This document shows, piece after piece, positions 1 to 64,000 of a DNA stretch of 64,000 nucleotides. The DNA is from Paenibacillus sp. HW567 (lineage in GTDB: Bacteria > Bacillota > Bacilli > Paenibacillales > Paenibacillaceae), in the NCBI RefSeq assembly GCF_000374185.1, contig NZ_KB910518.1, positions 129,951 to 193,950 of the forward strand, written 5' to 3'. The translations under genes and the position numbers were made by a program. The first letter of the stretch is position 1, and each line of letters opens with the position of its first letter. The notes below the pieces were generated by a model that saw only the letters and a program-made list of their open reading frames with translations, did not search any database and was not told the origin of the DNA.

Positions 1-1
1 C

Positions 2-523
2 AGCGGGAATCTTGAAACATCGCTGGGTGTCGCACCGGAACTGAAGAACGGTGTGCTGTTTGTTCCCATGAGTGCTGTTCTGAAGGATTCGAAATCTATC
101 CGCTGGGAGAACATGTCGAACCTGATTAACAAAGTACGCGGGGTAATCTGGGGGAGACAGGGGGTGACCTTGCCGCAGACGCAGCCGTTTCTGCTGCTTG
201 CTCCATTCGTGTATACCCCGGAGACGGTAGACGGCACGTATAACCCGTTATTTCCTACTGCGCTATCGCAGGTTCATGCGGCTAATGGAGGCTACCGCCT
301 GACCTTGGAAACGCTGAATTCCTCTCCATTCCTACTGGATAAAGGCAAGGTGGAACTGGAGCTTGTCACTGTTGACAGCCAAGGCAAGAGCGCGCGCCAG
401 AGTGTTGCCGGTCCTGCAGCAAGGCTGGATAAGGGTGGCAGAGCGTCATTTTCTTTAGCAGTGCCCGCAGAAGCGGAGTATGTTATTTTCCGTTCGCAGA
501 TGGTAAGCGCGGAACAGAAGTAA
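2..523 (+). CDS. C-terminal part of an unidentified protein (5' truncated by window edge)
   Basis: The frame is open from base 2 with no credible start, so the N-terminus lies outside the window; 173 residues are visible. The segment NGVLFVPMSAV near the visible N-terminus loosely resembles the repeat of copper-amine-oxidase-N-like stalk domains found in secreted Firmicute proteins, but this is a weak match made by eye. The rest is rich in alternating hydrophobic and polar residues typical of beta structure and has no membrane segment or cysteine. It ends 39 bp before the next gene, so the two could be co-transcribed. Function unknown. Confidence 0.55.
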   Translation, partial: SGNLETSLGVAPELKNGVLFVPMSAVLKDSKSIRWENMSNLINKVRGVIWGRQGVTLPQTQPFLLLAPFVYTPETVDGTYNPLFPTALSQVHAANGGYRLTLETLNSSPFLLDKGKVELELVTVDSQGKSARQSVAGPAARLDKGGRASFSLAVPAEAEYVIFRSQMVSAEQK

Positions 524-562
524 GTAGATCTTAACGATAATCAGAGAGCTGGGTACACACAT

Positions 563-2119
563 ATGACAGATGGCGGACAACAACGCTACCGCTTCAGTGA
601 AGCGCCAATTTGGGAGCTGCAGCGCAAATATTATGAAGAGCTGGGCATGCAGGCCTGGAAAAACGACCAGGTTCCGCAATATATTACGAGCAACCCGATG
701 ATCGGGACCGCCTATGCGGAGATGATCTTCGGTTTTTTACAGGACCGCGCAGGGTTGGGACAGACCACGGAACGGGTCATCATTCTGGAGCTGGGGGCAG
801 GGGTGGGGCGGCTTGCGTTCCATGTGCTGCATCAACTGAGCCAATTAATTGAATATGCGGGGCTTACGCTTCCCCCGTTCACTTATGTAATGAGTGATCT
901 GCCCTGGAAAAATATCAACGGCTGGCAGCAGCATCCCGGCCTCAGGCCTTTTGTGGAGCAGGGCATCCTTGATTTCGCACGATTCGATGCAGTCGCGGAT
1001 ACAGAGCTGCACCTGACAGAGAGCGGCATGGTAATTGTACCGGGTTCGCTGGCACAGCCGCTGATGGTGATCGCCAACTACTTTTTTGACAGTATTCCGC
1101 AGGAGCTGCTCTATGTGGATGAAGGCAAAATTTATGAATGCGAGGTATCGCTGCGCTACCCGGAGCAAGCGGCAGAGATGGGCACCTCCGAGGTGCTCAG
1201 GGATCTCATCCCCGAGTATCACTACCGCCGGGCGGCTGGCTATGAAGAGGAATCGTATCCGTACCGCGAGGTTATCGCCTTCTACCAGGAGCGGCTGGAG
1301 GATTCGCATGTGCTTTTCCCGGCGGCTGCGCTGGGATGTATGGAACGGCTGAAGGCGCTATCGGGCGCGGGGTTCCTGCTGCTGACCGCCGACAAGGGCG
1401 ACCACCGGCTGGAGAACTGGGAATTTGTCGAGCCGCCGAAGCTGATTCATCACGGAAGCATTTCGCTTACAGCGAATTATCATGCGATGGTGTGTCATTT
1501 TGAGCAGAAGGGTGCATTATCCTCATTTACTGAGCATCATTACAAGAACCTGAACGTCGGCTGTATCTACATGCTGGAGGAGCCGCAGCGCCATGTACAG
1601 ACCCGCTTGGCGTACCACAGATTTATTCAGCGCTTCGGACCGGATGATTTCTTCAGCATGAAGCTGTGGATCGACCAGAACTACGACAGCAGCGGAATAC
1701 AGCAGATTCTGGCGTTCTGGCGGCTAGGCGGCTACGATGCCGAGCTGTTCATCCAGAGCGCGGAGCGTATCTCCAGCCTGCTGGAGGATGCCAGCGACGA
1801 TGAGATTCTCGATTTGAAGCTGGGGATCGACCGGATGTGGGCTGGGTTCTATCCGATGCCGCAGCGGTATGATCTGGCCCTCGACAGCGGTCTGCTGCTG
1901 TTCGAAATGGGGCTGTACGAGGAATCGCAGCGTTACCTGACGCAATCGCTAAGGGAGACGGAGGACGAGCCTGTGGTCACGGTGCTCTACTGCCTGGCGA
2001 TTTGCAGCTATGAGCTTGAGGATCTGGAGGCTGCGCGGGAGTATACACGCCGGGCGCTGGTGCTTGAGCCGGAGCATGAGGAGGCGCTGGATTTGCTGGC
2101 TGCGCTCAGCGGAGACTGA
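563..2119 (+). CDS. MidA-like SAM-dependent methyltransferase with C-terminal TPRs
   Basis: The protein has 518 residues. The glycine-rich SAM-binding motif I is visible as ELGAGVGRLAF (residues 76-86), followed by a Rossmann-like stretch ending in ANYFFDSIPQELL, as in the COG1565/MidA family of class I methyltransferases. The C-terminal 90 residues (from about 430) form at least two tetratricopeptide repeats (LLLFEMGLYEESQRYL, then CSYELEDLEAAREYTRRAL), so it may act on a protein partner. MidA proteins methylate an arginine of a complex I subunit in mitochondria; the bacterial substrate is unknown and I infer none here. A short GC hairpin followed by seven T residues ends the unit just after the stop codon. 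Confidence 0.7.
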   Translation: MTDGGQQRYRFSEAPIWELQRKYYEELGMQAWKNDQVPQYITSNPMIGTAYAEMIFGFLQDRAGLGQTTERVIILELGAGVGRLAFHVLHQLSQLIEYAGLTLPPFTYVMSDLPWKNINGWQQHPGLRPFVEQGILDFARFDAVADTELHLTESGMVIVPGSLAQPLMVIANYFFDSIPQELLYVDEGKIYECEVSLRYPEQAAEMGTSEVLRDLIPEYHYRRAAGYEEESYPYREVIAFYQERLEDSHVLFPAAALGCMERLKALSGAGFLLLTADKGDHRLENWEFVEPPKLIHHGSISLTANYHAMVCHFEQKGALSSFTEHHYKNLNVGCIYMLEEPQRHVQTRLAYHRFIQRFGPDDFFSMKLWIDQNYDSSGIQQILAFWRLGGYDAELFIQSAERISSLLEDASDDEILDLKLGIDRMWAGFYPMPQRYDLALDSGLLLFEMGLYEESQRYLTQSLRETEDEPVVTVLYCLAICSYELEDLEAAREYTRRALVLEPEHEEALDLLAALSGD

Positions 2120-2129
2120 TGACGGCTTT

Positions 2130-2148
2130 ACAGCGCTGCTGTTTTTTT
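2130..2148 (+). terminator. Intrinsic terminator after the methyltransferase gene
   Basis: ACAGC and GCTGT pair around a three-base loop, and seven T residues follow directly. It lies 11 bp after the stop codon. Confidence 0.7.
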
Positions 2149-2169
2149 GTAAACTACTAGCAATTGAAT

Positions 2170-2464
2170 CGAAACGCGATGATGAGAAGAGTAGATATAT
2201 CCATTCTTTCACAGAGAGCCCCGGACGCTGAAAAGGGGCAAGAAACGGTATGTTGAACCAAGTCTCTGAGTGGCGTATCGGAACCGGCAGATTCCGGGGA
2301 TGGTGCGACAGGAGCTCCTGTTACAGAGCTAGAGTATAAGCCTTGCCTGCCCGGCAATGCCGTACTTGATGAGATTAATATGGCGACATATTAATAAACC
2401 TGGGGTGGTACCGCGAGAATCTCGTCCCCAAGACCATAAGTCTTGGAGGTGGGGTTCTTTTTTG
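2170..2464 (+). promoter_or_regulatory. T-box riboswitch, glutamine specifier (CAA), controlling glnS
   Basis: The conserved T-box core GGGTGGTACCGCG lies at 2403-2415 and is followed by a terminator helix (about 2421-2458) and a T-run. Upstream there is a stem I with AGAGAG (2214-2219), and a specifier region in which GAAC is followed by CAA (2259-2261) and then GTCTCTGAGTGG. The same spacing occurs in the second T-box of this window, which supports reading CAA (Gln) as the specifier codon. Uncharged tRNA-Gln would bind here and stabilise the antiterminator, so that the synthetase gene is read when glutaminyl-tRNA is scarce. Confidence 0.92.
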
Positions 2465-2515
2465 CATGGTTAAAGCTTGATAGCGGTCATCACAAACACA
2501 CAGGAGGGTTCACAC

Positions 2516-4201
2516 ATGAATAACAGCACAGAAGCCGCAGCAGCGGAGAATTATATGGATAAGCTGATCAGGGAAGATATCGAGGCTGGAGTCTACAGCA
2601 GGGAGATCTGCACCAGGTTTCCGCCGGAACCGAACGGGTATCTGCATATCGGCAGCGCCTTTGCCACTCATACGAACTACGGGATCGCGCAAAAATATGG
2701 CGGTACCTTCCATCTGCGCTTCGACGATACGAATCCGCTCAAAGAAGATATGGAATATGTGAAGGCTATCATCGAGGACATCGAATGGCTGGGCTGCAGC
2801 CCGGGGGAGCATATATACTACGGTTCGGACTACTCCGAGCAAATCTATAACAGCGCGGTCGCCTTAATCCGCAAAGGCAAAGCTTATGTCTGCGACTTAT
2901 CGCCGGAAGAGGTGACGGCCTACAGAGGCACACTGACGGAACCGGGCAAGGACAGTCCTTACCGTAGCCGCTCCGTGGAGGAGAATCTGGAACTATTTGA
3001 GGGGATGAGACAAGGGGCCTATCCCACCGGTTCCCGGGTGCTGCGGGCCACAATCAGCATGGCCTCCCCGAACATCAATCTGCGCGACCCGGTGCTCTAC
3101 AGAATTATCCATGCGGAGCATTACCGCACAGGGGATGCCTGGTGCATCTATCCGATGTATGATTTTGCCCATCCGATTCAGGATGCCATTGAAGGGATTA
3201 CCCATTCTCTGTGCTCGCTGGAATTCAAGGATCACCGGCCGCTGTATGATTGGGTGCTGGAGGAGCTGGGCATAGAGGAAGCGCCCAGGCAGAGAGAATT
3301 CGGACGGGTCAATCTGACGGGAGTGGTCACCAGTAAGCGTTATCTGAGAGAGCTGGTTGCGGGGAATTATGTGGACGGCTGGGATGATCCGCGGCTGCCC
3401 ACACTGCGCGGTCTGCGGAGACGGGGCTTCACCCCGGAGAGCATCCGCAGCTTTGTCCGGGAGATCGGCATGGTCAGAAACCAGACGATGGTGGACTTCT
3501 CCATGCTGGAGCATTGCCTGAGACAGGATCTAAAATCCAGTGTGCCAAGTATAATGGCGGTGCTCGACCCGCTGAAGGTTGTTATCACCAATTATGAAAC
3601 CGCAGCGACGGAATGGCTGACGCTTGCCAATAATAGCGAGAATGCGGAGCTGGGCGTGAGAGAAGTGCCGTTCTCGGGCGTTGTCTACATTGAGCGCGAG
3701 GATTTCATGGAGGAGCCGTCGCCGGGTTTCCGGCGGTTGATCCCGGGCGGCGAGGTGCGGCTGAAGGGAGCGTACATTATTAAATGCAATGAAGTTATCA
3801 AGGATGAGGCAACCGGTGAGATTAGCGAACTGCGCTGCACCTATGACCCTCTGACCAAAAGCGGCAGCGGCTCTAGCGAACGGAAGGTCAAAGGAACCTT
3901 GCACTGGGTCTCAGCCAATCACGGCATAGCGGCGGAGGTGTATCTGTATGAGAAGCTGCTGAAGGATAATGACGGTCCCAAGGCGGAAGGCGAAACCTGG
4001 GAGGCGTATATTAATCCGGATTCCATGAAGCTGATGAAGCATTGCCTGGTGGAGCCTTTTGCGGCTTCCGCCAGACCTGAAGATAAATTTCAATTTATGC
4101 GCCAAGGCTATTTCTGTGCCGACAACAAGCTGTCCAGTAGGGAGCGGTTGGTGTTCAACCGTATCGTTCCGCTGAAGGACACGTGGAGAGGAGGAAAATA
4201 A
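2516..4201 (+). CDS. glnS: Glutaminyl-tRNA synthetase (GlnRS)
   Basis: This class Ic synthetase of 561 residues charges tRNA-Gln in the cytosol. I start it at ATG 2516, six bases after a clear CAGGAGGG ribosome binding site; an upstream in-frame TTG at 2477 overlaps the leader and has no such site. The N-terminal Rossmann signature is RFPPEPNGYLHIGS, and the second signature is VTSKRYLRELV followed by GWDDPRLPTLRGLRRRGF, which is characteristic of GlnRS rather than GluRS. Two positions differ from the textbook enzyme: HIGS instead of HIGH, and TSKR instead of MSKR. The C-terminal half has the beta-barrel anticodon-binding pattern (EREDFMEEP, then RLIPGGEVRLKGAY). The T-box immediately upstream has a Gln specifier. 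Confidence 0.95.
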   Translation: MNNSTEAAAAENYMDKLIREDIEAGVYSREICTRFPPEPNGYLHIGSAFATHTNYGIAQKYGGTFHLRFDDTNPLKEDMEYVKAIIEDIEWLGCSPGEHIYYGSDYSEQIYNSAVALIRKGKAYVCDLSPEEVTAYRGTLTEPGKDSPYRSRSVEENLELFEGMRQGAYPTGSRVLRATISMASPNINLRDPVLYRIIHAEHYRTGDAWCIYPMYDFAHPIQDAIEGITHSLCSLEFKDHRPLYDWVLEELGIEEAPRQREFGRVNLTGVVTSKRYLRELVAGNYVDGWDDPRLPTLRGLRRRGFTPESIRSFVREIGMVRNQTMVDFSMLEHCLRQDLKSSVPSIMAVLDPLKVVITNYETAATEWLTLANNSENAELGVREVPFSGVVYIEREDFMEEPSPGFRRLIPGGEVRLKGAYIIKCNEVIKDEATGEISELRCTYDPLTKSGSGSSERKVKGTLHWVSANHGIAAEVYLYEKLLKDNDGPKAEGETWEAYINPDSMKLMKHCLVEPFAASARPEDKFQFMRQGYFCADNKLSSRERLVFNRIVPLKDTWRGGK

Positions 4202-4320
4202 GCTTTCATGAAATGAATTTGAAAAACCAAAGGGTGAGTAACTTCATGTTCAACATATTTTCTTCACATTCCCTCCTTATAATGAAGCTCAGAACCCTGA
4301 ATTCTGAAGGAGGCAAAGTG

Positions 4321-4515
4321 ATGAACTGGTCCTGGTTAATTGCACTGGTCTGTCCGCTGATGATGATCTTTATGATGTTTGGCATGCGCGGAGGACATGG
4401 GCATGGCGGGCATGCGCGGCGGGAGCCGAAGCTGGAAGAGCTGCAGAAGGAGCTCAATGAGCTGAAAGCGCAAAATGAAAAAATGCGGGCAGATATTCAC
4501 AGCATTACTTCTTAA
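4321..4515 (+). CDS. Small membrane protein with cytosolic coiled coil
   Basis: This 64-residue protein starts at ATG 4321 behind AAGGAGGCAAAG; a longer frame reaching back into glnS lacks a start signal. An N-terminal hydrophobic helix (WLIALVCPLMMIFMMFGM) is followed by a glycine/histidine-rich patch (GGHGHGGHARR) that could bind a metal, and then a charged heptad-like helix (LEELQKELNELKAQNEKM). The arrangement is one membrane anchor plus a coiled coil. TATAAT at 4278-4283 may be the -10 element of its own promoter, but no good -35 is seen. Function unknown. Confidence 0.65.
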   Translation: MNWSWLIALVCPLMMIFMMFGMRGGHGHGGHARREPKLEELQKELNELKAQNEKMRADIHSITS

Positions 4516-4925
4516 CGGCATGAAGGAATTAGGCACGAACCAGCATCGGGCGAGCGCCCAGGAATGACCCTGAAGCTCGTCCGTTTGTTTTGAAATAAGC
4601 ATCTGAACGTAGGCCGCACTCTGTGGGGCTTTTTTTCATATGAATAAGAAAGCCCACGAAAGTCTATACGTGATTGCATTTTCTCCAATAGAATGCCCAT
4701 GACGCAACGATATTTTTCATTCTGCTGTATTTTGTGCAATTGATTTTCGGGATTTCTGTTCAAACCGAGCTTTCGGCGGAAATCTGCTGCACCAAATACA
4801 ACAGGTTCTGTTTTTCAACGGGTTTGTAGCCAATCTATTGTAGAGAGTGCAGCAGATTGCGTCTCGCTCCAGGAATAACCCCGGAATGGCGGGCATTCAC
4901 ACTAGGCTAAGAGTGCCAAGTATTT
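4516..4925. other. Intergenic region without a gene, containing a long imperfect palindrome
   Basis: No frame here has a start signal or protein-like composition. At 4781-4792 the sequence AATCTGCTGCAC is perfectly complementary to 4847-4858, and inside it TACAACAG (4797-4804) pairs with CTATTGTA (4835-4842) with one mismatch. Together they form a 78-nt two-tier hairpin with a 30-base loop. It lacks a T-run, so it is not an obvious terminator. Confidence 0.5.
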
Positions 4926-4969
4926 GTTTGCGCAAACCCATTTACATTTTTCAATAAGCGGATTATAAT
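4926..4969 (+). promoter_or_regulatory. mntH promoter with adjacent palindromic operator candidate
   Basis: TTTACA (4941-4946) and TATAAT (4964-4969) are separated by 17 bp, a near-consensus SigA promoter. Immediately upstream is a perfect 12-bp palindrome GTTTGCGCAAAC (4926-4937). Its position suggests an operator, possibly for a manganese regulator such as MntR, but the identity of the regulator is inferred only from the target gene. Confidence 0.6.
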
Positions 4970-5044
4970 AAAATTAAATTAAAGTTGCACCAGGGAAACT
5001 TTCGTGTATGCAGACAACTTTTCCGGGCAAGAGGAGGGATAGAA

Positions 5045-6343
5045 ATGATGGAGCAAACTGTAGCAGCAGAAGCAACTCCAATGATTAATAGCCGTAAGAA
5101 CAAAATTTCAGCACAGGATGTGCTAAATGGGGATGTAAAAGGACTTAAGCGGCTCCTTCCTTTCCTGGGCCCGGCTTTTATCGCTTCCGTAGCGTATTTG
5201 GACCCGGGGAATTTCGCCACTAATATTACGGCAGGCTCGAAGTACGGATATCTGCTGTTATGGGTAATCTTCGCATCGAATCTGATGGGTGTTCTTATCC
5301 AGTCGTTGTCCGCCAAGCTGGGCATTGCCACCGGCAAAAATCTGCCGGAAGTGGCGCGGGAGAGATTTCCGAAGGGCGTATCCATTTTCTTGTGGATTCA
5401 GAGTGAGCTGGTCATTATCGCCACTGATTTGGCGGAGTTTATCGGAGCAGCCCTCGGACTATATTTATTGTTCGGCATTCCGATGCTGCCCGCCGCACTG
5501 ATTACTGCAGTCGGTTCGTTCGCTATTCTCGAGCTGCAGCGGCGCGGCTACCGTACACTGGAGGCGGGGATCGCGGCGATGGTGATGATGGTCGTGCTGG
5601 CCTTTACGTTCCAGGTCATTATGGCGAAGCCGGATGCCGGGGCGGTTGTGGCCGGAATCTTCACTCCGCAGTTCCAGGGTGTGGACAGCATCCTTCTTGC
5701 TGCTGGTATACTCGGCGCAACTGTGATGCCGCATGCGATCTACCTGCATTCCTCCCTGACACAGAGCCGTATCGTCGGGATTGATGATCAGGAGAAGAAG
5801 CAAATTTTCAAGCTGGAATTCATTGATATTCTTATTGCAATGCTCATTGCCGGTGCGGTCAATATGGCGATGGTAGTAGTGTCTGCCGCGTTATTTTTCA
5901 AAAATGGGCTGGTGGTGGAGGATCTGGATGTTGCCTTTCAGCAGTTCAGTCATCTGGCCGGTCCGGTTACGGCAATTTCCTTCGGTCTGGGACTTCTCAT
6001 CGCCGGACTCTCCAGCTCTTCGGTAGGGACAATGGCCGGTGATGTGGTCATGCAGGGCTTCATTAATAAAAGAATTAATCTCTACCTGCGGCGGGCGATT
6101 ACAATTATTCCTCCGCTGGCGATTATTGCCTTCGGCATTAACGCTACAAGTGCTCTGGTCATGAGCCAGGTGGTGCTCTCGTTCGGGATCGCCTTTGCCC
6201 TGATTCCGCTGGTGATCTTCACCAGCAGCCGCAAGATTATGAATGGGCTGGTGAACCGCAAGATCACTACGGTTCTGGGCTGGCTTATCTCGGCGCTGGT
6301 CGTATCGCTGAATGTGTTCCTTGTCGTGGAGATGTTCATCTAA
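5045..6343 (+). CDS. mntH: Nramp-family Mn(II) transporter
   Basis: This 432-residue proton-coupled divalent metal importer has about 11 membrane helices. The metal-binding signature DPGN is at residues 53-56 (AYLDPGNFATN), and the second signature MPH is at 228-230 (GATVMPHAIYLHSSL), both diagnostic for Nramp proteins. I start it at ATG 5045 (an ATG ATG pair) behind GAGGAGGGATAG; the 20 extra upstream codons of the open frame overlap the leader. It has its own promoter, a palindromic operator candidate and a bidirectional terminator, so it is monocistronic. A CDF exporter of the Mn type is also in this window (54.4 kb). Confidence 0.93.
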   Translation: MMEQTVAAEATPMINSRKNKISAQDVLNGDVKGLKRLLPFLGPAFIASVAYLDPGNFATNITAGSKYGYLLLWVIFASNLMGVLIQSLSAKLGIATGKNLPEVARERFPKGVSIFLWIQSELVIIATDLAEFIGAALGLYLLFGIPMLPAALITAVGSFAILELQRRGYRTLEAGIAAMVMMVVLAFTFQVIMAKPDAGAVVAGIFTPQFQGVDSILLAAGILGATVMPHAIYLHSSLTQSRIVGIDDQEKKQIFKLEFIDILIAMLIAGAVNMAMVVVSAALFFKNGLVVEDLDVAFQQFSHLAGPVTAISFGLGLLIAGLSSSSVGTMAGDVVMQGFINKRINLYLRRAITIIPPLAIIAFGINATSALVMSQVVLSFGIAFALIPLVIFTSSRKIMNGLVNRKITTVLGWLISALVVSLNVFLVVEMFI

Positions 6344-6351
6344 AAGCAAAC

Positions 6352-6388
6352 AACGGGACCCTCCTGAGCAGGAAGGTCCCGTTATTTA
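6352..6388. terminator. Bidirectional terminator between mntH and the sugar ABC operon
   Basis: AACGGGACC pairs with GGTCCCGTT, extended inside by CCT/AGG; a T-rich tail follows on the plus strand and an A-rich flank precedes it. It sits between two convergent genes. Confidence 0.8.
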
Positions 6389-6424
6389 TAATGATCAAGA
6401 TAGAGATGGGATTAACCTGTCTTG

Positions 6425-7735
6425 CTACTGCTTCACGATATCCTGTACGGCTTTGTCGAGCTTTTCCAGAAGCTGGTCACGGTTCACTTGGCCGCCGAGA
6501 TATTCCTGCATCGCAGCCCCGAAGCCTTGAGTTACGCCGTCCGGGAACATATCCCAGTTCCAGCCGAGCGCGGCAGCGGATTTCTCCTGTACGGCAACCG
6601 CAACCTGGCCGATATCTGCCGCGTCAGTTTGAATATTGGTTTCAGCCGGGATGAACTTGAATTCTTTGGTCAGATATTTTTTGCCGGTTTCCGAGCTTAC
6701 CAGCCAGTTGAGGAAGGCTTTGGCTTCTTCGGGATGCGCCGATTTGCTGTTCACAATATAGTTGTTAGGCACACCTACGAGAATCGTTCCTTCTTGGTCG
6801 CTGATGGGAAGCGGAAGGAGGCCGAGATTCATCGCCGGATCTATTTTGTCGATATCGCCCTGCGTCCAGTTGCCCTGCATCATCATGGCCGCTTTGCCGG
6901 AGGCAAATTCAGCAACCTGGGTAGCGTAGTCGGTCGTCATTTTATTATCCTGGGCATTGTCAAATATAACATCTACCAGGTCAAGCCATTGCTTGAATAC
7001 GGCATTGCCCTTGATGGTTTCCGTACCGGCTTTGACATCCTCGATGAATTTCTTCGGATCGGGCTGGTGGGCCAGACCTACGTTAACCAAGTGAATTCCC
7101 ATCGACCACCATTCATTGGTGGCTTCAAACGGGGTGATGCCTGCGGCTTTCAGCTTGGCTACTGCGTCTTTCAGTTGCGGCAGTGTTTTCGGCTCTTCGG
7201 TAATGCCTGCTTTCTTGAACAGGTCTTTGTTATAGATCAGTCCGTAGCCTTCAACGTTCATCGGCATGCCGTACAGCTTACCGTCTACAGTTGCCGGTGC
7301 TTTGGCGGTTGGAATAAGATTAGCCGCCCAAGGCTCATTGGACAAATCTGTGGCACGGTCCATATAAGGAACCAGGGCAGTATAGCCGCCGTTATTAAAA
7401 ATTTCCGGTTCAGAGCCTGAGGCGATTTCGGCCTTCAGCAGCGCACCGTAATCTTCACCGCCGCCGTGGGTTTCCACTTCTACCTTAACGCCGGTTTCTT
7501 TCTCATATTCTTCGGCCAGCGCGTTAAGCTGCTCGGCAATTTCAACCTTGAACTGGAACATTTTAATCGTTACATTCTTGGCCGGGGCTGTGGTAGCTTC
7601 GGGTGACGCTGCTCCGGCATCCGGTGAATTGGCAGCGTTTCCACTTGTGGCGGAATTGTTGTTGCCGCTATTGCCGCAACCTGCGATAATAAGTGTGCAA
7701 ACGATTGCGATAATAAAAGCAAGCTTTCTTTTCAT
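6425..7735 (-). CDS. Sugar ABC transporter substrate-binding lipoprotein
   Basis: This 436-residue cluster B (MalE/UgpB-like) binding protein has a lipoprotein signal peptide; the lipobox LIAGC places the acylated cysteine at residue 20, followed by a Ser/Asn/Gly/Ala linker. The mature domain shows family hallmarks such as a central NGGYTALVPY segment, the PMNVEGYGLIYNKDLFKKAGI hinge region and the FASGKAAMMMQGNW motif. It is the last gene of the permease-permease-binding protein set on this strand, 108 bp after the second permease. That gap carries a copy of a 19-nt motif also present before the first permease, so it probably has its own promoter. The sugar is unknown. Confidence 0.92.
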   Translation of the reverse strand: MKRKLAFIIAIVCTLIIAGCGNSGNNNSATSGNAANSPDAGAASPEATTAPAKNVTIKMFQFKVEIAEQLNALAEEYEKETGVKVEVETHGGGEDYGALLKAEIASGSEPEIFNNGGYTALVPYMDRATDLSNEPWAANLIPTAKAPATVDGKLYGMPMNVEGYGLIYNKDLFKKAGITEEPKTLPQLKDAVAKLKAAGITPFEATNEWWSMGIHLVNVGLAHQPDPKKFIEDVKAGTETIKGNAVFKQWLDLVDVIFDNAQDNKMTTDYATQVAEFASGKAAMMMQGNWTQGDIDKIDPAMNLGLLPLPISDQEGTILVGVPNNYIVNSKSAHPEEAKAFLNWLVSSETGKKYLTKEFKFIPAETNIQTDAADIGQVAVAVQEKSAAALGWNWDMFPDGVTQGFGAAMQEYLGGQVNRDQLLEKLDKAVQDIVKQ

Positions 7736-7818
7736 AGTATAACCTCCCTGGTCTAGTGGTTCCTACACCTTGATCGTAATGTAATTGCGAGTGGACTTAC
7801 ACTTAATATTTTGCTCGA

Positions 7819-7837
7819 AAAAGTGGATATTGTTGCA
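7819..7837. promoter_or_regulatory. Shared 19-nt motif, copy 1 (before the binding-protein gene)
   Basis: AAAAGTGGATATTGTTGCA here matches AAAAGTGGATTATATTGCA at 9660-9678 in the same orientation. A further AGTGGA half site lies 32 bp away at 7790-7795. Both full copies sit upstream of minus-strand transport genes, as expected of a binding site for the AraC-type regulator encoded at 11581-13161 (inference). Confidence 0.5.
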
Positions 7838-7843
7838 AAGGGC

Positions 7844-8680
7844 TTATCCCTTAATGGAGCCGGCGGTGACACCTTCAACAATATAACGCTGCAGCGACAG
7901 GAAAAACAAGAGAATCGGCGTAATCGCCATGACCAGGCCTGCCAGGGCAAGGTCCCACTTCTTGGTGTACTGTCCAAAGAATTTCGTGACCGCCACAGGC
8001 AATGTGGTCAAATCCTTGTTCCCTCCAATGACAAGCACCGGCAGCAGATAATCGTTCCAGATCCAGAGCGTATTCAGGATAATAACTGTGACGATGATTG
8101 GCATCAGCAGCGGGAAGACGATGCGGAAGAAAACACCGTATGGACTAGATCCATCGACCCGCGCCGCTTCCTCCAGCTCTATAGGTACCGTCTTGATAAA
8201 GCCGTGGAACAGGAACACCGACAGCGGCATCCCGAAGCCGAGATAACAGGCCACAATGCCGTACAGCTCTCCGCGCATTTCCAGCAAGCTGGTGACCCGG
8301 ACCAATTGCAGCATCAGGGACTGGAACGGAATGATCATGGCAGAGACGAGCATCAGGAACACAAAGGAATTGAAGCGCGACGGTTTTCTGACGATCTGAT
8401 ACGCCGCCATGGAGCTGAACAGCACGATTAAGATCACACTGAGAACAGTGATTTGCAGGGAGTTCCAGAACGCCTGAGGGAAGTTGATCGCATCCCACAC
8501 CTTGGAGTAATTATCCCAGTGGGATACCTGCGGGAAGGATGCGGCATCAATAAGAATATCCTTCAGCCCTTTGACTGAATTGCTCAGCACCAGGTAGAAC
8601 GGGGACAGGAACACTAGAGCCAAGAGGATAGCGGCGATTTCCAGAATAAAATTGTTAAGGCGGTATCTGCTGCTGTGCAT
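7844..8680 (-). CDS. Carbohydrate ABC transporter permease (MalG/AraQ type)
   Basis: This inner-membrane permease of 278 residues has six predicted helices. The EAA loop that contacts the ATPase is ELEEAARVDGSSPYGVFFRI, in the position and form typical of MalG-type subunits, and the C-terminus ends in IVEGVTAGSIKG, a hallmark of this group. Its start codon overlaps the stop codon of the upstream permease by one base (TAATG), so the two are translationally coupled. No ATPase gene is present, so a shared MsmX-type ATPase is likely (inference from the family). Confidence 0.93.
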   Translation of the reverse strand: MHSSRYRLNNFILEIAAILLALVFLSPFYLVLSNSVKGLKDILIDAASFPQVSHWDNYSKVWDAINFPQAFWNSLQITVLSVILIVLFSSMAAYQIVRKPSRFNSFVFLMLVSAMIIPFQSLMLQLVRVTSLLEMRGELYGIVACYLGFGMPLSVFLFHGFIKTVPIELEEAARVDGSSPYGVFFRIVFPLLMPIIVTVIILNTLWIWNDYLLPVLVIGGNKDLTTLPVAVTKFFGQYTKKWDLALAGLVMAITPILLFFLSLQRYIVEGVTAGSIKG

Positions 8681-9570
8681 TATGCCGACACCTCTTTTCG
8701 TTTAGTAAGCCAGACCTGTGTGACGGTGATCAGCGAGACGGCGAAGAAGAAGAGCAGCGCTTTGGCAGTTCCAAGACCGTACCGGTTGTTGACCAGCGCT
8801 TCCGAATATATATTGTAGGCCAGCGACTGGGTAGAGGTTCCCGGTCCGCCTTTGGTCAGCGACAGGTTGAGATCGAACATTTTGAAGGCGTTGGAGGTCG
8901 TCAGGAACAGGCAAATCGTGATCGCCGGCATAATTAGCGGGACATAGACGCTTTTGAACAATTGCGGAGCGCGGGCACCGTCGATCTGGGCGGCTTCGAT
9001 CAGGTCCTTCGGAATCCCAGCCAGTGAAGCGATATATATGACCATCATATAACCGGCGGTCTGCCATACGAACACGATAACGAGACCCCAGAATCCGGTG
9101 TTCGGCGTACCCAGCCAAGGAAGCTGAAAGAAGGACAGGCCGGTGATTTCGCCGATAGTGGAGAAGCCTTTGGTGAAAATAAACTGCCAAATGTAGCCCA
9201 GCAGAATGCCGCCGATTACATTGGGCATGAAGAAAATTGTGCGCAGCACCTTCTTGGTCTTCAGCGACGTCATGAGCAGGAAAGCGAGCAGAAGTGCCAG
9301 AACGTTCGCGGCAATCACGGATACCACGGTAAAGCGCAGGGTAAAGACCAGCGATTCCCAGAACTTATCGTCATTTGTAAAAATCCGTTTCCAGTTGGCT
9401 GCGCCGGTCCAGACTGCCTTGTCCAGATCCAGCCCGTTCCAGTTGGTGGAGGAATAGTAGAAGCCGAGAACGAAGGGTATGACCACAATGGTCAGGAAGA
9501 ATAGCAGGCTTGGCCACAGGAAGATGATTTGTTGTCCCCAGCCTTTTTGCAGGCGCAGAGCTTTTCTCAT
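8680..9570 (-). CDS. Sugar ABC transporter permease (MalF/UgpA type)
   Basis: This 296-residue membrane protein has six helices, and its EAA loop is IEAAQIDGARAPQLFKSVYVPL. It is the first gene of the transport operon and diverges from the sensor kinase gene. GGAGACTCC precedes the ATG on the minus strand. A minus-strand TATAAT (9618-9613) is the likely -10, with the shared 19-nt motif about 45 bp further upstream. It works as a heterodimer with the following permease. Confidence 0.92.
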   Translation of the reverse strand: MRKALRLQKGWGQQIIFLWPSLLFFLTIVVIPFVLGFYYSSTNWNGLDLDKAVWTGAANWKRIFTNDDKFWESLVFTLRFTVVSVIAANVLALLLAFLLMTSLKTKKVLRTIFFMPNVIGGILLGYIWQFIFTKGFSTIGEITGLSFFQLPWLGTPNTGFWGLVIVFVWQTAGYMMVIYIASLAGIPKDLIEAAQIDGARAPQLFKSVYVPLIMPAITICLFLTTSNAFKMFDLNLSLTKGGPGTSTQSLAYNIYSEALVNNRYGLGTAKALLFFFAVSLITVTQVWLTKRKEVSA

Positions 9571-9659
9571 ATGGAGTCTCCTTTGTATAGTTAATCTACC
9601 GGTTCACACCTTCATTATAGGTAGGCCCGGGAATCACCAACACTCAATTTGATGATGAT

Positions 9660-9678
9660 AAAAGTGGATTATATTGCA
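9660..9678. promoter_or_regulatory. Shared 19-nt motif, copy 2 (before the permease operon)
   Basis: AAAAGTGGATTATATTGCA lies between the divergent permease operon and sensor kinase gene, about 45 bp upstream of the minus-strand -10 element. See the copy at 7819-7837. The location suits activation by the adjacent AraC-type response regulator. Confidence 0.5.
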
Positions 9679-9740
9679 GCGCTTTAATCGCACAACTTAA
9701 GCGAATGCTTCCGCCGCAAAACTTTCAGGAGGAACAAGAC

Positions 9741-11561
9741 ATGTTCAGAAACAGCATCCGAACCCGGCTGATGGCGCTTGTGCTGTTGGCCTCGGTGATT
9801 CCGTCGGCCATTTCGGTTACATTCTCATACCTCTATACGAAGCAATCGGTCACCGAGCAGTCCGTGAAGCAGAACACGAAGCTGTTGACGCTTGGCGAAG
9901 CCAATCTCAGCAGCTATTTCAGCGGAATGAACCAGCGGGCCATGTCGCTGTACAGCGGAATCAATGTTCCCAGCTCCTTCTATACAACCCTGCTTACCGC
10001 CAAAAGCCAGGATCATGCCGCTGCCGGCGCGGCCGTTCCCGATAACCGGGCCATTATCTCCACCCAGCTATACAACCTGTTCCTCTCGGATCAAAATACC
10101 TTCCAAATCCATCTGTATGTCCGGGCGGCCAGGCAGTCCAATCTGCTGCTGGGCGGCTATTTCCGCAGGGAGGTGAACAGCAGCTATGCCTTGACGGAGC
10201 ACCCGGAAGGGACATACCGCCCTTATATCGAGGTGACCCATATGGATCATCAATACGGGGTGAAGTCCGGGTTCCCCAATTTGAAGCCTGGAAGCGAGCC
10301 GGTATTCACCGCTCATTTTCCCATCTACCGTACACCCAGCTCCGATGTCCTGGCTGATCTGTCCATTGACTACCGTCTTGCGGAGCTGGAGGGAATCGTC
10401 AAATCCATGTACAATTCGGATACGGAACGGCTGTATGTGCTGAACGAGCAGGGGCAGGCGCTGTTTGCTTCCGATCCGGACTGGATCGGCAAGCCGGTAG
10501 TGGCAGGCTGGAGCCGGCTTCCGGGGGATCAGGACAGCGGCCATTTCACCTGGAAGAAGGATGGCTTCAAAGGGATTGTAATGTACCGGCACATCGCGGA
10601 CCCGTTGTTCAAGGGCAGCATTATCAAGCTGGTTCCCTATGAGGATCTGTATGGGGATGCGCGAATCATCACCCGCTTCAATACCGGGATCGGCGTATTG
10701 TTCCTGTTGCTGGGCGGAATTAGTGCGGTTCTCATCTCCATTGGCTTCACCAGACCGATCAAGAAGCTGATCTCCTTCACCCAGAAGGTGCAGATCGGCC
10801 AGCTTGATGCCCATATGGATGTCGAGCGGGAGGATGAATTTGGCCTGCTGACCCGCAAAATCACCGGCATGACCCGGACAATCAACGACCTGATCCTCAA
10901 GGAATACCGTCTCGAGCTGGCGAACAAGACCAACCAGCTCAAGGCGCTGCAGGCCCAGGTCAATCCGCATTTTCTGTACAATGCCCTGCAGTCTATCGCC
11001 AGCCTGTCCTTGCGCTACAACGCGCCGAAGGTGTATGATCTCATCTATTCGTTAGGCAGCATGATGCGTTATTCAATGAATACGGAGCGGATACAGGTAC
11101 AGCTCCGCGACGAAATTGAGCATGTGCAGAATTATCTGATCCTCCAGACGGAGCGGTTCGGCGAAGAGAATCTGCGTCTAATTGTCGATGCGGAAGAGGA
11201 CGCGCTGGAGGTAGTGGTTCCCAAGATGATCCTTCAGCCTATTGTGGAGAATATCTTCAAGCACGGCTTCGCAGACGGCATCCGTGAGGGGATGATCTTC
11301 ATCGGCTGCGCGCTGGATAAGCAGGGAAGGCTAATATTGGCCGTCAAGGATAACGGCAAGGGGATTGAGCCTGAACGGCTGGCCGAAATCACGGCCGGAC
11401 TTGATAGCAGCGGCAGAACGGAGCATGAGGAGATCGGGCTGTACAATGTGCTGGCCCGGCTCCGCCTGCAGATAAGCAGCGAAGCGCAACTGGTGCTGCG
11501 GGATAATGAGGATGGAGGTTTAACGGTTACGCTCATTATTCCGCTGGACAGCGACCACTAA
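9741..11561 (+). CDS. YesM-type sensor histidine kinase
   Basis: This membrane sensor kinase has 606 residues. The layout is an N-terminal transmembrane helix (about 10-32), an extracellular dCache-like sensor region of about 260 residues, a second transmembrane helix (LLLGGISAVLISIGF), a HAMP linker, and a HisK_5 domain with phospho-acceptor His410 in QVNPHFLYNALQSI. The HATPase domain contains ILQPIVENIFKHGF and DNGKGI. I start it at ATG 9741 behind CAGGAGGAACAAG; 12 codons further upstream also stay open. It is 19 bp from the response-regulator gene and divergent from the sugar transporter, so it most likely senses the transported sugar or its binding protein. Confidence 0.92.
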   Translation: MFRNSIRTRLMALVLLASVIPSAISVTFSYLYTKQSVTEQSVKQNTKLLTLGEANLSSYFSGMNQRAMSLYSGINVPSSFYTTLLTAKSQDHAAAGAAVPDNRAIISTQLYNLFLSDQNTFQIHLYVRAARQSNLLLGGYFRREVNSSYALTEHPEGTYRPYIEVTHMDHQYGVKSGFPNLKPGSEPVFTAHFPIYRTPSSDVLADLSIDYRLAELEGIVKSMYNSDTERLYVLNEQGQALFASDPDWIGKPVVAGWSRLPGDQDSGHFTWKKDGFKGIVMYRHIADPLFKGSIIKLVPYEDLYGDARIITRFNTGIGVLFLLLGGISAVLISIGFTRPIKKLISFTQKVQIGQLDAHMDVEREDEFGLLTRKITGMTRTINDLILKEYRLELANKTNQLKALQAQVNPHFLYNALQSIASLSLRYNAPKVYDLIYSLGSMMRYSMNTERIQVQLRDEIEHVQNYLILQTERFGEENLRLIVDAEEDALEVVVPKMILQPIVENIFKHGFADGIREGMIFIGCALDKQGRLILAVKDNGKGIEPERLAEITAGLDSSGRTEHEEIGLYNVLARLRLQISSEAQLVLRDNEDGGLTVTLIIPLDSDH

Positions 11562-11580
11562 CATAAAGGAGCGGCAGGCC

Positions 11581-13161
11581 ATGAAGGTGCTGATTGTAGA
11601 CGATGAGAAGCATGTGCGGGAGGCGATCCGCTATTTTGTTCCGTGGGAGAAGCATAATATTAGCGGAATTTACGAAGCGACCAACGGGCAGGAAGCGATG
11701 CAGATTATGCAGGAGCAGCAGCCGGCCATTGTGTTCACGGATATGCGGATGCCGCTCATGGACGGAGCGGAGCTGCTGGAATGGCTGCACAGCCATTATC
11801 CGAATACGAAAACTATCGTGATCAGCGGCTATCAGGATTTCAATTACGTGAAGCCGGCAATCGTATACGGCGGTACAGATTATTTGCTGAAGCCCTTGAA
11901 CAGCAAGCAGTTGATCGCCGCCGCCGAGCATGCCTTCAAGCTGTGGCTGGAGGAGGAAGAGGAGCGGCAGCAGGTGCACCGCCAGAACATGCGGCTGAAC
12001 GAGCTGCGTCCTCTCTACTGGGATAAAGTGCTTTCAGACTTGGTGGCCGGACAGGCCTCCTTTCAGGAGCAGAGATCTTCGCTGTGTGCGGAGCTGGGGA
12101 TGCCGGAGACGGCGGCAGAATGCAGAATAGCCGTCCTCACGCTTCAAGGGGCGGACTGCCGGCTGCTGCAGAGATTTCATGGTGACGTGGGACTGACCTC
12201 TTTCGTGCTGGCCAATGTCTGTAACGAGGTGCTCTCGCAGAAGCAAAGCGGCTTTGCCTTCCGTAGCTGGCAGGCCGGAGTCGATCTTGTGATTCTGTTC
12301 TGGACAGCCGCTGCGGAAGCTGACGAAGAAGTGAGCCGTATCAATGAATCCATTGGGCAGACCTATGGTGTGCAGCTAGATATCGGGCTTAGCCGGGTCA
12401 ATGCTTTTCCAGACGGGCTGCAAACGGCCTTCCGGCAGGCGCGGCAAGGTCTGAACGAGCGGAATCTGCTCCAGCGGGAGGGGCGTATTCATCCCTATCG
12501 GGGACATCTGCATGATAGTATGCCTGAACAGGACTACGCTCCTGAGCCGTTGTTCGACAAGCTCGGAATAGCTGTCCTCTCTGGCGATGTGGAGAAGATG
12601 GAACGGGTGGTGGACGATTGGGCTGAGCAGCTCGGCAAGCTGTCCCTACTTACAGAGAGCAGCTTGCTGCGGCTTCAGGAAGAGATTGCTTCGGTGCTGA
12701 AGCGCTGGCGGCCGGAAGAGGAGATCACGCTTGAGCTTTGCTATGACAGTGAAGGGCTGTTCTCCGTGGCGAATTGGCGGGGACAACTGAAGGCGCTGCT
12801 GCAGCGCCTCTCCAAAGGAAATTCCCAGTCACCGGACAGCCGGCTTGTTCTGGAAATCAGGGAGTATCTCAATCAGAATTATGCGCAGGATATGACGCTT
12901 CAGCATATAGCCGAGCGCTTTTTCATCAGCAGGGAGAATGTCTCACGCAAATTCAAGCAGATCACAGGGGAGAACCTGTCCGATTATTTAGCCGGCCTGA
13001 GAATAGATAAAGCCAAGACACTGCTGCAAAATACAAATCTGCGCCTGTCGCAAATTTCCGAGCTGGTCGGCTATGAGGATGAGAAATATTTCAGCCGTGT
13101 CTTTAAGAAATCCACCGGACAGACGCCGCGTGAATTCCGCAAGCAGGAAGAGAAATCATAA
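11581..13161 (+). CDS. YesN-type response regulator with AraC DNA-binding domain
   Basis: This cytosolic transcription factor has 526 residues. The receiver domain begins LIVDDEK and carries phospho-acceptor Asp54 (FTDMRMPLMDG), with the conserved Lys in LKPL. A central linker region of about 280 residues is followed by two AraC helix-turn-helix units (TLQHIAERFFISRENVSRKF and RLSQISELVGYEDEKYFSRVF) and the usual PREFRK end. It follows the kinase gene directly and probably activates the divergent sugar ABC operon, perhaps through the 19-nt motif repeated at its two promoters. Confidence 0.93.
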   Translation: MKVLIVDDEKHVREAIRYFVPWEKHNISGIYEATNGQEAMQIMQEQQPAIVFTDMRMPLMDGAELLEWLHSHYPNTKTIVISGYQDFNYVKPAIVYGGTDYLLKPLNSKQLIAAAEHAFKLWLEEEEERQQVHRQNMRLNELRPLYWDKVLSDLVAGQASFQEQRSSLCAELGMPETAAECRIAVLTLQGADCRLLQRFHGDVGLTSFVLANVCNEVLSQKQSGFAFRSWQAGVDLVILFWTAAAEADEEVSRINESIGQTYGVQLDIGLSRVNAFPDGLQTAFRQARQGLNERNLLQREGRIHPYRGHLHDSMPEQDYAPEPLFDKLGIAVLSGDVEKMERVVDDWAEQLGKLSLLTESSLLRLQEEIASVLKRWRPEEEITLELCYDSEGLFSVANWRGQLKALLQRLSKGNSQSPDSRLVLEIREYLNQNYAQDMTLQHIAERFFISRENVSRKFKQITGENLSDYLAGLRIDKAKTLLQNTNLRLSQISELVGYEDEKYFSRVFKKSTGQTPREFRKQEEKS

Positions 13162-13275
13162 TGAATTTCATTGATTTTTCCTAAATATTCATTTCAGTTT
13201 TCCCTGGCGTTTGACCGATATAATGATATAGGTATTTGTACATATATTCATTCGGAGGATTCGGGAGGACAGGGT

Positions 13276-14283
13276 ATGGAAAGGTATTTAGGCAGAAAAG
13301 TTAAAAATGACTTGATTAATTCCTATGGAGTAACGGTCATCCCTGCAAACAGCATTCTGAATGAAGAACATCTGGAACTCATTCGCAAGCAGAAAATAGA
13401 TATTCTTGATATCATTTTTATAAATGAGGATGGGCAAGGGCCTTCCTGCCGGGAGTTAGTCTACAATGCTGTGAGCCTGTCGAAGGAGTTATTTGAATCC
13501 GTCCGGATTTCACGCAAGGTTCCGCTCGCGGATATCCGCAAGGATGTAGTGCCCGCTGTTCAGGAAATAGCCCGCAATCCGGATATCTTTGCCATGTTCC
13601 ATGCGATTCAGGGGAAGGACGACTATACCTATCAGCACAATATCGGTGTGGGCGTATTATCCACGCTTATCGGCAGATGGATGAATATGGGCGAGGCCGA
13701 GCTGTCGGTGCTCTCGCTAGCCGCAACCCTTCACGATATCGGCAAGCTGAAGATCCCTTCTGAACTGCTCAACAAGCCGGGCAAGCTGACCACCCAAGAA
13801 TACGAATTGGTCAAAAAGCATACGATTCTGGGCTACGAGATGCTGAAGGAGACCACAGGTGCGAACGCTCACATTACCCTGACGGCGCTCCAGCACCATG
13901 AACGAAATGACGGCAGAGGATATCCGCTGGGTCTGAAAGACGAGCAGATTGATGCCTACAGCAAAATCGTTGCTGTGGCTGATATTTTTCATGCGATGTC
14001 CTCCAAACGCCCCTATCATGATCCGGTGCCCTTCCATATCATTGTCGATCAGATGAGAAGGGGAAGCTTTGGCGCGCTTGACCCGCAGATTGTCTCGGTA
14101 TTTCTGGAGAATATTGTGAAGCGGACCGTAGGCCGTGAAGTCACTCTGACCGATGGGAGGGTAGGGGAAATTGTATATTTGAACCCCCACAATATTGAAA
14201 CCCCTTTAATTAAGATTGATGAAGAGTATATTGACCTGAGCAAGCTGAATTCGCTGAAGATCAAAGACATCAGCATTGAATAG
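13276..14283 (+). CDS. HD-GYP domain protein, probable cyclic-di-GMP phosphodiesterase
   Basis: This protein of 335 residues is started at ATG 13276 behind GGGAGGACAGGG. The HD signature is LHDIGKLKIP (His153-Asp154), with HHERNDGRGYP giving the intact GYP triplet at 215-217; all metal and substrate motifs of the class are present. These enzymes hydrolyse cyclic-di-GMP to pGpG or GMP. The N-terminal 110 residues have no recognised sensor domain, and the C-terminal 60 residues form a small beta-rich unit. The gene stands alone after the YesMN pair, and the TIR gene follows after 264 bp in which I see nothing firm. Confidence 0.88.
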   Translation: MERYLGRKVKNDLINSYGVTVIPANSILNEEHLELIRKQKIDILDIIFINEDGQGPSCRELVYNAVSLSKELFESVRISRKVPLADIRKDVVPAVQEIARNPDIFAMFHAIQGKDDYTYQHNIGVGVLSTLIGRWMNMGEAELSVLSLAATLHDIGKLKIPSELLNKPGKLTTQEYELVKKHTILGYEMLKETTGANAHITLTALQHHERNDGRGYPLGLKDEQIDAYSKIVAVADIFHAMSSKRPYHDPVPFHIIVDQMRRGSFGALDPQIVSVFLENIVKRTVGREVTLTDGRVGEIVYLNPHNIETPLIKIDEEYIDLSKLNSLKIKDISIE

Positions 14284-14547
14284 GATTACCGTGAATTTAA
14301 AATAATCCGCCAGCCCCCGGCAATAACATTGACTGCGCTCTTCTGACAAAAATGCTGTGCGGACGATGGAATCGCCGGAGCAGTTGGCGCCGTCAATACC
14401 GCCGGGAGGCTGTTCTTACGTCCGCATACTGCGTTTCTTCCGGCAATACCGCTCCGCTTCACCGTTCCGCAAATACACCTCTGTTCTGAGATCGTAAACC
14501 TCTGTATAATTATTACATATTAGGGAAACAGACAAAGGAGTGCCGAC

Positions 14548-15549
14548 GTGATCAGACCGAAATTATTTATTGGCTCCTCCAGAGAATCCATCCGCTATGC
14601 ACGGGCGGTTCATGAGCAATTGAAGCGGGAAGCCCAGGTGAATCCGTGGTATGCGAGTGCGTTTCGGGCAAACGAATATACGATGGAGGCGCTGGAGAGG
14701 AACCTGGATGAGAGCGATTTTGCCGTATTCATCTTCTCGCCTGATGATGTAGCCAGAATCCGGGGTAAATATTATTATGTCACCCGTGATAACACTCAGT
14801 TTGAAATGGGGCTGTTCTGGTCCAGACTGCGGCGCAGCCGGGTCTTCTGCCTGCTGCCGGATCAGGTGCCGGCCCGCAGTGATCTTATTCCCGGTGAGAA
14901 CATTGAAGAATATCATCTGCTCTCCGATTTATCGGGCCTTACACCTTTGGAATACGAATGGCAGCATGACAATCCGGTGGCTGCCGTCGATGTCAGTTGC
15001 GGCAAGATTATCGACAGCATTCAGGAGCATGGAAGCTTCAGTGATCCACTGAAGGAGCTGGAGAAGCTGAAGCATGAGCTTAGGCGGAAAGAAAGTATCC
15101 TTCACTTCTTTTGGCAATATAATAGTAATGTGACCACTCCTGAACAGGGAGAGAAATATCAGGCGCTTAGCGAAGCGATTCGCAATTCCTTCATGCCTCC
15201 AAGACAATGCCGGGTAATCGGTGCTGCGATGTGGCAGGCCCGCGAGGCAGAAGGTCTGGTCCAGGTTGGCGGAAATGTGGGACGCGGGCATGTCTATCCT
15301 CTTTCATTGACTGAAGAGAGGAGGATGCGTCCGGGGGTGATGGAAGCTTTTTTGACCAAGGAATGGACCTTTTTTCAGCGTACGGAAGTTGCGGAGGTAT
15401 ATATCCTATGCTATCCTTTAGGTGAAAAGCATGTCCTTTCTGTACATTTTTCGGGGAGCGACGGATTGTCGGCGGATGATCTTACCGAGGTCGTATCGTA
15501 CAACCGGGATTTGTTCCGTACCGTCAATCATTTAGTGGGAGGGGACTAA
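14548..15549 (+). CDS. TIR-like (PF10137 type) protein with C-terminal GAF-like region
   Basis: The first 140 residues of this 333-residue protein match the TIR-like nucleotide-binding family also found as CBASS/Pycsar effectors: KLFIGSSRES at the N-terminus, DFAVFIFSPDD, then RDNTQFEMGLFWSRLRRSRVF. Glu86 in that last motif is in the place of the catalytic glutamate of TIR NAD-degrading enzymes, so the domain may be active. A charged helix (about 165-185) leads into a C-terminal segment (190-330) whose AAMWQ, VQVGGNVGRGHVYPL and YNRDLF pattern looks GAF-like to me; this is an inference. No cyclase, CD-NTase or other immunity gene is adjacent. A small basic gene follows after 4 bp. Confidence 0.75.
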   Translation: MIRPKLFIGSSRESIRYARAVHEQLKREAQVNPWYASAFRANEYTMEALERNLDESDFAVFIFSPDDVARIRGKYYYVTRDNTQFEMGLFWSRLRRSRVFCLLPDQVPARSDLIPGENIEEYHLLSDLSGLTPLEYEWQHDNPVAAVDVSCGKIIDSIQEHGSFSDPLKELEKLKHELRRKESILHFFWQYNSNVTTPEQGEKYQALSEAIRNSFMPPRQCRVIGAAMWQAREAEGLVQVGGNVGRGHVYPLSLTEERRMRPGVMEAFLTKEWTFFQRTEVAEVYILCYPLGEKHVLSVHFSGSDGLSADDLTEVVSYNRDLFRTVNHLVGGD

Positions 15550-15553
15550 CACT

Positions 15554-15793
15554 ATGAAGAATATGAAGAGCGCAGTAAGTGTATCCAGTGCGGTCCGCCG
15601 AACCGCAAACGGCAGCGGCACCAGTGAGGGCAGTAAAAGCCGCGCGAAGCGCAAGGCAGGGGCCGGAAGGCCGACCAAGCTATCTCCATCATCCATCAAC
15701 GTATACATTGCGCCTTCACTGGAAGGCGGAGACGACGAATACAAGAAGCTTATCAGCGGGAAAGTAGACAACAACAAACCTTCATTTGCTTAG
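15554..15793 (+). CDS. Small basic protein, partner gene of the TIR protein
   Basis: This protein has 79 residues. ATG 15554 lies 4 bp after the TIR stop codon, behind a strong GGGAGGGG site located inside the TIR gene end, so the two are surely one operon. The N-terminal half is disordered and rich in Ser, Arg, Lys and Gly (SKSRAKRKAGAGRPTK), as if it binds nucleic acid or an acidic partner. The C-terminal half (SINVYIAPSLEGGDDEYKKLI) could form one strand and a helix. There is no signal or membrane segment. I do not recognise a family; possible roles are regulator, inhibitor or co-effector of the TIR protein. Confidence 0.6.
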   Translation: MKNMKSAVSVSSAVRRTANGSGTSEGSKSRAKRKAGAGRPTKLSPSSINVYIAPSLEGGDDEYKKLISGKVDNNKPSFA

Positions 15794-15796
15794 CTG

Positions 15797-15834
15797 AACA
15801 AAGGGTCCCCGGTTTATGCCGGGGACCCTTTGTT
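15797..15834 (+). terminator. Strong terminator of the TIR operon
   Basis: A perfect 16-bp stem (AACAAAGGGTCCCCGG with its complement) around a 6-base loop, ending in TTTGTTGTT. Confidence 0.85.
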
Positions 15835-15852
15835 GTTCAAATATAAGATCGC

Positions 15853-15895
15853 TGAAACGGGTATCGTCCTTAAAAGGACGGCGTAGCTGGTTTCA
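15853..15895. repeat. Imperfect palindrome, intergenic
   Basis: TGAAAC at 15853 pairs with GTTTCA at 15890-15895, and inside it CGTCCTT pairs with AAGGACG around a two-base loop, with wobbles and a mismatch between. It is 19 bp after the TIR terminator and has no T-run. The rest of the 15.84-16.19 kb gap has no gene apart from the half element at 15949. Confidence 0.45.
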
Positions 15896-15948
15896 CTTGT
15901 GCATCACAAAGTATATAACTTGAACTTAAAAAATCATAAAAAGGTAGG

Positions 15949-15995
15949 AGTGCGGGGAAGTTTGGATACTTACGGAGCGGAAGCGACTGCCTCAT
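15949..15995 (+). repeat. Half copy of the 136-bp nested-hairpin element
   Basis: From GTGCGGGGAAGTTTGGA onward, about 45 bp follow the arm of the element at 35602 (GGGGAAGTTTGGA, then GGAGCGG, AGCG and GCCT in the same order and nearly the same spacing). The complementary arm is not recognisable downstream, so this looks like a truncated or decayed copy. Confidence 0.5.
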
Positions 15996-16197
15996 TGCCC
16001 CCGACAGCATCTTTCGCTCCCCTTCAGGCATTTAGGAGCAAAAGCGCGCCAGCATCGTCTAACCTTATCCAGCTCTATTCCGAGCCTGCCCGAGGCAGCC
16101 GAAATCACCGAATGCCCGATTGCATGTTCATAAGAAGCTGGCCGCCGGTGAACCCCATATTCATCCGCTCCATTAACAACATAAAGAATTAATGATG

Positions 16198-17301
16198 TTA
16201 AATTTTCTGCGACGGAGAGACACCGCTTTTTTTCTTGGCAATCTCCCGCCGTACAACCGGAGCCACCTCGGTAGCCAGGAGCTCAATCGCGGCGGCCACC
16301 TTGGCGTACGGAAGCCCGCCGATATCGAGCTGCGTCATGAAGCGGTTATGGCCGAAGAGCTCATGCTGGTACAGAATTTTCTCGATGATTTGCTGCGGGC
16401 TGCCGACGGCCAGCGTGTTGACCGGAGAGACGAAGCGGTCGAAATCACTGCGCGAGACGCGGTATTCCTGTCCGGGATGGGGGCTGATGGCATTGCGGTA
16501 GCTGTAGTAATAAGGGTAAAATTCGTCCAGCGCCTGCTGTGAAGTCTTGGCAATATAGCCGTGGCTGGTGATGGCAATCTTCAAATCCTCAGGGGCATGT
16601 CCGGCTTCCGCTCCATATCTGCGGTACGTGTCCGCAAGATTCTGGAACGGCTCCGGGCTGCCGCTGAGAATGGCAATAGCCATGCCAACCCCAAGCCGCC
16701 CGGCGTTCCCGGCGCTTTCGGCGGAGCCGCCGATTCCAACCCAGAGCGGAAGCTTCTCCTGCAATGGCCGTGGAGCAATCTCGGCATGGTTCAGCGGCGA
16801 ACGGAAGGTTCCCTTCCAGTTCATCACTTCCTTCTGGTTCAGATCCAGCAGCAGATCCAGATTCTCGGCAAAGAGCTGCTTGTAGTCTTCCAGCTCATAG
16901 CCGAACAGCGGGAAGGACTCTAAAAATGCACCGCGGCCGGAGATAATCTCCGCCCGGCCTCCCGACAGCAGATCAAGCGTGGCGAAATCCTCAAATACCC
17001 GCACGGGATCAATGGTGCTCAGCACAGTGGTCGCGCTGGTCAGCTTGATTCGCTTGGTCACCTGGGAAATCGCAGCCAGCACAACCGGCACCGAGGAAAT
17101 GACAAAGTCCAGGCGGTGATGCTCACCTACGCCAAACACATCAAGCCCGGCCTCATCGGCCAGCCTGGCTGCGTCAATCACTTCCTTCAAGCGCTGCTGG
17201 GGGCTGATCCTCTGCCCTGTATGGCAATCAGTTACGATATCTCCCAATGTATAGAGACCAAATTCAAATTCCGGCACAGTTTCTCTAGCATTATTATTCA
17301 T
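16198..17301 (-). CDS. LLM-class flavin-dependent oxidoreductase (luciferase-like)
   Basis: This 367-residue TIM-barrel enzyme is expected to use FMNH2/F420-type flavin. The family pattern is clear: FGLYTLGD at the start, ADEAGLDVFGVGEHHR, the RIKLTSATTVLSTIDPVRVFEDFATLDLLSGGR segment (key residues around STIDPVR) and the phosphate-binding ISGRGAF. I start at the ATG at 17301, nine bases after AAGGGG; a TTG three codons upstream is possible. It diverges from a transporter gene, and the space between holds an ACTTAC/GTAAGT palindrome overlapping its likely -35 region. The substrate is unknown. Confidence 0.88.
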   Translation of the reverse strand: MNNNARETVPEFEFGLYTLGDIVTDCHTGQRISPQQRLKEVIDAARLADEAGLDVFGVGEHHRLDFVISSVPVVLAAISQVTKRIKLTSATTVLSTIDPVRVFEDFATLDLLSGGRAEIISGRGAFLESFPLFGYELEDYKQLFAENLDLLLDLNQKEVMNWKGTFRSPLNHAEIAPRPLQEKLPLWVGIGGSAESAGNAGRLGVGMAIAILSGSPEPFQNLADTYRRYGAEAGHAPEDLKIAITSHGYIAKTSQQALDEFYPYYYSYRNAISPHPGQEYRVSRSDFDRFVSPVNTLAVGSPQQIIEKILYQHELFGHNRFMTQLDIGGLPYAKVAAAIELLATEVAPVVRREIAKKKSGVSPSQKI

Positions 17302-17387
17302 CTGTCCCAACCCCTTATTCTATAGAATGTTATAGTAGTATCTTCTTCACAGTCAAACTCGTCCGGGTGTAAGAAAGAATATAAGGT

Positions 17388-17432
17388 ATTGTAACACAAC
17401 AACTTACAAAATGTAAGTATATGAATGTAAGT
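17388..17432. promoter_or_regulatory. Divergent promoter region with HxlR/YodB-like operator
   Basis: ACTTAC and GTAAGT form a perfect 6-bp inverted repeat with a 5-base spacer at 17402-17418, and another GTAAGT follows at 17427-17432. On the minus strand TACAAT (17393-17388) lies 18 bp from CTTACA, giving a promoter for the oxidoreductase that overlaps the palindrome. The pattern resembles boxes of HxlR-family thiol regulators such as YodB, which control quinone and azo reductases; no such regulator gene is in the window. Confidence 0.45.
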
Positions 17433-17537
17433 TTGTTAATGAATGTTTGGTGAACTTTGAACTTCTTTTTTATTGCCAAGGGAGATATGATTGAGTTCAG
17501 AATAGAAGCATTAATGCAAATGACAAATGGGGGCATT

Positions 17538-18821
17538 ATGGAACAACAAGCGATTTGGGCGATTGGTATCTTTCTGCTTACATACGGACTAATTATATCG
17601 GAGAAGATTCACCGCACCGTTCTGGCTATGCTTGGAGCGCTGGTCATGATTGCGGCAGGAATTGTCAGCCAGGAAACGGCGCTGGAGCATATTGATTTTA
17701 ATACCATTGGGCTGCTAACGGGGATGATGATGATGGTGGGCATTACCGCTGAGACAGGTCTGTTCTCTTATGTCGCGGTAAAGACAGCCAAATTGGCCAA
17801 AGGCAAGCCGAGAAAAATATTGGTTGCTCTGTTTATTGTCACAGCGATTGCTTCGGCCTTCCTCGATAACGTTACGACAGTTCTGCTGATGGTACCGATT
17901 ACCTTTAGCATCACCAGGCAACTGCGCATTAATCCTCTGCCCTTTCTGCTGTCGCAGATTATTGCCTCGAATGTGGGGGGAACGGCGACGCTGATTGGAG
18001 ATCCGCCGAATGTTATGATTGGCAGCGCCGTGAAGGAATTGACGTTTATGGCGTTTATCAGTAATCTGACACCGGTGATCCTGATTATCACTGTGGCGTA
18101 TATGCCGCTGCTTTTGCTTATGTTTGGCAGGCAAATGAAGTCTTCTCCGGAGCTTCAGCGAAGTATTCTGGAGATGGATGAGCGGGCGATGATCACAGAT
18201 TACATGCTGCTGCGCAAGTGTCTTGTGGTGCTGGGGCTTACCATTCTTGGCTTTTTTCTCCATCAGGCGGTTCATTTGGAGTCGGCAACGGTGGCGCTTG
18301 CGGGGGCGTTCCTTTTGCTGCTGCTGACTGGTGGGGAACACATGCTGGACAAGGCTTTTAAGAGCGTGGAATGGATTACAATATTTTTCTTCGTTGGCCT
18401 GTTTGTTCTGGTGTCGGGGCTAGTGGAGACCGGTGTGATTGCCGAACTGGCTGCGAGAGTTATGGAGCTTACCGGGGGAAATGTGACGACGGCTTCCATG
18501 CTGATTTTGTGGCTGAGTGCGATAGCCTCCTCTTTCCTGGATAATATTCCTTTTGTAGCGACAATGATTCCTTTAATTCAGGAGATGGGGACGCTGGGGA
18601 TCAGCAATTTGGAGCCGCTGTGGTGGAGCCTGGCTCTGGGCGCATGCCTGGGAGGGAATGGTACACTGATCGGAGCGAGCGCCAATCTCATTGTAGCCGG
18701 TCTAGCTGAAAAAGAAGGGCATCCCATCACTTTCATGAAGTATTTGAAGGTCGGTTTTCCGCTGATGCTGCTCTCGATAGTCATCTCCAGCTTGTATATC
18801 TATCTAAGATATCTGATTTGA
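17538..18821 (+). CDS. ArsB/NhaD-type (SLC13-like) ion transporter
   Basis: This integral membrane protein has 427 residues and about 11 helices. Two inverted-repeat signature loops are seen: SNVGGTATLIGDPPNVMIGS in the first half and GGNGTLIGASANLIVAG in the second, as in the ion transporter superfamily that includes ArsB, NhaD and CitM. Each half also has the SAFLDNV / SSFLDNIPF motif. I chose ATG 17538 (MEQQAIWAIG) because the family begins there and GGGGGC precedes it; earlier in-frame ATGs at 17487 and 17514 have poor spacing. The transported ion cannot be told from sequence alone. Confidence 0.85.
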   Translation: MEQQAIWAIGIFLLTYGLIISEKIHRTVLAMLGALVMIAAGIVSQETALEHIDFNTIGLLTGMMMMVGITAETGLFSYVAVKTAKLAKGKPRKILVALFIVTAIASAFLDNVTTVLLMVPITFSITRQLRINPLPFLLSQIIASNVGGTATLIGDPPNVMIGSAVKELTFMAFISNLTPVILIITVAYMPLLLLMFGRQMKSSPELQRSILEMDERAMITDYMLLRKCLVVLGLTILGFFLHQAVHLESATVALAGAFLLLLLTGGEHMLDKAFKSVEWITIFFFVGLFVLVSGLVETGVIAELAARVMELTGGNVTTASMLILWLSAIASSFLDNIPFVATMIPLIQEMGTLGISNLEPLWWSLALGACLGGNGTLIGASANLIVAGLAEKEGHPITFMKYLKVGFPLMLLSIVISSLYIYLRYLI

Positions 18822-18944
18822 TCGGCAAACAGACTGGCCGCCATAACGCCTTAAAACTGGTACGCGGTGAAATAATGTCTTGCATATACATCTCTTTTTG
18901 ATTAAGATAGCAGAAACTGGTGTGCAGGTAATGCCAGTCCATAA

Positions 18945-19250
18945 TAAGATGACTATGACGAAGAGAGTAAGCGTGAAGAGCGGATCTTAACAGGGAAGGT
19001 GTGCCGGAGACTGAGAGCACCCTCAAGAGACGATTTGCGCTGAAGTTCACTTCCGAGTCGGCCCCTGAAGTACCTGCTGCAGAAGGTATGTGTAGGATGG
19101 CCCGCGCTCCGCGTTACCGGGTGTAAGACAGAGTGATTCCTGCCTGGAATAGATTGTTGGTATTCCCGGTACTTGCATAGTCATAGGGATTCATTTCTAA
19201 ATTAGGGTGGTACCACGGCTCCTCGTCCCTTGCGACGGGGGGCCTTTTTG
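18945..19250 (+). promoter_or_regulatory. T-box riboswitch, phenylalanine specifier (TTC), controlling DAHP synthase
   Basis: The T-box core AGGGTGGTACCACGG is at 19204-19218, directly followed by a terminator helix GGCTCCTCGTC/GACGGGGGGCC and TTTTTG (19217-19249). In stem I the specifier region reads GAAG, then TTC (19046-19048), then ACTTCCGAGTCGG; the offsets equal those of the Gln T-box at 2.2 kb. TTC is a Phe codon, so uncharged tRNA-Phe would turn on the first step of aromatic amino-acid synthesis. Confidence 0.9.
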
Positions 19251-19294
19251 CGTTTATAAATTTCAAATCAAATGACAAGAGGGAGTGGAAGGTA

Positions 19295-20374
19295 ATGAGC
19301 AATGTGGAATTGGATGGTCTGAGAGCCCGTCTGGATGAAATCAACGAGCAACTGCTGGTGTTGATCTCTGAGCGGGCCGAGGTGGTGCAGGAAATTGGGA
19401 TTGTAAAAGAAAAGCAGGGCGTTCCGAAGTTCGATCCCGAACGTGAAAAGCAAATGCTGGAGAAGCTGGTTGCGGGCAACAAAGGGCCTTTCACAGGCGG
19501 AACGATCCGCACCCTCTTCAAGCAAATCTTCTCCGCTTCGCTGGATCTGCAAAGCACGGACCACAAGAAATCCCTGCTGGTAGCCCGGAAAAATCATAAA
19601 GAGGATACGGTGATCGTTCTGCCCGGGGACGTAACCGTTGGCGGATCATCTTCGCTGATGGTTGCAGGTCCGTGCTCTGTGGAGAGCGAGCTGCAGACCC
19701 GCACAGTTGCTGCCGCTTTGCAGAAGGCCGGTGTGAAGGTTATGCGCGGAGGGGCCTTCAAGCCGCGTACCTCACCTTATGATTTCCAGGGTCTCGGAAT
19801 GGACGGTCTGAGAATTTTGCGGGAAGCGGCCAAGGAGTATGGCCTGTTGACCATCAGCGAAATCGTAGACCCCCGGCATATCGACGAAGCGCTCGATTAC
19901 GTGGATGTAATTCAGGTTGGAGCCCGGAATATGCACAACTTCGAACTGCTCAAAGCCGTGGGCGAAGTCAATAAACCGGTGCTGCTGAAGCGCGGATTAT
20001 CCGCAACGCTGGACGAATTCATTCATGCGGCGGAATATATTATGTCCCGCGGCAATATGGAGATTATGCTGATTGAACGCGGCATCCGCACTTATGAGAA
20101 AGCGACCCGAAATACGCTCGACATCTCGGCAGTGCCGATTCTCAAGCAGGAGTGCCACCTGCCGGTGCTGGTCGATGTGACCCACTCCACCGGACGCAAG
20201 GATATTCTGATTCCTTGTGCCAAGGCTGCACTTGCCGCAGGCGCCGACGGTATTATGGTAGAAGTGCATCCCGATCCGGCTACCGCACTGTCCGATGCAG
20301 CGCAGCAGCTCAATATCGAGGAGTTCAATACCTTCTTCAATGAAGTGAAAGCCTCGGGACTTTACCGTAACTAA
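19295..20374 (+). CDS. aroF: Bifunctional DAHP synthase / chorismate mutase
   Basis: This protein has 359 residues. The N-terminal 85 residues are an AroQ-type chorismate mutase ([30 protein letters not shown], key residues Arg, Lys and Glu of the helical fold), joined by a linker to a type Ib DAHP synthase ([51 protein letters not shown]). It condenses PEP and erythrose-4-phosphate at the entry of the shikimate pathway, and the mutase domain normally provides feedback control by chorismate or prephenate in Bacillus-type enzymes. ATG 19295 follows GGAAGG. Expression is under the Phe T-box just upstream, and an intrinsic terminator follows. Confidence 0.95.
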
Positions 20375-20430
20375 CGCTTGCAGACGCGGCTTGAATTGCG
20401 GGTATTGAATCTATGCATGGCTTTTATTAT

Positions 20431-20479
20431 GAAGCTGTCACAGGAGCTATCCAATAGTTTCTGTGGCAGCTTCTTTTCA
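20431..20479 (+). terminator. Terminator after DAHP synthase gene
   Basis: GAAGCTGTCACAG pairs with CTGTGGCAGCTTC (one wobble) around a 17-base loop, followed by TTTTC. Confidence 0.75.
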
Positions 20480-20619
20480 TGCAAGAAATTTTTGCCGCAG
20501 GAAAAAGGAATTTCAAAAATATTGTCGAAATTTTCCGTTAGAGGGACATTTGTCATTGTGTAATCCCAAAAGACCCTACTTTAATAACGCAATTGCCGTG
20601 CGCGAAAGGGAAGGCCTCC

Positions 20620-22377
20620 ATGTTTTCTTTTATCCGAAAAAGACTTATTGCCCGCATCCTCTGTGTCATGGCTGCAGTCATTCTATGTATCGCAGCGGGC
20701 AACATCGCCCTTCAATGGGCGAACACCGGATCAGCGGTAAAAGGGACAATCAGCAGCTACAACATGAACATTGCGAGCCATTATGTTACGCAGATTGATT
20801 CCGGACGCTACAAAGATTTTTTGGCTAAGCCGCAGGAGACAGACCTGTACTGGTCGCTCCGGGATGAACTGGATCATTTCAGGAAATCTATCGGCGCGCG
20901 TTTTGTGTATTTTGTCAGGATTGATACAGACGGCCAACCGCTCTTGATGATCGACGGCAGACCCAAGGGAGATCCGCTGGCTTCGCCAATCAACGAGCAG
21001 ACGGATATGCCTGCTGCTGCGGTTGAGGCCGTGCTCGCCGGAGAAAATGCCAGTTCCCCGGTGATCAAGAACCCCGAATATGGCGACTACATATCGGCAT
21101 TCGTACCGATGAGGGATGCTCAGGGAGCTCTGGTTGGAGCGCTGGGCATTGATACGGATGTCTCAGTTCTCAGTACTGTGACCCGCGATGTCCTGATCCG
21201 CAGCCTGCCGCTCTACGGCATTATTCTGGCTATATCCTTAGCAGCACTGGGGATCATGGGGTGGTTCATCACCCGGGTCTTGCGTCCGCTGCGTACGATT
21301 ACAGAAAGTGCGGGCATGATGGCACGGGGGGACCTGGCGGAAGCGGCCCGTATTCTGCATGCGCATCCCGTCAAGTCTCAAGAGGAAATTGGAACAGCTT
21401 ATCAGGCGATGCTGCGGATGTCAGACGGTTTGAACACAAGAGTCAAGGGAATGGTATCCCATGTGTCCACGGCATCGGATTTCCTGTACGGCTCCTCTGA
21501 GACATTCGCCAGGAATGCCAATGATGTCCTGCGGATGAGCGAGGCGGTTAATAGTAAAATCGGAGAGATTTACACCGGCGCCAGCACACAGACGGAGGGC
21601 GCGCAGAGCAGTGCCCTGGCGATGAACGAGATGGCGCAAGGTATTTCCCGGATTTCGGCATCCTCTTCATTTGTCTCGGAATCGGCAGTTAAAGCGCTGG
21701 AAATGGTGGAGTCTTCCCAGACGGTCATGAACGAAATGAACCGGCAGATGCATTCGATTTCCGCATCTACCGGGCAGACCCTGGATATGGCGATGCTGCT
21801 GCAGGGCTATGCTAATGAGATTGAAGGGGCACTGGCGGCAATAGGGCAGTTCGCGGATCAGACGAAGCTGCTGGCGCTGAACGCTTCGATTGAGGCGGCG
21901 CGCGCCGGAGAACACGGGCGGGGCTTCACCGTTGTAGCCGGTGAAGTGCGCAAGCTGGCTGAGGGCTCTGCCGCTTCGGTACAGCGGGTCGCCGAATTGC
22001 TGATTCATATCGGCACGGCGTCGGCAAGCATCGGTACGCAGATGACGGCTGCCTCGATGGAGGTTGGCGAAGGCGTGCGCATGTCCGCCGAAGCGGAAGA
22101 GGCCCTGCGGGAAGCTTCAGGCGCTTTCCGTGAGGTGGCCGGGCAGATCATTGATGTCTCAGCAACGGCGGAGCAGCTCTCCGCAGGCTCGGAAGAGGTG
22201 GCTGCAACTGTGGGCAGCATGGCTCATATTGCCGGCGGTGTATCGGAGCAGACCCGGCAGATCCGTGAGCTGACCGATTTGCAATTGGAGAAAATCAAAG
22301 AGGTATACGAGGCTTCGACGGTCATCAGTGCGCATGCAAGCGACATGCGGGAAGCCATCCGGCAGGTGAGGGTATAG
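20620..22377 (+). CDS. Methyl-accepting chemotaxis protein
   Basis: This membrane chemoreceptor of 585 residues has a transmembrane helix at about 10-32 ([18 protein letters not shown]), a periplasm-equivalent sensor of about 165 residues resembling a single Cache domain ([19 protein letters not shown], then [15 protein letters not shown]), a second helix ([19 protein letters not shown]), and a HAMP domain ([21 protein letters not shown]). The cytosolic signalling domain carries the hairpin tip [24 protein letters not shown] 20620 follows AAGGGAAGG; an upstream in-frame start at 20593 lacks a site. No other chemotaxis gene is adjacent. Confidence 0.92.
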
Positions 22378-22488
22378 GCGGGTCAGCCGCCCCGTCACGG
22401 AAGAAGGCCGCTTTCCAAAGTGTCCTACTATTGGTATGATTACAAGGAATGCGAACATCTACTATTGACTGTCATGGAGGAATTAACA

Positions 22489-23166
22489 ATGAGTGAAACC
22501 ACACTGGCCGGTATCATTGATCATACGCTGCTGAAGGCGGATGCACGTAAAGAAGATATCATCAAGCTGGCGGAAGAGGCTAAAACCTATAAATTTGCTT
22601 CGGTATGCGTGAACCCGGCCTGGGTATCTACGGCCTATGAAATTTTGAAGGATACGCCTGAAGTGAAGGTATGTACGGTTATCGGCTTCCCTCTGGGCGC
22701 TTCAACACCGGAAACCAAAGCATTTGAGACCACCAACGCCATTTCAAATGGTGCAGGGGAAGTGGATATGGTCATCAATATCGGCGCGCTGAAGGACGGC
22801 AACAATGAGCTGGTTAAGCGTGACATCGCTGCTGTTGTTGATGCGGCCCGCGGCAAAGCCTTGACTAAGGTAATTATTGAAACCTGCCTGCTTACTGAGG
22901 AGGAAAAGGTCCGCGCCTGCAAGCTTGCCGTAGAAGCCGGAGCCGATTATGTGAAAACTTCGACCGGATTCTCCACCGGCGGCGCTACGAAGGAAGACAT
23001 CGCGCTGATGCGCGCGACTGTTGGCCCTGATATTGGCGTCAAGGCATCCGGCGGTGTGCGCAGCGCAGAAGATGCGCTGGTGATGGTAAAAGCGGGTGCA
23101 ACCCGTATCGGCACCAGCGGCGGCGTAGCCATTGCCAAAGGTGAGCAGAGCCAGAGCAGCTATTAA
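22489..23166 (+). CDS. deoC: Deoxyribose-phosphate aldolase
   Basis: This 225-residue class I aldolase splits 2-deoxyribose-5-phosphate into glyceraldehyde-3-phosphate and acetaldehyde in deoxynucleoside breakdown. The Schiff-base lysine is Lys156 in [13 protein letters not shown], and the second conserved lysine is in [19 protein letters not shown] at the N-terminus is the usual family opening. ATG 22489 lies 8 bases after GGAGG, so the longer frame to 22420 is not used. Unlike many deo loci there is no nucleoside phosphorylase gene beside it. A GC-rich terminator follows. Confidence 0.95.
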
Positions 23167-23198
23167 TACCGCAGAACAAGCCAGAGAATAAGAATTGG

Positions 23199-23232
23199 CG
23201 GGGGAACGGGCAACTCCGTTTCCCCGTTTTTT
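23199..23232 (+). terminator. Terminator after deoC
   Basis: CGGGGGAACGG and CCGTTTCCCCG pair around a short loop, followed by TTTTTT. Confidence 0.8.
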
Positions 23233-23262
23233 GCAGAATGGACAGTAGGCGGGAGTGTGGCG

Positions 23263-23760
23263 GTGAAGATGGATTTTCCAATGATAGAAACGGACAGGCT
23301 TACCCTGAGATTGCTGACGCTTAATGATAGTGAGGCTGTATTTCGGCATTTTTCCGACGAGGAGGTTACACGCTTCATGGATATCCCTCCCTGCAGAGAG
23401 ATTCATGAAGCTATTGAGATTATTCAGTTTCATATCGAAGATACGGGCTGCCGCTGGGGAATATTTGATAAGCAGACAGGGCAACTGGCTGGAACCTGCG
23501 GGTATCATTGCTGGGTAACGGGCACAGCGGCAAAAGCGGAAATCGGGTTCGATCTGTCCAGAGCTTACTGGGGCCAAGGGCTGATGACTGAAGCACTCCT
23601 TCCGGTGATTGAGTTCGGTTATGGGCAGATGGGGCTGGAATTGATCGAAGCAACGGTTGACCCCGGGAATGCAAGATCCATGCGTTTGATGGAGGTTTTA
23701 GGCTTTGAGAGAGAAGCGGAGCTTGTGGATGATTTGGTGTATTTTTATTTAAGACACTAA
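23263..23760 (+). CDS. GNAT acetyltransferase, RimJ/RimL-like
   Basis: This protein of 165 residues has a RimJ/RimL-type start (IETDRLTLRLLTLNDSEAVFRHFSDEEVTRFM). The acetyl-CoA binding motif A appears as IGFDLSRAYWGQGLMTEAL, and motif B as NARSMRLMEVLGFEREAEL. Such proteins acetylate the N-terminus of ribosomal proteins or small-molecule amines. The best spaced start is GTG 23263, seven bases after GGGAG; GTG 23257 and ATG 23269 are alternatives. The substrate is not predictable. Confidence 0.85.
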   Translation: MKMDFPMIETDRLTLRLLTLNDSEAVFRHFSDEEVTRFMDIPPCREIHEAIEIIQFHIEDTGCRWGIFDKQTGQLAGTCGYHCWVTGTAAKAEIGFDLSRAYWGQGLMTEALLPVIEFGYGQMGLELIEATVDPGNARSMRLMEVLGFEREAELVDDLVYFYLRH

Positions 23761-23991
23761 TACTGCTGTGCGAACCCCTAAGGGATGGCTCGTTATTTCA
23801 GGCAAATGTTACGAATAAATGTAAGCGCATCCCTGCTGCAGGATTTGTGTGAAGTTCATCGTTTTTTCTATTGTGACAAAACACAGGGGAATAATGAGAA
23901 TTTTTTCTTTTCAAATGACATAGTTTGTGAGAGAATAGGTACAATTCTTTAGTTGTTAAGGTTTACCATTATGTATTTCAAGGGAGGATAA

Positions 23992-25287
<1,296 letters not shown>

Positions 25288-26120
25288 ACTTTGCAGCGGT
25301 TGTGCTTAGCGGGACAAGAAAAATGTGCTTGTAGCATTTGGCTGAGGCCCAGAATTCTGCTTGCGTAAGGCCTTAGGGTGCTATTCGCGACTTCTTCTAT
25401 CAACAGGGTACGCTTCCAGGCTGCAATTGTATTTTATGCAACTAAAAGCGCTGTTTACGGCAACAATTGAGAGTTTATTGCACTTCGTACACTTAAATAA
25501 CGCTCCATTCACGAAAAGCACACTAATCGCTATTTTTAATTGTATGAGATACAGCTATCTCCAAAAATAAGCGGTTAAGTTACTTTTTAACTGCAGCAAA
25601 TGCAATTATTGTTCCTTGGCGCGCCTGTTTCCGCACCTATTGGGGAACAAGGCTCACTAGACAGATGTAGGCCACTGTCCATATACGGAATGTCATTTTT
25701 TTCGGTGATGAATTCAGGCAGCTTGAGGTGATATTCCTCTAAGCGTTGCCTGTTCACCGGAAGAGGGACGGCGTATAGGGAGAGTGGTCTTTTTCCGTAA
25801 ATATCAAGAAAGCATAAGTCTCAGACAGACCTTATCCGTAAGGAGGGTGTAGTCATTTTAATGTAATATTTTTCCACTTTGGTAAGGGATACAGAATATC
25901 GTCTGCCTTGTAAGCATATGCCTTTAGAAAGGGGATGCTCCCTGAAACGCTGGAGCTGCAAAACCTCTCGGTTGGGTATTCACTGCTCATTTGGTAACGC
26001 TTGCATATTTCGCTGTGCAATCCCGTATTTATAAAATGAAGCTTAGTTAAATGCCGGGCGGCATCGTAGAATCCAAGTGAGCGCCGGCAGCAATCCAAAG
26101 CTAAAAAGGTGGGTGCGGTG
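25288..26120. other. Long intergenic region with two strong hairpins, no gene
   Basis: No convincing frame is present in these 830 bp; the middle part (25.4-25.6 kb) is clearly AT-richer than its surroundings. At 25524-25577, TAATCGCT and ATTTTT pair with AAAAAT and AGCGGTTA. At 25703-25759 a 57-nt hairpin has CGGTGA/TCACCG as the outer stem and CAGGCAGCTTGAGG pairing with CCTCTAAGCGTTGCCTG inside, with one bulged base or so per strand. Neither is followed by a T-run, so they are structured elements of unknown role. Confidence 0.5.
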
Positions 26121-27179
26121 ATGAAGGTTGAACGACAGCAGGGCCATAACGGGATCAATGAGGAGCGCCCGTTCAAGTCTCATGCCGGTGATCGCGCAAT
26201 TGGTGTGGAGATGAGCAAGTCCGCATCCGTGGCTTCCGCCGCTGCGGAATTTATTGCTGAAGGAGAGCGGCAGCCGGGAGCGGAGCCGCGGAACACTGCC
26301 TTTTTCAGACGTCCGGGCGAACGCCCAGCTTTTCTGGTGCTGCGTGACGGGCGCGGGGAGCGCCCGCTCCTTCGGGAGGAGGCGGGTGGTTATCCGGCGG
26401 GGCCTTGCCTGATCCGCAGTGAGGAATGGCTGCTGGCACCGGAGCTGGCCGGACTACATGACGCCTGGTTAACCTGTGAGGACGAAGTGCAGGCTGAGCG
26501 GATTCTACAGCGGATCTACTACCGGCTGCGGGCATCGTCTGCCGCATTGCTGGAGTCGGCGGATGGAATCTGGGCGGCAGTCACTCTGCCCTGCACCCCG
26601 GAGCTGAGCGCACAGCCGGCAAAGCTGGCTGCGCTGCAGGATGCGTGGCTTGAGACGCTGTTCGCTGCTGTTGCGGAGAGCCAGCGGCAGGGCAGCGACT
26701 GCCGCGTGGACCTGCTGGCGGCGTATCCCGCCAGCGCTGCCGAATTCGCGGCGCAGCGCGAATTCATTGAGGACGTGGCCGAACAGACGCTCGGCCACGC
26801 TTACGCGGCGGCGTGCCGCATCGGGGCGATTCTGTCGCCCGATGTAGAGCACGCCGCCGCGGGGGAAATCGCGCGCATCGCCGATTTCCTTGTGCTGGAC
26901 GGCGCGGCGGGCGAAGCCGCGCCGGAGGAGAGCGCCGCCGGGGGCTTCGCCCAGGCGGCGGAAGAGCTCCTGGCCGCCGTGCGGAGCGTGAAGCCGGCGG
27001 CGGTAGTGCTCGCCGCGGGGGCACCGGCGGCGCACGCTCTGGCCGATCTGTACCGGATCGGCTTGAGCGGGATCTTTTGCAGCGCGGCCCAGCGGACCGA
27101 AGCGCTGCTTATAGCGGCCTGCCTGACCTGGATGGCCCGGCAGGACCAGCCCGGCACAGCCGCCGGTGGATGGCAATAA
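26121..27179 (+). CDS. Divergent PtsI/PEP-utilising-enzyme-like barrel protein, catalytic residues missing
   Basis: This protein has 352 residues and is very rich in Ala, Glu and Arg. Several landmarks of the C-terminal TIM barrel of enzyme I and PEP synthase appear in order: CLIRSEEWLL (compare GLLRTEFLY), TCEDEVQAERILQRI (compare TEEEQFEAY), the ACRIGAILSPDVEHAAAGEIARIADFLVLDG segment (key motif IADFLVL, compare VDFFSIG) and LYRIGLSGIFCSAAQRTEALL at the end. The catalytic cysteine motif CGEMA is replaced by AAGAPAA, the NDLTQ tract is absent, and there is no phospho-histidine domain. The match is my own reading and distant. ATG 26121 follows GGTGGG. It may be a regulatory relic or a decaying gene. 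The coding GC is higher than its neighbours. Confidence 0.5.
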   Translation: MKVERQQGHNGINEERPFKSHAGDRAIGVEMSKSASVASAAAEFIAEGERQPGAEPRNTAFFRRPGERPAFLVLRDGRGERPLLREEAGGYPAGPCLIRSEEWLLAPELAGLHDAWLTCEDEVQAERILQRIYYRLRASSAALLESADGIWAAVTLPCTPELSAQPAKLAALQDAWLETLFAAVAESQRQGSDCRVDLLAAYPASAAEFAAQREFIEDVAEQTLGHAYAAACRIGAILSPDVEHAAAGEIARIADFLVLDGAAGEAAPEESAAGGFAQAAEELLAAVRSVKPAAVVLAAGAPAAHALADLYRIGLSGIFCSAAQRTEALLIAACLTWMARQDQPGTAAGGWQ

Positions 27180-27237
27180 CCGGCAGACCCGCAGGTGACC
27201 TGTGTAACAGTCAAATCTGCCTGGAGCAGAATCACCG

Positions 27238-27422
27238 GCCTAGCCCATATTAGGCTGGATAACCCGGTAAAGCTTGAGCGTACGTTCGGCTAGATCAAGC
27301 GGCAATTCCCGTTAAGTCAGCGGGAAACGGGAATCCGCCGGGAGCTTAGGAATGCATAGCAGCGAATTTGTAGCCCGCTGCTATGCATGTTTAGCTTTTC
27401 CTACATTGTAGAAAAGCTAAAC
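27238..27422. repeat. Cluster of adjacent hairpins
   Basis: In order: GCCTA/TAGGC (about 27239-27255), ATTCCCGTT/AACGGGAAT (27305-27334), a perfect 13-bp stem ATGCATAGCAGCG with its complement (27352-27364 and 27376-27388), and immediately after it a perfect 12-bp stem GTTTAGCTTTTC with its complement (27389-27400 and 27411-27422). None has a T-run, though the last two could stop the upstream gene in part. Confidence 0.6.
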
Positions 27423-27464
27423 ATAAAGTGGAAGACAAGCTCCACTCTTCCGGTTGATCTGCTC

Positions 27465-27815
27465 AGCAACAACGGCAGAAATGCCGCAGTTGAAGCCCCC
27501 CCCGGCTGATCTGCTCAGCAACAACGGCAAAACTGCCGCCGTTGAATCGGCCCCGTCTGATTTGCCCAGCAACAACGGCAGAAACGGAAATGCCGCCGTT
27601 AAATCCTCCCCGGCTGATCTGCTCAGCAACAACGGCAAAACTGCCGCAGTTGAAGCCCCCCCGGCTGATCTGCTCAGCAACAACGGCAGAAATGCCGCCG
27701 TTGAATCGGCCCCGGCTAATTTACTTAGCAACAACGGCAAAAATGCCGCAGTTGAAGCCGCCCCGGCCGATTCGCCCAGCAACAACGGCAGAAATGCCGC
27801 TGTTGAAGCTCATCC
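27465..27815. repeat. Seven-unit 51-bp tandem array, each unit with a hairpin
   Basis: Units begin with CAGCAACAACGGCA (TAGCAACAACGGCA in unit 6) at 27465, 27516, 27567, 27624, 27675, 27726 and 27777. All spacings are 51 bp except one of 57 bp caused by a 6-bp insertion. Each unit can fold as CAAC, a 2x2 internal loop, CGGCA, a 4-base loop (GAAA or AAAC) and the complementary arm; unit 3 has a longer loop. Two unit types partly alternate, giving a 102-bp higher-order period. A frame stays open through the array on each strand, but there is no ribosome binding site and the downstream tail is not protein-like, so I treat it as non-coding. From 27816 to 28230 I see nothing further. Confidence 0.75.
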
Positions 27816-28230
27816 GTTGTTATATCCCCGCCGCCACATATCAGTTTGCATAAAATCCCCGTCAGTCCATTACCTCCCTATAGTCAAACTCCCCCCCTTC
27901 ACACGCCGGGCTTCTCGATGCGTGAGAAGTGCCCTGCCTACGTGCTCTATAACCTATGGCATGCAGCCTTCACTCACTCAAAGATTAGCCGCCGAGACTT
28001 CAATATCCTTAGCGCTTGAAGCGAAAAGGATGGGACAGGCTGGTACACCTGCACCCATTGTGTCGGGTAGACAGCGGCGTTATTACCGGCACTCCGGTGG
28101 TGTAGAGCACGTTTTTAGTATTGCAATATGCTGATTTACTCAACTCCCCCTCCCATAAACCTATAAATGCAAAATTAACCGAATTTCAAGCTTTACTTTC
28201 CCGGTGAACATGATATATTAGTGGTATAAG

Positions 28231-28318
28231 TTGCACTGAGGAAATAAATTTGTATAATGGCAACAACGATTATCATTCTCATTTACCATGCTGTCCCGGC
28301 TGAGCCGGGGCAGCATGT
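28231..28318 (+). promoter_or_regulatory. P-type ATPase promoter, Fur-like operator and 5' hairpin
   Basis: TTGCAC (28231-28236) and TATAAT (28253-28258) with a 16-bp spacer form the promoter. Just downstream, over the expected start site, GATTATCATTCTCATTTA (28268-28285) contains three ATTATC-like hexamers in a row, as in Fur-family boxes. The leader then carries a hairpin at 28288-28318 with CATGCTG and CCCGGC paired to GCCGGG and CAGCATG around TGA (one wobble); no T-run follows. Confidence 0.6.
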
Positions 28319-28423
28319 GTCATTTTAGGGGCTTTAATAATGGCTCTCATTCTCAGCAGCACATATCACCTCACAGGGGAAGGTGCTAAATATCCCCGCA
28401 AATCAATCAGGAGAGTGATCACT

Positions 28424-30391
28424 ATGCAAGCAAGATCCGAACAAATGCCTAAACGAATGGCCCGTCAGGGCAGCGCACAGCAGCCACGGGCTCCGAAACC
28501 ACGTCGGTTCGATCCGATGGCCATGCTTGGCAATGCGGAAATGCAGGCTGCTCTTGGCAGCGGGTTGCTTATGCTTATTGCCTGGGCCTTCAGCGGCTGG
28601 TCTGAGGTCTTTTCCATAATCCTCTATGTCGTTTCCTACGCGCTAGGCGGCTGGATCAAGGCGAAGGAGGGTGTGGAGACGCTGCTCAAAGAGCGTGACC
28701 TGGATGTAAATCTGCTGATGATTGCCGCCGCCCTGGGCGCAGCCGCTATTGGCTATTGGAATGAGGGAGCGATGCTGATCTTTATTTTTGCCCTGAGCGG
28801 AGCGCTTGAAAGCTATACGATGGAGCGCAGTAAAAAAGACATTTCATCGCTGATGGCCCTTAAGCCGGCAACCGCTGTGCGCATTGAAAAGGGGAGTATG
28901 AATGAGGTTGCTATTGACCTTTTAGCTATCGGAGACCTGCTGCTTGTGCGTCCCGGCGAGTTGATCCCTGCGGACGGCACAATCTACCGGGGGGAATCGG
29001 CTGTCAATCAGGCGTCCATCACGGGGGAATCCCTGCCTGTTGAGAAAACAGTTGGCAGTGAAGTGTTTGCCGGAACCATTAATGGGGAGGGGCCGCTTTA
29101 TATAGAGGTAACGAAGTCAGCGGAGAATACGCTTTTTGCCAAGATCATTAGAATGGTTGAAGAAGCAGAAACAGAAGTACCTGAGTCACAGCGGTTCATT
29201 AAACGGCTGGAGTCGATTTATGCCCGGGTAGTAGTAGCTGCTACAGTAGCATTAATTGCTCTGCCGCCGTTCTTGCTGGACTGGAGCTGGAGCGCCTCAT
29301 TCTACAAAGCGATGGTATTTCTGGTCGTAGCCTCCCCGTGCGCACTGGTCTCTTCCATTATGCCTGCAATGCTGTCGGCTATCTCCAAAAGCGCGCGCAA
29401 AGGCATTCTCTTCAAAGGCGGCGTCCATTTGGAGAATATGGCGAAGACCGCTGTGGTCGCTTTTGACAAGACCGGAACATTGACCGAGGGCATACCGCAG
29501 GTAACTGATTTCGTCGCCGGAGAAGGCTATGACCGGAATGAGCTGCTGGCGGTTAGTGCGTCGATTGAGAAATTGTCCCGCCATCCGCTGGCGGAAGCAA
29601 TTGTCCGCTTGGCTGAGGAGGAACAGCTTGAGCTGCCGGCGATCCAGGAGAGTAAATCCGTGACCGGCTGGGGAATTGAAGGGCTGATTAACGGGGAGCT
29701 ATGGAGAATCGGCAAATCCAATTTGCTGGACGAACGGAAGAACAACGAAGCCGGGAATGGGGATGAGCAGTGGATCGCGCTGCGCCAGCAGTTCGAGGCA
29801 GAGGGCAAAACGGTATCGCTTATTCTTGCCGGTGAGGGCATTGCCGGAATGATTGCTCTGCAGGATACCGTCCGTCCACAAGCGGAAGCTGCGGTGCGCA
29901 AGCTGCAGGAGCTGGGCATCAAGGTGGCGATGCTGACCGGGGACCGTGCGGCAACGGCTGAAGTGATCGCTGAAAGAACCGGCGTTGATCTTGTATTTGC
30001 CGGTCTTTTGCCGGAGGATAAAGTGACCCATGTCAAAGCGCTGCGCGAGCAATACGGAAATGTAATCATGGTGGGCGACGGGGTGAATGATGCACCGGCG
30101 CTGGCCACCGCCACAGTCGGCATGGGAATGGGCATGAAGGGCAGCGGTGCGGCGCTGGAGATTGCCGATGTCGTGCTGATGAACGATAATATTGAAGAGA
30201 TTGCGATGGCGGTTGCCCTGGCCCGGCGTTCGCAGCGTATTGTGAAGCAGAATATGGTGTTTGCCGTAACGGTGATAGCTACGCTGATGCTGAGCAACTT
30301 TTTGCAGGGAATTGCCCTTCCGTTTGGTGTCATCGGCCATGAGGGCAGTACGATACTGGTTATCCTTAATGGACTGAGACTTTTACGCTAA
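28424..30391 (+). CDS. P1B-4-type metal-transporting ATPase (PfeT/ZosA-like)
   Basis: This 655-residue membrane ATPase lacks an N-terminal heavy-metal-associated domain. It has the phosphorylation site DKTGT (Asp348), TGES, and GDGVNDAPAL. The transport motif in helix 6 is SPC (304-306, ASPCALVSSIMPA), and helix 8 has HEGST (639-643). The SPC plus HEG(G/S)T pair defines subgroup P1B-4, whose B. subtilis member PfeT exports Fe(II). ATG 28424 lies eight bases after AGGAGAG, making a 28-codon longer frame unlikely. Export of Fe(II), or possibly Co or Zn, at the cell membrane is inferred. A Fur-like operator overlaps its promoter. Confidence 0.9.
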   Translation: MQARSEQMPKRMARQGSAQQPRAPKPRRFDPMAMLGNAEMQAALGSGLLMLIAWAFSGWSEVFSIILYVVSYALGGWIKAKEGVETLLKERDLDVNLLMIAAALGAAAIGYWNEGAMLIFIFALSGALESYTMERSKKDISSLMALKPATAVRIEKGSMNEVAIDLLAIGDLLLVRPGELIPADGTIYRGESAVNQASITGESLPVEKTVGSEVFAGTINGEGPLYIEVTKSAENTLFAKIIRMVEEAETEVPESQRFIKRLESIYARVVVAATVALIALPPFLLDWSWSASFYKAMVFLVVASPCALVSSIMPAMLSAISKSARKGILFKGGVHLENMAKTAVVAFDKTGTLTEGIPQVTDFVAGEGYDRNELLAVSASIEKLSRHPLAEAIVRLAEEEQLELPAIQESKSVTGWGIEGLINGELWRIGKSNLLDERKNNEAGNGDEQWIALRQQFEAEGKTVSLILAGEGIAGMIALQDTVRPQAEAAVRKLQELGIKVAMLTGDRAATAEVIAERTGVDLVFAGLLPEDKVTHVKALREQYGNVIMVGDGVNDAPALATATVGMGMGMKGSGAALEIADVVLMNDNIEEIAMAVALARRSQRIVKQNMVFAVTVIATLMLSNFLQGIALPFGVIGHEGSTILVILNGLRLLR

Positions 30392-30506
30392 AAACCTGAT
30401 ACGGCTGATCTTGCACCCCTTTCGAAAAATTAATTGCTTGAAATTGAATTGTTCACAAAATGGGTACGATTACAACGTGTCTGGCATATTGACATATTCC
30501 CTTGAG

Positions 30507-30542
30507 TTGAGCATAATTAATACTAGATTATAATTATTTTAA
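30507..30542 (+). promoter_or_regulatory. trxB promoter with PerR-like box
   Basis: TTGAGC (30507-30512) and TATAAT (30529-30534) with a 16-bp spacer. The -10 lies within TTATAATTATTTTAA (30528-30542), which matches the PerR consensus TTATAATNATTATAA at all but one defined position. Peroxide control of the thioredoxin reductase/glutaredoxin pair is therefore plausible. Confidence 0.55.
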
Positions 30543-30597
30543 TTAAGAACCATGAAGAGCTGACGTCTTAACCGTCCAACTCAAGGAGGATAAAGTC

Positions 30598-31539
30598 ATG
30601 TATAAATCAATCATTATTGGTACTGGTCCTGCCGGATTGACTGCTGCCATCTACTTGGCCCGCGCCAATCTGAACCCGCTGGTTATCGAAGGCCCGCAGC
30701 CGGGCGGACAGCTTACCACTACGACGGAAGTAGAGAATTTCCCCGGTTTTCCTGAGGGGGTTATGGGTCCTGATCTGATGGACAATATGCGTAAGCAGGC
30801 TGAACGTTTTGGCGCCAAGTTTGTTACAGGCTGGGTGAACAGCGTGGAGCTGGGCGAACGTCCGTTTAAGCTGAATGTGGATGGTATGGGTACACTGATT
30901 ACGGATACACTGATTCTATCTACAGGCGCTACTGCGAAGTACCTGGGTATTCCGGGTGAGCAGGATAATGTCGGACGTGGAGTCAGCACATGCGCTACAT
31001 GCGACGGCTTTTTCTTCCGCGGCAAAGAGATTGTGGTGGTCGGCGGCGGTGATTCGGCGCTTGAGGAAGCAGGCTTCCTGACCCGTTTTGCCTCGAAGGT
31101 AACTCTTGTACACCGCCGGGAAGAATTACGCGGCTCCAAGATCATGCAGGATCGCGTCCGTGATAATGACAAGGTGGCCTGGGCGTTGAACCGCACTCCG
31201 CTGGAAGTCGTCGCCGGCGACAAGGGCGTTAGCGGAATTAAGGTGCTTAACAATGAGACCGGAGAAGAGGAAATCATTGAAGCGAGCGGTGTGTTTGTTG
31301 CCATCGGGCACCACCCTAACACGGCGTTCCTGGGCGGGCAGATCACAACGGATGCGAACGGCTATATCGTAACCACACCTGGCACCTCCGAGACTAATAT
31401 TCCCGGCGTATTCGCTTGCGGAGACGTGCAGGATACCCGCTACAAACAGGCAATTACCGCAGCAGGCAGCGGATGCATGGCGGCAATGGATGCCGAGAAG
31501 TACATCGAGAGTCTGGAGCACAGCGCGGTTATTTTGTAA
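30598..31539 (+). CDS. trxB: Thioredoxin reductase
   Basis: This 313-residue FAD enzyme passes electrons from NADPH to thioredoxin. The FAD-binding GTGPAGLTAAIYLARA opens the protein, the redox-active pair is Cys132/Cys135 in CATCDGFFF, the NADPH-binding site is GGGDSALEE with HRREELRGSK, and the C-terminal FAD motif is GVFACGDVQDTRYKQAITAAGSG (key GDVQD). ATG 30598 follows AAGGAGG. A glutaredoxin gene follows after 33 bp in the same unit. The promoter overlaps a PerR-like box. Confidence 0.96.
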   Translation: MYKSIIIGTGPAGLTAAIYLARANLNPLVIEGPQPGGQLTTTTEVENFPGFPEGVMGPDLMDNMRKQAERFGAKFVTGWVNSVELGERPFKLNVDGMGTLITDTLILSTGATAKYLGIPGEQDNVGRGVSTCATCDGFFFRGKEIVVVGGGDSALEEAGFLTRFASKVTLVHRREELRGSKIMQDRVRDNDKVAWALNRTPLEVVAGDKGVSGIKVLNNETGEEEIIEASGVFVAIGHHPNTAFLGGQITTDANGYIVTTPGTSETNIPGVFACGDVQDTRYKQAITAAGSGCMAAMDAEKYIESLEHSAVIL

Positions 31540-31572
31540 GAATCTTATACAACCTTAAGGAGGAGATTAACT

Positions 31573-31806
31573 ATGGAAAATGTTATTGTATACACTTCAA
31601 CCAACTGTCCGCATTGCCGTCAGGTCAAGAGCTTCCTGAGCGAGAAAGGCGTCTCCTACGAGGAGCGCAACATTGAACAGAACGATGATTTTGCCCAGCA
31701 GGTTTGGGATATGGGAATGAGAGCTGTACCTGTAACCGTCATCGGAGATTTCAAAATCGTAGGCATGAACAAAACGCAATTTGACAAGGCTTTGGCTACT
31801 ATTTAA
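31573..31806 (+). CDS. Glutaredoxin-like thiol-disulfide protein
   Basis: This 77-residue single-domain protein has the thioredoxin fold. The active-site pair is Cys12/Cys15 in STNCPHCRQ, and the cis-proline and glutathione-site region is MRAVPVTVIGDFKIVG. It resembles NrdH-like redoxins that are reduced directly by thioredoxin reductase, which fits its place 33 bp behind trxB with an AAGGAGG site. Two hairpins close the operon. Confidence 0.92.
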   Translation: MENVIVYTSTNCPHCRQVKSFLSEKGVSYEERNIEQNDDFAQQVWDMGMRAVPVTVIGDFKIVGMNKTQFDKALATI

Positions 31807-31821
31807 CAGCATTAACAATAA

Positions 31822-31870
31822 CTCCTCTACTCAAGAGGAGCAGGCCGCTTCCGCGCTGGAGGCGGTCTTT
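31822..31870 (+). terminator. Double-hairpin terminator of trxB-glutaredoxin operon
   Basis: CTCCTCT/AGAGGAG forms the first stem and CCGCTTCC/GGAGGCGG (one wobble) the second, followed by TCTTT. Confidence 0.6.
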
Positions 31871-31913
31871 ACTTTGCCCGGCGCAGGAGCAACTGATAAG
31901 GAGGCTGTGAACA

Positions 31914-32558
31914 TTGCTAATCGGTTTGGAAAACTATTGGGATAAAGATGCGGTGGCGCGTCTGCTGGCAGAATGTATGTGGGCAGGAGAAGTGCGGGCA
32001 CTGGAGGAGCTGGACAATTATCTAACTGAGGATTCTCTGGAGCTGATGGGAACGTTTGTGAACGGTGAACTGGCAGGGCTGCTTGGTATCCGGCGGGGGA
32101 AGGAGGCGGTGGAAATCCGTCATCTGGCGGTTCAGACCCGTTTGCGTGGAAGAGGAATCGGCAGGGCAATGATCGAAGAGCTCCGCAAGTGTAACAAGGC
32201 TGCAACACTACAAGCCGAAACGGATAAGGATGGCGTCGGCTTTTACACAAAATGCGGGTTTATGATTACGAGTCTGGGCGAAAAGTATCCGGGCACCGAG
32301 CGCTTCAGTTGTGTTCTATCAAGCATGGGTGATCGACATGACCATTTGAAAAATGGCGTAGACAGCGATCCCGCTAAAAATAAGCATAATTCCGGATTTC
32401 TTACGCGATTGGAACAGGCGCAGCACGCCGAGGCTGATGAGTGGAGCGATGATGAGCAGCAGCAGCAGCACGGCGATGAACATCTGCGCCGAAATATCAG
32501 ACGTATCAACATAGGTCATGGACTCACTCTCCATTTCAAAAAAAGAGGTATGCAGTGA
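31914..32558 (+). CDS. GNAT acetyltransferase with an antisense-derived C-terminal tail
   Basis: This frame encodes 214 residues. The first 140 form an ordinary small GNAT domain: IRHLAVQTRLRGRGIGRAMIEEL is the acetyl-CoA loop and GVGFYTKCGFMITSLGEKYPG the family end. It starts at TTG 31914, nine bases after AAGGAGG. After SCVLSS the frame runs on for about 75 residues with a charged, Gln- and His-rich composition and no fold signal; this stretch lies wholly opposite a minus-strand membrane protein gene, whose hydrophobic codons explain the odd composition. The normal stop has probably been lost. The substrate is unknown. Confidence 0.75.
   Translation: MLIGLENYWDKDAVARLLAECMWAGEVRALEELDNYLTEDSLELMGTFVNGELAGLLGIRRGKEAVEIRHLAVQTRLRGRGIGRAMIEELRKCNKAATLQAETDKDGVGFYTKCGFMITSLGEKYPGTERFSCVLSSMGDRHDHLKNGVDSDPAKNKHNSGFLTRLEQAQHAEADEWSDDEQQQQHGDEHLRRNIRRINIGHGLTLHFKKRGMQ
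32319..32519 (-). CDS. Small two-helix membrane protein
   Basis: This 66-residue protein starts at the ATG at 32519 on the minus strand, behind GGAGAGTGAG; fourteen more codons are open upstream. Two hydrophobic helices (MFIAVLLLLLIIAPLISLGVL and SGIMLIFSGIAVYAIFQMVM, key stretches shown in part) are joined by a short basic loop QSRKK. The arginine/lysine-bearing loop between the helices suggests that both ends face outside. The gene is fully overlapped by the tail of the plus-strand acetyltransferase frame. Family not recognised. Confidence 0.65.
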   Translation of the reverse strand: MTYVDTSDISAQMFIAVLLLLLIIAPLISLGVLRLFQSRKKSGIMLIFSGIAVYAIFQMVMSITHA

Positions 32559-32652
32559 CATATGTCACAGCGCACCTCTTATTATATAGGATTGCCCCTC
32601 CAATTACTCTACCTTGCGCTGCTGTAAATGCGGAGAATTTACGTCAATTTGT

Positions 32653-33813
32653 TTACAAAGTCACGCGGATATTTCCGAGAAAGTGCATAACCGCTGAAAA
32701 GCCTGCTCCGATCATGGTTCCCCGGCTGCCCAGCGTGGAGAAGGTAATTTCGAGCTGCTGCTTATGATAAGGAAGTGTCCGCTCTGCGACGACTCTGCGC
32801 AGCGGTTCGCCGAGCCAGGGCTCTGCCTCGGAGAGAGCGCCGCCAATGACAATCAGCTCCGGGTTGAAGCTGTTGATCAGATTGGTTACTCCGATACCTA
32901 GATACTCACCGATCACGGAGAAGTGGCGCAGAGTTTCCTCCTGCCCCTCGAGCGCATGCCGGACAAGCTCCGGTGTGGTTCGCGCGGGCAGCGTTACCTC
33001 CGGATTATCATAGGTTTTCTCCGAAGCATACAGCTCCCAGCAGCCCCTGCTCCCGCAACTGCAGGGCTTGCCTTCCGCTTCTATGGTCATATGTCCGGTC
33101 TCTCCGGCATATCCCCGTGCGCCTTTGTACAGCTCCCCGCCGATAATAATTCCCGAGCCAATCCCCGACCCTGCACTGATATAGAGCAGGTGGCGCACAT
33201 CGCGCGCCGCACCGAAGTTCAGCTCTCCCTGTGCTCCCGCATTAGCCTCATTGTCGATGGTGACCGGGACCGAGAACGCATCCTCCAGAATGGCCCGCAG
33301 ATCGACCATCTCCCAGCCCAGATTGGGCGCGAACAGCACGACTCCATGCTCATCAACCATTCCCGGCACGCCTACCCCGATGCCTACAATGCCGTAAGGC
33401 GAGACCGGGGCGGCAGCTATCAGCTCTGAGATAATGCTCTTCATCTGCTCCAGTACGTAAGACAGGTCATGGGTTTCCAGCCTGCACTCCCGCTCGTTAA
33501 GGATGCCGCCGCCCAAATCGCAGAGCACGGCCGTGAGCTGCTTCACCCGCAGCTCGATGCCGATTACACTGCCGGCCATGCTGTTGAAGTGCAGCATCAG
33601 CGGCTTGCGTCCGCCGCTGGATTCTCCGGGTCCGGCTTCGGTGACCAGCTCTTGTCCGCACAGCTCGGCGACGAGGTTGGATACCGTGGCTTTGTTGAGT
33701 CCGGTCATTTCGGATACTCTGGCCCGGGAGATCGGGGATTGCATGCGAATCGTATGTAAAATGATTGATTTATTGATTTTTTTGACCAGCGCCTGATCAC
33801 CGGTTACCTTCAC
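32653..33813 (-). CDS. xylR: ROK-family xylose repressor
   Basis: The repressor has 386 residues. The N-terminal winged helix (PISRARVSEMTGLNKATVSNLVAELC) is followed by a sugar-kinase-like ROK domain with GIGVGVPGMVDEHG, the zinc-binding CSCGSRGCWE cluster and GGELYKGARGYAGETGHMTI-type signature. I start it at GTG 33813 behind AAGGAAG; the open frame continues 21 codons further. It is divergent from xylA and should hold xylA and xylB off until xylose binds. A cre-like site (33853-33866) overlaps its promoter region. Confidence 0.93.
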   Translation of the reverse strand: MKVTGDQALVKKINKSIILHTIRMQSPISRARVSEMTGLNKATVSNLVAELCGQELVTEAGPGESSGGRKPLMLHFNSMAGSVIGIELRVKQLTAVLCDLGGGILNERECRLETHDLSYVLEQMKSIISELIAAAPVSPYGIVGIGVGVPGMVDEHGVVLFAPNLGWEMVDLRAILEDAFSVPVTIDNEANAGAQGELNFGAARDVRHLLYISAGSGIGSGIIIGGELYKGARGYAGETGHMTIEAEGKPCSCGSRGCWELYASEKTYDNPEVTLPARTTPELVRHALEGQEETLRHFSVIGEYLGIGVTNLINSFNPELIVIGGALSEAEPWLGEPLRRVVAERTLPYHKQQLEITFSTLGSRGTMIGAGFSAVMHFLGNIRVTL

Positions 33814-33852
33814 GAAGCACACTTCCTTTTTGAAAATATAAGTATGTAAATT

Positions 33853-33866
33853 GGGTAACGTTTTCA
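33853..33866 (-). promoter_or_regulatory. cre-like site before xylR
   Basis: On the minus strand TGAAAACGTTACCC fits the CcpA consensus TGNAANCGNWNNCW except at the last base. It lies about 40 bp upstream of the start codon. Confidence 0.45.
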
Positions 33867-34028
33867 AGTATGCCATTTAGTCTAGTGCGATGTGCGGCAA
33901 ATTGCAACAGTTAACACGGTTAAGGCTGAGAGTATGGACGCATAGACAGAACCGCCTGAGGGAACTGTATGTCAGTGAATAAGGGGATGGACATAGGGGA
34001 GAAGCAGCAAAAATAAAAGTTGAATAAA

Positions 34029-34053
34029 ACTTTGTTTAACCAATATACAAAGT
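34029..34053. promoter_or_regulatory. Xylose operator candidate (XylR binding site)
   Basis: ACTTTGT (34029-34035) and ACAAAGT (34047-34053) are a perfect 7-bp inverted repeat with an 11-bp spacer, between the divergent xylR and xylA genes. Size and symmetry resemble Gram-positive xyl operators. Confidence 0.65.
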
Positions 34054-34077
34054 AGAAAAGATGTGTTAAGATGATGC

Positions 34078-34091
34078 TGTAAACGCTTGCG
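34078..34091 (+). promoter_or_regulatory. cre-like site before xylA
   Basis: TGTAAACGCTTGCG fits the CcpA consensus TGNAANCGNWNNCW with one mismatch at the end. It is 31 bp upstream of the xylA start and would mediate glucose repression. Confidence 0.6.
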
Positions 34092-34122
34092 GCAAAGAAT
34101 AATATCGAGGAGGATTTCACAA

Positions 34123-35439
34123 ATGGCTTATTTTGAAACAGTGGGTAAAATCTCTTACGAGGGAAGCAAGTCCACTAACCCTTACGCATTCAAATTCTAC
34201 AATCCCAAAGAAATCGTAGCCGGCAAAACCATGGAGGAGCACCTGAAATTTGCAATGGCTTATTGGCATACATTAACTGCTGGCGGTGCCGATCCGTTCG
34301 GCGCTGAAACTGCAGTCCGCAGTTGGAACAAGCTGAGCGCACTGGACAAGGCTAAGGCCCGCGCTGAAGCCGCTTTTGAATTCATGGAGAAGATGGACCT
34401 GCAGTACTACTGCTTCCACGATGTGGACATCGCTCCTGAAGGCGCATCTTTGCGTGAGTTCTACAGCAACATCGACACCATCGTAGATCTTCTGGAACAA
34501 GGCATGAAGGCTTCCGGCAAAAAATTGCTGTGGAACACAGCCAACATGTTCACTAATCCGCGCTATATGCACGGTGCAGGCTCCACCTGCAACGCTGATG
34601 TGTTCGCGCATGCGGCTGCACAGGTAAAGAAAGGTCTGGAAGTCGGCAAACGTCTGGGCGCGGATAACTATGTATTCTGGGGTGGCCGTGAAGGCTACGA
34701 AACCCTGCTGAATACTGACATGGGCCTTGAGCAGGATAACATTGCCCGCCTGTTCTCTATGGCAGTTGACTATGCCAAGGAAATCGGCTTCGATGCCCAA
34801 TTCCTGATCGAACCTAAACCAAAAGAGCCAACCAAACATCAATATGACTTCGATGCAGCAACAACGATTGCGTTCCTGCAGAAATATAATCTCGATAAGC
34901 ACTTCAAGCTGAACCTGGAAGCTAACCATGCAACGCTTGCCGGCCATACTTTTGAGCATGAGATTCGTGTAGCCCGCATCAACGGCATGCTGGGATCGCT
35001 TGACGCCAACCAGGGCGATCCGCTTCTGGGCTGGGATACAGACGAATTCCCTGCTAACATCTACGATGCTACACTGACTCTGTATGAAGTGCTCAAGAAC
35101 GATGGACTTGGCAAAGGCGGAGTTAACTTCGACTCCAAGGTACGCCGTCCGTCCTTCGAGCCTGAGGATCTGTTCCTGGCGCACATCTCCGGTATGGACG
35201 TATATGCCAAAGGCCTGAAGGTTGCAGCCAAGCTGCTTGAAGACCGCGTATTCGAAAACTTCATTGACAACCGTTACAGCAGCTTCACCGAAGGTGTCGG
35301 CGCCGACATCGTGTCCGGCAAAGCCACTCTGGCTTCGCTTGCTGACTATGCGCTGAACAATGAGAATCCGCGTCCGAATGAGTCTGGACGTCAAGAGCTG
35401 CTTAGAGCGACATTGAACCAATACATCCTGGCTGAGTAG
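34123..35439 (+). CDS. xylA: Xylose isomerase
   Basis: This 438-residue cytosolic enzyme of the class II type converts xylose to xylulose. The family signatures are [10 protein letters not shown] with the catalytic His, [47 protein letters not shown] and the metal-binding [22 protein letters not shown] 34123 follows AGGAGG; the upstream extension of the frame runs through the cre site. It faces the repressor gene across an operator. A terminator and a 136-bp hairpin element separate it from xylB. Confidence 0.97.
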
Positions 35440-35494
35440 AAACCAGAGGAAGCGCTGCTTCCCTGATTTAAGCCCGCACTACATTAATGCAACG

Positions 35495-35535
35495 GGGGTT
35501 GCTGAAGAGAGCATTCTTCGGCAGCCCCTTTTTTA
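35495..35535 (+). terminator. Terminator after xylA
   Basis: GGGGTTGCTGAAGA pairs with TTCGGCAGCCCC (wobbles inside), followed by TTTTTTA. Confidence 0.8.
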
Positions 35536-35601
35536 TTGAATTGAAGAGAATCTGCTTCATATTAAATAAGCCGATGCTTTTAAAATTAAATATGAGGATA
35601 A

Positions 35602-35737
35602 GTAGCGGAGGGGAAGTTTGGAACTGTAGGAGCGGTAGCGTCCGCCTTTATGATTGAATTTCTACCGCGATCAGCGGTTTAAATCAGGAAATTCAATCAT
35701 AACAGCGGCCGGAAGTCCAAACATTCCCCGCAGTTAC
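35602..35737. repeat. 136-bp nested-hairpin element, copy A
   Basis: The arms pair in tiers: GTAGC/GTTAC at the ends (one mismatch), GGGGAAGTTTGGA with TCCAAAC, a bulged base, then ATTCCCC, then CCGCC region with GGCCG, then a perfect 13-bp stem ATGATTGAATTTC-type arm (35650-35662 with 35688-35700), and an innermost ACCGC/GCGGT hairpin. It sits between the xylA terminator and xylB. The reverse complement matches copy B (47445-47580) over 41 identical bases in one flank, whereas the 13-bp stem differs. Confidence 0.85.
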
Positions 35738-35807
35738 GACCAGAATCCGAAATAGATCAATCACAAGTTTGGTTTATATACTAATTCCAACCTTTAGGAG
35801 GTTAACT

Positions 35808-37304
35808 ATGAAATATGTAATCGGTGTCGATCTTGGAACCAGTGCGGTCAAGACTGTATTGGTAGATCAGCAGGGAAAGGTGGCCTTTGAGCACTCGGAA
35901 GCCTATCCGCTCAGCAGACCGCAGCCGAACTGGAGTGAGCAGAATCCTGAGGACTGGGTGAAGGGGACGCTTGAGAGCCTTCGCCGCCTGATCGAGGTTT
36001 CAGGCGTGGACCCTTCGCAGGTAGATGGCATCAGCTTCTCCGGGCAGATGCACGGGCTGGTGCTAGTAGACAAGGATGGGAAGGCGCTGCGCCCGGCCAT
36101 TCTCTGGAATGACACCCGCACTACCGCTCAGTGCCGCAAGATTGAGCAGAAGCTGGGCAAGAGGCTGATCGAAATCGCCAGAAACCGTGCGCTGGAAGGC
36201 TTCACCCTGCCTAAGATTCTCTGGGTACAGGAGAATGAACCGGAGGTGCTGTCCCAGGCGGAGCTGTTCCTGCTGCCGAAGGATTATGTGCGTTACCGGC
36301 TGACCGGCGATTATGCTATGGATTATTCCGATGCCGCAGGCACGCTGCTGTTGGATGTAGGCTCCAAAACATGGAGTGCAGAAATCGCCGAAGCCTTCGG
36401 CCTGCCGGTCTCGCTCTGTCCGAAGCTCGTAGAGTCCTTTGATCTGACAGGCACGCTGCTGCCTGAGATTGCCAAAGCCTCCGGTCTGCTTCCTTCCACG
36501 AAGGTGTTTGCCGGTGGAGCGGACAATGCCTGCGGAGCGCTCGGCGCCGGTATTCTCGGCGAAGGCCGGACCATGTGCAGCATTGGCACCTCCGGTGTAG
36601 TGCTGTCTTATGAGAGCAACAAGGATCTTAATCTGGAAGGCAAAGTCCATTTCTTCAACCACGGGGAGAAGGATGCCTATTATATCATGGGGGTTACCCT
36701 GGCCGCAGGCTACAGCCTGACCTGGTTCAAGGAAACCTTTGCGGCGGATAAAAGCTTCGACGAGCTGCTGAAGGGTGTAGATTCCATCCCGGCAGGCAGC
36801 GGCGGTCTGCTGTTCACGCCGTACATTGTCGGAGAACGCACTCCGCACCCTGATGCCAATATCCGCGGCAGCTTTATCGGTATGGATTCCGGCCATAGCC
36901 TGTCGCACTTCACCCGTTCGGTGCTGGAAGGGATTACATTCTCGCTGCGTGAATCCATTGAGATCGTGCGCGAGTCCGGCAAGGATATAACCGAGATTGT
37001 AGCCATCGGCGGCGGAGCCAAGAATGAAGCGTGGCTGCAGATGCAGGCGGATATCTTCAATGCCTCGATCATCAAGCTGGAGAGTGAGCAAGGGCCGGCA
37101 ATGGGAGCGGCTATGCTGGCTGCTTACGGCAGCGGCTGGTTTACGTCGCTTGGCGAATGCGCGGATGCCTTCATCCGTTCTGCGGAGGTGTACACACCGA
37201 ATGCGCAGCAGGCAGCAGTGTATGATGGATTGTTTGGATTGTACCAGGAAGTCTATGGTCAAACACGGGCATTAAATGATAAACTGGCGGAATACCGTAA
37301 ATAG
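35808..37304 (+). CDS. xylB: Xylulokinase
   Basis: This 498-residue FGGY-family kinase phosphorylates xylulose with ATP, feeding the pentose phosphate pathway. It opens with VIGVDLGTSAVKTVLVD (phosphate 1 motif), has DGISFSGQMHGLVLVD and ILWNDTRTTAQCRKIE (sugar-binding region), FAGGADNACGALGAG (catalytic Asp in GADNACG) and VAIGGGAKNEAWLQMQADIF near the end. ATG 35808 follows AGGAGG; the upstream frame to 35769 is not used. An isolated promoter is not evident, so it is read either through the element upstream or from a weak local promoter. Confidence 0.96.
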   Translation: MKYVIGVDLGTSAVKTVLVDQQGKVAFEHSEAYPLSRPQPNWSEQNPEDWVKGTLESLRRLIEVSGVDPSQVDGISFSGQMHGLVLVDKDGKALRPAILWNDTRTTAQCRKIEQKLGKRLIEIARNRALEGFTLPKILWVQENEPEVLSQAELFLLPKDYVRYRLTGDYAMDYSDAAGTLLLDVGSKTWSAEIAEAFGLPVSLCPKLVESFDLTGTLLPEIAKASGLLPSTKVFAGGADNACGALGAGILGEGRTMCSIGTSGVVLSYESNKDLNLEGKVHFFNHGEKDAYYIMGVTLAAGYSLTWFKETFAADKSFDELLKGVDSIPAGSGGLLFTPYIVGERTPHPDANIRGSFIGMDSGHSLSHFTRSVLEGITFSLRESIEIVRESGKDITEIVAIGGGAKNEAWLQMQADIFNASIIKLESEQGPAMGAAMLAAYGSGWFTSLGECADAFIRSAEVYTPNAQQAAVYDGLFGLYQEVYGQTRALNDKLAEYRK

Positions 37305-37338
37305 CTGGAGCCTGGTTCGTCCATGCTCACATCTTGGA

Positions 37339-37372
37339 AATCCCGGAGAGGCGTTAGCGCCTCTCCGGGATT
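37339..37372. terminator. Hairpin after xylB
   Basis: A perfect 15-bp stem AATCCCGGAGAGGCG with its complement around TTAG. It has no T-run, and the next gene starts 23 bp later, so it may act as a weak terminator or an mRNA end-protecting stem. Confidence 0.6.
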
Positions 37373-37394
37373 ACGCCTTAGGGGTTGACCAAAA

Positions 37395-38936
37395 TTGATA
37401 AAAGTGCTGATTGTAGATGACGAGCCCAAGCTAAGGGAAGGGATGCGAACGCTGATTCCCTGGGAGGAGCAGGGCTACACCGTAGTGGCGACAGCAGCGA
37501 ACGGCTTTGAAGCGCTTGAAAAATTCCATACGTTTAAGCCCAAGCTGATTGTCGCGGATATCCGGATGCCGGGAATGGACGGCCTGGAGCTGATCAACGA
37601 GCTGCGTAAAGAAAACGCCGACTGCCATGTGCTGATCCTAAGCGGCCATGCCGACTTCGAATATGCCAAACGGGCGATTTCCTATCATATCGACGGATAT
37701 TTGCTCAAGCCGGTGGATGAGGATGAACTGGTCTCTTATTTGCAGAATCTGCGCGAGACGATAAGCCGTGAGGAGCTTTTGAACCAGTTCCAGGCGGATG
37801 GCGCTGCACGCAGCAGCGATAATCTGCTGCGCCAGTTGCTGCAGCCGCAGGATGACAGTGCCGACACGGCGGAAGCTACTGCGGAGCTTGGTCTGGAAGG
37901 GCATAGCTGCGAGGTTGTGCTTCTGGAGCTGAAGCACCTCCAGAAGGGTGAAGATGCCCGTGAAGAGCAGGTAAGGAAACAGCTTGAGCAGTATTGGCAG
38001 CAGGAGGACGTGCTGTTCTTCAGCCTGCCGCCATACATGGGACTGCTTCTAAAGGCGCCGCTGCGGGATGAAGCTGACCGGACAGCCTTATGGGGGAAGC
38101 TGAATGAGGTGATCGCTGGGCAGGGTATGGATTTTTATTCCGCTGCCGGCGGTGCCGCCGCCGGACCCGAGGAGGCGTCCAGGTCGTTCACGGCTGCAAG
38201 CCATTTGCTCGACGGAGCCTTTTTGGGCAGAAAGGGCACGATTCTTAGCGGAACTGCGGATGATTGGGCAGAGCCGCAGATAGAGCCTGAAGAGGAGCTT
38301 GATCCCGAACGTGATGTTGAAGTGCAACTGCTGCTGGCGATCGAGACGGGGAACAATGAGGCAATTGCCCCGCTCGTGGGACAAATTATCCGTAAGCTGG
38401 TTGCTGTGAAACGGGAAGAAACCTACATCAAGGATAATCTGATACGGATTGTAAGCAGCACCATCGCCCGTCTGGAGGCGGTGAACTCGGATATCCGTCC
38501 CTTTATAGCGGCGCATGCCTCACCCGTGAGCGAGGTCTACAGCAGCGATTATCTCAGCGATGTCGAGACGGTGGTATCGGATTATATGGAGCAAATAGCG
38601 AAGCAGATGCACAGCGGGGGACGGGGCAATGAGATCAAGCGGATCACCGATCTGATCCAGCGCCGTTACAATGAGAACCTGAAGCTCGGGTCGCTTGCGG
38701 AAGTATTCAATTACAACAGCGCCTATTTGGGCAAAATGTTCAAGAATCAGGTGGGCGAGCATTTTAACACCTATCTGGATAAGGTAAGGATAGAGAAGGC
38801 GAAGCAGTTTTTGAATCAGGGCATGAAGGTGTATGAAGTGGCCGAAAAGGTCGGCTATATGAATTCGGATTATTTTAATGCCAAATTCCGCAAATACGTC
38901 GGTGTATCTCCAACCGCTTTCCGCAAGGAGCAATAA
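37395..38936 (+). CDS. YesN-type response regulator with AraC DNA-binding domain
   Basis: The protein has 513 residues. It starts at TTG 37395, ten bases after AGGGG. The receiver domain opens MIKVLIVDDEPK with phospho-acceptor Asp55 (VADIRMPGMDG) and YLLKPVDEDEL. A long middle region is followed by two helix-turn-helix units (KLGSLAEVFNYNSAYLGKMF and KVYEVAEKVGYMNSDYFNAKF), ending SPTAFRKEQ. Here the regulator precedes its kinase, opposite to the locus at 9.7-13.2 kb. It should activate the lpl-type transporter and GH95 genes downstream. Confidence 0.93.
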   Translation: MIKVLIVDDEPKLREGMRTLIPWEEQGYTVVATAANGFEALEKFHTFKPKLIVADIRMPGMDGLELINELRKENADCHVLILSGHADFEYAKRAISYHIDGYLLKPVDEDELVSYLQNLRETISREELLNQFQADGAARSSDNLLRQLLQPQDDSADTAEATAELGLEGHSCEVVLLELKHLQKGEDAREEQVRKQLEQYWQQEDVLFFSLPPYMGLLLKAPLRDEADRTALWGKLNEVIAGQGMDFYSAAGGAAAGPEEASRSFTAASHLLDGAFLGRKGTILSGTADDWAEPQIEPEEELDPERDVEVQLLLAIETGNNEAIAPLVGQIIRKLVAVKREETYIKDNLIRIVSSTIARLEAVNSDIRPFIAAHASPVSEVYSSDYLSDVETVVSDYMEQIAKQMHSGGRGNEIKRITDLIQRRYNENLKLGSLAEVFNYNSAYLGKMFKNQVGEHFNTYLDKVRIEKAKQFLNQGMKVYEVAEKVGYMNSDYFNAKFRKYVGVSPTAFRKEQ

Positions 38937-38965
38937 AAAGACCTACTGAAATCCGGTATATATCT

Positions 38966-39025
38966 GTATAATAACAATCAGTACAGGCTGTTCCCCATGC
39001 TGCAGCAGATGCGGGGAACGGCCTG
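38966..39025 (+). promoter_or_regulatory. Possible promoter and leader hairpin before the sensor kinase
   Basis: TATAAT at 38966-38971 may be a -10 box, but no clear -35 is seen. Directly after it ACAGGC and GTTCCCC pair with GGGGAAC and GCCTGT (38983-39025, one mismatch) followed by TTGTCC. The stem could end the regulator mRNA or attenuate kinase expression. Confidence 0.4.
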
Positions 39026-39080
39026 TTTGTCCATGATTTGGCTCGAAATACAGAGAGGAGGAGCAGGGATTACAACACTG

Positions 39081-40874
39081 GTGCGTTTGATCAACAATAT
39101 GAAGATGAAGTATAAGCTGATCTTTTTCTACATTATTATAGTAATGATTCCGGTGCTGATCCTGGGAATTACCTTAATCAGCTATTTTCGCGGAGAGGCC
39201 TTAACCAGAGCGATTGAACAGGCAAGCAATAATGTGGCGAAAATTAAGATTCAAATGACGACAAAGCTTCGCGTTCCCACAGACATTTCGAATCTGCTTT
39301 ATTTTGACAAGGATCTTGAGAAGCTGGTGAATACGTATTATCCCAATACCCTGGAGCTGACGAAGGCTTATTTGAATTACACGGATTTCCAGGATTACAT
39401 TCTCCAGTACCGTGAGATTTCGAATATCCGCTTATTTATCGACAACCCTACCCTGGTGGATAACATGTCCGTTGCCCCGCTGACCCCGGAACTGAAGACC
39501 AGAATCTGGTATAAAAAGATTATGCAGAGCCCGGGACTCAACTGGATGTATATCCCTGATAAAGAGGCGTACAATAACAGTCCCAAAGCTACGATCAATA
39601 AGCTCAGTCTGGTCCGGCGGGTGGTGTACCCCGAGTATCAAAGAACGGGAGTGCTGATGGTGCAGGTTGTGCAGGATGAGCTGAACCAGATGCTGTACCA
39701 GGAGCCGTTTGAGACGATTATTACGGACGAGCAAGGGTACATTGTCGCTGCCAAGGACCCGAAGCTTGTAGGGAGTACCCTGAATTCTTTTGATATTGGA
39801 AAAGATCTAACGGATACCGCCCAAAATGTAATCCGGACAACGGTCAAGGGTAAGGATTCCTATGTGATTGTCGATGAAATCAGACCGGCGCTTAGTGTGA
39901 GCCGGCTGAAAGTCATATCCGTCTTCGAGACGAAAAGCATCCTGAGCGGGGCATCCAAGGTAAGTCTCCTGGGGCTGATGATTATCATCGGCGTTCTGCT
40001 GATCGCTCTCGTGATGGTCTATGTCATTTCTTTTCTTATGACGAACCGTCTGCTCCGTTTGAGCCGCCAATTAAATCAGGTGGCGCTCGGTAATCTGAAT
40101 GTAGTCTCGCAGATTGACGGTAAGGATGAAATCGGCCAGTTGTCGCGCCAATTCAATTATATGGTGGCGAGCATTAACCGCCTGCTGTCACAGGTCGTGG
40201 AGAGCAACGAGAAGAACAACAAGCTGGAGATTGCGCAAAGAGAGATCAAATTGAAAATGATGGCCAGCCAGATTCATCCTCATTTTCTGTTCAATGCGCT
40301 GGAGTCCATCCGTATGAATGCCCACTTAAAGGGAGACAAGGAAATCGCCAATATTGTCCGGCTGCTGGGCAAGCTGATGCGCAAAAATCTGGAGGTAGGC
40401 AGAGAGCGTGCACCGATCAAGGAAGAGGTTGAAATGATGCGCTCCTACCTGGAAATTCAGAAGTTCCGCTATGAGGACAGGCTGGAGTATGACATTGTTT
40501 TTGATGCGAAGGCCGCGGATATTTTGATTCCGCCACTGATCATCCAGCCGATGGTCGAGAATTCGGTGGTTCACGGACTGGAGAATAAAGAAGGAACGGT
40601 TCATGTCCATGTCAGCATAACGCTTCATGAGGATGAAGTGCAGGTATGTGTCACGGACGACGGCATCGGCATGACAGAGGAGCGGCTGGCGGAGATTATG
40701 TCTGTGATTACCCGGGCGGAGGAGGAGCCGCAGGGCCGCATTGGGCTGCGCAACGTTCACCAGCGTCTGGTGATGTATTACGGGGAGGCGCACGGGCTGA
40801 ACATATCGAGTGAACAAGGGACGGGAACACGGATTTTCTTCTCCATTCCGAGTGAGCGTGAGCCTAAAGCATAG
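39081..40874 (+). CDS. YesM-type sensor histidine kinase
   Basis: This kinase has about 597 residues from GTG 39081; the frame is open back to 38997, and the best Shine-Dalgarno tract (AGAGGAGGAGCAGGG, ending 39068) would actually fit an ATT codon at 39069, so the start is uncertain. It has a first membrane helix (LIFFYIIIVMIPVLILGITLI), an extracellular sensor of about 260 residues, a second helix (LGLMIIIGVLLIALVMVYVI), HAMP, a HisK_5 domain with His401 (IHPHFLFNALESI) and an ATPase domain (IIQPMVENSVVHGL, DDGIGM). It is paired with the regulator upstream and the transporter downstream. Confidence 0.9.
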   Translation: MRLINNMKMKYKLIFFYIIIVMIPVLILGITLISYFRGEALTRAIEQASNNVAKIKIQMTTKLRVPTDISNLLYFDKDLEKLVNTYYPNTLELTKAYLNYTDFQDYILQYREISNIRLFIDNPTLVDNMSVAPLTPELKTRIWYKKIMQSPGLNWMYIPDKEAYNNSPKATINKLSLVRRVVYPEYQRTGVLMVQVVQDELNQMLYQEPFETIITDEQGYIVAAKDPKLVGSTLNSFDIGKDLTDTAQNVIRTTVKGKDSYVIVDEIRPALSVSRLKVISVFETKSILSGASKVSLLGLMIIIGVLLIALVMVYVISFLMTNRLLRLSRQLNQVALGNLNVVSQIDGKDEIGQLSRQFNYMVASINRLLSQVVESNEKNNKLEIAQREIKLKMMASQIHPHFLFNALESIRMNAHLKGDKEIANIVRLLGKLMRKNLEVGRERAPIKEEVEMMRSYLEIQKFRYEDRLEYDIVFDAKAADILIPPLIIQPMVENSVVHGLENKEGTVHVHVSITLHEDEVQVCVTDDGIGMTEERLAEIMSVITRAEEEPQGRIGLRNVHQRLVMYYGEAHGLNISSEQGTGTRIFFSIPSEREPKA

Positions 40875-40981
40875 CAAATGTAAGCGATGTCTAATTTCCA
40901 CTGATTTTACGTGAAATCTGTCGGGTATTCTCTCTAAGTGGTGTACGGTATGATATGTGTATACAAAACGAAGGGGGAATA

Positions 40982-41968
40982 ATGAACGTGAAAGCGCTCA
41001 CGGAAAATGGTGTTATAGCTAATGAAAGCGTAACCCCCGTCCCACCTGCGAAACGGAATAGTGGATTTTGGAAAAGCGTACTGCAGCAAAAGTACTTGTA
41101 TCTGATGTCACTTCCGTTCGTGATCTGGGTCTTTATTTTCAGTTACGTGCCCTTGTGGGGATGGTTGATGGCATTTCAGAATTATAAACCGGCCAAGTCC
41201 TTTGGAGATCAGAAATGGGTAGGGCTTAAAAATTTCAAAGAGCTTTTCCAGGATGAACGTTTCTATCTGGTACTGAGAAATACGCTGGCTATGAGCGGGC
41301 TCGGACTCGTGTTCGGCTTCGTCGTTCCGATATTGTTCGCGGTTATGCTCAACGAGCTGCGGGGAAATGTCTTCAAAAGAACGGTCCAGACCGTATCCTA
41401 TCTGCCTCACTTTGTATCCTGGGTCGTTGTAGGCGGGATTGTCTATAAGACACTCGCGATCGACGGAGGGGTTGTCAACGACATGCTGATGGGGCTGCAT
41501 ATTATTGACGAGCCGATTCAGTTCATGGCGAAGGCTAAAATGTTCTGGGGTGTTGTAACGGTAGCGGATCTTTGGAAAGAAACCGGTTGGAATGCGATTA
41601 TCTATTTGGCAGCCATTACAGGTATTGATAAAGAGCTTTACGAAGCTGCAAAAGTAGACGGAGCCGGAAGAATCAAGCAAATGTTCAATATTACTCTGCC
41701 GGGTATCCGCACCACTATTATGGTATTGCTGATTATGTCCATTGGCCATCTGGTCGGAATCGGCTTCGAAAAGCAGTTCCAGCTTGGCAATAACCTGGTT
41801 ACCGATTATTCGGAAGTACTGGATTTGTATGCGCTTAAGTACGGGATTCAAATCTCGCGATTCTCCTATGGTACAGCCATTAGTATGTTCACCTCGGTAG
41901 TCAGTGTATTCTTGCTGCTTACAGCCAACGGTCTGATGAAGAAATTCACTAAAGAAAGCATCATGTAA
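40982..41968 (+). CDS. lplB: LplB-type ABC transporter permease
   Basis: This 328-residue membrane subunit starts at ATG 40982 behind AAGGGGGAATA. Opening helix LYLMSLPFVIWVFIFSYVPLWGW and GWLMAFQNYKPAKSF are typical of the LplB/YtcP-type permeases for complex saccharides. The EAA loop is LYEAAKVDGAGRIKQMFNITLPG. It is followed after 13 bp by its partner permease. It needs an external ATPase such as MsmX, which is not in this cluster. Confidence 0.92.
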   Translation: MNVKALTENGVIANESVTPVPPAKRNSGFWKSVLQQKYLYLMSLPFVIWVFIFSYVPLWGWLMAFQNYKPAKSFGDQKWVGLKNFKELFQDERFYLVLRNTLAMSGLGLVFGFVVPILFAVMLNELRGNVFKRTVQTVSYLPHFVSWVVVGGIVYKTLAIDGGVVNDMLMGLHIIDEPIQFMAKAKMFWGVVTVADLWKETGWNAIIYLAAITGIDKELYEAAKVDGAGRIKQMFNITLPGIRTTIMVLLIMSIGHLVGIGFEKQFQLGNNLVTDYSEVLDLYALKYGIQISRFSYGTAISMFTSVVSVFLLLTANGLMKKFTKESIM

Positions 41969-41981
41969 GGAGGGGATAAGC

Positions 41982-42881
41982 GTGGGAAGCAAAGCTTTTC
42001 AAATGTCAAAGTCTGAACGTGCGTTCGACATCTTTCTATACATTTTTCTTGCAATCATAATGATCGTGACTTTATATCCCTTCCTGAACGTATTAGCGAT
42101 TTCTTTTAATGAATCCACAGATACCGTTCGGGGCGGCATATATATCCTTCCGAGAGTCTGGACCCTTGAAAACTATCAGAAAATCTTCAGCTATACAGGG
42201 CTGGTTCAAGGCTTCAAAATTTCCATTCTCCGGACTGTAGCCGGTACAGTTCTAGGGCTTATAAGCTCTTCGATGCTGGCCTTTACACTAAGCCGTCCAG
42301 AGTTCAGAGCCAGAAAATTTGTATCGTATTTCCTGGCAATGACGATGTATTTCTCCGGCGGTATGGTGCCTATGTACATCCTGATGAGAGATCTCAATTT
42401 GATCGGAACGTTCTGGATTTACATTTTGCCGGGTGCAGTTTCTGCCTTTAACGTATTCGTCATCCGCTCCTTTATGGACGGGCTGCCTTTCGCCCTGCAG
42501 GAATCAGCGAAGCTGGACGGTGCCAATGACTTCGTAATTTATTACAAGATCATCATGCCGCTCTGTATGCCTGTGCTGGCAACAATCACGTTGTTCCTGG
42601 CGGTTGGTCAGTGGAATGAATGGTTCACCACTTACCTGTATAACGGCAATAAGCCGAATCTGACTACGCTCCAGTATGAGCTGATGAAGGTGCTGGCAAC
42701 GACGAACCAAGGCAGTGGCATGGTCAATGCCAATGATATGGCGAAGCAAATGGCGCAAATTTCGCCGGAATCTATCAAGATGGCGATTACTATCGTAGTA
42801 ACCGTACCGATTCTTGTGGTATATCCATTCCTGCAAAAGTATTTTGTGAATGGTATGACCCTGGGAGCTGTTAAGGCTTAA
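41982..42881 (+). CDS. lplC: LplC-type ABC transporter permease
   Basis: The subunit has 299 residues. The start is GTG 41982 behind GGAGGGG. Six helices; the EAA loop is LQESAKLDGANDFVIYYKIIMPL, and the end reads KYFVNGMTLGAVKA as in the LplC/YtcP group. It pairs with the preceding permease. After it, a stem-loop (about 42897-42949) without T-run separates it from the binding-protein gene, which has its own promoter region and cre box. Confidence 0.92.
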   Translation: MGSKAFQMSKSERAFDIFLYIFLAIIMIVTLYPFLNVLAISFNESTDTVRGGIYILPRVWTLENYQKIFSYTGLVQGFKISILRTVAGTVLGLISSSMLAFTLSRPEFRARKFVSYFLAMTMYFSGGMVPMYILMRDLNLIGTFWIYILPGAVSAFNVFVIRSFMDGLPFALQESAKLDGANDFVIYYKIIMPLCMPVLATITLFLAVGQWNEWFTTYLYNGNKPNLTTLQYELMKVLATTNQGSGMVNANDMAKQMAQISPESIKMAITIVVTVPILVVYPFLQKYFVNGMTLGAVKA

Positions 42882-42995
42882 GATGTGAGGCAGACGGGAA
42901 GGGAGTACTGTTCTGGTTCAGCCCTGGCTGGATCAGAGGTATTCCCGCCCAATTTCTTCCGGAGCATTGAGTTGAATTTATTTTTATAATGGTTT

Positions 42996-43009
42996 TGCAA
43001 GCGTTGTCA
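42996..43009 (+). promoter_or_regulatory. cre site before lplA
   Basis: TGCAAGCGTTGTCA fits the CcpA consensus TGNAANCGNWNNCW at every defined position. A TATAAT box (42985-42990) lies directly upstream, so CcpA binding here would block initiation in the presence of preferred sugars. Confidence 0.7.
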
Positions 43010-43075
43010 ATGGTATATTCAGGACTATCCTGATATGCATAGATGAATTACACAATTTTACAAGGGGGATACACA

Positions 43076-44815
43076 ATGAAACGCAAGAGTATTAAGACAG
43101 TCTTTACGCTCATGCTAATGAGTTCCATGCTGATCGCCGGCTGTGGAGGCGGAAACAACAATGCTGCTACTAACAACGGTAATAAATCAGAAGGCACAAC
43201 CAATAATGCAGCTACAGCAACAAACGCAGCTAATGATACCAGTCCGGTTACCTTCTCGTTCTTTGGTGCCGATGCCAGTCCTAACTGGAACAAAATGCAG
43301 GATGATGTAGGTAAGGTTATTACCGAAAAAACTGGTGTAACCCTGAATGCTGAATATGATGTGGGCAGCGGCGGCGGCGAACAAAAGATTTCTTTGATGG
43401 CAGCCAGCGGCGAAGTGCCTGATTTGATCTTTGCTAAGAGTTATATTGCAAAATTGGTTGATGCAGGCCTGATTATAGATATGACAGATCTGATCGACAA
43501 GTACGCGCCAAACTTGAAAAAGATCTACGGCGACAATATGAACCGATTGAAATATAGCAAAGACGATCAAAAAATCTATTCCATTCCTACAAATACCGGG
43601 GTTAACCAACAATCCTTTGACGCTACAGGCGGCTTTGAAATTCAGCACAGAGTGTTGAAGGAGCTTGGATATCCTCAAGTAAAAACGTTGGCGGATTATG
43701 AGAAAGTGCTGAAGGAATATGTAGCCAAACATCCTGAAACGGATGGACAGCCAACTATTCCTCTCTCCTTGAATGCAGACGACTGGAAAATCATGATTAC
43801 CGTTACCAACCCGGCGTTCATTACGACCGGTGCACCGGATGACGGTGAATATTACGTAGATCCAAAAACCTATGAAGCGAAGCTTCACTACAAACGTCCG
43901 GAAGAAAAAGAATACTTCCGTTGGTTGAACAATATGTATGCTCAAGGACTGCTGGATAAAGATACCTTTGTCCAAAAGGATGACCAATACAAGGCTAAAG
44001 TAGCCAGTGGACGCGTGCTCGGTCTCATCTCCCAAGAATGGGAGTATCAAGACGGCGAGAATGCCCTGAAATCAGCAGGCAAGGACGATTACACCTATGC
44101 TCACTTCCCTGTAACCATGTCCGATCAATATAAGGATCATTCCTTCCAGTCTTCAGGCGTTGATGCTGCCGGAATCAGTATCACTACCGCTTGTAAAGAT
44201 CCGGTTCGCGCAATTAAGTTCCTGGATTGGCTTGCTTCCGATGAAGGTCAAGTGCTGATGAACTGGGGTATTGAAGGTAAACAATATACCGTAAACGCAG
44301 AAGGCAAACGTGAAATTCCTGCGGATGTTCAAAAGAAGAAAACAGATGATGCTGCCAATTTTGCCAAGGAAACAGGTATTGGCCTGTACACAGCTTTGAC
44401 TGGTCACTACGGCGATGGTGTGAAGGATTCCACAGGCAACTATTACACTACTAACTTCCCGGATCAAATCGTTGCTGCATATTCTCAGGCAGAGAAGGAT
44501 TCTCTGAAAGCATACGGAGCAACAACCTGGAAGGATCTGTTCCCTAAAGAATCCGACTTCCCGGTTAAGGAATGGGGCGCGCTGTACAACATGCCTACTC
44601 CAACAGATGGCGATTATCAGGTTACCTACAAGAAAACTCAGGATATTATCCGTAAACGTATCCCTGAAGCCATCCTGTCCAAACCTGCTGACTTCGACAA
44701 GGTATATGATGCATTTATCGCTGAGCTGAACAAAGCCGGCGCTGAAAAAATGGAAGCAGAATATACTGATCTCGTTAAAGCGAGAGTATCCCTGTGGACT
44801 GGCAAGGATCTGTAA
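43076..44815 (+). CDS. lplA: LplA-type large substrate-binding lipoprotein
   Basis: This 579-residue extracellular binding protein for an oligosaccharide belongs to the large 55-60 kDa group that pairs with LplB/LplC. The signal peptide ends at MLIAGC (Cys23), followed by a Gly/Asn/Thr/Ala linker. The mature part begins TFSFFGADASPNWNKM and contains the typical VGSGGGEQKISLMAASGEVPDLIF stretch (key PDLIF). ATG 43076 follows AAGGGGGATACACA. It has a separate promoter region with a perfect cre site and a terminator after it, consistent with much higher expression than the permeases. Confidence 0.93.
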   Translation: MKRKSIKTVFTLMLMSSMLIAGCGGGNNNAATNNGNKSEGTTNNAATATNAANDTSPVTFSFFGADASPNWNKMQDDVGKVITEKTGVTLNAEYDVGSGGGEQKISLMAASGEVPDLIFAKSYIAKLVDAGLIIDMTDLIDKYAPNLKKIYGDNMNRLKYSKDDQKIYSIPTNTGVNQQSFDATGGFEIQHRVLKELGYPQVKTLADYEKVLKEYVAKHPETDGQPTIPLSLNADDWKIMITVTNPAFITTGAPDDGEYYVDPKTYEAKLHYKRPEEKEYFRWLNNMYAQGLLDKDTFVQKDDQYKAKVASGRVLGLISQEWEYQDGENALKSAGKDDYTYAHFPVTMSDQYKDHSFQSSGVDAAGISITTACKDPVRAIKFLDWLASDEGQVLMNWGIEGKQYTVNAEGKREIPADVQKKKTDDAANFAKETGIGLYTALTGHYGDGVKDSTGNYYTTNFPDQIVAAYSQAEKDSLKAYGATTWKDLFPKESDFPVKEWGALYNMPTPTDGDYQVTYKKTQDIIRKRIPEAILSKPADFDKVYDAFIAELNKAGAEKMEAEYTDLVKARVSLWTGKDL

Positions 44816-44861
44816 GCACTATTATGACAGCGGAGCATTGATCCGCTAACCACAAGGATCA

Positions 44862-44895
44862 AGCAAAGGCCCGACTTTGGTCAGGGCCTTTTGCT
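44862..44895 (+). terminator. Terminator after lplA
   Basis: AGCAAAGGCCC pairs with GGGCCTTTTGCT around an 11-base loop, and the T-run is part of the descending arm. The GH95 gene starts 26 bp later, so its level depends on read-through. Confidence 0.65.
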
Positions 44896-44921
44896 GTACA
44901 TTCATATCGGAGGGCGAGAAG

Positions 44922-47303
44922 ATGACGAACCATAACCCGGAGCGTGCCTGGACCTTGAAGTACGGCCGGCCCGCAGAAATTTGGGAAGAAGCGCTGCCGC
45001 TCGGCAACGGGCACATGGGGGCGATGGTATTCGGCGGTACGTCCAAGGAGCGAATTCAGCTCAATGAGGATACTTTATGGGCGGGATTTCCCCGGGATGA
45101 CAATAACTATGAAGCGCAGCGTTATTTGAAGCAGGTGCGTGAACTGGTCTTCGCGGGAAGCTACGGAGAGGCTGAGGATATCATTAATGGGCATATGCTT
45201 GGCGTGAATACGCAGCCGTATTTGCCGCTGGGAGATTTGTACCTGGAGCAGGCGGGAGCCGGGAACCCTGAAGGGTATCGCCGGGAGCTGGATCTGGACA
45301 GCGGCATTGCCAGTGTGTCCTACCAGACGGGGAATGGAGCATTTACCCGCGAGGCGTTCATCAGTGCTCCTGACGGAGTATGTGCCGTATATACAGCCAG
45401 TGAGGCCCAAGGTCAGCTTCATCTGACGATTTCCTTGCACAGCCCCTTGAAGCATACAACGGGAGCGTACGGAGAGCGGCAGCTTGTGCTGCGCGGCCAG
45501 TGTCCTACCCATATCGCAGACAACTATCATGGCGATCATCCCTATCCCATTCAATATGAGGAAGGGCTTGGCATCAGCTTTGAGCTGCAACTGCAAGCTG
45601 TGGTTACCGGCGGCAGCGTCCAGGCTGAGGATGGGAAGCTTGTAATCTCCGGTGCAGACAGTGTACTGCTGCTGCTTGCCGCCGGCACCACTTATGAAGA
45701 GCTTAAGAACAAGGCGGCGCATATCCGGGGAGACATTGCTGAAGATTCTGTGGCGGCAGTGAGTCCTGCGGAGGACTGTGCCCGGAGATTGCAAGCGGCA
45801 GCGTCCAGGTCCTATGCGGAGCTGCGGCAGCGGCATGTGGATGAACACCGGAGAATCTTCCGCCGGGTGGATCTGGATCTTGGCGGCTGGGAAGCGAGTG
45901 AGCAGCCGACAGACCAGCGGCTGGCTGCATACAAAGAAGGCCAGGAAGATCCCGCACTTGAGGCGCTGCTATTTCAATATGGCCGCTATCTGCTGATGGG
46001 CAGCTCCCGTCCGGGGACACAGGCCGCGAATCTGCAAGGGATTTGGAACCAACATGTAACACCGCCCTGGAACAGCAACTACACCACCAATATCAATACC
46101 CAGATGAATTATTGGCTGGCTGAGGTAGGCAACCTGAGTGAATGCCATGAGCCTCTAATTGATATGGTCCGCGAGGTCAGCGTCACCGGAGCCAGAACCG
46201 CCGCTATTCATTACGGGGCGCGGGGCTGGGTAGCCCATCACAATGTGGACCTCTGGCGCAGTTCTTCACCGTCGGGCGGGGATGCCAGTTGGGCTTTCTG
46301 GCCGATGGGCGGCGTCTGGCTGAGCAGCCACCTGTGGGAGCATTATGCCTTTAACCCGGACCCGGCATATCTTGCGCAAACGGCATACCCGCTTATGAAG
46401 GGTGCAGCATTGTTCTGTATAGACTGGCTGGTTGAAGGACCGGATGGCCTGCTGCTGACAAATCCGTCCACTTCACCGGAGAACCGTTTTGTGACGGAAG
46501 CCGGCAGACCCTGCAGTGTCTCTATGGGCTCGGCTATGGATATGAGCCTGATCCGCGAGCTATTCGGACATTGCCTGCAGGCAGCGCGGCTTCTGGGCAT
46601 GGACGAGGCATTCCAGCATCAATTGGAGGAGACGCTGGCCCGCCTGTCTCCACTGAAGATCAGCGGGGACGGACGTCTGCAGGAGTGGTCTCTGGATTTC
46701 ACGGAATCCGAGCCGGGGCATCGCCATGTCTCGCATCTGTATGGACTGTATCCCGGCAATCTGATCAACGGAAAGGAGACACCGGACCTGCTGGAAGCGG
46801 CCCGCCTGTCTCTGGAGAAGCGAATTGCTTCCGGCGGCGGACACACCGGCTGGAGCTGTGCCTGGCTGATCAATTTGTACGCCCGGCTTAAGGATGGTGC
46901 CGCCGCTTACGGGTTCGTCCGTACACTGCTGACCCGGTCGGTGTACCCGAACCTGTTCGATGCGCATCCGCCATTTCAGATTGACGGTAATTTTGGGGCT
47001 GCTGCCGGGATCGCAGAAATGCTGCTGCAGAGTCATCTGGGCGAAATCAGCCTCCTTCCGGCACTGCCGCAGCATTGGAAGAATGGCCGGGTCCAGGGAC
47101 TCAAGGCCCGTGGCGGCTATGAGGTGGATCTGGAGTGGAAGGAACATGTACTTGTCTCCGCCAGGATTACTGCATCGTGTGACGGACTATGCCAGCTAAG
47201 CTATTCACGTGCGCTGAAGCTTCAGCTTCCTGACGGCACAGTAGTGGAAACCAGCGGCCCGCTGGCAGTCAAAGCGGGAGTAAGCTATCTCATCACGCTG
47301 TAA
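44922..47303 (+). CDS. GH95-family glycoside hydrolase (probable alpha-L-fucosidase)
   Basis: The enzyme has 793 residues without a signal peptide, so it is probably cytosolic. Start ATG 44922 behind GGAGGGCGAGAAG. It has the N-terminal beta domain ([27 protein letters not shown]) and an (alpha/alpha)6 barrel. All four catalytic-site positions known from GH95 alpha-1,2-fucosidase are recognisable: Asn390 and Asn392 in [13 protein letters not shown], Glu520 in [10 protein letters not shown] and Asp688 in PFQIDGNFG. Members cleave alpha-1,2-linked L-fucose or related L-galactose. Last gene of the sensor-transporter cluster, so the imported saccharide probably carries such a cap. Confidence 0.9.
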
Positions 47304-47311
47304 GCTGAAAT

Positions 47312-47349
47312 TGCTCTCCTGCAGAATTTATGCGGAGAGCAGTTTTTTT
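47312..47349 (+). terminator. Terminator after the GH95 gene
   Basis: TGCTCTCC pairs with GGAGAGCA, followed by seven T residues after one G. Confidence 0.85.
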
Positions 47350-47444
47350 GCCGCGGTATTTACTTGGCTGCAGTATTGAACCGATAATAGATTAAAGTGT
47401 ATTCTATATAGGTTGAACAATAGATTTTCATATTGGGTCTGGTC

Positions 47445-47580
47445 GTAACTGCGGGGAATGTTTGGACTTCCGGCCGCTGTTGTCTGCAGATTTCTTGATT
47501 TGTACCGCTCTTCGCGGTTGAAATCCGCAGACAAAGGCGGACGCGTTCGCTCCTCCAGTTCCAAACTTCCCCTCCGTTAC
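47445..47580. repeat. 136-bp nested-hairpin element, copy B (inverted relative to copy A)
   Basis: It is the same length and tiered structure as copy A but in opposite orientation. Ends GTAAC/GTTAC pair perfectly, GGGGAA(T)GTTTGGA pairs with TCCAAACTTCCCC, the central 13-bp arm GTCTGCAGATTTC pairs with GAAATCCGCAGAC with one mismatch, and ACCGC/GCGGT closes the tip. The 41 bases from 47441 are identical to copy A's complement. It lies in the 450-bp gap between the GH95 and transglutaminase-like genes; the rest of that gap shows no gene. Confidence 0.85.
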
Positions 47581-47755
47581 TTCGGCCCTTTTTATGTTTT
47601 TTTTAGTTCAACTGATATAGGCAGTGAGGCCGTTGCAGGAATAAACTAACCCTATTAAGGAAGTTACGGTTGTGGAAACTGGAATTTCGGCATCTACTAT
47701 AAAGTACATACAACCGGGTGAGCCATAGTACGGCTTGTAGGAGGATACGCGATCT

Positions 47756-48895
47756 ATGGGAAAAAAGCAGTTGCCGCTGATGAAGGCCATACTGGGAGGA
47801 ATGCTTATAAGCGCCGCCTTGCCTCCGGTACTGTACTGGGGCTGGGGGCATGCCTATGCTGCAGCGGATTCGGCAGTGCTTCGCTCCGGGGCAGAGATGG
47901 TGCAGAAGCTGACCGGTGCGATGAATAACCGCCGGGAGAATATAACGTTCCTGTATGAAGGCAAGACCACCAATTTGAAGGCTCAGGTGCAGAAGGCGAT
48001 TGACCAGGCGATGGGCAGCGATCCCTATCTGTATTATATTATCGACAGCTACGCCTTTTCTTATCGGGGAAGCAGCCGCTCAGCCAATGTTACGGTTCAG
48101 ATGGAGTACCGGGAGACCTTGCAGCAGACGGCTCAGGTGAATAAGCAGGTGAAGGCGATCCTGCAGCAGATCATTACCCCGGGAATGAACAATCACCAGA
48201 AGGTTAAGGTTATCCATGACTGGGTGGTGCTGCATTTGAAATATGATACCACATACCGGAGATATACCGCTTATGAAGGGCTGCAGACCGGAAGCGCTGT
48301 GTGCCAAGGCTATACGCTGTTGACCTATAAACTGCTCCTGGGCGCAGGCATTCCGAACAAGATTGTTGAAGGGACCGCCAGAAGCGAAGGAGGGGTTACC
48401 CAGTCGCATGCCTGGAATCTGGTGCAACTGGATGGACGCTGGTATCATCTGGACACTACGTGGGATGATCCTACGCCAAGTCCGGAGGGCGGCATCAGCA
48501 CAGTCTACTACATGCGTACGGATGCCCAAATGCGCAAGGATCATAGATGGACCAAGACATATCCTGCAGCTTCAATAAGCTATGCCCAGACGCTGTCCGA
48601 ACTGGTCAGCCGGGGAGGAAGCAGCGTGCCTGTCTACAAGGAGCTTCAGAAGAAGCTTGATTACCGGCTGTATGAAGAGGAGCAGGTGGTTACCTCTGCT
48701 GCTGGACTGAGAGCGCTGGCGAAGCAGGCAATGGCCTCCGGCAAGAAATCCTTGCTGTTCCGCTACCGGGGCAGTGAAAGGCTGCTGAGGGATGATCTGC
48801 AGGAGCTGTACAGCTTGGGTCTGGAGAAGCTGTCGTACAACAGTACTGCCTTTGACAACACCGGGGATTTGAAGGTATATGTAACCTGGCAATAA
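47756..48895 (+). CDS. Secreted transglutaminase-like protein
   Basis: The protein has 379 residues. An N-terminal signal peptide (KKQLPLMKAILGGMLISAAL, cleavage likely after HAYA) is followed by a region of about 100 residues and a transglutaminase-like core with an intact Cys-His-Asp triad: Cys183 in SAVCQGYTLL, His218 in SHAWNLVQL and Asp233 in YHLDTTWDD. Extracellular proteins of this kind in Firmicutes act as cysteine proteases or protein cross-linkers on the cell surface; which applies is not clear. GGAGG precedes ATG 47756 by about 11 bases. Monocistronic with a terminator. Confidence 0.88.
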   Translation: MGKKQLPLMKAILGGMLISAALPPVLYWGWGHAYAAADSAVLRSGAEMVQKLTGAMNNRRENITFLYEGKTTNLKAQVQKAIDQAMGSDPYLYYIIDSYAFSYRGSSRSANVTVQMEYRETLQQTAQVNKQVKAILQQIITPGMNNHQKVKVIHDWVVLHLKYDTTYRRYTAYEGLQTGSAVCQGYTLLTYKLLLGAGIPNKIVEGTARSEGGVTQSHAWNLVQLDGRWYHLDTTWDDPTPSPEGGISTVYYMRTDAQMRKDHRWTKTYPAASISYAQTLSELVSRGGSSVPVYKELQKKLDYRLYEEEQVVTSAAGLRALAKQAMASGKKSLLFRYRGSERLLRDDLQELYSLGLEKLSYNSTAFDNTGDLKVYVTWQ

Positions 48896-48937
48896 TGAGC
48901 TAGTGAATGAGTCCGATGGACTCTAAACAGACAAGGA

Positions 48938-48977
48938 AGGGATGCCCTTTTAGCCATTTGGCTGAAGGGGCATCCCT
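48938..48977. terminator. Bidirectional terminator
   Basis: AGGGATGCCC pairs with GGGCATCCCT, with an inner TAGCC/GGCT(A) stem, between convergent genes. Confidence 0.8.
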
Positions 48978-49014
48978 ATTTAGGTTGATTGGCTTCGAAT
49001 GCCGGATAAGGACT

Positions 49015-50514
49015 CTACTCCGGGTGAGTGCTCAGATCGCATTGAGCCAGCGGGACAATGCTGCTCTTGCGGAACCAGCCGTAGCCGATCCAGATCAGCA
49101 GGAACAGCGGCAGGCTGACATAGGAGACGAGGATGCCGTACCAGTCGATACGTTCCCCCGTGAAGGCCCCGAGATTCTGCCCGAACACGGCAATAAGACA
49201 TAATACGAGCGCGAACAGAGGTCCGAAGGGGAACCATTTGGCCCGGTAAGGCAGCTCCTCCAGCGAATGGCCCTGCTTCACAAAAGCGCGGCGGAAACGG
49301 TAATGGCAGACAGCAATGCCCAGCCAGTTGATGAAGCCGCACATCCCCGAAGCGTTGAGCAGCCAATTATAGACGGCCCCGTCACCAAAAAAGGAGGCGA
49401 GAAAAGCCAGCATGCCGACTGCGGTAGTGACGAGAAGCGCGCCTACAGGCACGCCGCGGCGGTTCAGCTTGCCGAGGGCGCGCGGAGCCATGCCGTCCTT
49501 GGCCATAGCGTACAAGACACGGGTCGAGGCGTACATGCCGGAGTTCCCGGCTGAGAGCACCGAACTGAGGATGACGGCGTTCATGACGGATGCGGCAATC
49601 GCAAGACCCGCTTTGTTGAAGACAATCGTGAACGGGCTGACGCCGATATCGTCGATGCCGCCTCGCAGCAGGTCGGGATTCGTGTAAGGAATCAGCATGC
49701 CGATGACGAGAATGGCGAAGATATAGAAGATCAGGATGCGCCAGAATACCCGGCGGATAGCCAGCGGCACATTGCGGCGCGGATTCTCGCTCTCGCCTGC
49801 TGCCACGCCGACGAGTTCAGTACCCTGAAAGGAGAAGCCGGCGGCCATGAAGACGCCGACGAAGGCAAAGAAGCCGCCGTGGAAGGAGCTGCCGCCAAGC
49901 TGGAAATTGCTGAAGCCGACTGCTTTGCCGCCCATAATGCCAAAGATCATCAGCACGCCTACAGCCAGGAAAACGATAACGGTGATGATTTTGATAATCG
50001 CAAACCAGTATTCTGATTCACCGTATCCGCGTGCAGACAGGAAGTTCAGCCCGAACATGAGCAGCAGAAAGAGCAGGCTCCAGAGCATGGAGGGACTGTC
50101 CGGGAACCAGTATTTGATGATTACGGTGGCGGCGGATAGCTCGGCGGCTATGGTGACGGCCCAGTTGTACCAGAAATTCCAGCCGATAGCGAAGCCAAAG
50201 GCAGGGCTGACAAAGCGCGTGCCGTAGGTGCTGAAGGAACCGGAGTCGGGCAGATAGGTTGCCAGCTCCCCAAGGCTGGTCATGAGAAAATAGACCATGA
50301 TGCCAACCGCCGTATAGGCGAGCAGCGCGCCTCCCGGACCCGACGAGGCGATTGCGCCCCCGCTGGCGAGGAACAGTCCGGTTCCGATAGATCCGCCAAG
50401 CGCGATCATGGTTAAGTGTCTGGCCTTGAATGATTTGCGCAGCGCTGGAGCGGCAGCAGTGCTGCTCCCCGCTCTGATATGCTGCTGATTGTCTTTGTCT
50501 TTCCTTCCTTGCAT
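49015..50514 (-). CDS. lysP: Lysine permease (APC superfamily)
   Basis: This 499-residue, 12-helix amino-acid permease of the AAT group has the N-terminal signature FKARHLTMIALGGSIGTGLFLASG and the helix-6/8 motifs SFQGTELVGVAAGESENPRRNVP and LSAGNSGMYASTRVLYAMA. I start at the ATG at 50514, ten bases after AGGGAG; another ATG at 50553 is possible. Specificity for lysine is supported not only by similarity to LysP but by the lysine riboswitch in its leader, with a terminator just before the ribosome binding site. Import would stop when lysine is plentiful. Confidence 0.92.
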   Translation of the reverse strand: MQGRKDKDNQQHIRAGSSTAAAPALRKSFKARHLTMIALGGSIGTGLFLASGGAIASSGPGGALLAYTAVGIMVYFLMTSLGELATYLPDSGSFSTYGTRFVSPAFGFAIGWNFWYNWAVTIAAELSAATVIIKYWFPDSPSMLWSLLFLLLMFGLNFLSARGYGESEYWFAIIKIITVIVFLAVGVLMIFGIMGGKAVGFSNFQLGGSSFHGGFFAFVGVFMAAGFSFQGTELVGVAAGESENPRRNVPLAIRRVFWRILIFYIFAILVIGMLIPYTNPDLLRGGIDDIGVSPFTIVFNKAGLAIAASVMNAVILSSVLSAGNSGMYASTRVLYAMAKDGMAPRALGKLNRRGVPVGALLVTTAVGMLAFLASFFGDGAVYNWLLNASGMCGFINWLGIAVCHYRFRRAFVKQGHSLEELPYRAKWFPFGPLFALVLCLIAVFGQNLGAFTGERIDWYGILVSYVSLPLFLLIWIGYGWFRKSSIVPLAQCDLSTHPE

Positions 50515-50589
50515 GAATAGGACACTCCCTCTGATTGTGATGTTGCTGTTCATGAAGGGCTCTATCCAAGAAGTGTATCCGCCTTACAA

Positions 50590-50870
50590 GCGCACAAAAA
50601 CCGCAGACGAATTCTGCGGTTTCCTGTATTTACAGCTCCGCACCATACTCCCTGTTAGATAGCGCAACACAGTCAGCGCTCCAGTAACCTGGCGGCCTGT
50701 ACCGTGACAGTTCCGTGCCTTTCGGCGACGGCCCCAGCCTGCACTGCAAATAAGAGCAGCAGTACGGACTTCGGCGGATATACCTTTTCGCGGCGCTTCA
50801 CAGACGGCTCTTAGGCGTCTCGGCGCGCGTACTCTTTATATCCGCGACCTCTACCTCATCTTAGGTATGA
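50590..50870 (-). promoter_or_regulatory. Lysine riboswitch (L box) with terminator, controlling lysP
   Basis: On the minus strand the leader carries the conserved pieces in order: GAGGTAGAGGTCGCGG, AAGAGTACGCG, CTGTGAAGC, ATCCGCCGAAG, GGCTGGGGCC and AACTGTCA, matching the lysine aptamer core. It ends in an intrinsic terminator AACCGCAGA/TCTGCGGTT plus TTTT (50622-50595). Lysine binding favours the terminator. I see no other gene in the 50.52-50.96 kb gap. Confidence 0.92.
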
Positions 50871-50961
50871 TGAGGCTATCTTATAACGATATGAACATTA
50901 GCAGGGATTAGTATAATGCAACTTGCCGGCCTGCGCAATGACAATTTACGGCAGGTTGGCG

Positions 50962-52095
50962 TTAGCTTCTCCGGCGCTCTGACATTTGCTGCCATACGGT
51001 TCCGGCAGCTTCTTCGCCGGATGCAATGCGCTCCAGCGCCATTTTGGCCTGCAGGCCAACCTCGAATTCCGGGTCGTCTGCCGCGATGCTGAGCGCCTCC
51101 TGCGCTTCAGCCGTGCCGACCTCATAAAGAAAACGCGCCGCCCGCCAGCGGACCAGCTTGCTCTTGTCCGTCAGCGCCGCCGTCATCACCGGTGTCGCCG
51201 CCGGATCGCCGATGTCGGACAGCGTATCCCCCGCGGTGCGCCGCACCGCAGGGGCGCTGTCTGCCATCGCCTCATACAGCAGCTCCATCGCCGCAGGCGT
51301 GCGGATGTCGCCCAGGTACACGACCGCAAGCCTGCGGATATGCAGCTTGGGGTCGTGCAGCGCCTCGCGCAGCTCCGGCAGGAGCTCTGCCGCCGGCGCG
51401 AGATCCTCCAGCGCGGCGTAGCGCACGCGCCAGTCGCCGTCCTTCAGGTCTCGCAGCAGCTCGTCCTGGGCCTTCTTCTGCCGCTGCTCGATGAACTCGC
51501 CGCTCGTTCCGTGCGCGATAGCCTGCTGCACGAGGGAGTCGAGGCGTTCCTGCGGATACGCCGCTTCAAGCTCCTGCTCGACCTCCCGCGCGATCTCGGG
51601 CGGCTCGCCGTAGCGCACGCCGTAATCGGTGAGCTTGCGCTCTTTGATGAGTACGGCGCTGGCCACATCCGTCACCGCCTGCGTGAAGCGGGCGGAGAGG
51701 GCGATGCGCTCCTCACTCGCGCCGGTTTTGACGCGGATCTGGATCGGGATGCCGCGGAACATCTGCACGAATACCTGGGATTCCCCGAAGTGGGCCCCGG
51801 CATTCTCGTCGCTCAGGCTGAAGTCCGTGCTCAGGCCTTCCGCACCGAAGCGGGCCTGGACCTCGCGGAGAATCGCGGCCCAGTCGGCGCTGCCTCTGCG
51901 CTCCAGCGCGGCAAAATCGGCAGCATGATAAATGCTGGTAACACCCGGTATCGTCAGCATCTCCCGCGCCCAGGCAGGAGCGGACCGCTGGCTCTCCGGT
52001 GTGTAGGTTCGGCGTACTCCAGGCTCCAGACTTTCATTCAGATGAAGCTTCATCGTATTGGGACTTGGAGTTGGTTCAATAAAAGTGATCTTCAT
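50962..52095 (-). CDS. CvfC-like protein: Nfu N-terminal-type domain plus HEAT repeats
   Basis: The protein has 377 residues. Residues 1-90 match the NifU/Nfu N-terminal-type scaffold domain (IEPTPSPNTMKLHLN, then PGVTSIYHAADFAALER), without the CxxC of true Nfu. A middle part of about 110 residues leads into five or so HEAT-like repeats from residue 215 (DGDWRVRYAALEDL, DPKLHIRRLAVVYLGDI, SAPAVRRTAGDTLSDIGD, KSKLVRWRAARFLYEVG). The layout equals that of staphylococcal conserved virulence factor C and B. subtilis YpgR. The molecular role is unknown; iron-sulfur or protein scaffolding is a guess. Divergent from the ABC-F gene. Confidence 0.85.
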   Translation of the reverse strand: MKITFIEPTPSPNTMKLHLNESLEPGVRRTYTPESQRSAPAWAREMLTIPGVTSIYHAADFAALERRGSADWAAILREVQARFGAEGLSTDFSLSDENAGAHFGESQVFVQMFRGIPIQIRVKTGASEERIALSARFTQAVTDVASAVLIKERKLTDYGVRYGEPPEIAREVEQELEAAYPQERLDSLVQQAIAHGTSGEFIEQRQKKAQDELLRDLKDGDWRVRYAALEDLAPAAELLPELREALHDPKLHIRRLAVVYLGDIRTPAAMELLYEAMADSAPAVRRTAGDTLSDIGDPAATPVMTAALTDKSKLVRWRAARFLYEVGTAEAQEALSIAADDPEFEVGLQAKMALERIASGEEAAGTVWQQMSERRRS

Positions 52096-52277
52096 ACGCT
52101 AGGCTCCCCTTTTGAACGGCATTGTCACCGTAAGTACTTTACCCGCATTTTACCGTATTTCCGTCATTGAAACAAAAGAGCGGCTCTCCTTGTAAGGCGG
52201 CCTTACGCCGTATTCGTACAATTTGTATGCATTACTATATTTTGTGGGCGGACTGCGGGGTTTTTCCCTTGATTTTA

Positions 52278-52286
52278 TGCTATAAT
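52278..52286 (+). promoter_or_regulatory. Extended -10 promoter of the ABC-F gene
   Basis: TGCTATAAT has the TGn extension directly before a perfect -10 hexamer; no clear -35 is needed for this type. It lies 37 bp before the start codon. Confidence 0.6.
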
Positions 52287-52323
52287 GAGCCGGAAACCTA
52301 AGTGAAAAGGATGGTAATGCTTA

Positions 52324-53949
52324 ATGATCAGTACAAGCGGCGTAACACTCCGCTACGGAAAACGCGCACTATTTGAAGATGTAAACATAAAATTCACACC
52401 CGGCAACTGCTACGGCCTCATCGGGGCCAACGGCGCCGGTAAATCGACCTTCCTGAAAATCCTGTCCGGCGAGATTGAAGCGAACACCGGTGATGTACAC
52501 ATGACCCCGGGAGAACGGCTGGCAGTGCTGAAGCAGAACCATTTCGAGTACGATGAATATCCGGTGCTGGAAACGGTAATCATGGGGCATACCCGCCTGT
52601 ATGATATCATGAAGGAGAAGGATGCGCTCTACGCCAAAAGCGACTTCTCCGAAGCCGACGGCCTGCGCGCCGGTGAGCTTGAAGGTGAGTTCGCTGAGCT
52701 GAACGGCTGGGATGCCGAGCCTGACGCGGCTGCAATGCTGATCGGTCTGGGCATTATGCGTGAGCTGCACGACAAAAAAATGGCCGAACTCAGCGGCAAC
52801 GAGAAGGTCCGCGTTCTGCTCGCACAGGCCCTGTTCGGACGTCCGAACAATCTGCTGCTCGATGAGCCTACCAACCACTTGGATCTGGAATCCATCGGCT
52901 GGCTGGAGAACTTCCTCATGGACTACGAAGGCACTGTTATCGTGGTATCCCATGACCGTCACTTCCTGAACAAGGTGTGTACGCATATTGCGGACATTGA
53001 TTTCGGCAAAATCCAGATGTATGTCGGCAACTACGACTTCTGGTACGAGTCCAGCCAACTGGCTCAAGCGCTGCAGCGTGACGCGAACAAGAAGAAGGAA
53101 GACAAGATCAAGGAGCTGCAGGCCTTTATCCAGCGTTTCTCGGCCAATGCCTCCAAGTCGAAGCAGGCGACCTCCCGTAAGAAGCAACTGGAGAAGATTA
53201 CGCTGGACGATATCCGCCCGTCGAACCGCAAATATCCGTTCCTCAACTTCAAGCCTGAACGGGAAGCCGGCAAGCAGCTCCTTACGATCACCGGCCTGAC
53301 CAATACGGTTGAAGGCGAGAAGGTGCTGGATGAATTCAGCATTGTGGTCAATAAAGGCGACAAGATTGCTTTTGTCGGTCCGAATTCCCAGCCGAAATCG
53401 CTGCTGTTCGATGTGATTATGGGTGAGAAGGAAGCTGACGCCGGTGAATATTCCTGGGGTGTAACCACAACCCAAGCCTATTTTCCAAAAGACAACTCCA
53501 GCTACTTCGACGGTGTGGACATGAACCTCGTGGAATGGCTGCGCCAGTACTCCAAGGATCAGGATGAGACCTTCCTGCGCGGCTTCCTGGGCCGGATGCT
53601 TTTTGCCGGAGAAGAGGCGCTGAAGAAGGCGAGTGTGCTCTCCGGGGGAGAGAAGGTCCGCTGCATGCTGGCGAAGATGATGCTGAACGGGGCAAATGTG
53701 CTGGTGTTCGATGAGCCGACCAACCACTTGGATCTGGAATCCATCACGGCGCTGAACAATGGGCTGATTGATTTCGACGGCACTATCCTGTTCACCTCCC
53801 ATGACCATCAGTTCATCCAGACGATTGCGAACCGCATCATCGAGATTACACCGGCAGGGGTTATCGACCGCACCATGACTTACGATGAGTATCTGGAGAA
53901 CCCGGAGATTAAGGAACTGCGTGACCGTATGTATCCTGTGGAAGTATAA
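52324..53949 (+). CDS. ABC-F family ATPase (YkpA/YbiT-like)
   Basis: This soluble protein of 541 residues has two ABC domains, expected to act on ribosomes (E-site translation factor) rather than in transport. The first domain has Walker A GANGAGKST, the signature LSGNEKVR and LLLDEPTNHLDLES; the second has LSGGEKVR and LVFDEPTNHLDLES. The linker between them is charged and helical (QRDANKKKEDKIKELQAF). The second Walker A reads GPNSQPKSLL, with proline in place of the usual glycine before the lysine; related YkpA/YbiT proteins also diverge here. ATG 52324 follows AAGGATGG. Role in antibiotic resistance is not indicated. Confidence 0.92.
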   Translation: MISTSGVTLRYGKRALFEDVNIKFTPGNCYGLIGANGAGKSTFLKILSGEIEANTGDVHMTPGERLAVLKQNHFEYDEYPVLETVIMGHTRLYDIMKEKDALYAKSDFSEADGLRAGELEGEFAELNGWDAEPDAAAMLIGLGIMRELHDKKMAELSGNEKVRVLLAQALFGRPNNLLLDEPTNHLDLESIGWLENFLMDYEGTVIVVSHDRHFLNKVCTHIADIDFGKIQMYVGNYDFWYESSQLAQALQRDANKKKEDKIKELQAFIQRFSANASKSKQATSRKKQLEKITLDDIRPSNRKYPFLNFKPEREAGKQLLTITGLTNTVEGEKVLDEFSIVVNKGDKIAFVGPNSQPKSLLFDVIMGEKEADAGEYSWGVTTTQAYFPKDNSSYFDGVDMNLVEWLRQYSKDQDETFLRGFLGRMLFAGEEALKKASVLSGGEKVRCMLAKMMLNGANVLVFDEPTNHLDLESITALNNGLIDFDGTILFTSHDHQFIQTIANRIIEITPAGVIDRTMTYDEYLENPEIKELRDRMYPVEV

Positions 53950-53992
53950 GAACCATATATGCAAGCATTGAACGGACTTGAGTTCATATGGA

Positions 53993-54030
53993 AACGGCTG
54001 CGTCGTCCCGAAAGGGATAACGCAGCCGTT
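53993..54030. terminator. Bidirectional terminator
   Basis: AACGGCTGCGT pairs perfectly with ACGCAGCCGTT between two convergent genes; TTTATG follows on the plus strand. Confidence 0.8.
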
Positions 54031-54045
54031 TATGTTCAACCCGTT

Positions 54046-54231
54046 TTATGATCCGCCGGTACGACGGCGCTGGTTGTTGGGCTTTTTATTGTTTTGACTT
54101 TTCAGCGGTTTTGCAGAACCCGCCTGAAATGAAGACCCGGGCTTTGCGGAAGTTTGCTGCTTCTTCTGTTCCAGCTTTTGACGGATGGCATCCGCCAGAT
54201 TGATTTTACTTTTTTCAGTGTTTTCGCTCAT
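54046..54231 (-). CDS. Small basic protein, unknown function
   Basis: This 61-residue protein starts at the ATG at 54231, behind AAGGGGG; eight further codons are open upstream. It has a short amphipathic helix (INLADAIRQKLEQKKQQ) followed by a disordered Ser/Lys/Asn/Arg-rich tail (NNKKPNNQRRRTGGS). No cysteine, signal or membrane segment. The composition suggests contact with nucleic acid or ribosomes, but no family is recognised. It ends 16 bp from the shared terminator. Confidence 0.6.
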   Translation of the reverse strand: MSENTEKSKINLADAIRQKLEQKKQQTSAKPGSSFQAGSAKPLKSQNNKKPNNQRRRTGGS

Positions 54232-54368
54232 ATTGTTAACCCCCTTAGGTAGCAAGTCCTTCCTACATTTTAATGGTTTTTAAATGCTGCCACAAGGGCA
54301 AGAATAATTCAAAGAATGATTTGCCGGGGCTCGGGAACAGTATGAAAATCAATATGGGGGTGTAAGCA

Positions 54369-55238
54369 TTGGCTGATATCTATGAGGATATACGCAAAGG
54401 CGAACGAGGGGCTCTGGTCAGTATTATTGCCTATCTTATTCTGTCTGCGTTCAAGCTGGTCTGCGGCTATGTATTTGCATCCAGCGCACTGCTGGCAGAC
54501 GGCTTCAACAACCTGACGGACATCGTCGCTTCACTTGCGGTGCTGATCGGTCTGCGGATCTCGCGCAAGCCGCCGGATTCCGATCATCCCTACGGGCATT
54601 TCCGCGCCGAGACGGTAGCTGCGTTGCTCGCTTCTTTTATTATGGCGATGGTAGGCATTCAAGTGGTTGTTGAGGCGGTACGTTCTCTGTTCGAAGGGGC
54701 CAAAGCAGTGCCCCAGCTATGGTCGGCCGGAGTCGCGCTTGTGTGTGCTGTAGCCATGATGGGGGTGTATATATACAATAAGCGGCTCGCCAGACAGATT
54801 AACAACGGTGCATTGATGGCTGCAGCGAAGGATAATTTTTCAGATGCGATGGTCAGTATAGGAGCCGCAATCGGCATTGCCGGAGCGCAGTTCGGACTGC
54901 CCTGGATTGATTCGGCCGCTGCCGTGGCTGTCGGGCTGCTGATTCTGAAGACGGCATGGGATATATTCCGTGATGCGACATACCGGCTGACCGATGGTTT
55001 TGACGAGGATAAGCTTCTGGATCTGCGCAGTACAATTGCCCGGACCCCGGGTGTGGAGGGCATCAAGGATATTAAAGCCCGCGTACACGGGAATCATGTG
55101 CTGGTCGATGTGGTTGTGGAGGTAGATGCCAATATTACAGTCACGCAAGGCCATGCAATCAGCGATTCCATTGAAGAGCGGATGAGCAAGCTGCATAACA
55201 CGATGAATGTGCAGGTTCATATGGAGCCGAAGCCGTAG
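54369..55238 (+). CDS. CDF-family cation exporter, Mn type (MneP/MneS-like)
   Basis: The protein has 289 residues. It starts at TTG 54369, eight bases after GGGGG. Six helices and a cytosolic C-terminal domain. The metal site in helix 2 is LADGFNNLTDIVAS, an Asn/Asp-type site unlike the HxxxD of zinc exporters, and helix 5 has AKDNFSDAMVS; RKPPDSDHPYGHFRAE follows helix 2. These features match the B. subtilis manganese efflux proteins MneP and MneS. No manganese (yybP-ykoY) riboswitch is visible upstream. With MntH in the same window it would give both import and export of Mn. Confidence 0.88.
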   Translation: MADIYEDIRKGERGALVSIIAYLILSAFKLVCGYVFASSALLADGFNNLTDIVASLAVLIGLRISRKPPDSDHPYGHFRAETVAALLASFIMAMVGIQVVVEAVRSLFEGAKAVPQLWSAGVALVCAVAMMGVYIYNKRLARQINNGALMAAAKDNFSDAMVSIGAAIGIAGAQFGLPWIDSAAAVAVGLLILKTAWDIFRDATYRLTDGFDEDKLLDLRSTIARTPGVEGIKDIKARVHGNHVLVDVVVEVDANITVTQGHAISDSIEERMSKLHNTMNVQVHMEPKP

Positions 55239-55452
55239 GTTACCTCTTATTTTCTCCTAGTTCGCTGTAATTTTAACCAAATATAAGGAGAAATCAAGAC
55301 TATAGACCTGTATACTACCATAAAGTGGCAAGCTTATTTGTGAAATTTGGGGCATGTTCCAATTCCCGGGTAAGCCTATAATGAGGGCAGAAAACAACAA
55401 ACGAAGCGCGCATCCTTGTTGAATTTCTCATTATGCTAAGCGGGGGAACGCT

Positions 55453-56523
55453 ATGATCATATCACATAAGCGGTTTGCAGCATCGTTGCTGGTCTCGGCA
55501 TCGCTTGCAGTATCTCTGGGAGCATTCAATCCACAGCAGGCTTTTGCTGCTTCTGTGCCTTCAAGTACGGCTGTTACAGCATCCGCTGTGCAGACAGGAG
55601 TGATTGTCTCAACAGTCCGACTGCGCAATACTCCATCCAGCAGCGGCCAAATTCTGAAATATCTGAATACAGGCGACCAGGTGGCAATTCTGGAAGCAAC
55701 GAACAGCTATTGGTACAGAGTAAGAACAGCAGACGGGACGGTTGGATACACAAGCAGCGGAGAGCAGTATATCAACGTAGCCAATGCTTCAGCAGCACAA
55801 ACTGCCGTTATTCAGGCAAACGTCCGTCTCCGCGATCTGCCTTCCACCAGCGGGCAAGTGCTGGGCTATATGAACAAAGGTGATCAAGTAACCATCCTGG
55901 AAGCAACGAACAGCTATTGGTACAAGGTAAGAACTGCGAATGGCAATGTCGGCTACACCAGTTCCGCGGAGCAGTACATTTCTGTGAACGGAGCAACGCC
56001 TTCACCGGCTCCAATCCCAACTCCGGCGCCAACACCAGTACCAACTCCAATACCAACGCCTTCACCTGCGCTTCCATCGCAGGCCGCTGTAATTGAGAGT
56101 GTAATTGCCGCAGGCATGGGCTATCTTGGAACTCCTTATGAGTTCGGTTCCAGCCGCAACGATACGAGCACCTTCGATTGTTCGGATTTTATCCGGCAGA
56201 TTTTTATGGATGCAGCCAATTTAAGACTGCCTGCCGATTCACGGCAGCAGGGGGATTGGATTAAGATGAACAGCACGGTGGTGACCGACATTTCCGGTCT
56301 GAAACGCGGGGATCTGATGTTCTTTATGGATTACAAAGGAAACTCGACGGCCGCATATGCCGCGATTGACAAATCAACGGCAAGAATCACGCATGTAGCC
56401 ATGTATTTGGGGGACGGGCAGTTGTTGCATACTTACTCCGTAGCCTCCGGCGGCGTGAAGGTAGACAAATTAAGCGCTTCTTGGATGAATCGTTTCCTTT
56501 ACGGGGGCTCGGTTATCCGCTAA
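55453..56523 (+). CDS. Secreted NlpC/P60 peptidoglycan endopeptidase with two SH3b repeats
   Basis: The enzyme has 356 residues. Signal peptide with cleavage likely after QQAFA (about residue 32). Two bacterial SH3 repeats of about 65 residues each (VRLRNTPSSSGQILKYLNTGDQV-type and VRLRDLPSTSGQVLGYMNKGDQV-type, shared EATNSYWY) bind the wall. A Pro/Thr linker (TPAPTPVPTPIPTPSPA) leads to the catalytic domain with Cys243 (FDCSDF), His314 (THVAMYLG) and His326 (LLHTYS). It should cut gamma-D-Glu bonds in stem peptides for wall turnover. TATAAT at 55377-55382 is a possible -10. Confidence 0.93.
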   Translation: MIISHKRFAASLLVSASLAVSLGAFNPQQAFAASVPSSTAVTASAVQTGVIVSTVRLRNTPSSSGQILKYLNTGDQVAILEATNSYWYRVRTADGTVGYTSSGEQYINVANASAAQTAVIQANVRLRDLPSTSGQVLGYMNKGDQVTILEATNSYWYKVRTANGNVGYTSSAEQYISVNGATPSPAPIPTPAPTPVPTPIPTPSPALPSQAAVIESVIAAGMGYLGTPYEFGSSRNDTSTFDCSDFIRQIFMDAANLRLPADSRQQGDWIKMNSTVVTDISGLKRGDLMFFMDYKGNSTAAYAAIDKSTARITHVAMYLGDGQLLHTYSVASGGVKVDKLSASWMNRFLYGGSVIR

Positions 56524-56594
56524 TATAAAGATTGTAGAGACAGGAAGCGACAGCAGTACATGTTTGTGACGGGTGAATTAGGGCGGGTGTTATG

Positions 56595-56655
56595 AGAGGC
56601 TGCCGCTTCAGTGGAAGAATTCTGCTGAAGCGATAGCCTCTATTTCTGTTTTCTC
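56595..56655 (+). terminator. Terminator after the NlpC/P60 gene
   Basis: AGAGGCT and CGCTTCAG pair with CTGAAGCG and AGCCTCT, with two mismatched bases between; a T-rich stretch follows. Confidence 0.75.
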
Positions 56656-56724
56656 TGAGTAGTCTTAAAGAGTAATGAAATGGGAGAATCCAGCGATCTA
56701 GATCCATGCTGTACCCAGCCAAGT

Positions 56725-56883
56725 TTACACTTCTCTCCATGCATTTTGCCCGCACTGCCGGTCATAACAGCCCCTGTGTATCCACAGTTTGTTCCCAAGC
56801 CAGCCGGCAGGAGCTGCGCTGTTCATGGCGAAGTAAAAGAGGGTTGCTGCGGTCAGGACAATTACCGGTGTTGCCGGTTTCAT
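56725..56883 (-). CDS. Possible small secreted or membrane-anchored protein
   Basis: On the minus strand an ATG at 56883 opens 52 codons. The product begins MKPATPVIVLTAATLFYFAM, a basic residue followed by a good hydrophobic segment, then GWLGNKLWIHRGCYDRQCG with two cysteines five residues apart. This looks like a signal peptide or anchor with a short cysteine-bearing exterior. The ribosome binding site is poor (AAGAGAG, spacing 11) and no promoter is obvious, so the call is tentative. The remaining sequence between 56.66 and 57.07 kb shows nothing else. Confidence 0.35.
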   Translation of the reverse strand: MKPATPVIVLTAATLFYFAMNSAAPAGWLGNKLWIHRGCYDRQCGQNAWREV

Positions 56884-57077
56884 GATGAACCAAACTCTCT
56901 TATTTTCGCGCGCTGAAAAGAAGAGAGGAAGGCCTATACTTTGTGTATGGCGAATAAGATATAAGGGGGGCGGTTCCTTAGGCGATTGACCAATTGTTTC
57001 GGCATTTTGAGGTAAGGGTAACTATGCAGTAATACAGCAGCACAAGCGGACACTAGGATGTGGAAGGGGTTTTGGAA

Positions 57078-57578
57078 ATGATCATTGAACTTAGCGTTGC
57101 ACTCGTTGCCATCGCATTTGCTATACTTGTTTACTTTTTGATAGCTACCTTGAAATCAGCAAAGGATTCTCTCGAGAAGGTCAGCCAGACTCTGGAGGAG
57201 GTTCAGCAAACGATTGATGAGCTTACTTATGAGGTGAAAACTACCGTCAAACATGCCAATGATATTACCGCAGATGTTCAGGGCAAAATTCAAAAGATTG
57301 ATCCCATTGTGGACTCTGTGAAAAACCTCGGCGATGTTATGAATGAATTGACGCTTACTGTCAAGCAGGTATCGGTCACAGTGATTGAGAAATACCGGAA
57401 ATCGCGGGAGGAGAAGGGGAAGGCTGTACCTGTGGCAAAAGTACCGCTGGCTCCACCCGAAGAACGCACTGACAGCTCTGCCGATGCCGTATATGCCAAG
57501 AAATCCTCAGGAAGAATGGAAGTGGCTCTGAAAGGCGTAGACGCTGCAGCCGCTATTTGGCAGAAGTTCCGCAAGTAA
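57078..57578 (+). CDS. DUF948 (YtxG-like) membrane-anchored coiled-coil protein
   Basis: The protein has 166 residues. One N-terminal helix (IIELSVALVAIAFAILVYFLIAT) is followed by a long heptad-type helix (LEKVSQTLEEVQQTIDELTYEV, then VQGKIQKIDPIVDSVKNL) typical of DUF948 proteins. The last 50 residues are charged and disordered. B. subtilis YtxG belongs to the general stress regulon, which fits the SigB module 1 kb downstream. ATG 57078 is eight bases after GGAAGGGG; GTG 57060 is the alternative. Confidence 0.85.
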   Translation: MIIELSVALVAIAFAILVYFLIATLKSAKDSLEKVSQTLEEVQQTIDELTYEVKTTVKHANDITADVQGKIQKIDPIVDSVKNLGDVMNELTLTVKQVSVTVIEKYRKSREEKGKAVPVAKVPLAPPEERTDSSADAVYAKKSSGRMEVALKGVDAAAAIWQKFRK

Positions 57579-57615
57579 CCGGAGGGTAGAAGCAGAATAT
57601 GAAAGGCGGGATGTA

Positions 57616-58152
57616 ATGATGAATGTTATTCTTCTATTGCTGAGTCTCCTTTCTCCTTATTTATCTGCATCTCCGCAAAAGGAGGCGGCTCCTGCCGCGT
57701 TGTATGGCTCCACTTCGGCCGTCGTGCCGGCTTTTGAGCACAGTCGGAATATCAGCCCCTACATCAGCAGCTTTGATTCCCTTGCAGACGTGTCGCTGTA
57801 CATGTCCAAGGAGGAACTGCTCCAGGTCAAGGGTTCACCGCTCACGGTCACCTCTGATCCCTGGCAGGGCTGTCAGGAATACCATTATGCCGAGCTGTCG
57901 GCCGGAGTTTGTGAAGATGCCGTGCTCTATGTGCATGTGACTCCCGATCAGGCCGGGCAATTCGGACTCAGGATGAATGGACAGCGGATTGATCCGCTAA
58001 GGAGCAATCTTTCTGAGCTGCTGGGCACCCCTGATTTTGTTGCTGAAGACGGGGACGTATATATGAGAGGTAACGTTGCCCTGAAGGTATACCGCCATGC
58101 ACTGACCGGTGAATGGGACGGCATTGATTTGTTTGACGGGAATTCCTCATAA
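57616..58152 (+). CDS. Small exported protein, unknown function
   Basis: The protein has 178 residues. The N-terminus MMNVILLLLSLLSPYLSASP is a short hydrophobic export signal. The mature part contains two related stretches, SLYMSKEELLQVKGSPLTVT and LRSNLSELLGTPDFVAEDG, each pairing a helix ending in LL with a GxP turn, reminiscent of SmpA/OmlA-type repeats; this is by eye only. Two cysteines (CQEYHY, GVCEDA) may form a disulfide. It is 37 bp after the DUF948 gene and closed by a strong terminator, so the two form an operon. Confidence 0.65.
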   Translation: MMNVILLLLSLLSPYLSASPQKEAAPAALYGSTSAVVPAFEHSRNISPYISSFDSLADVSLYMSKEELLQVKGSPLTVTSDPWQGCQEYHYAELSAGVCEDAVLYVHVTPDQAGQFGLRMNGQRIDPLRSNLSELLGTPDFVAEDGDVYMRGNVALKVYRHALTGEWDGIDLFDGNSS

Positions 58153-58238
58153 GGCGTTTCATGCTCTGCAAAACAGGTTAATGAAAGAACGTTCCGCTTT
58201 ATGGTGTTGTGTGCATGGAGAATCCATAGTCCAATAGC

Positions 58239-58284
58239 GTAACCTCCAGTCCCACTACCTGCAGTGGAGCTGGAGGTTACTTTG
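58239..58284 (+). terminator. Terminator before the SigB module
   Basis: GTAACCTCCAG and CCACT pair with AGTGG and CTGGAGGTTAC around a 6-base loop; TTTGTT follows. Confidence 0.85.
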
Positions 58285-58418
58285 TTGAACGCGAAAGTAA
58301 GGTCTTCATCCGGGGTTGCTGCTGCGTGGAAAGAGGCTGTTCAAATATCGTATGATAGAGCTATATCAAGAATTGCGGGTATTTAAATTAAGACTTAAAT
58401 AGTGCGGGGTGAAAAGGG

Positions 58419-59576
58419 TTGAAAATTCTTATCGTAGACGACAATCCAACTAATGTCATCATTATTCGTGAAATTCTGAAAAAAGAAGGTTACCGGGATT
58501 TTGCGACTGCTGCCTCGGCCAAAGAAATGCTGAAGCTGCTTGGCATCGGTTCGGAAAGCGAAGCCGCAGGCCAGCGGCCGGCTAATATTGATTTGATTCT
58601 GCTCGATATGATGATGCCGGAAATGGACGGTATCGAAGCGTGCCGCGTAGTCCAGCAATATGAGCATCTTAGGGATATACCGATTATTATGGTCACCGCC
58701 GTTGGAGACTCCAAAAAATTGGCGGAGGCGCTGGATGCCGGCGCAGGCGATTATGTGACCAAACCGATTAACAAGGTGGAGCTGATGGCCCGCATCCGCC
58801 TGGCGCTGCGTTTAAAGCGGGAGAAGGATTGGCATAAGGAGCGGGATCAGCGGATACAGGATGAGCTGAAGCTGGCCGCTATGGTGCAGAATGCGGTGCT
58901 TAGCCAGCCGCTGAAGGAAGAGGCGTTTGAAGTACATGCCCTTTACCAGCCTTCGTTCGAACTGGCGGGTGACTTGTATGCCTGGTATCTCCTTGGAGAC
59001 GGGCGGTATGCTGTCATCTTGCTGGATATGATGGGACACGGAATTTCCTCATCGCTGTTCTGTATGTTCCTGGCATCTGTGCTCAAAGATACAGTAACAA
59101 CCTATGTGGAGCCGGAGAAGGTCATTCAGGAGCTGAACAGGCGGTTCAACCAGCTCTACATTGAGAAGCAATTGGTCCAATACTACTTCACGGCGATTTA
59201 TCTCGTCATTGATACCCGTCTTAAGCGGATTGATTATGTAAATGCCGGCCATCCGCCGGGGCTCTTGTTCGAGGGCAACGCGGCAGAGCCGATATTGCTG
59301 GAGAGCAACGGCCATCCGGTTGGTTTATTTGACAGTATTGATATCCGGACGCAGAGTCTGACCTTCAAGGATGAGGGGCATTTGGTGCTGTACACGGACG
59401 GCCTGCTGGAAATGACGGAAGGCGGGCAGGAGGAGCAGCTTGAATTTATGATCGGGCATTTGAATCAGGGACATGAATGGCAGGAAGAGGCCATGCGCGC
59501 GGTTTTCTTGAAGGATGTTCCCAATCAGGAGCGTGATGACGATAAATGCCTGGTATGGATTTCATTGAAGGATTAG
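58419..59576 (+). CDS. Receiver-PP2C (SpoIIE-type) phosphatase, RsbY-like SigB activator
   Basis: The protein has 385 residues. It starts at TTG 58419 behind AAAAGGG. The N-terminal receiver domain opens LKILIVDDNP, has phospho-acceptor Asp63 (LLDMMMPEMDG) and Lys in VTKPINK. A short helical linker (about 130-160) joins a SpoIIE/PP2C phosphatase domain with the metal-binding Asp residues in ELAGDLYAW and LLDMMGHGISSSLF, and LYTDGLLEM. It should dephosphorylate RsbV once its receiver is phosphorylated, as RsbY does in B. cereus. The nearby REC-kinase and CheR genes strengthen this assignment. Functional link inferred. Confidence 0.88.
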   Translation: MKILIVDDNPTNVIIIREILKKEGYRDFATAASAKEMLKLLGIGSESEAAGQRPANIDLILLDMMMPEMDGIEACRVVQQYEHLRDIPIIMVTAVGDSKKLAEALDAGAGDYVTKPINKVELMARIRLALRLKREKDWHKERDQRIQDELKLAAMVQNAVLSQPLKEEAFEVHALYQPSFELAGDLYAWYLLGDGRYAVILLDMMGHGISSSLFCMFLASVLKDTVTTYVEPEKVIQELNRRFNQLYIEKQLVQYYFTAIYLVIDTRLKRIDYVNAGHPPGLLFEGNAAEPILLESNGHPVGLFDSIDIRTQSLTFKDEGHLVLYTDGLLEMTEGGQEEQLEFMIGHLNQGHEWQEEAMRAVFLKDVPNQERDDDKCLVWISLKD

Positions 59577-60081
59577 TATTCGTAAGCATGGTTTTTGGGT
59601 AATAGTCTTACAGTACTAATTACAACTATATAGTAGAGCGTCAGATCAATAATGGTGGACTAGGGGCGTGGGATGCCCGAAGGACGGAAGGCGTGGAGCG
59701 ATCCTCCCTTGATCCTCCCTCAGGTGTCCCCGTTCCCAGACGGGGTTCGTACTTAAATTGGCGTTTGGCTCGGCGTTACGGACTGTGGTGCGCTTCATTC
59801 GGATGAGAGTCACGGCTTGGGGAAGTTACGGACACCACGGGCCTTATGATCGAAAATTCCGTTCCTAAACGATCCTCGGAGAGACGATAAGCGCCGTTCG
59901 GTCCGTTAAGCCGCAACAAGTGGCGTTTTCTTGAAAATAGCGGCTCTCAAGTCCGTAAGGAGCCGACTCCGCCGCTGCGGGTTCTCTTCGCCAACCCCCA
60001 AGGGTATGATCTCACCCGCAGATTTAGCTCTGATGCTGGACTAGTCGGGAAATACGTTAAAGGTCAGGGAGTCTTGATAAC
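59577..60081. other. 505-bp gap inside the stress-signalling cluster
   Basis: No frame here looks coding. GTTACGGAC occurs twice (59775-59783, 59825-59833), flanked by GTGGTG and CACCAC which are complementary. CCCCGT/ACGGGG (about 59737-59754) and GGCTC/GAGCC (about 59942-59965) form small stems, and ATCCTCCCT is repeated near 59700. The segment is a GC-rich structured stretch and could be a repeat family or a small RNA gene; I cannot tell. Confidence 0.45.
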
Positions 60082-60948
60082 ATGACAGCTATGGAGCGTA
60101 GGTATGAAGAGCCATCCGCCCAGGCCGGAAGGGTTCAGGAGCTTGAGCAGATTGAAATCGAACTGCTTTTGAGCGGAGTGCATCGCCTGTATGGATATGA
60201 TTTCAGGAATTATGCGCTGCCTTCACTCAAGCGGCGGATCTGGCATCATGTGCATGCCGAGAATGTGCGAAGCATATCCGCGCTGCAGGAGAAGGTGCTG
60301 CATGACCGCGGCTGCTTCGAACGGTTCGTGTACAGTCTTTCTATCCCTGTGACGGAGATGTTCCGGGACCCCGGAATGTTCAGCGCCTTCCGTGAGAAGG
60401 TGATTCCGCTGCTTCGGACCTGTCCCCGCATTCGGATCTGGCATGCCGGGTGCTCCACCGGGGAAGAAGTATATTCCATAGCCATCCTGCTGCATGAGGA
60501 AGGACTGTACGACAGGGCGCAGCTTTATGCCACAGACATGAACGCCCGCTCGCTTCAGCAGGCTAAGGAAGGCGTATACGAGCTCGGCAAGATGAGGCAA
60601 TACACCAGGAATTACATGGAGGCGGGCGGTACCCGCCTATTCTCCGAATACTATACAGCGAAATACAATTCGGTGGTGCTGCAGCCGTACCTGCGCAAAA
60701 ACATTATTTTCGCAGAGCATAACCTGGCGACAGACACCTCGTTTAATGAATTCAATGTAATCTTTTGCCGCAACGTGATGATTTATTTCAACGAAGAACT
60801 CAGGGATCATGCTCACGGCTTGTTCTATGAGAGTCTCAGCCAGTCAGGAGTTCTGGTGCTCGGTTCCAAGGAATCCATGCAATTCACCAGACACAGTAAC
60901 AGCTATGAGCCTATGGACACAGTGGAAAAAATCTACCGTAAGATGTAA
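60082..60948 (+). CDS. CheR-type methyltransferase, RsbM-like
   Basis: This 288-residue SAM-dependent protein glutamate methyltransferase has an N-terminal helical CheR domain ([19 protein letters not shown]) followed by the catalytic domain with [17 protein letters not shown] (SAM motif I), [10 protein letters not shown] and [11 protein letters not shown]. In chemotaxis CheR methylates receptors; in B. cereus a CheR homologue, RsbM, methylates the kinase RsbK and damps SigB. Its position between a REC-PP2C phosphatase and a kinase-rsbVW-sigB run favours the second role here. ATG 60082 follows a weak AGGGAG. The next gene follows after 22 bp. Confidence 0.85.
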
Positions 60949-60970
60949 TAGCGGGTTAGGGGGGGGCCAA

Positions 60971-62191
60971 ATGGGGTTTCAAGAACCGATTCATATACTG
61001 CTTGTCGATGATCGTCCTGAGAATCTGCTGGCGCTGGAAGCAGTGCTTGAGAGCCAGCATTATAAGCTTGTCACAGCCGGTTCCGGCGAAGAAGCGCTGC
61101 GGTGTCTGTTAAGATACGAATTCGCAGTGATTGTGCTGGATGTGCAGATGCCGGGTATGGATGGCATTGAAACCGCCAAATTGATCAAAGCCAAAGAGAA
61201 AACTAAGGATATTCCGATTATTTTCATCTCCGCGAACAGCAAGGATGCAGAGCATTTATTTGCGGGATATTCTGCTGGTGCGATTGATTACATGGTCAAG
61301 CCCTTTATTCCGCAGATTCTGAAGTCCAAAATTAAAGGCTTTGTAGATATGTACCTGACCGCCAAGAAACATCAGATGCAGTCCATGCTGCTGCAGCAAA
61401 AAACGCAGGAGCTGGAGAGAATTAACGCCGAGCTGATCAAAGCCAAGGAAGAAACGGAGCTCGCCGCCAAAGCCAAAGCGGAATTCCTGGCGATGATGAG
61501 CCATGAGATTCGTACACCCATGAACGGTGTAGTGGGCATGATTGACCTGCTGATGGAGACAGAGCTTGCTCCCGAGCAGAAGGAATATACGGAGATTATC
61601 CGTAAAAGTGCCGATACGCTAATTACCGTTTTTAACGATATTTTTGATTTCACCAAGATGAAGTCCGGTAAAATAGAAATGGAAGAGCAGCTCTTTGAGC
61701 TCCAGAACACGATTGAAGAGGTATTAAGCCTGTTTTCTGCCGAAGCAGGCAAAAAGAATCTGGAGCTGTCTTATTATATTGATCATAAGCTGCCAGGGCT
61801 TATTTATGGAGACATGGTCCGCTTGCGTCAGGTTCTGATCAATCTGGTGGCGAATGCTGTGAAATTTACCCACCAAGGCGGTGTTTACCTGGTTGCTTCT
61901 AGTGTCCCGGCAGTTGATAATAGGCTTACGGTCGAATTTACCGTCAAGGATACAGGCATCGGAATTTCCCCGGAGAAATGCGACCGTTTATTTCAGCCGT
62001 TCTCCCAGCTAGACTCTTCTATGTCCCGCAAATATGGCGGAAAGGGCCTGGGGCTGGCCATCTGCAAATCACTTGTCGGGATGATGGGCGGCGATATCCG
62101 GGTAGAATCTACTGAAGAGAAGGGTGCGTCTTTCGTATTTACGATTCAGGCAATGATTCCGGAGGAGGAGCCGGTAAGAGGGAATGCATGA
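60971..62191 (+). CDS. Receiver-histidine kinase hybrid, possible RsbK-like kinase
   Basis: This cytosolic protein has 406 residues. ATG 60971 follows AGGGGGGGGCC. The receiver domain opens [12 protein letters not shown] with Asp57 ([11 protein letters not shown]). A coiled helix ([20 protein letters not shown]) leads to the HisKA domain with His178 ([14 protein letters not shown]) and the HATPase domain ([26 protein letters not shown]). It lacks the membrane sensor and GAF inputs of B. cereus RsbK, so the signal must arrive through its own receiver or CheR methylation. The likely phosphate target is the receiver of the PP2C protein at 58.4 kb (inference). Confidence 0.88.
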
Positions 62192-62218
62192 TCGACTAAG
62201 CATAATGTCGTAGTTTTT

Positions 62219-62244
62219 GTTTCAATAATGCGCCTTTAGGGTTA
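62219..62244 (+). promoter_or_regulatory. SigB-type promoter before rsbV
   Basis: GTTTCA (62219-62224), a 14-bp spacer and GGGTTA (62239-62244) fit the SigB consensus GTTTAA-N12-14-GGGTAT closely. It would give positive autoregulation of rsbV-rsbW-sigB, as in Bacillus. Confidence 0.6.
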
Positions 62245-62279
62245 TTGGTAAAGAAAACATTTATCAGGAGAGATTGTCT

Positions 62280-62618
62280 ATGAATGCAAATAAAAGCGAA
62301 AAGTTCCATGCAATAACCGAAACTGAAGGCAGTGTATGTACGGTTTACCTAGTGGGAGAGCTTGATTTGTCGGTAGCTCCCGATTTCCGTCTGGTTATGG
62401 AGCCGCTCGTAGGAGATACAGGGCTTGATCTCGTCATGAATCTGAAGGATCTGAGATATATCGACAGCACCGGTATCGGCATTCTGCTCTCGATTCTCAA
62501 AGCAAGACATGGAATGGATGTTAAGTTTACAGTCGCGGAAGTTCCGCCGCAAATCCAGAAGCTATTTGATATGACCGGAATTTCGAAGTTTTTTGCCCCC
62601 CAAGAGAATTCCCACTAG
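62280..62618 (+). CDS. rsbV: Anti-sigma factor antagonist
   Basis: This 112-residue STAS-domain protein starts at ATG 62280, seven bases after AGGAGAG. The phosphorylatable serine is Ser63 in LRYIDSTGIGILL, the conserved STAS loop. Unphosphorylated RsbV binds RsbW and frees SigB; the phosphatase at 58.4 kb should reset it. Followed by rsbW after 18 bp in a three-gene operon. Confidence 0.92.
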   Translation: MNANKSEKFHAITETEGSVCTVYLVGELDLSVAPDFRLVMEPLVGDTGLDLVMNLKDLRYIDSTGIGILLSILKARHGMDVKFTVAEVPPQIQKLFDMTGISKFFAPQENSH

Positions 62619-62636
62619 GAAAGGATCGAAATAAGG

Positions 62637-63089
62637 ATGAGTGATGATGTGCAAAAAGTAGTTCTTCAGTTACCTGCGAGTGCAGAATATGTCGATATCG
62701 TCAGACTGAATTTATATGGAATCGCCTCGAAGATGGGATTCACGTATGAGGATATTGAGGATATGAAGGTTGCTGTGTCTGAAGCCTGTAACAACTCCGT
62801 CCTGTATGCTTACGGCCAGGAAGACGGCTTGGTTGATGTAATCTTTGAAGTAGGTACAAGTGCCTTGTCCATTACAGTCAAAGATGAAGGGGAGAGCTTT
62901 GACAGTTTGGATCCATCCGAAGAACGCATGACGCTGCATGATAAAGAGCTGAATGACGTTCAAGTAGGCGGGCTGGGATTTTACTTAATGCAGGCGCTCA
63001 TGGATGACGTCAGCGTTGTGAGCGATGCAGGCAGAGGGACGGCCGTTACCCTGACTAAGCGGCTTAATTTCAGCGAGGAGAAAGTATGA
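62637..63089 (+). CDS. rsbW: Anti-sigma B factor, serine kinase
   Basis: This 150-residue GHKL-type kinase has the N-box EDMKVAVSEACNNSVLYAY and G-boxes ITVKDEGESFD and GGLGFYLMQALMDDV. It holds SigB inactive and phosphorylates RsbV. ATG 62637 is preceded by AAGGAT and ATAAGG. Its stop codon overlaps the sigB start codon (ATGA), which couples their translation and keeps antagonist and sigma factor in balance. Confidence 0.93.
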   Translation: MSDDVQKVVLQLPASAEYVDIVRLNLYGIASKMGFTYEDIEDMKVAVSEACNNSVLYAYGQEDGLVDVIFEVGTSALSITVKDEGESFDSLDPSEERMTLHDKELNDVQVGGLGFYLMQALMDDVSVVSDAGRGTAVTLTKRLNFSEEKV

Positions 63090-63856
63090 ATGAAAAAGTG
63101 ACTCCCCCCGAGTCCGCAAAAGAGGCGGTAAGCCTGATCCACGAATACCAGCAGACCAAAGACAATGAAATTGCAACGGTGCTGCTCCGCAAATATGAGC
63201 CGATGGTAAAAATGGCTGCAGGCAAAATCGCCCGCAATCGTCCTGATTTGTATGAGGATTTGTACCAGGTAGGACAGATGGCGTTAATCAGACTGCTCCA
63301 GCAGTATGACATCAGTCTGGGAATACCCTTCGAGCCCTACGCTATGAAAAGCATGATCGGACATATGAAAAATTTCCTGCGGGATAAATCCTGGTACATA
63401 CAGGTTCCCAGAAGGATCAAAGAGAAGGGGGCCCTTGTGCAGCAGGCTATTGATGAGCTGATCATCAGACTAGAGCGTTCGCCTGCCATAGAGGAAATTG
63501 CCCAATATCTTGATCTTACGGTGGAAGAGACAGTGGAGGTGCTGGCGGGAAGAGAATGCTACCATTATGTATCTCTCGATTCCCCGCTCTCGCAAGAGGA
63601 GACAGGTGCCACACTTGGTGAATTGATCAGCTCCGAAGCAAATGACTATGAGACAGTGGAGAAACGTATGGATCTGCAGCAGGCGCTGGGGCAGCTTAAA
63701 GAGCAGGAGCAGCAGGTGCTGCTGCTGGCTTTTCAGGATGGAGAGTCGCAGCGGGCGATTGCCCAGAAGCTTGGGGTATCACAAATGAGCGTATCCCGGA
63801 TTCAGAAGCGCGCCACAGAAAAGCTGAAGCAAATTATGGCTAATTCCTCTTACTGA
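63086..63856 (+). CDS. sigB: General-stress sigma factor of the SigB/SigF group
   Basis: The sigma factor has 256 residues. Region 2 is visible (RPDLYEDLYQVGQMALIRLLQQYD, then PFEPYAMKSMIGHMKNFLRDKSW for -10 recognition), region 3 (VPRRIKEKG, RLERSPAIEEIAQYLDL) and region 4 with a helix-turn-helix (GESQRAIAQKLGVSQMSVSRIQ). ATG 63086 overlaps the rsbW stop codon. The order rsbV-rsbW-sigB is that of Bacillus. SigB rather than SigF is chosen because the upstream phosphatase and kinases belong to stress signalling and the operon has a SigB-type promoter; there is no spoIIA context. Confidence 0.88.
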   Translation: MNEKVTPPESAKEAVSLIHEYQQTKDNEIATVLLRKYEPMVKMAAGKIARNRPDLYEDLYQVGQMALIRLLQQYDISLGIPFEPYAMKSMIGHMKNFLRDKSWYIQVPRRIKEKGALVQQAIDELIIRLERSPAIEEIAQYLDLTVEETVEVLAGRECYHYVSLDSPLSQEETGATLGELISSEANDYETVEKRMDLQQALGQLKEQEQQVLLLAFQDGESQRAIAQKLGVSQMSVSRIQKRATEKLKQIMANSSY

Positions 63857-63882
63857 TGAAACGAATAGATGAACATACAAAC

Positions 63883-63926
63883 AGGACATGCCTTATCCCC
63901 CGGTCAGGGTCAGGCATGTCCTTTAT
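63883..63926. terminator. Terminator after sigB
   Basis: AGGACATGCC pairs with GGCATGTCCT between two convergent genes, followed by TTT. Confidence 0.8.
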
Positions 63927-63942
63927 GGGTTTTACCTGAGCA

Positions 63943-64000
63943 TTAAGCTTGATCCGCAGCCTCTTTTGAAGCATCCTTCACAATAGAGGCAACATCATCC
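63943..64000 (-). CDS. C-terminal end of a minus-strand gene (truncated by window edge)
   Basis: The minus strand is open from the window edge to a TAA at 63945-63943, giving DDVASIVKDASKEAADQA at the C-terminus. Its place behind a shared terminator supports a real gene end. The helix-forming, Ala/Lys/Glu-rich end does not identify a family. Confidence 0.5.
   Translation of the reverse strand, partial: DDVASIVKDASKEAADQA

What the first reader, a model, noticed from the sequence alone, without database searches (positions are those of the whole stretch)
35602..47580. 136-bp nested-hairpin element with compensatory changes in its central stem
Two copies of equal length (35602-35737 and 47445-47580) lie in opposite orientation. 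One flank of 41 bases is identical between them and the other nearly so. The central 13-bp stem differs at seven positions of the 5' arm, and six of these are matched by changes in the 3' arm that restore pairing. The innermost ACCGC/GCGGT tip is kept while its loop changes. Nearly unchanged arms with a swapped but still paired stem mean that pairing of the centre, not its sequence, is conserved. This fits a structured RNA, a cruciform-forming mobile repeat (MITE/REP-like) or a cassette whose stem is exchanged. I know of no named family with this pattern. A half copy is at 15949.
Basis: seen in the sequence. Interest (0 to 1): 0.85.

Follow-up and report, generated by a model that had tools for sequence, protein, structure and literature searches.

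The report
Mobile folded-RNA repeat of Paenibacillus
A repeated DNA element found in more than a hundred places of this bacterium's genome, and in most of the related genomes searched, keeps a long hairpin by matched changes on both sides of its stems, so it likely works as a folded RNA inside neighbouring genes' transcripts and probably spreads like a small transposon.

Summary
The two 136-bp copies are the core (35601-35740 +, 47442-47581 -) of a dispersed element of about 217 bp (copy 2: 47404-47620, with terminal inverted repeats). A covariance model finds at least 124 places in this genome, 120 of 148 genomes of its family, 147 of 198 of its order, and one genome outside the family among 299 of its class. 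Rfam has no match. In 47 distinct copies from 15 other genera, 95.5% of 1,764 pair cells are standard pairs and 33 of 38 pairs change on both sides. On pairs shared by both strands' folds, G-U exceeds A-C 44:7 across genera but only 15:8 within this genome, so the strand of selection rests mainly on the wider set. Of 96 classifiable copies here, 63 run with both neighbouring genes, 10 against. Copy 1 sits between xylA and xylB, where 29 of 29 fetched relatives lack it. At one orthologous site the central stem differs as a block but stays paired. Best reading: a non-autonomous mobile element carrying a selected structured RNA. Mover, transcription and RNA function were not shown. A new variant of MITE-like repeats (nearest: bcr elements).

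The parts
35601..35740 (+). copy 1, conserved core (model positions 1-140), between xylA and xylB in their direction
   Evidence: cmsearch 165.6 bits on + versus 21.9 on -; neighbours match TIGR02630 and TIGR01312
35648..35662 (+). 5' arm of the central stem of copy 1 (TTATGATTGAATTTC)
   Evidence: sequence; alignment
35688..35702 (+). 3' arm of the central stem of copy 1 (GAAATTCAATCATAA)
   Evidence: sequence
47404..47620 (-). copy 2, whole element of 217 bp with terminal inverted repeats CTATATAGGTTGAAC / GTTCAACTGATATAG
   Evidence: TIR-bounded copies of the short class in this genome are 215-220 bp
47442..47581 (-). copy 2, conserved core
   Evidence: cmsearch 170 bits on -, 26.5 on +
15951..15993 (+). 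truncated copy: left end of the core only, preceded by an outer arm TATATAACTTGAACTTAAAAAATCATAAAAAGG
   Evidence: nhmmer 24.7 bits; sequence; the covariance model does not report it

Best explanation
The 136-bp repeat is the core of a dispersed element of about 217 bp that keeps a long, interrupted hairpin through pair-preserving changes in its many copies and across the window's bacterial order; it likely spreads as a non-autonomous transposable element and is predicted to act as a folded RNA inside the untranslated parts of neighbouring genes' transcripts. Shown here: the repeat family and its distribution; covarying helices (outer arms, the GGGGAAG-TTTGGA helix, central stem); a bias toward the direction of neighbouring genes; presence and absence at orthologous sites; mixing of modules between copies. 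Inferred: that a trans-acting transposase recognising the terminal inverted repeats moved it; that copies swap central stems by recombination or gene conversion; that the strand given here is the one selected; that it is co-transcribed. Least certain: what the folded RNA does. I think the likeliest role is at the mRNA level, as a rod-like RNA that shields or marks the transcript for processing, tolerated mainly in the sense direction because the antisense reading, a hairpin followed by T-runs, would look like a terminator in this genome.
For: Copies: at least 124 at E<=0.01, 150 of 2775 candidates scored. Distribution: family 120/148, order 147/198. Covariation: A2, 47 distinct rows from 15 genera, 95.5% of 1764 cells paired, score 0.616 vs 0.181 shuffled and at most 0.124 slid; A3, a plain MAFFT alignment not fitted to a structure, 96.6% of 1503 cells, 0.523 vs 0.179 shuffled and at most 0.130 slid. 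Strand: model 166-170 bits vs 22-27 on the other strand for the window copies; RNAfold energy lower on this strand in 72 of 98 copies, higher in 25; on A3, pairs shared by both strands' folds have G-U 44, A-C 7. Outer arms match their own partner better than other copies' in 74 of 90, and in 42 of 49 lacking TTGAAC. Direction: with both neighbours 63, against both 10, of 96 (control 898 and 919 of 3000). Mobility: 0 of 29 fetched relatives have it between xylA and xylB; copy 2 site lacks it in 3 of 3; the same exact ends in another genus (L159) and in P. baekrokdamisoli (L272). Maintenance: at six orthologous sites substitutions are 4.7% at paired and 9.5% at unpaired positions.
Against: No mover found: the IS630-like elements end in TAGTACCTTGACCG, and the list shows no end-motif pair at transposon distance. 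No target-site duplication recognised. In most copies the outer ends are the least conserved part, unlike a typical transposon terminus. The within-genome G-U excess of 98:10 is largely from nine pairs that only this strand's fold contains (83:2); on the 29 pairs shared by both folds it is 15:8, and counted by pair it is 16 of 22 (p 0.05). The antisense fold of A1, with some other pairs, has its own G-U 74 vs A-C 15, 63 of them from one nearly invariant column. Folding one orthologue alone left 27 of 403 pairs broken. No consistent position: divergent 11 vs convergent 12 here, convergent enriched in other genera. No RNA-seq.
Confidence: 0.58

Rival explanations
1. DNA-level palindrome: stems stay paired because hairpin-templated repair (template switching between arms), together with gene conversion between copies, rewrites one arm to match the other; no RNA is selected.
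For: Central stem different as a block at an orthologous site; modules mix between copies; orientation also follows the leading strand, 93 of 118 after six tandem copies were dropped, as a single-strand hairpin process could give; within this genome the G-U excess on pairs shared by both folds is only 15:8.
Against: Across genera G-U exceeds A-C 44:7 on shared pairs; conserved unpaired stretches such as CTGGAGAAGCG and AACAGCG are not explained by arm correction; in lagging-strand gene pairs 4 of 6 copies follow the genes, not replication (small numbers).
Confidence: 0.22
2. Cis-regulatory RNA (riboswitch or attenuator class) that controls the downstream gene.
For: Structured RNA with conserved loops; in many copies the right end lies shortly before a ribosome-binding site and start codon (seen by eye); copy 1 precedes xylB.
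Against: Divergent regions are not preferred over convergent ones (11 vs 12; 6 vs 33 in other genera); more than 100 copies per genome; no Rfam match; absent from the xylA-xylB gap in 29 of 29 fetched relatives. The functions of neighbours other than those of the window copies were not surveyed.
Confidence: 0.08
3. Bidirectional transcription terminator that spread as a repeat.
For: In 74 distant copies examined, 16 have TTTT in the 16 nt at the 3' end, 29 have AAAA at the 5' end and 13 have both (6% of random 16-mers drawn from whole loci, not only intergenic DNA); convergent regions enriched there.
Against: In this genome only 4 of 96 have TTTT at the 3' end, against 53 with AAAA at the 5' end; copies here lie mostly between co-directional genes, one between xylA and xylB; conserved internal loops are not needed for termination.
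Confidence: 0.1

Closest known systems
bcr1-bcr18 intergenic repeats of the Bacillus cereus group
   Same: Intergenic repeats of a Gram-positive group; bcr1-3 described as MITE-like, bcr10 and bcr18 as having conserved secondary structure and lying in 5' UTRs; 40-51% of copies found in transcripts (passages of PMC3446304).
   Different: Other hosts; this family spans an order and reaches over 100 copies per genome, and one element shows both mobility signs and strong covariation. Sequence similarity to bcr elements was not tested.
MITEs of prokaryotes
   Same: Short, terminal inverted repeats, intergenic, transcripts that form stable stem-loops (passages of PMC10969869).
   Different: Core more conserved than the ends; no partner transposase or target duplication found; helices covary across genera.
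REP / RAYT elements
   Same: Dispersed intergenic palindromes.
   Different: REPs are 20-40 bp (start of the abstract of PMC3733652); this core is about 140 nt, and the one Y1_Tnp gene found has no copy in its locus.
BOX elements of pneumococcus
   Same: Modular repeat with an optional internal module (recalled; from no call).
   Different: Here an optional hairpin module of about 36 nt and variable central stems; no sequence comparison made.

Membership tests
MITE (non-autonomous DNA transposon) | terminal inverted repeats | tested here: met
   33 pairs of CTATATAAGTTGAAC-type ends (<=2 mismatches each) 118-259 bp long in the 92 sequences scanned (window, 80 own-genome loci, 11 chosen others); many other copies have different, still paired arms
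MITE (non-autonomous DNA transposon) | short, high copy number, no transposase gene inside | tested here: met
   215-259 bp for full TIR-bounded copies in this genome, >=124 places; too short for a transposase
MITE (non-autonomous DNA transposon) | target-site duplication | tested here: inconclusive
   no direct repeat evident at the flanks; no empty site aligned to the base
MITE (non-autonomous DNA transposon) | autonomous partner with the same ends | tested here: not met
   searched in this genome only: no end-motif pair at transposon distance (<=1 mismatch); IS630-like ends differ
MITE (non-autonomous DNA transposon) | presence/absence between relatives | tested here: met
   absent between xylA and xylB in 29 of 29 fetched relatives; copy 2 site without it in 3 of 3
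Structured RNA family | covarying helices across divergent sequences | tested here: met
Structured RNA family | transcribed | not testable with these tools
   no RNA-seq
Rfam families (4227, release 15) | match at gathering score | tested here: not met
   only T-box and lysine riboswitch elsewhere in the window; around copy 1 two matches at E 4.9, far under gathering
REP/RAYT | RAYT-type Y1 transposase flanked by the repeat | tested here: not met
   one PF01797 match in the genome, no copy in its 3.3-kb locus
Riboswitch / 5' leader regulator | consistent position upstream of genes | tested here: not met
bcr elements | sequence or fold similarity | not tested
   no bcr sequence was compared

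The most novel reading that the evidence does not exclude
An order-wide transposable RNA: a mobile element whose selected product is a folded RNA rather than its DNA ends, so that each of its more than 100 copies per genome keeps its own stems by compensatory change or by swapping whole stems with other copies. It would be one of the most numerous structured RNA classes in these bacteria and would imply an unknown protein or RNA machine that recognises it.
Probability: 0.33. Interest if true: 0.88.

Novelty: new variant of a known kind. Interest (0 to 1): 0.71.

Why it matters
Bacterial MITE-like repeats are usually taken as DNA hitch-hikers whose hairpins follow from their inverted ends. Here a fold is kept over an order while its sequence changes, in a family that also shows gain and loss of sites. 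If true, it gives hundreds of natural variants for asking what a folded RNA does in bacterial UTRs and how structured RNAs spread, and adds a large RNA class that Rfam 15 does not match. It also warns that covariation alone does not prove a host regulatory RNA when copies exchange stems.

Tried and rejected
REP/RAYT: not supported. IS630 as mover: ends differ. Phage-borne: no match in the phage records; one IMG/VR contig has one copy. Plasmid-borne: one record matched, a Paenibacillus guangzhouensis plasmid, 74.8% identity over 73% of the query. Known RNA family: none. 5'-leader regulator: not supported. Replication alone as cause of orientation: 93 of 118 copies lead, but gene direction adds to it (54 of 62 vs 2 of 6, Fisher p 0.007; only six lagging gene pairs). 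Target-site duplication: looked for, not found. Terminator: fits a subset only. In print: nine searches of open-licence PMC papers; no title or abstract start listed describes this repeat. I saw listings, and passages only of PMC3733652, PMC10969869, PMC3446304 and PMC2267715. Subscription papers are not held, so this is weak evidence.

Rows dropped before counts: 16 of 112 copies (14 overlap an ORF call, two of these also lacking a neighbour; two more lack a neighbour); six tandem-array copies (arm and module tests); six tandem and two internally deleted copies from A1 (64 of 72); the 222-nt hit from A3 (46 of 47 distant copies, plus copy 1). One search was given 46 of the 47 hits and 80 of the 91 (edge and partial hits left out), and then set aside 34 copies overlapping an ORF call and one at an edge. 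ORFs were called by a simple length rule, so neighbour classes are approximate. In one search one of eight orthologous pairs gave no full alignment.

Full report
CHECK. Both copies are present as described. All seven changed positions of the central stem keep a pair in the orientation copy 1 + / copy 2 -, six by double change and one as G-U. A model of the family scores that strand at 165.6 and 170 bits and the opposite strand at 21.9 and 26.5.

FAMILY. blastn of copy 1 gave 48 matches in the own genome with 40 of 144 candidates scored; GGGGAAGTTTGGA with up to one mismatch gave 121 hits against 8 for the reversed control. In 80 fetched stretches plus the window, nhmmer gave 112 copies after overlaps were merged; 98 cover nearly the whole core, 72 of them short (about 140 nt) and 26 longer. 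An extra hairpin module is recognised by pattern in 19 of 90 copies. A covariance model from 64 short copies finds 124 places, a lower bound. blastn over 60 genomes, own included, matched 31, all of the same genus; the model matched 120 of 148 family genomes in 13 of 19 genera and 147 of 198 order genomes in four families. A second model, from A3, matched 28 of 299 genomes of the class: 27 in the window's family and one outside, G515, with two weak hits. The order name Paenibacillales is recalled, not from a call.

ELEMENT. Conservation runs past the core into paired outer arms. In this lineage they end in CTATATAAGTTGAAC and its inverse; 60 places match with up to one mismatch, control 1. End-bounded copies in this genome are 215-220 bp (short), 252-259 (long), one of 233, and shortened forms of 118-163. 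Exact ends on both sides also occur in L159 (another genus by handle) and L272 (P. baekrokdamisoli), at 195 and 197 bp. Other lineages have different but paired arms.

FOLD. On A1, 25 of 38 pairs show changes on both sides. On A2 (47 distinct copies, 15 other genera; loci) 33 of 38 do, 95.5% of cells pair, and the score is 0.616 against 0.181 in shuffles; none of 500 shuffles reaches any measure. A2 was fitted to the model; the unfitted A3 gives 96.6% and 0.523 against 0.179, though its structure was predicted from it. Shuffles keep no relatedness, so these are not probabilities.

STRAND. Counted on the fold of this strand, G-U exceeds A-C 98 to 10 on A1 and 58 to 8 on A3. That count favours the folded strand. 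On pairs present in both strands' folds it is 15 to 8 on A1 (29 pairs) and 44 to 7 on A3 (27 pairs). The antisense fold has G-U 30, A-C 44 on A3 but 74 and 15 on A1, where one nearly invariant column supplies 63. Minimum energies favour this strand in 72 of 98 copies, and alignment folding energies are -48.4 vs -29.8 (A1) and -34.9 vs -27.4 (A3). I read this as support for this strand, stronger across genera than within the genome.

STEM EXCHANGE. Among 64 copies there are 33 distinct central-arm pairs. At an orthologous site G000 258673 has TTGTCTCCAGATGTT where G031 has TTATGTTTGGATTTC, each with its own matching 3' arm, while flanks agree. Left module, optional module and central stem occur in mixed combinations. 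So block replacement as well as single compensatory change likely contributes.

SITES. Copy 1 lies between xylose isomerase and xylulokinase genes in their direction. None of the 29 fetched relatives (of 99 other genomes matched) has the element in that gap; three have one beyond xylB. In four of them another hairpin repeat sits in the gap. Copy 2's gap is shorter and lacks the element in three relatives, but that DNA is too diverged to read a target. Other sites are kept between species: six with local identity 90-96%. Folding one sequence only, paired positions changed at 4.7% and unpaired at 9.5%; of 403 pairs 2 changed on both sides, 6 on one side and 27 were broken. A joint fold over seven sites, one of them 71% identical, gave 7 both-sided, 8 one-sided and 0 broken of 411, but is biased toward pairs.

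DIRECTION. Of 96 classifiable copies 63 run with both neighbours, 10 against both, 12 lie between convergent and 11 between divergent genes; random intergenic places give 898, 919, 493 and 690 of 3000. By replication 93 of 118 are leading; where both genes lead, 54 of 62 copies lead, where both lag, 2 of 6. In other genera and named genomes the 91 classified copies were 34 with both, 18 against both, 33 convergent and 6 divergent; control 770, 826, 715, 689.

MECHANISM. I take it as a non-autonomous mobile element whose transcript is folded and selected. Mobility is inferred from ends and site differences; the mover is unknown. The RNA role is inferred from covariation and strand evidence; its action is the least certain part.

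Noticed in passing
L082-L085 (xylA-xylB gap of G028, G031, G015, G034): A different hairpin repeat occupies the gap where the window has copy 1, twice in L085; a similar sequence lies between two copies of the element in L198.
   Followed up: partly
G000:C1:4164484-4165421 and 4012131-4012708: Tandem arrays of the element: five copies at about 199 bp and three at about 219 bp.
   Followed up: partly
window 2170-2432 (+) and 50652-50861 (-): T-box leader and lysine riboswitch, just over and well over their Rfam gathering scores.
   Followed up: no
L111-L114: Four IS630-like elements, 96-98% identical, inserted at CTAG with ends TAGTACCTTGACCG.
   Followed up: partly
window 14548-15549: ORF weakly similar to CBASS Cap12 NAD hydrolase models, far below their cut-offs.
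   Followed up: no
G515: Two weak model hits in a genome of another family of the class; contamination or transfer not examined.
   Followed up: no
L143, L148, L172, L173, L174, L196, L198, L232, L236: In these nine loci (L196 and L232 are orthologous) two copies lie head to head (- then +), about 117-530 bp apart; same-direction close pairs also occur (L179, L188, L220). No close tail-to-tail pair was noticed; cause unknown.
   Followed up: partly
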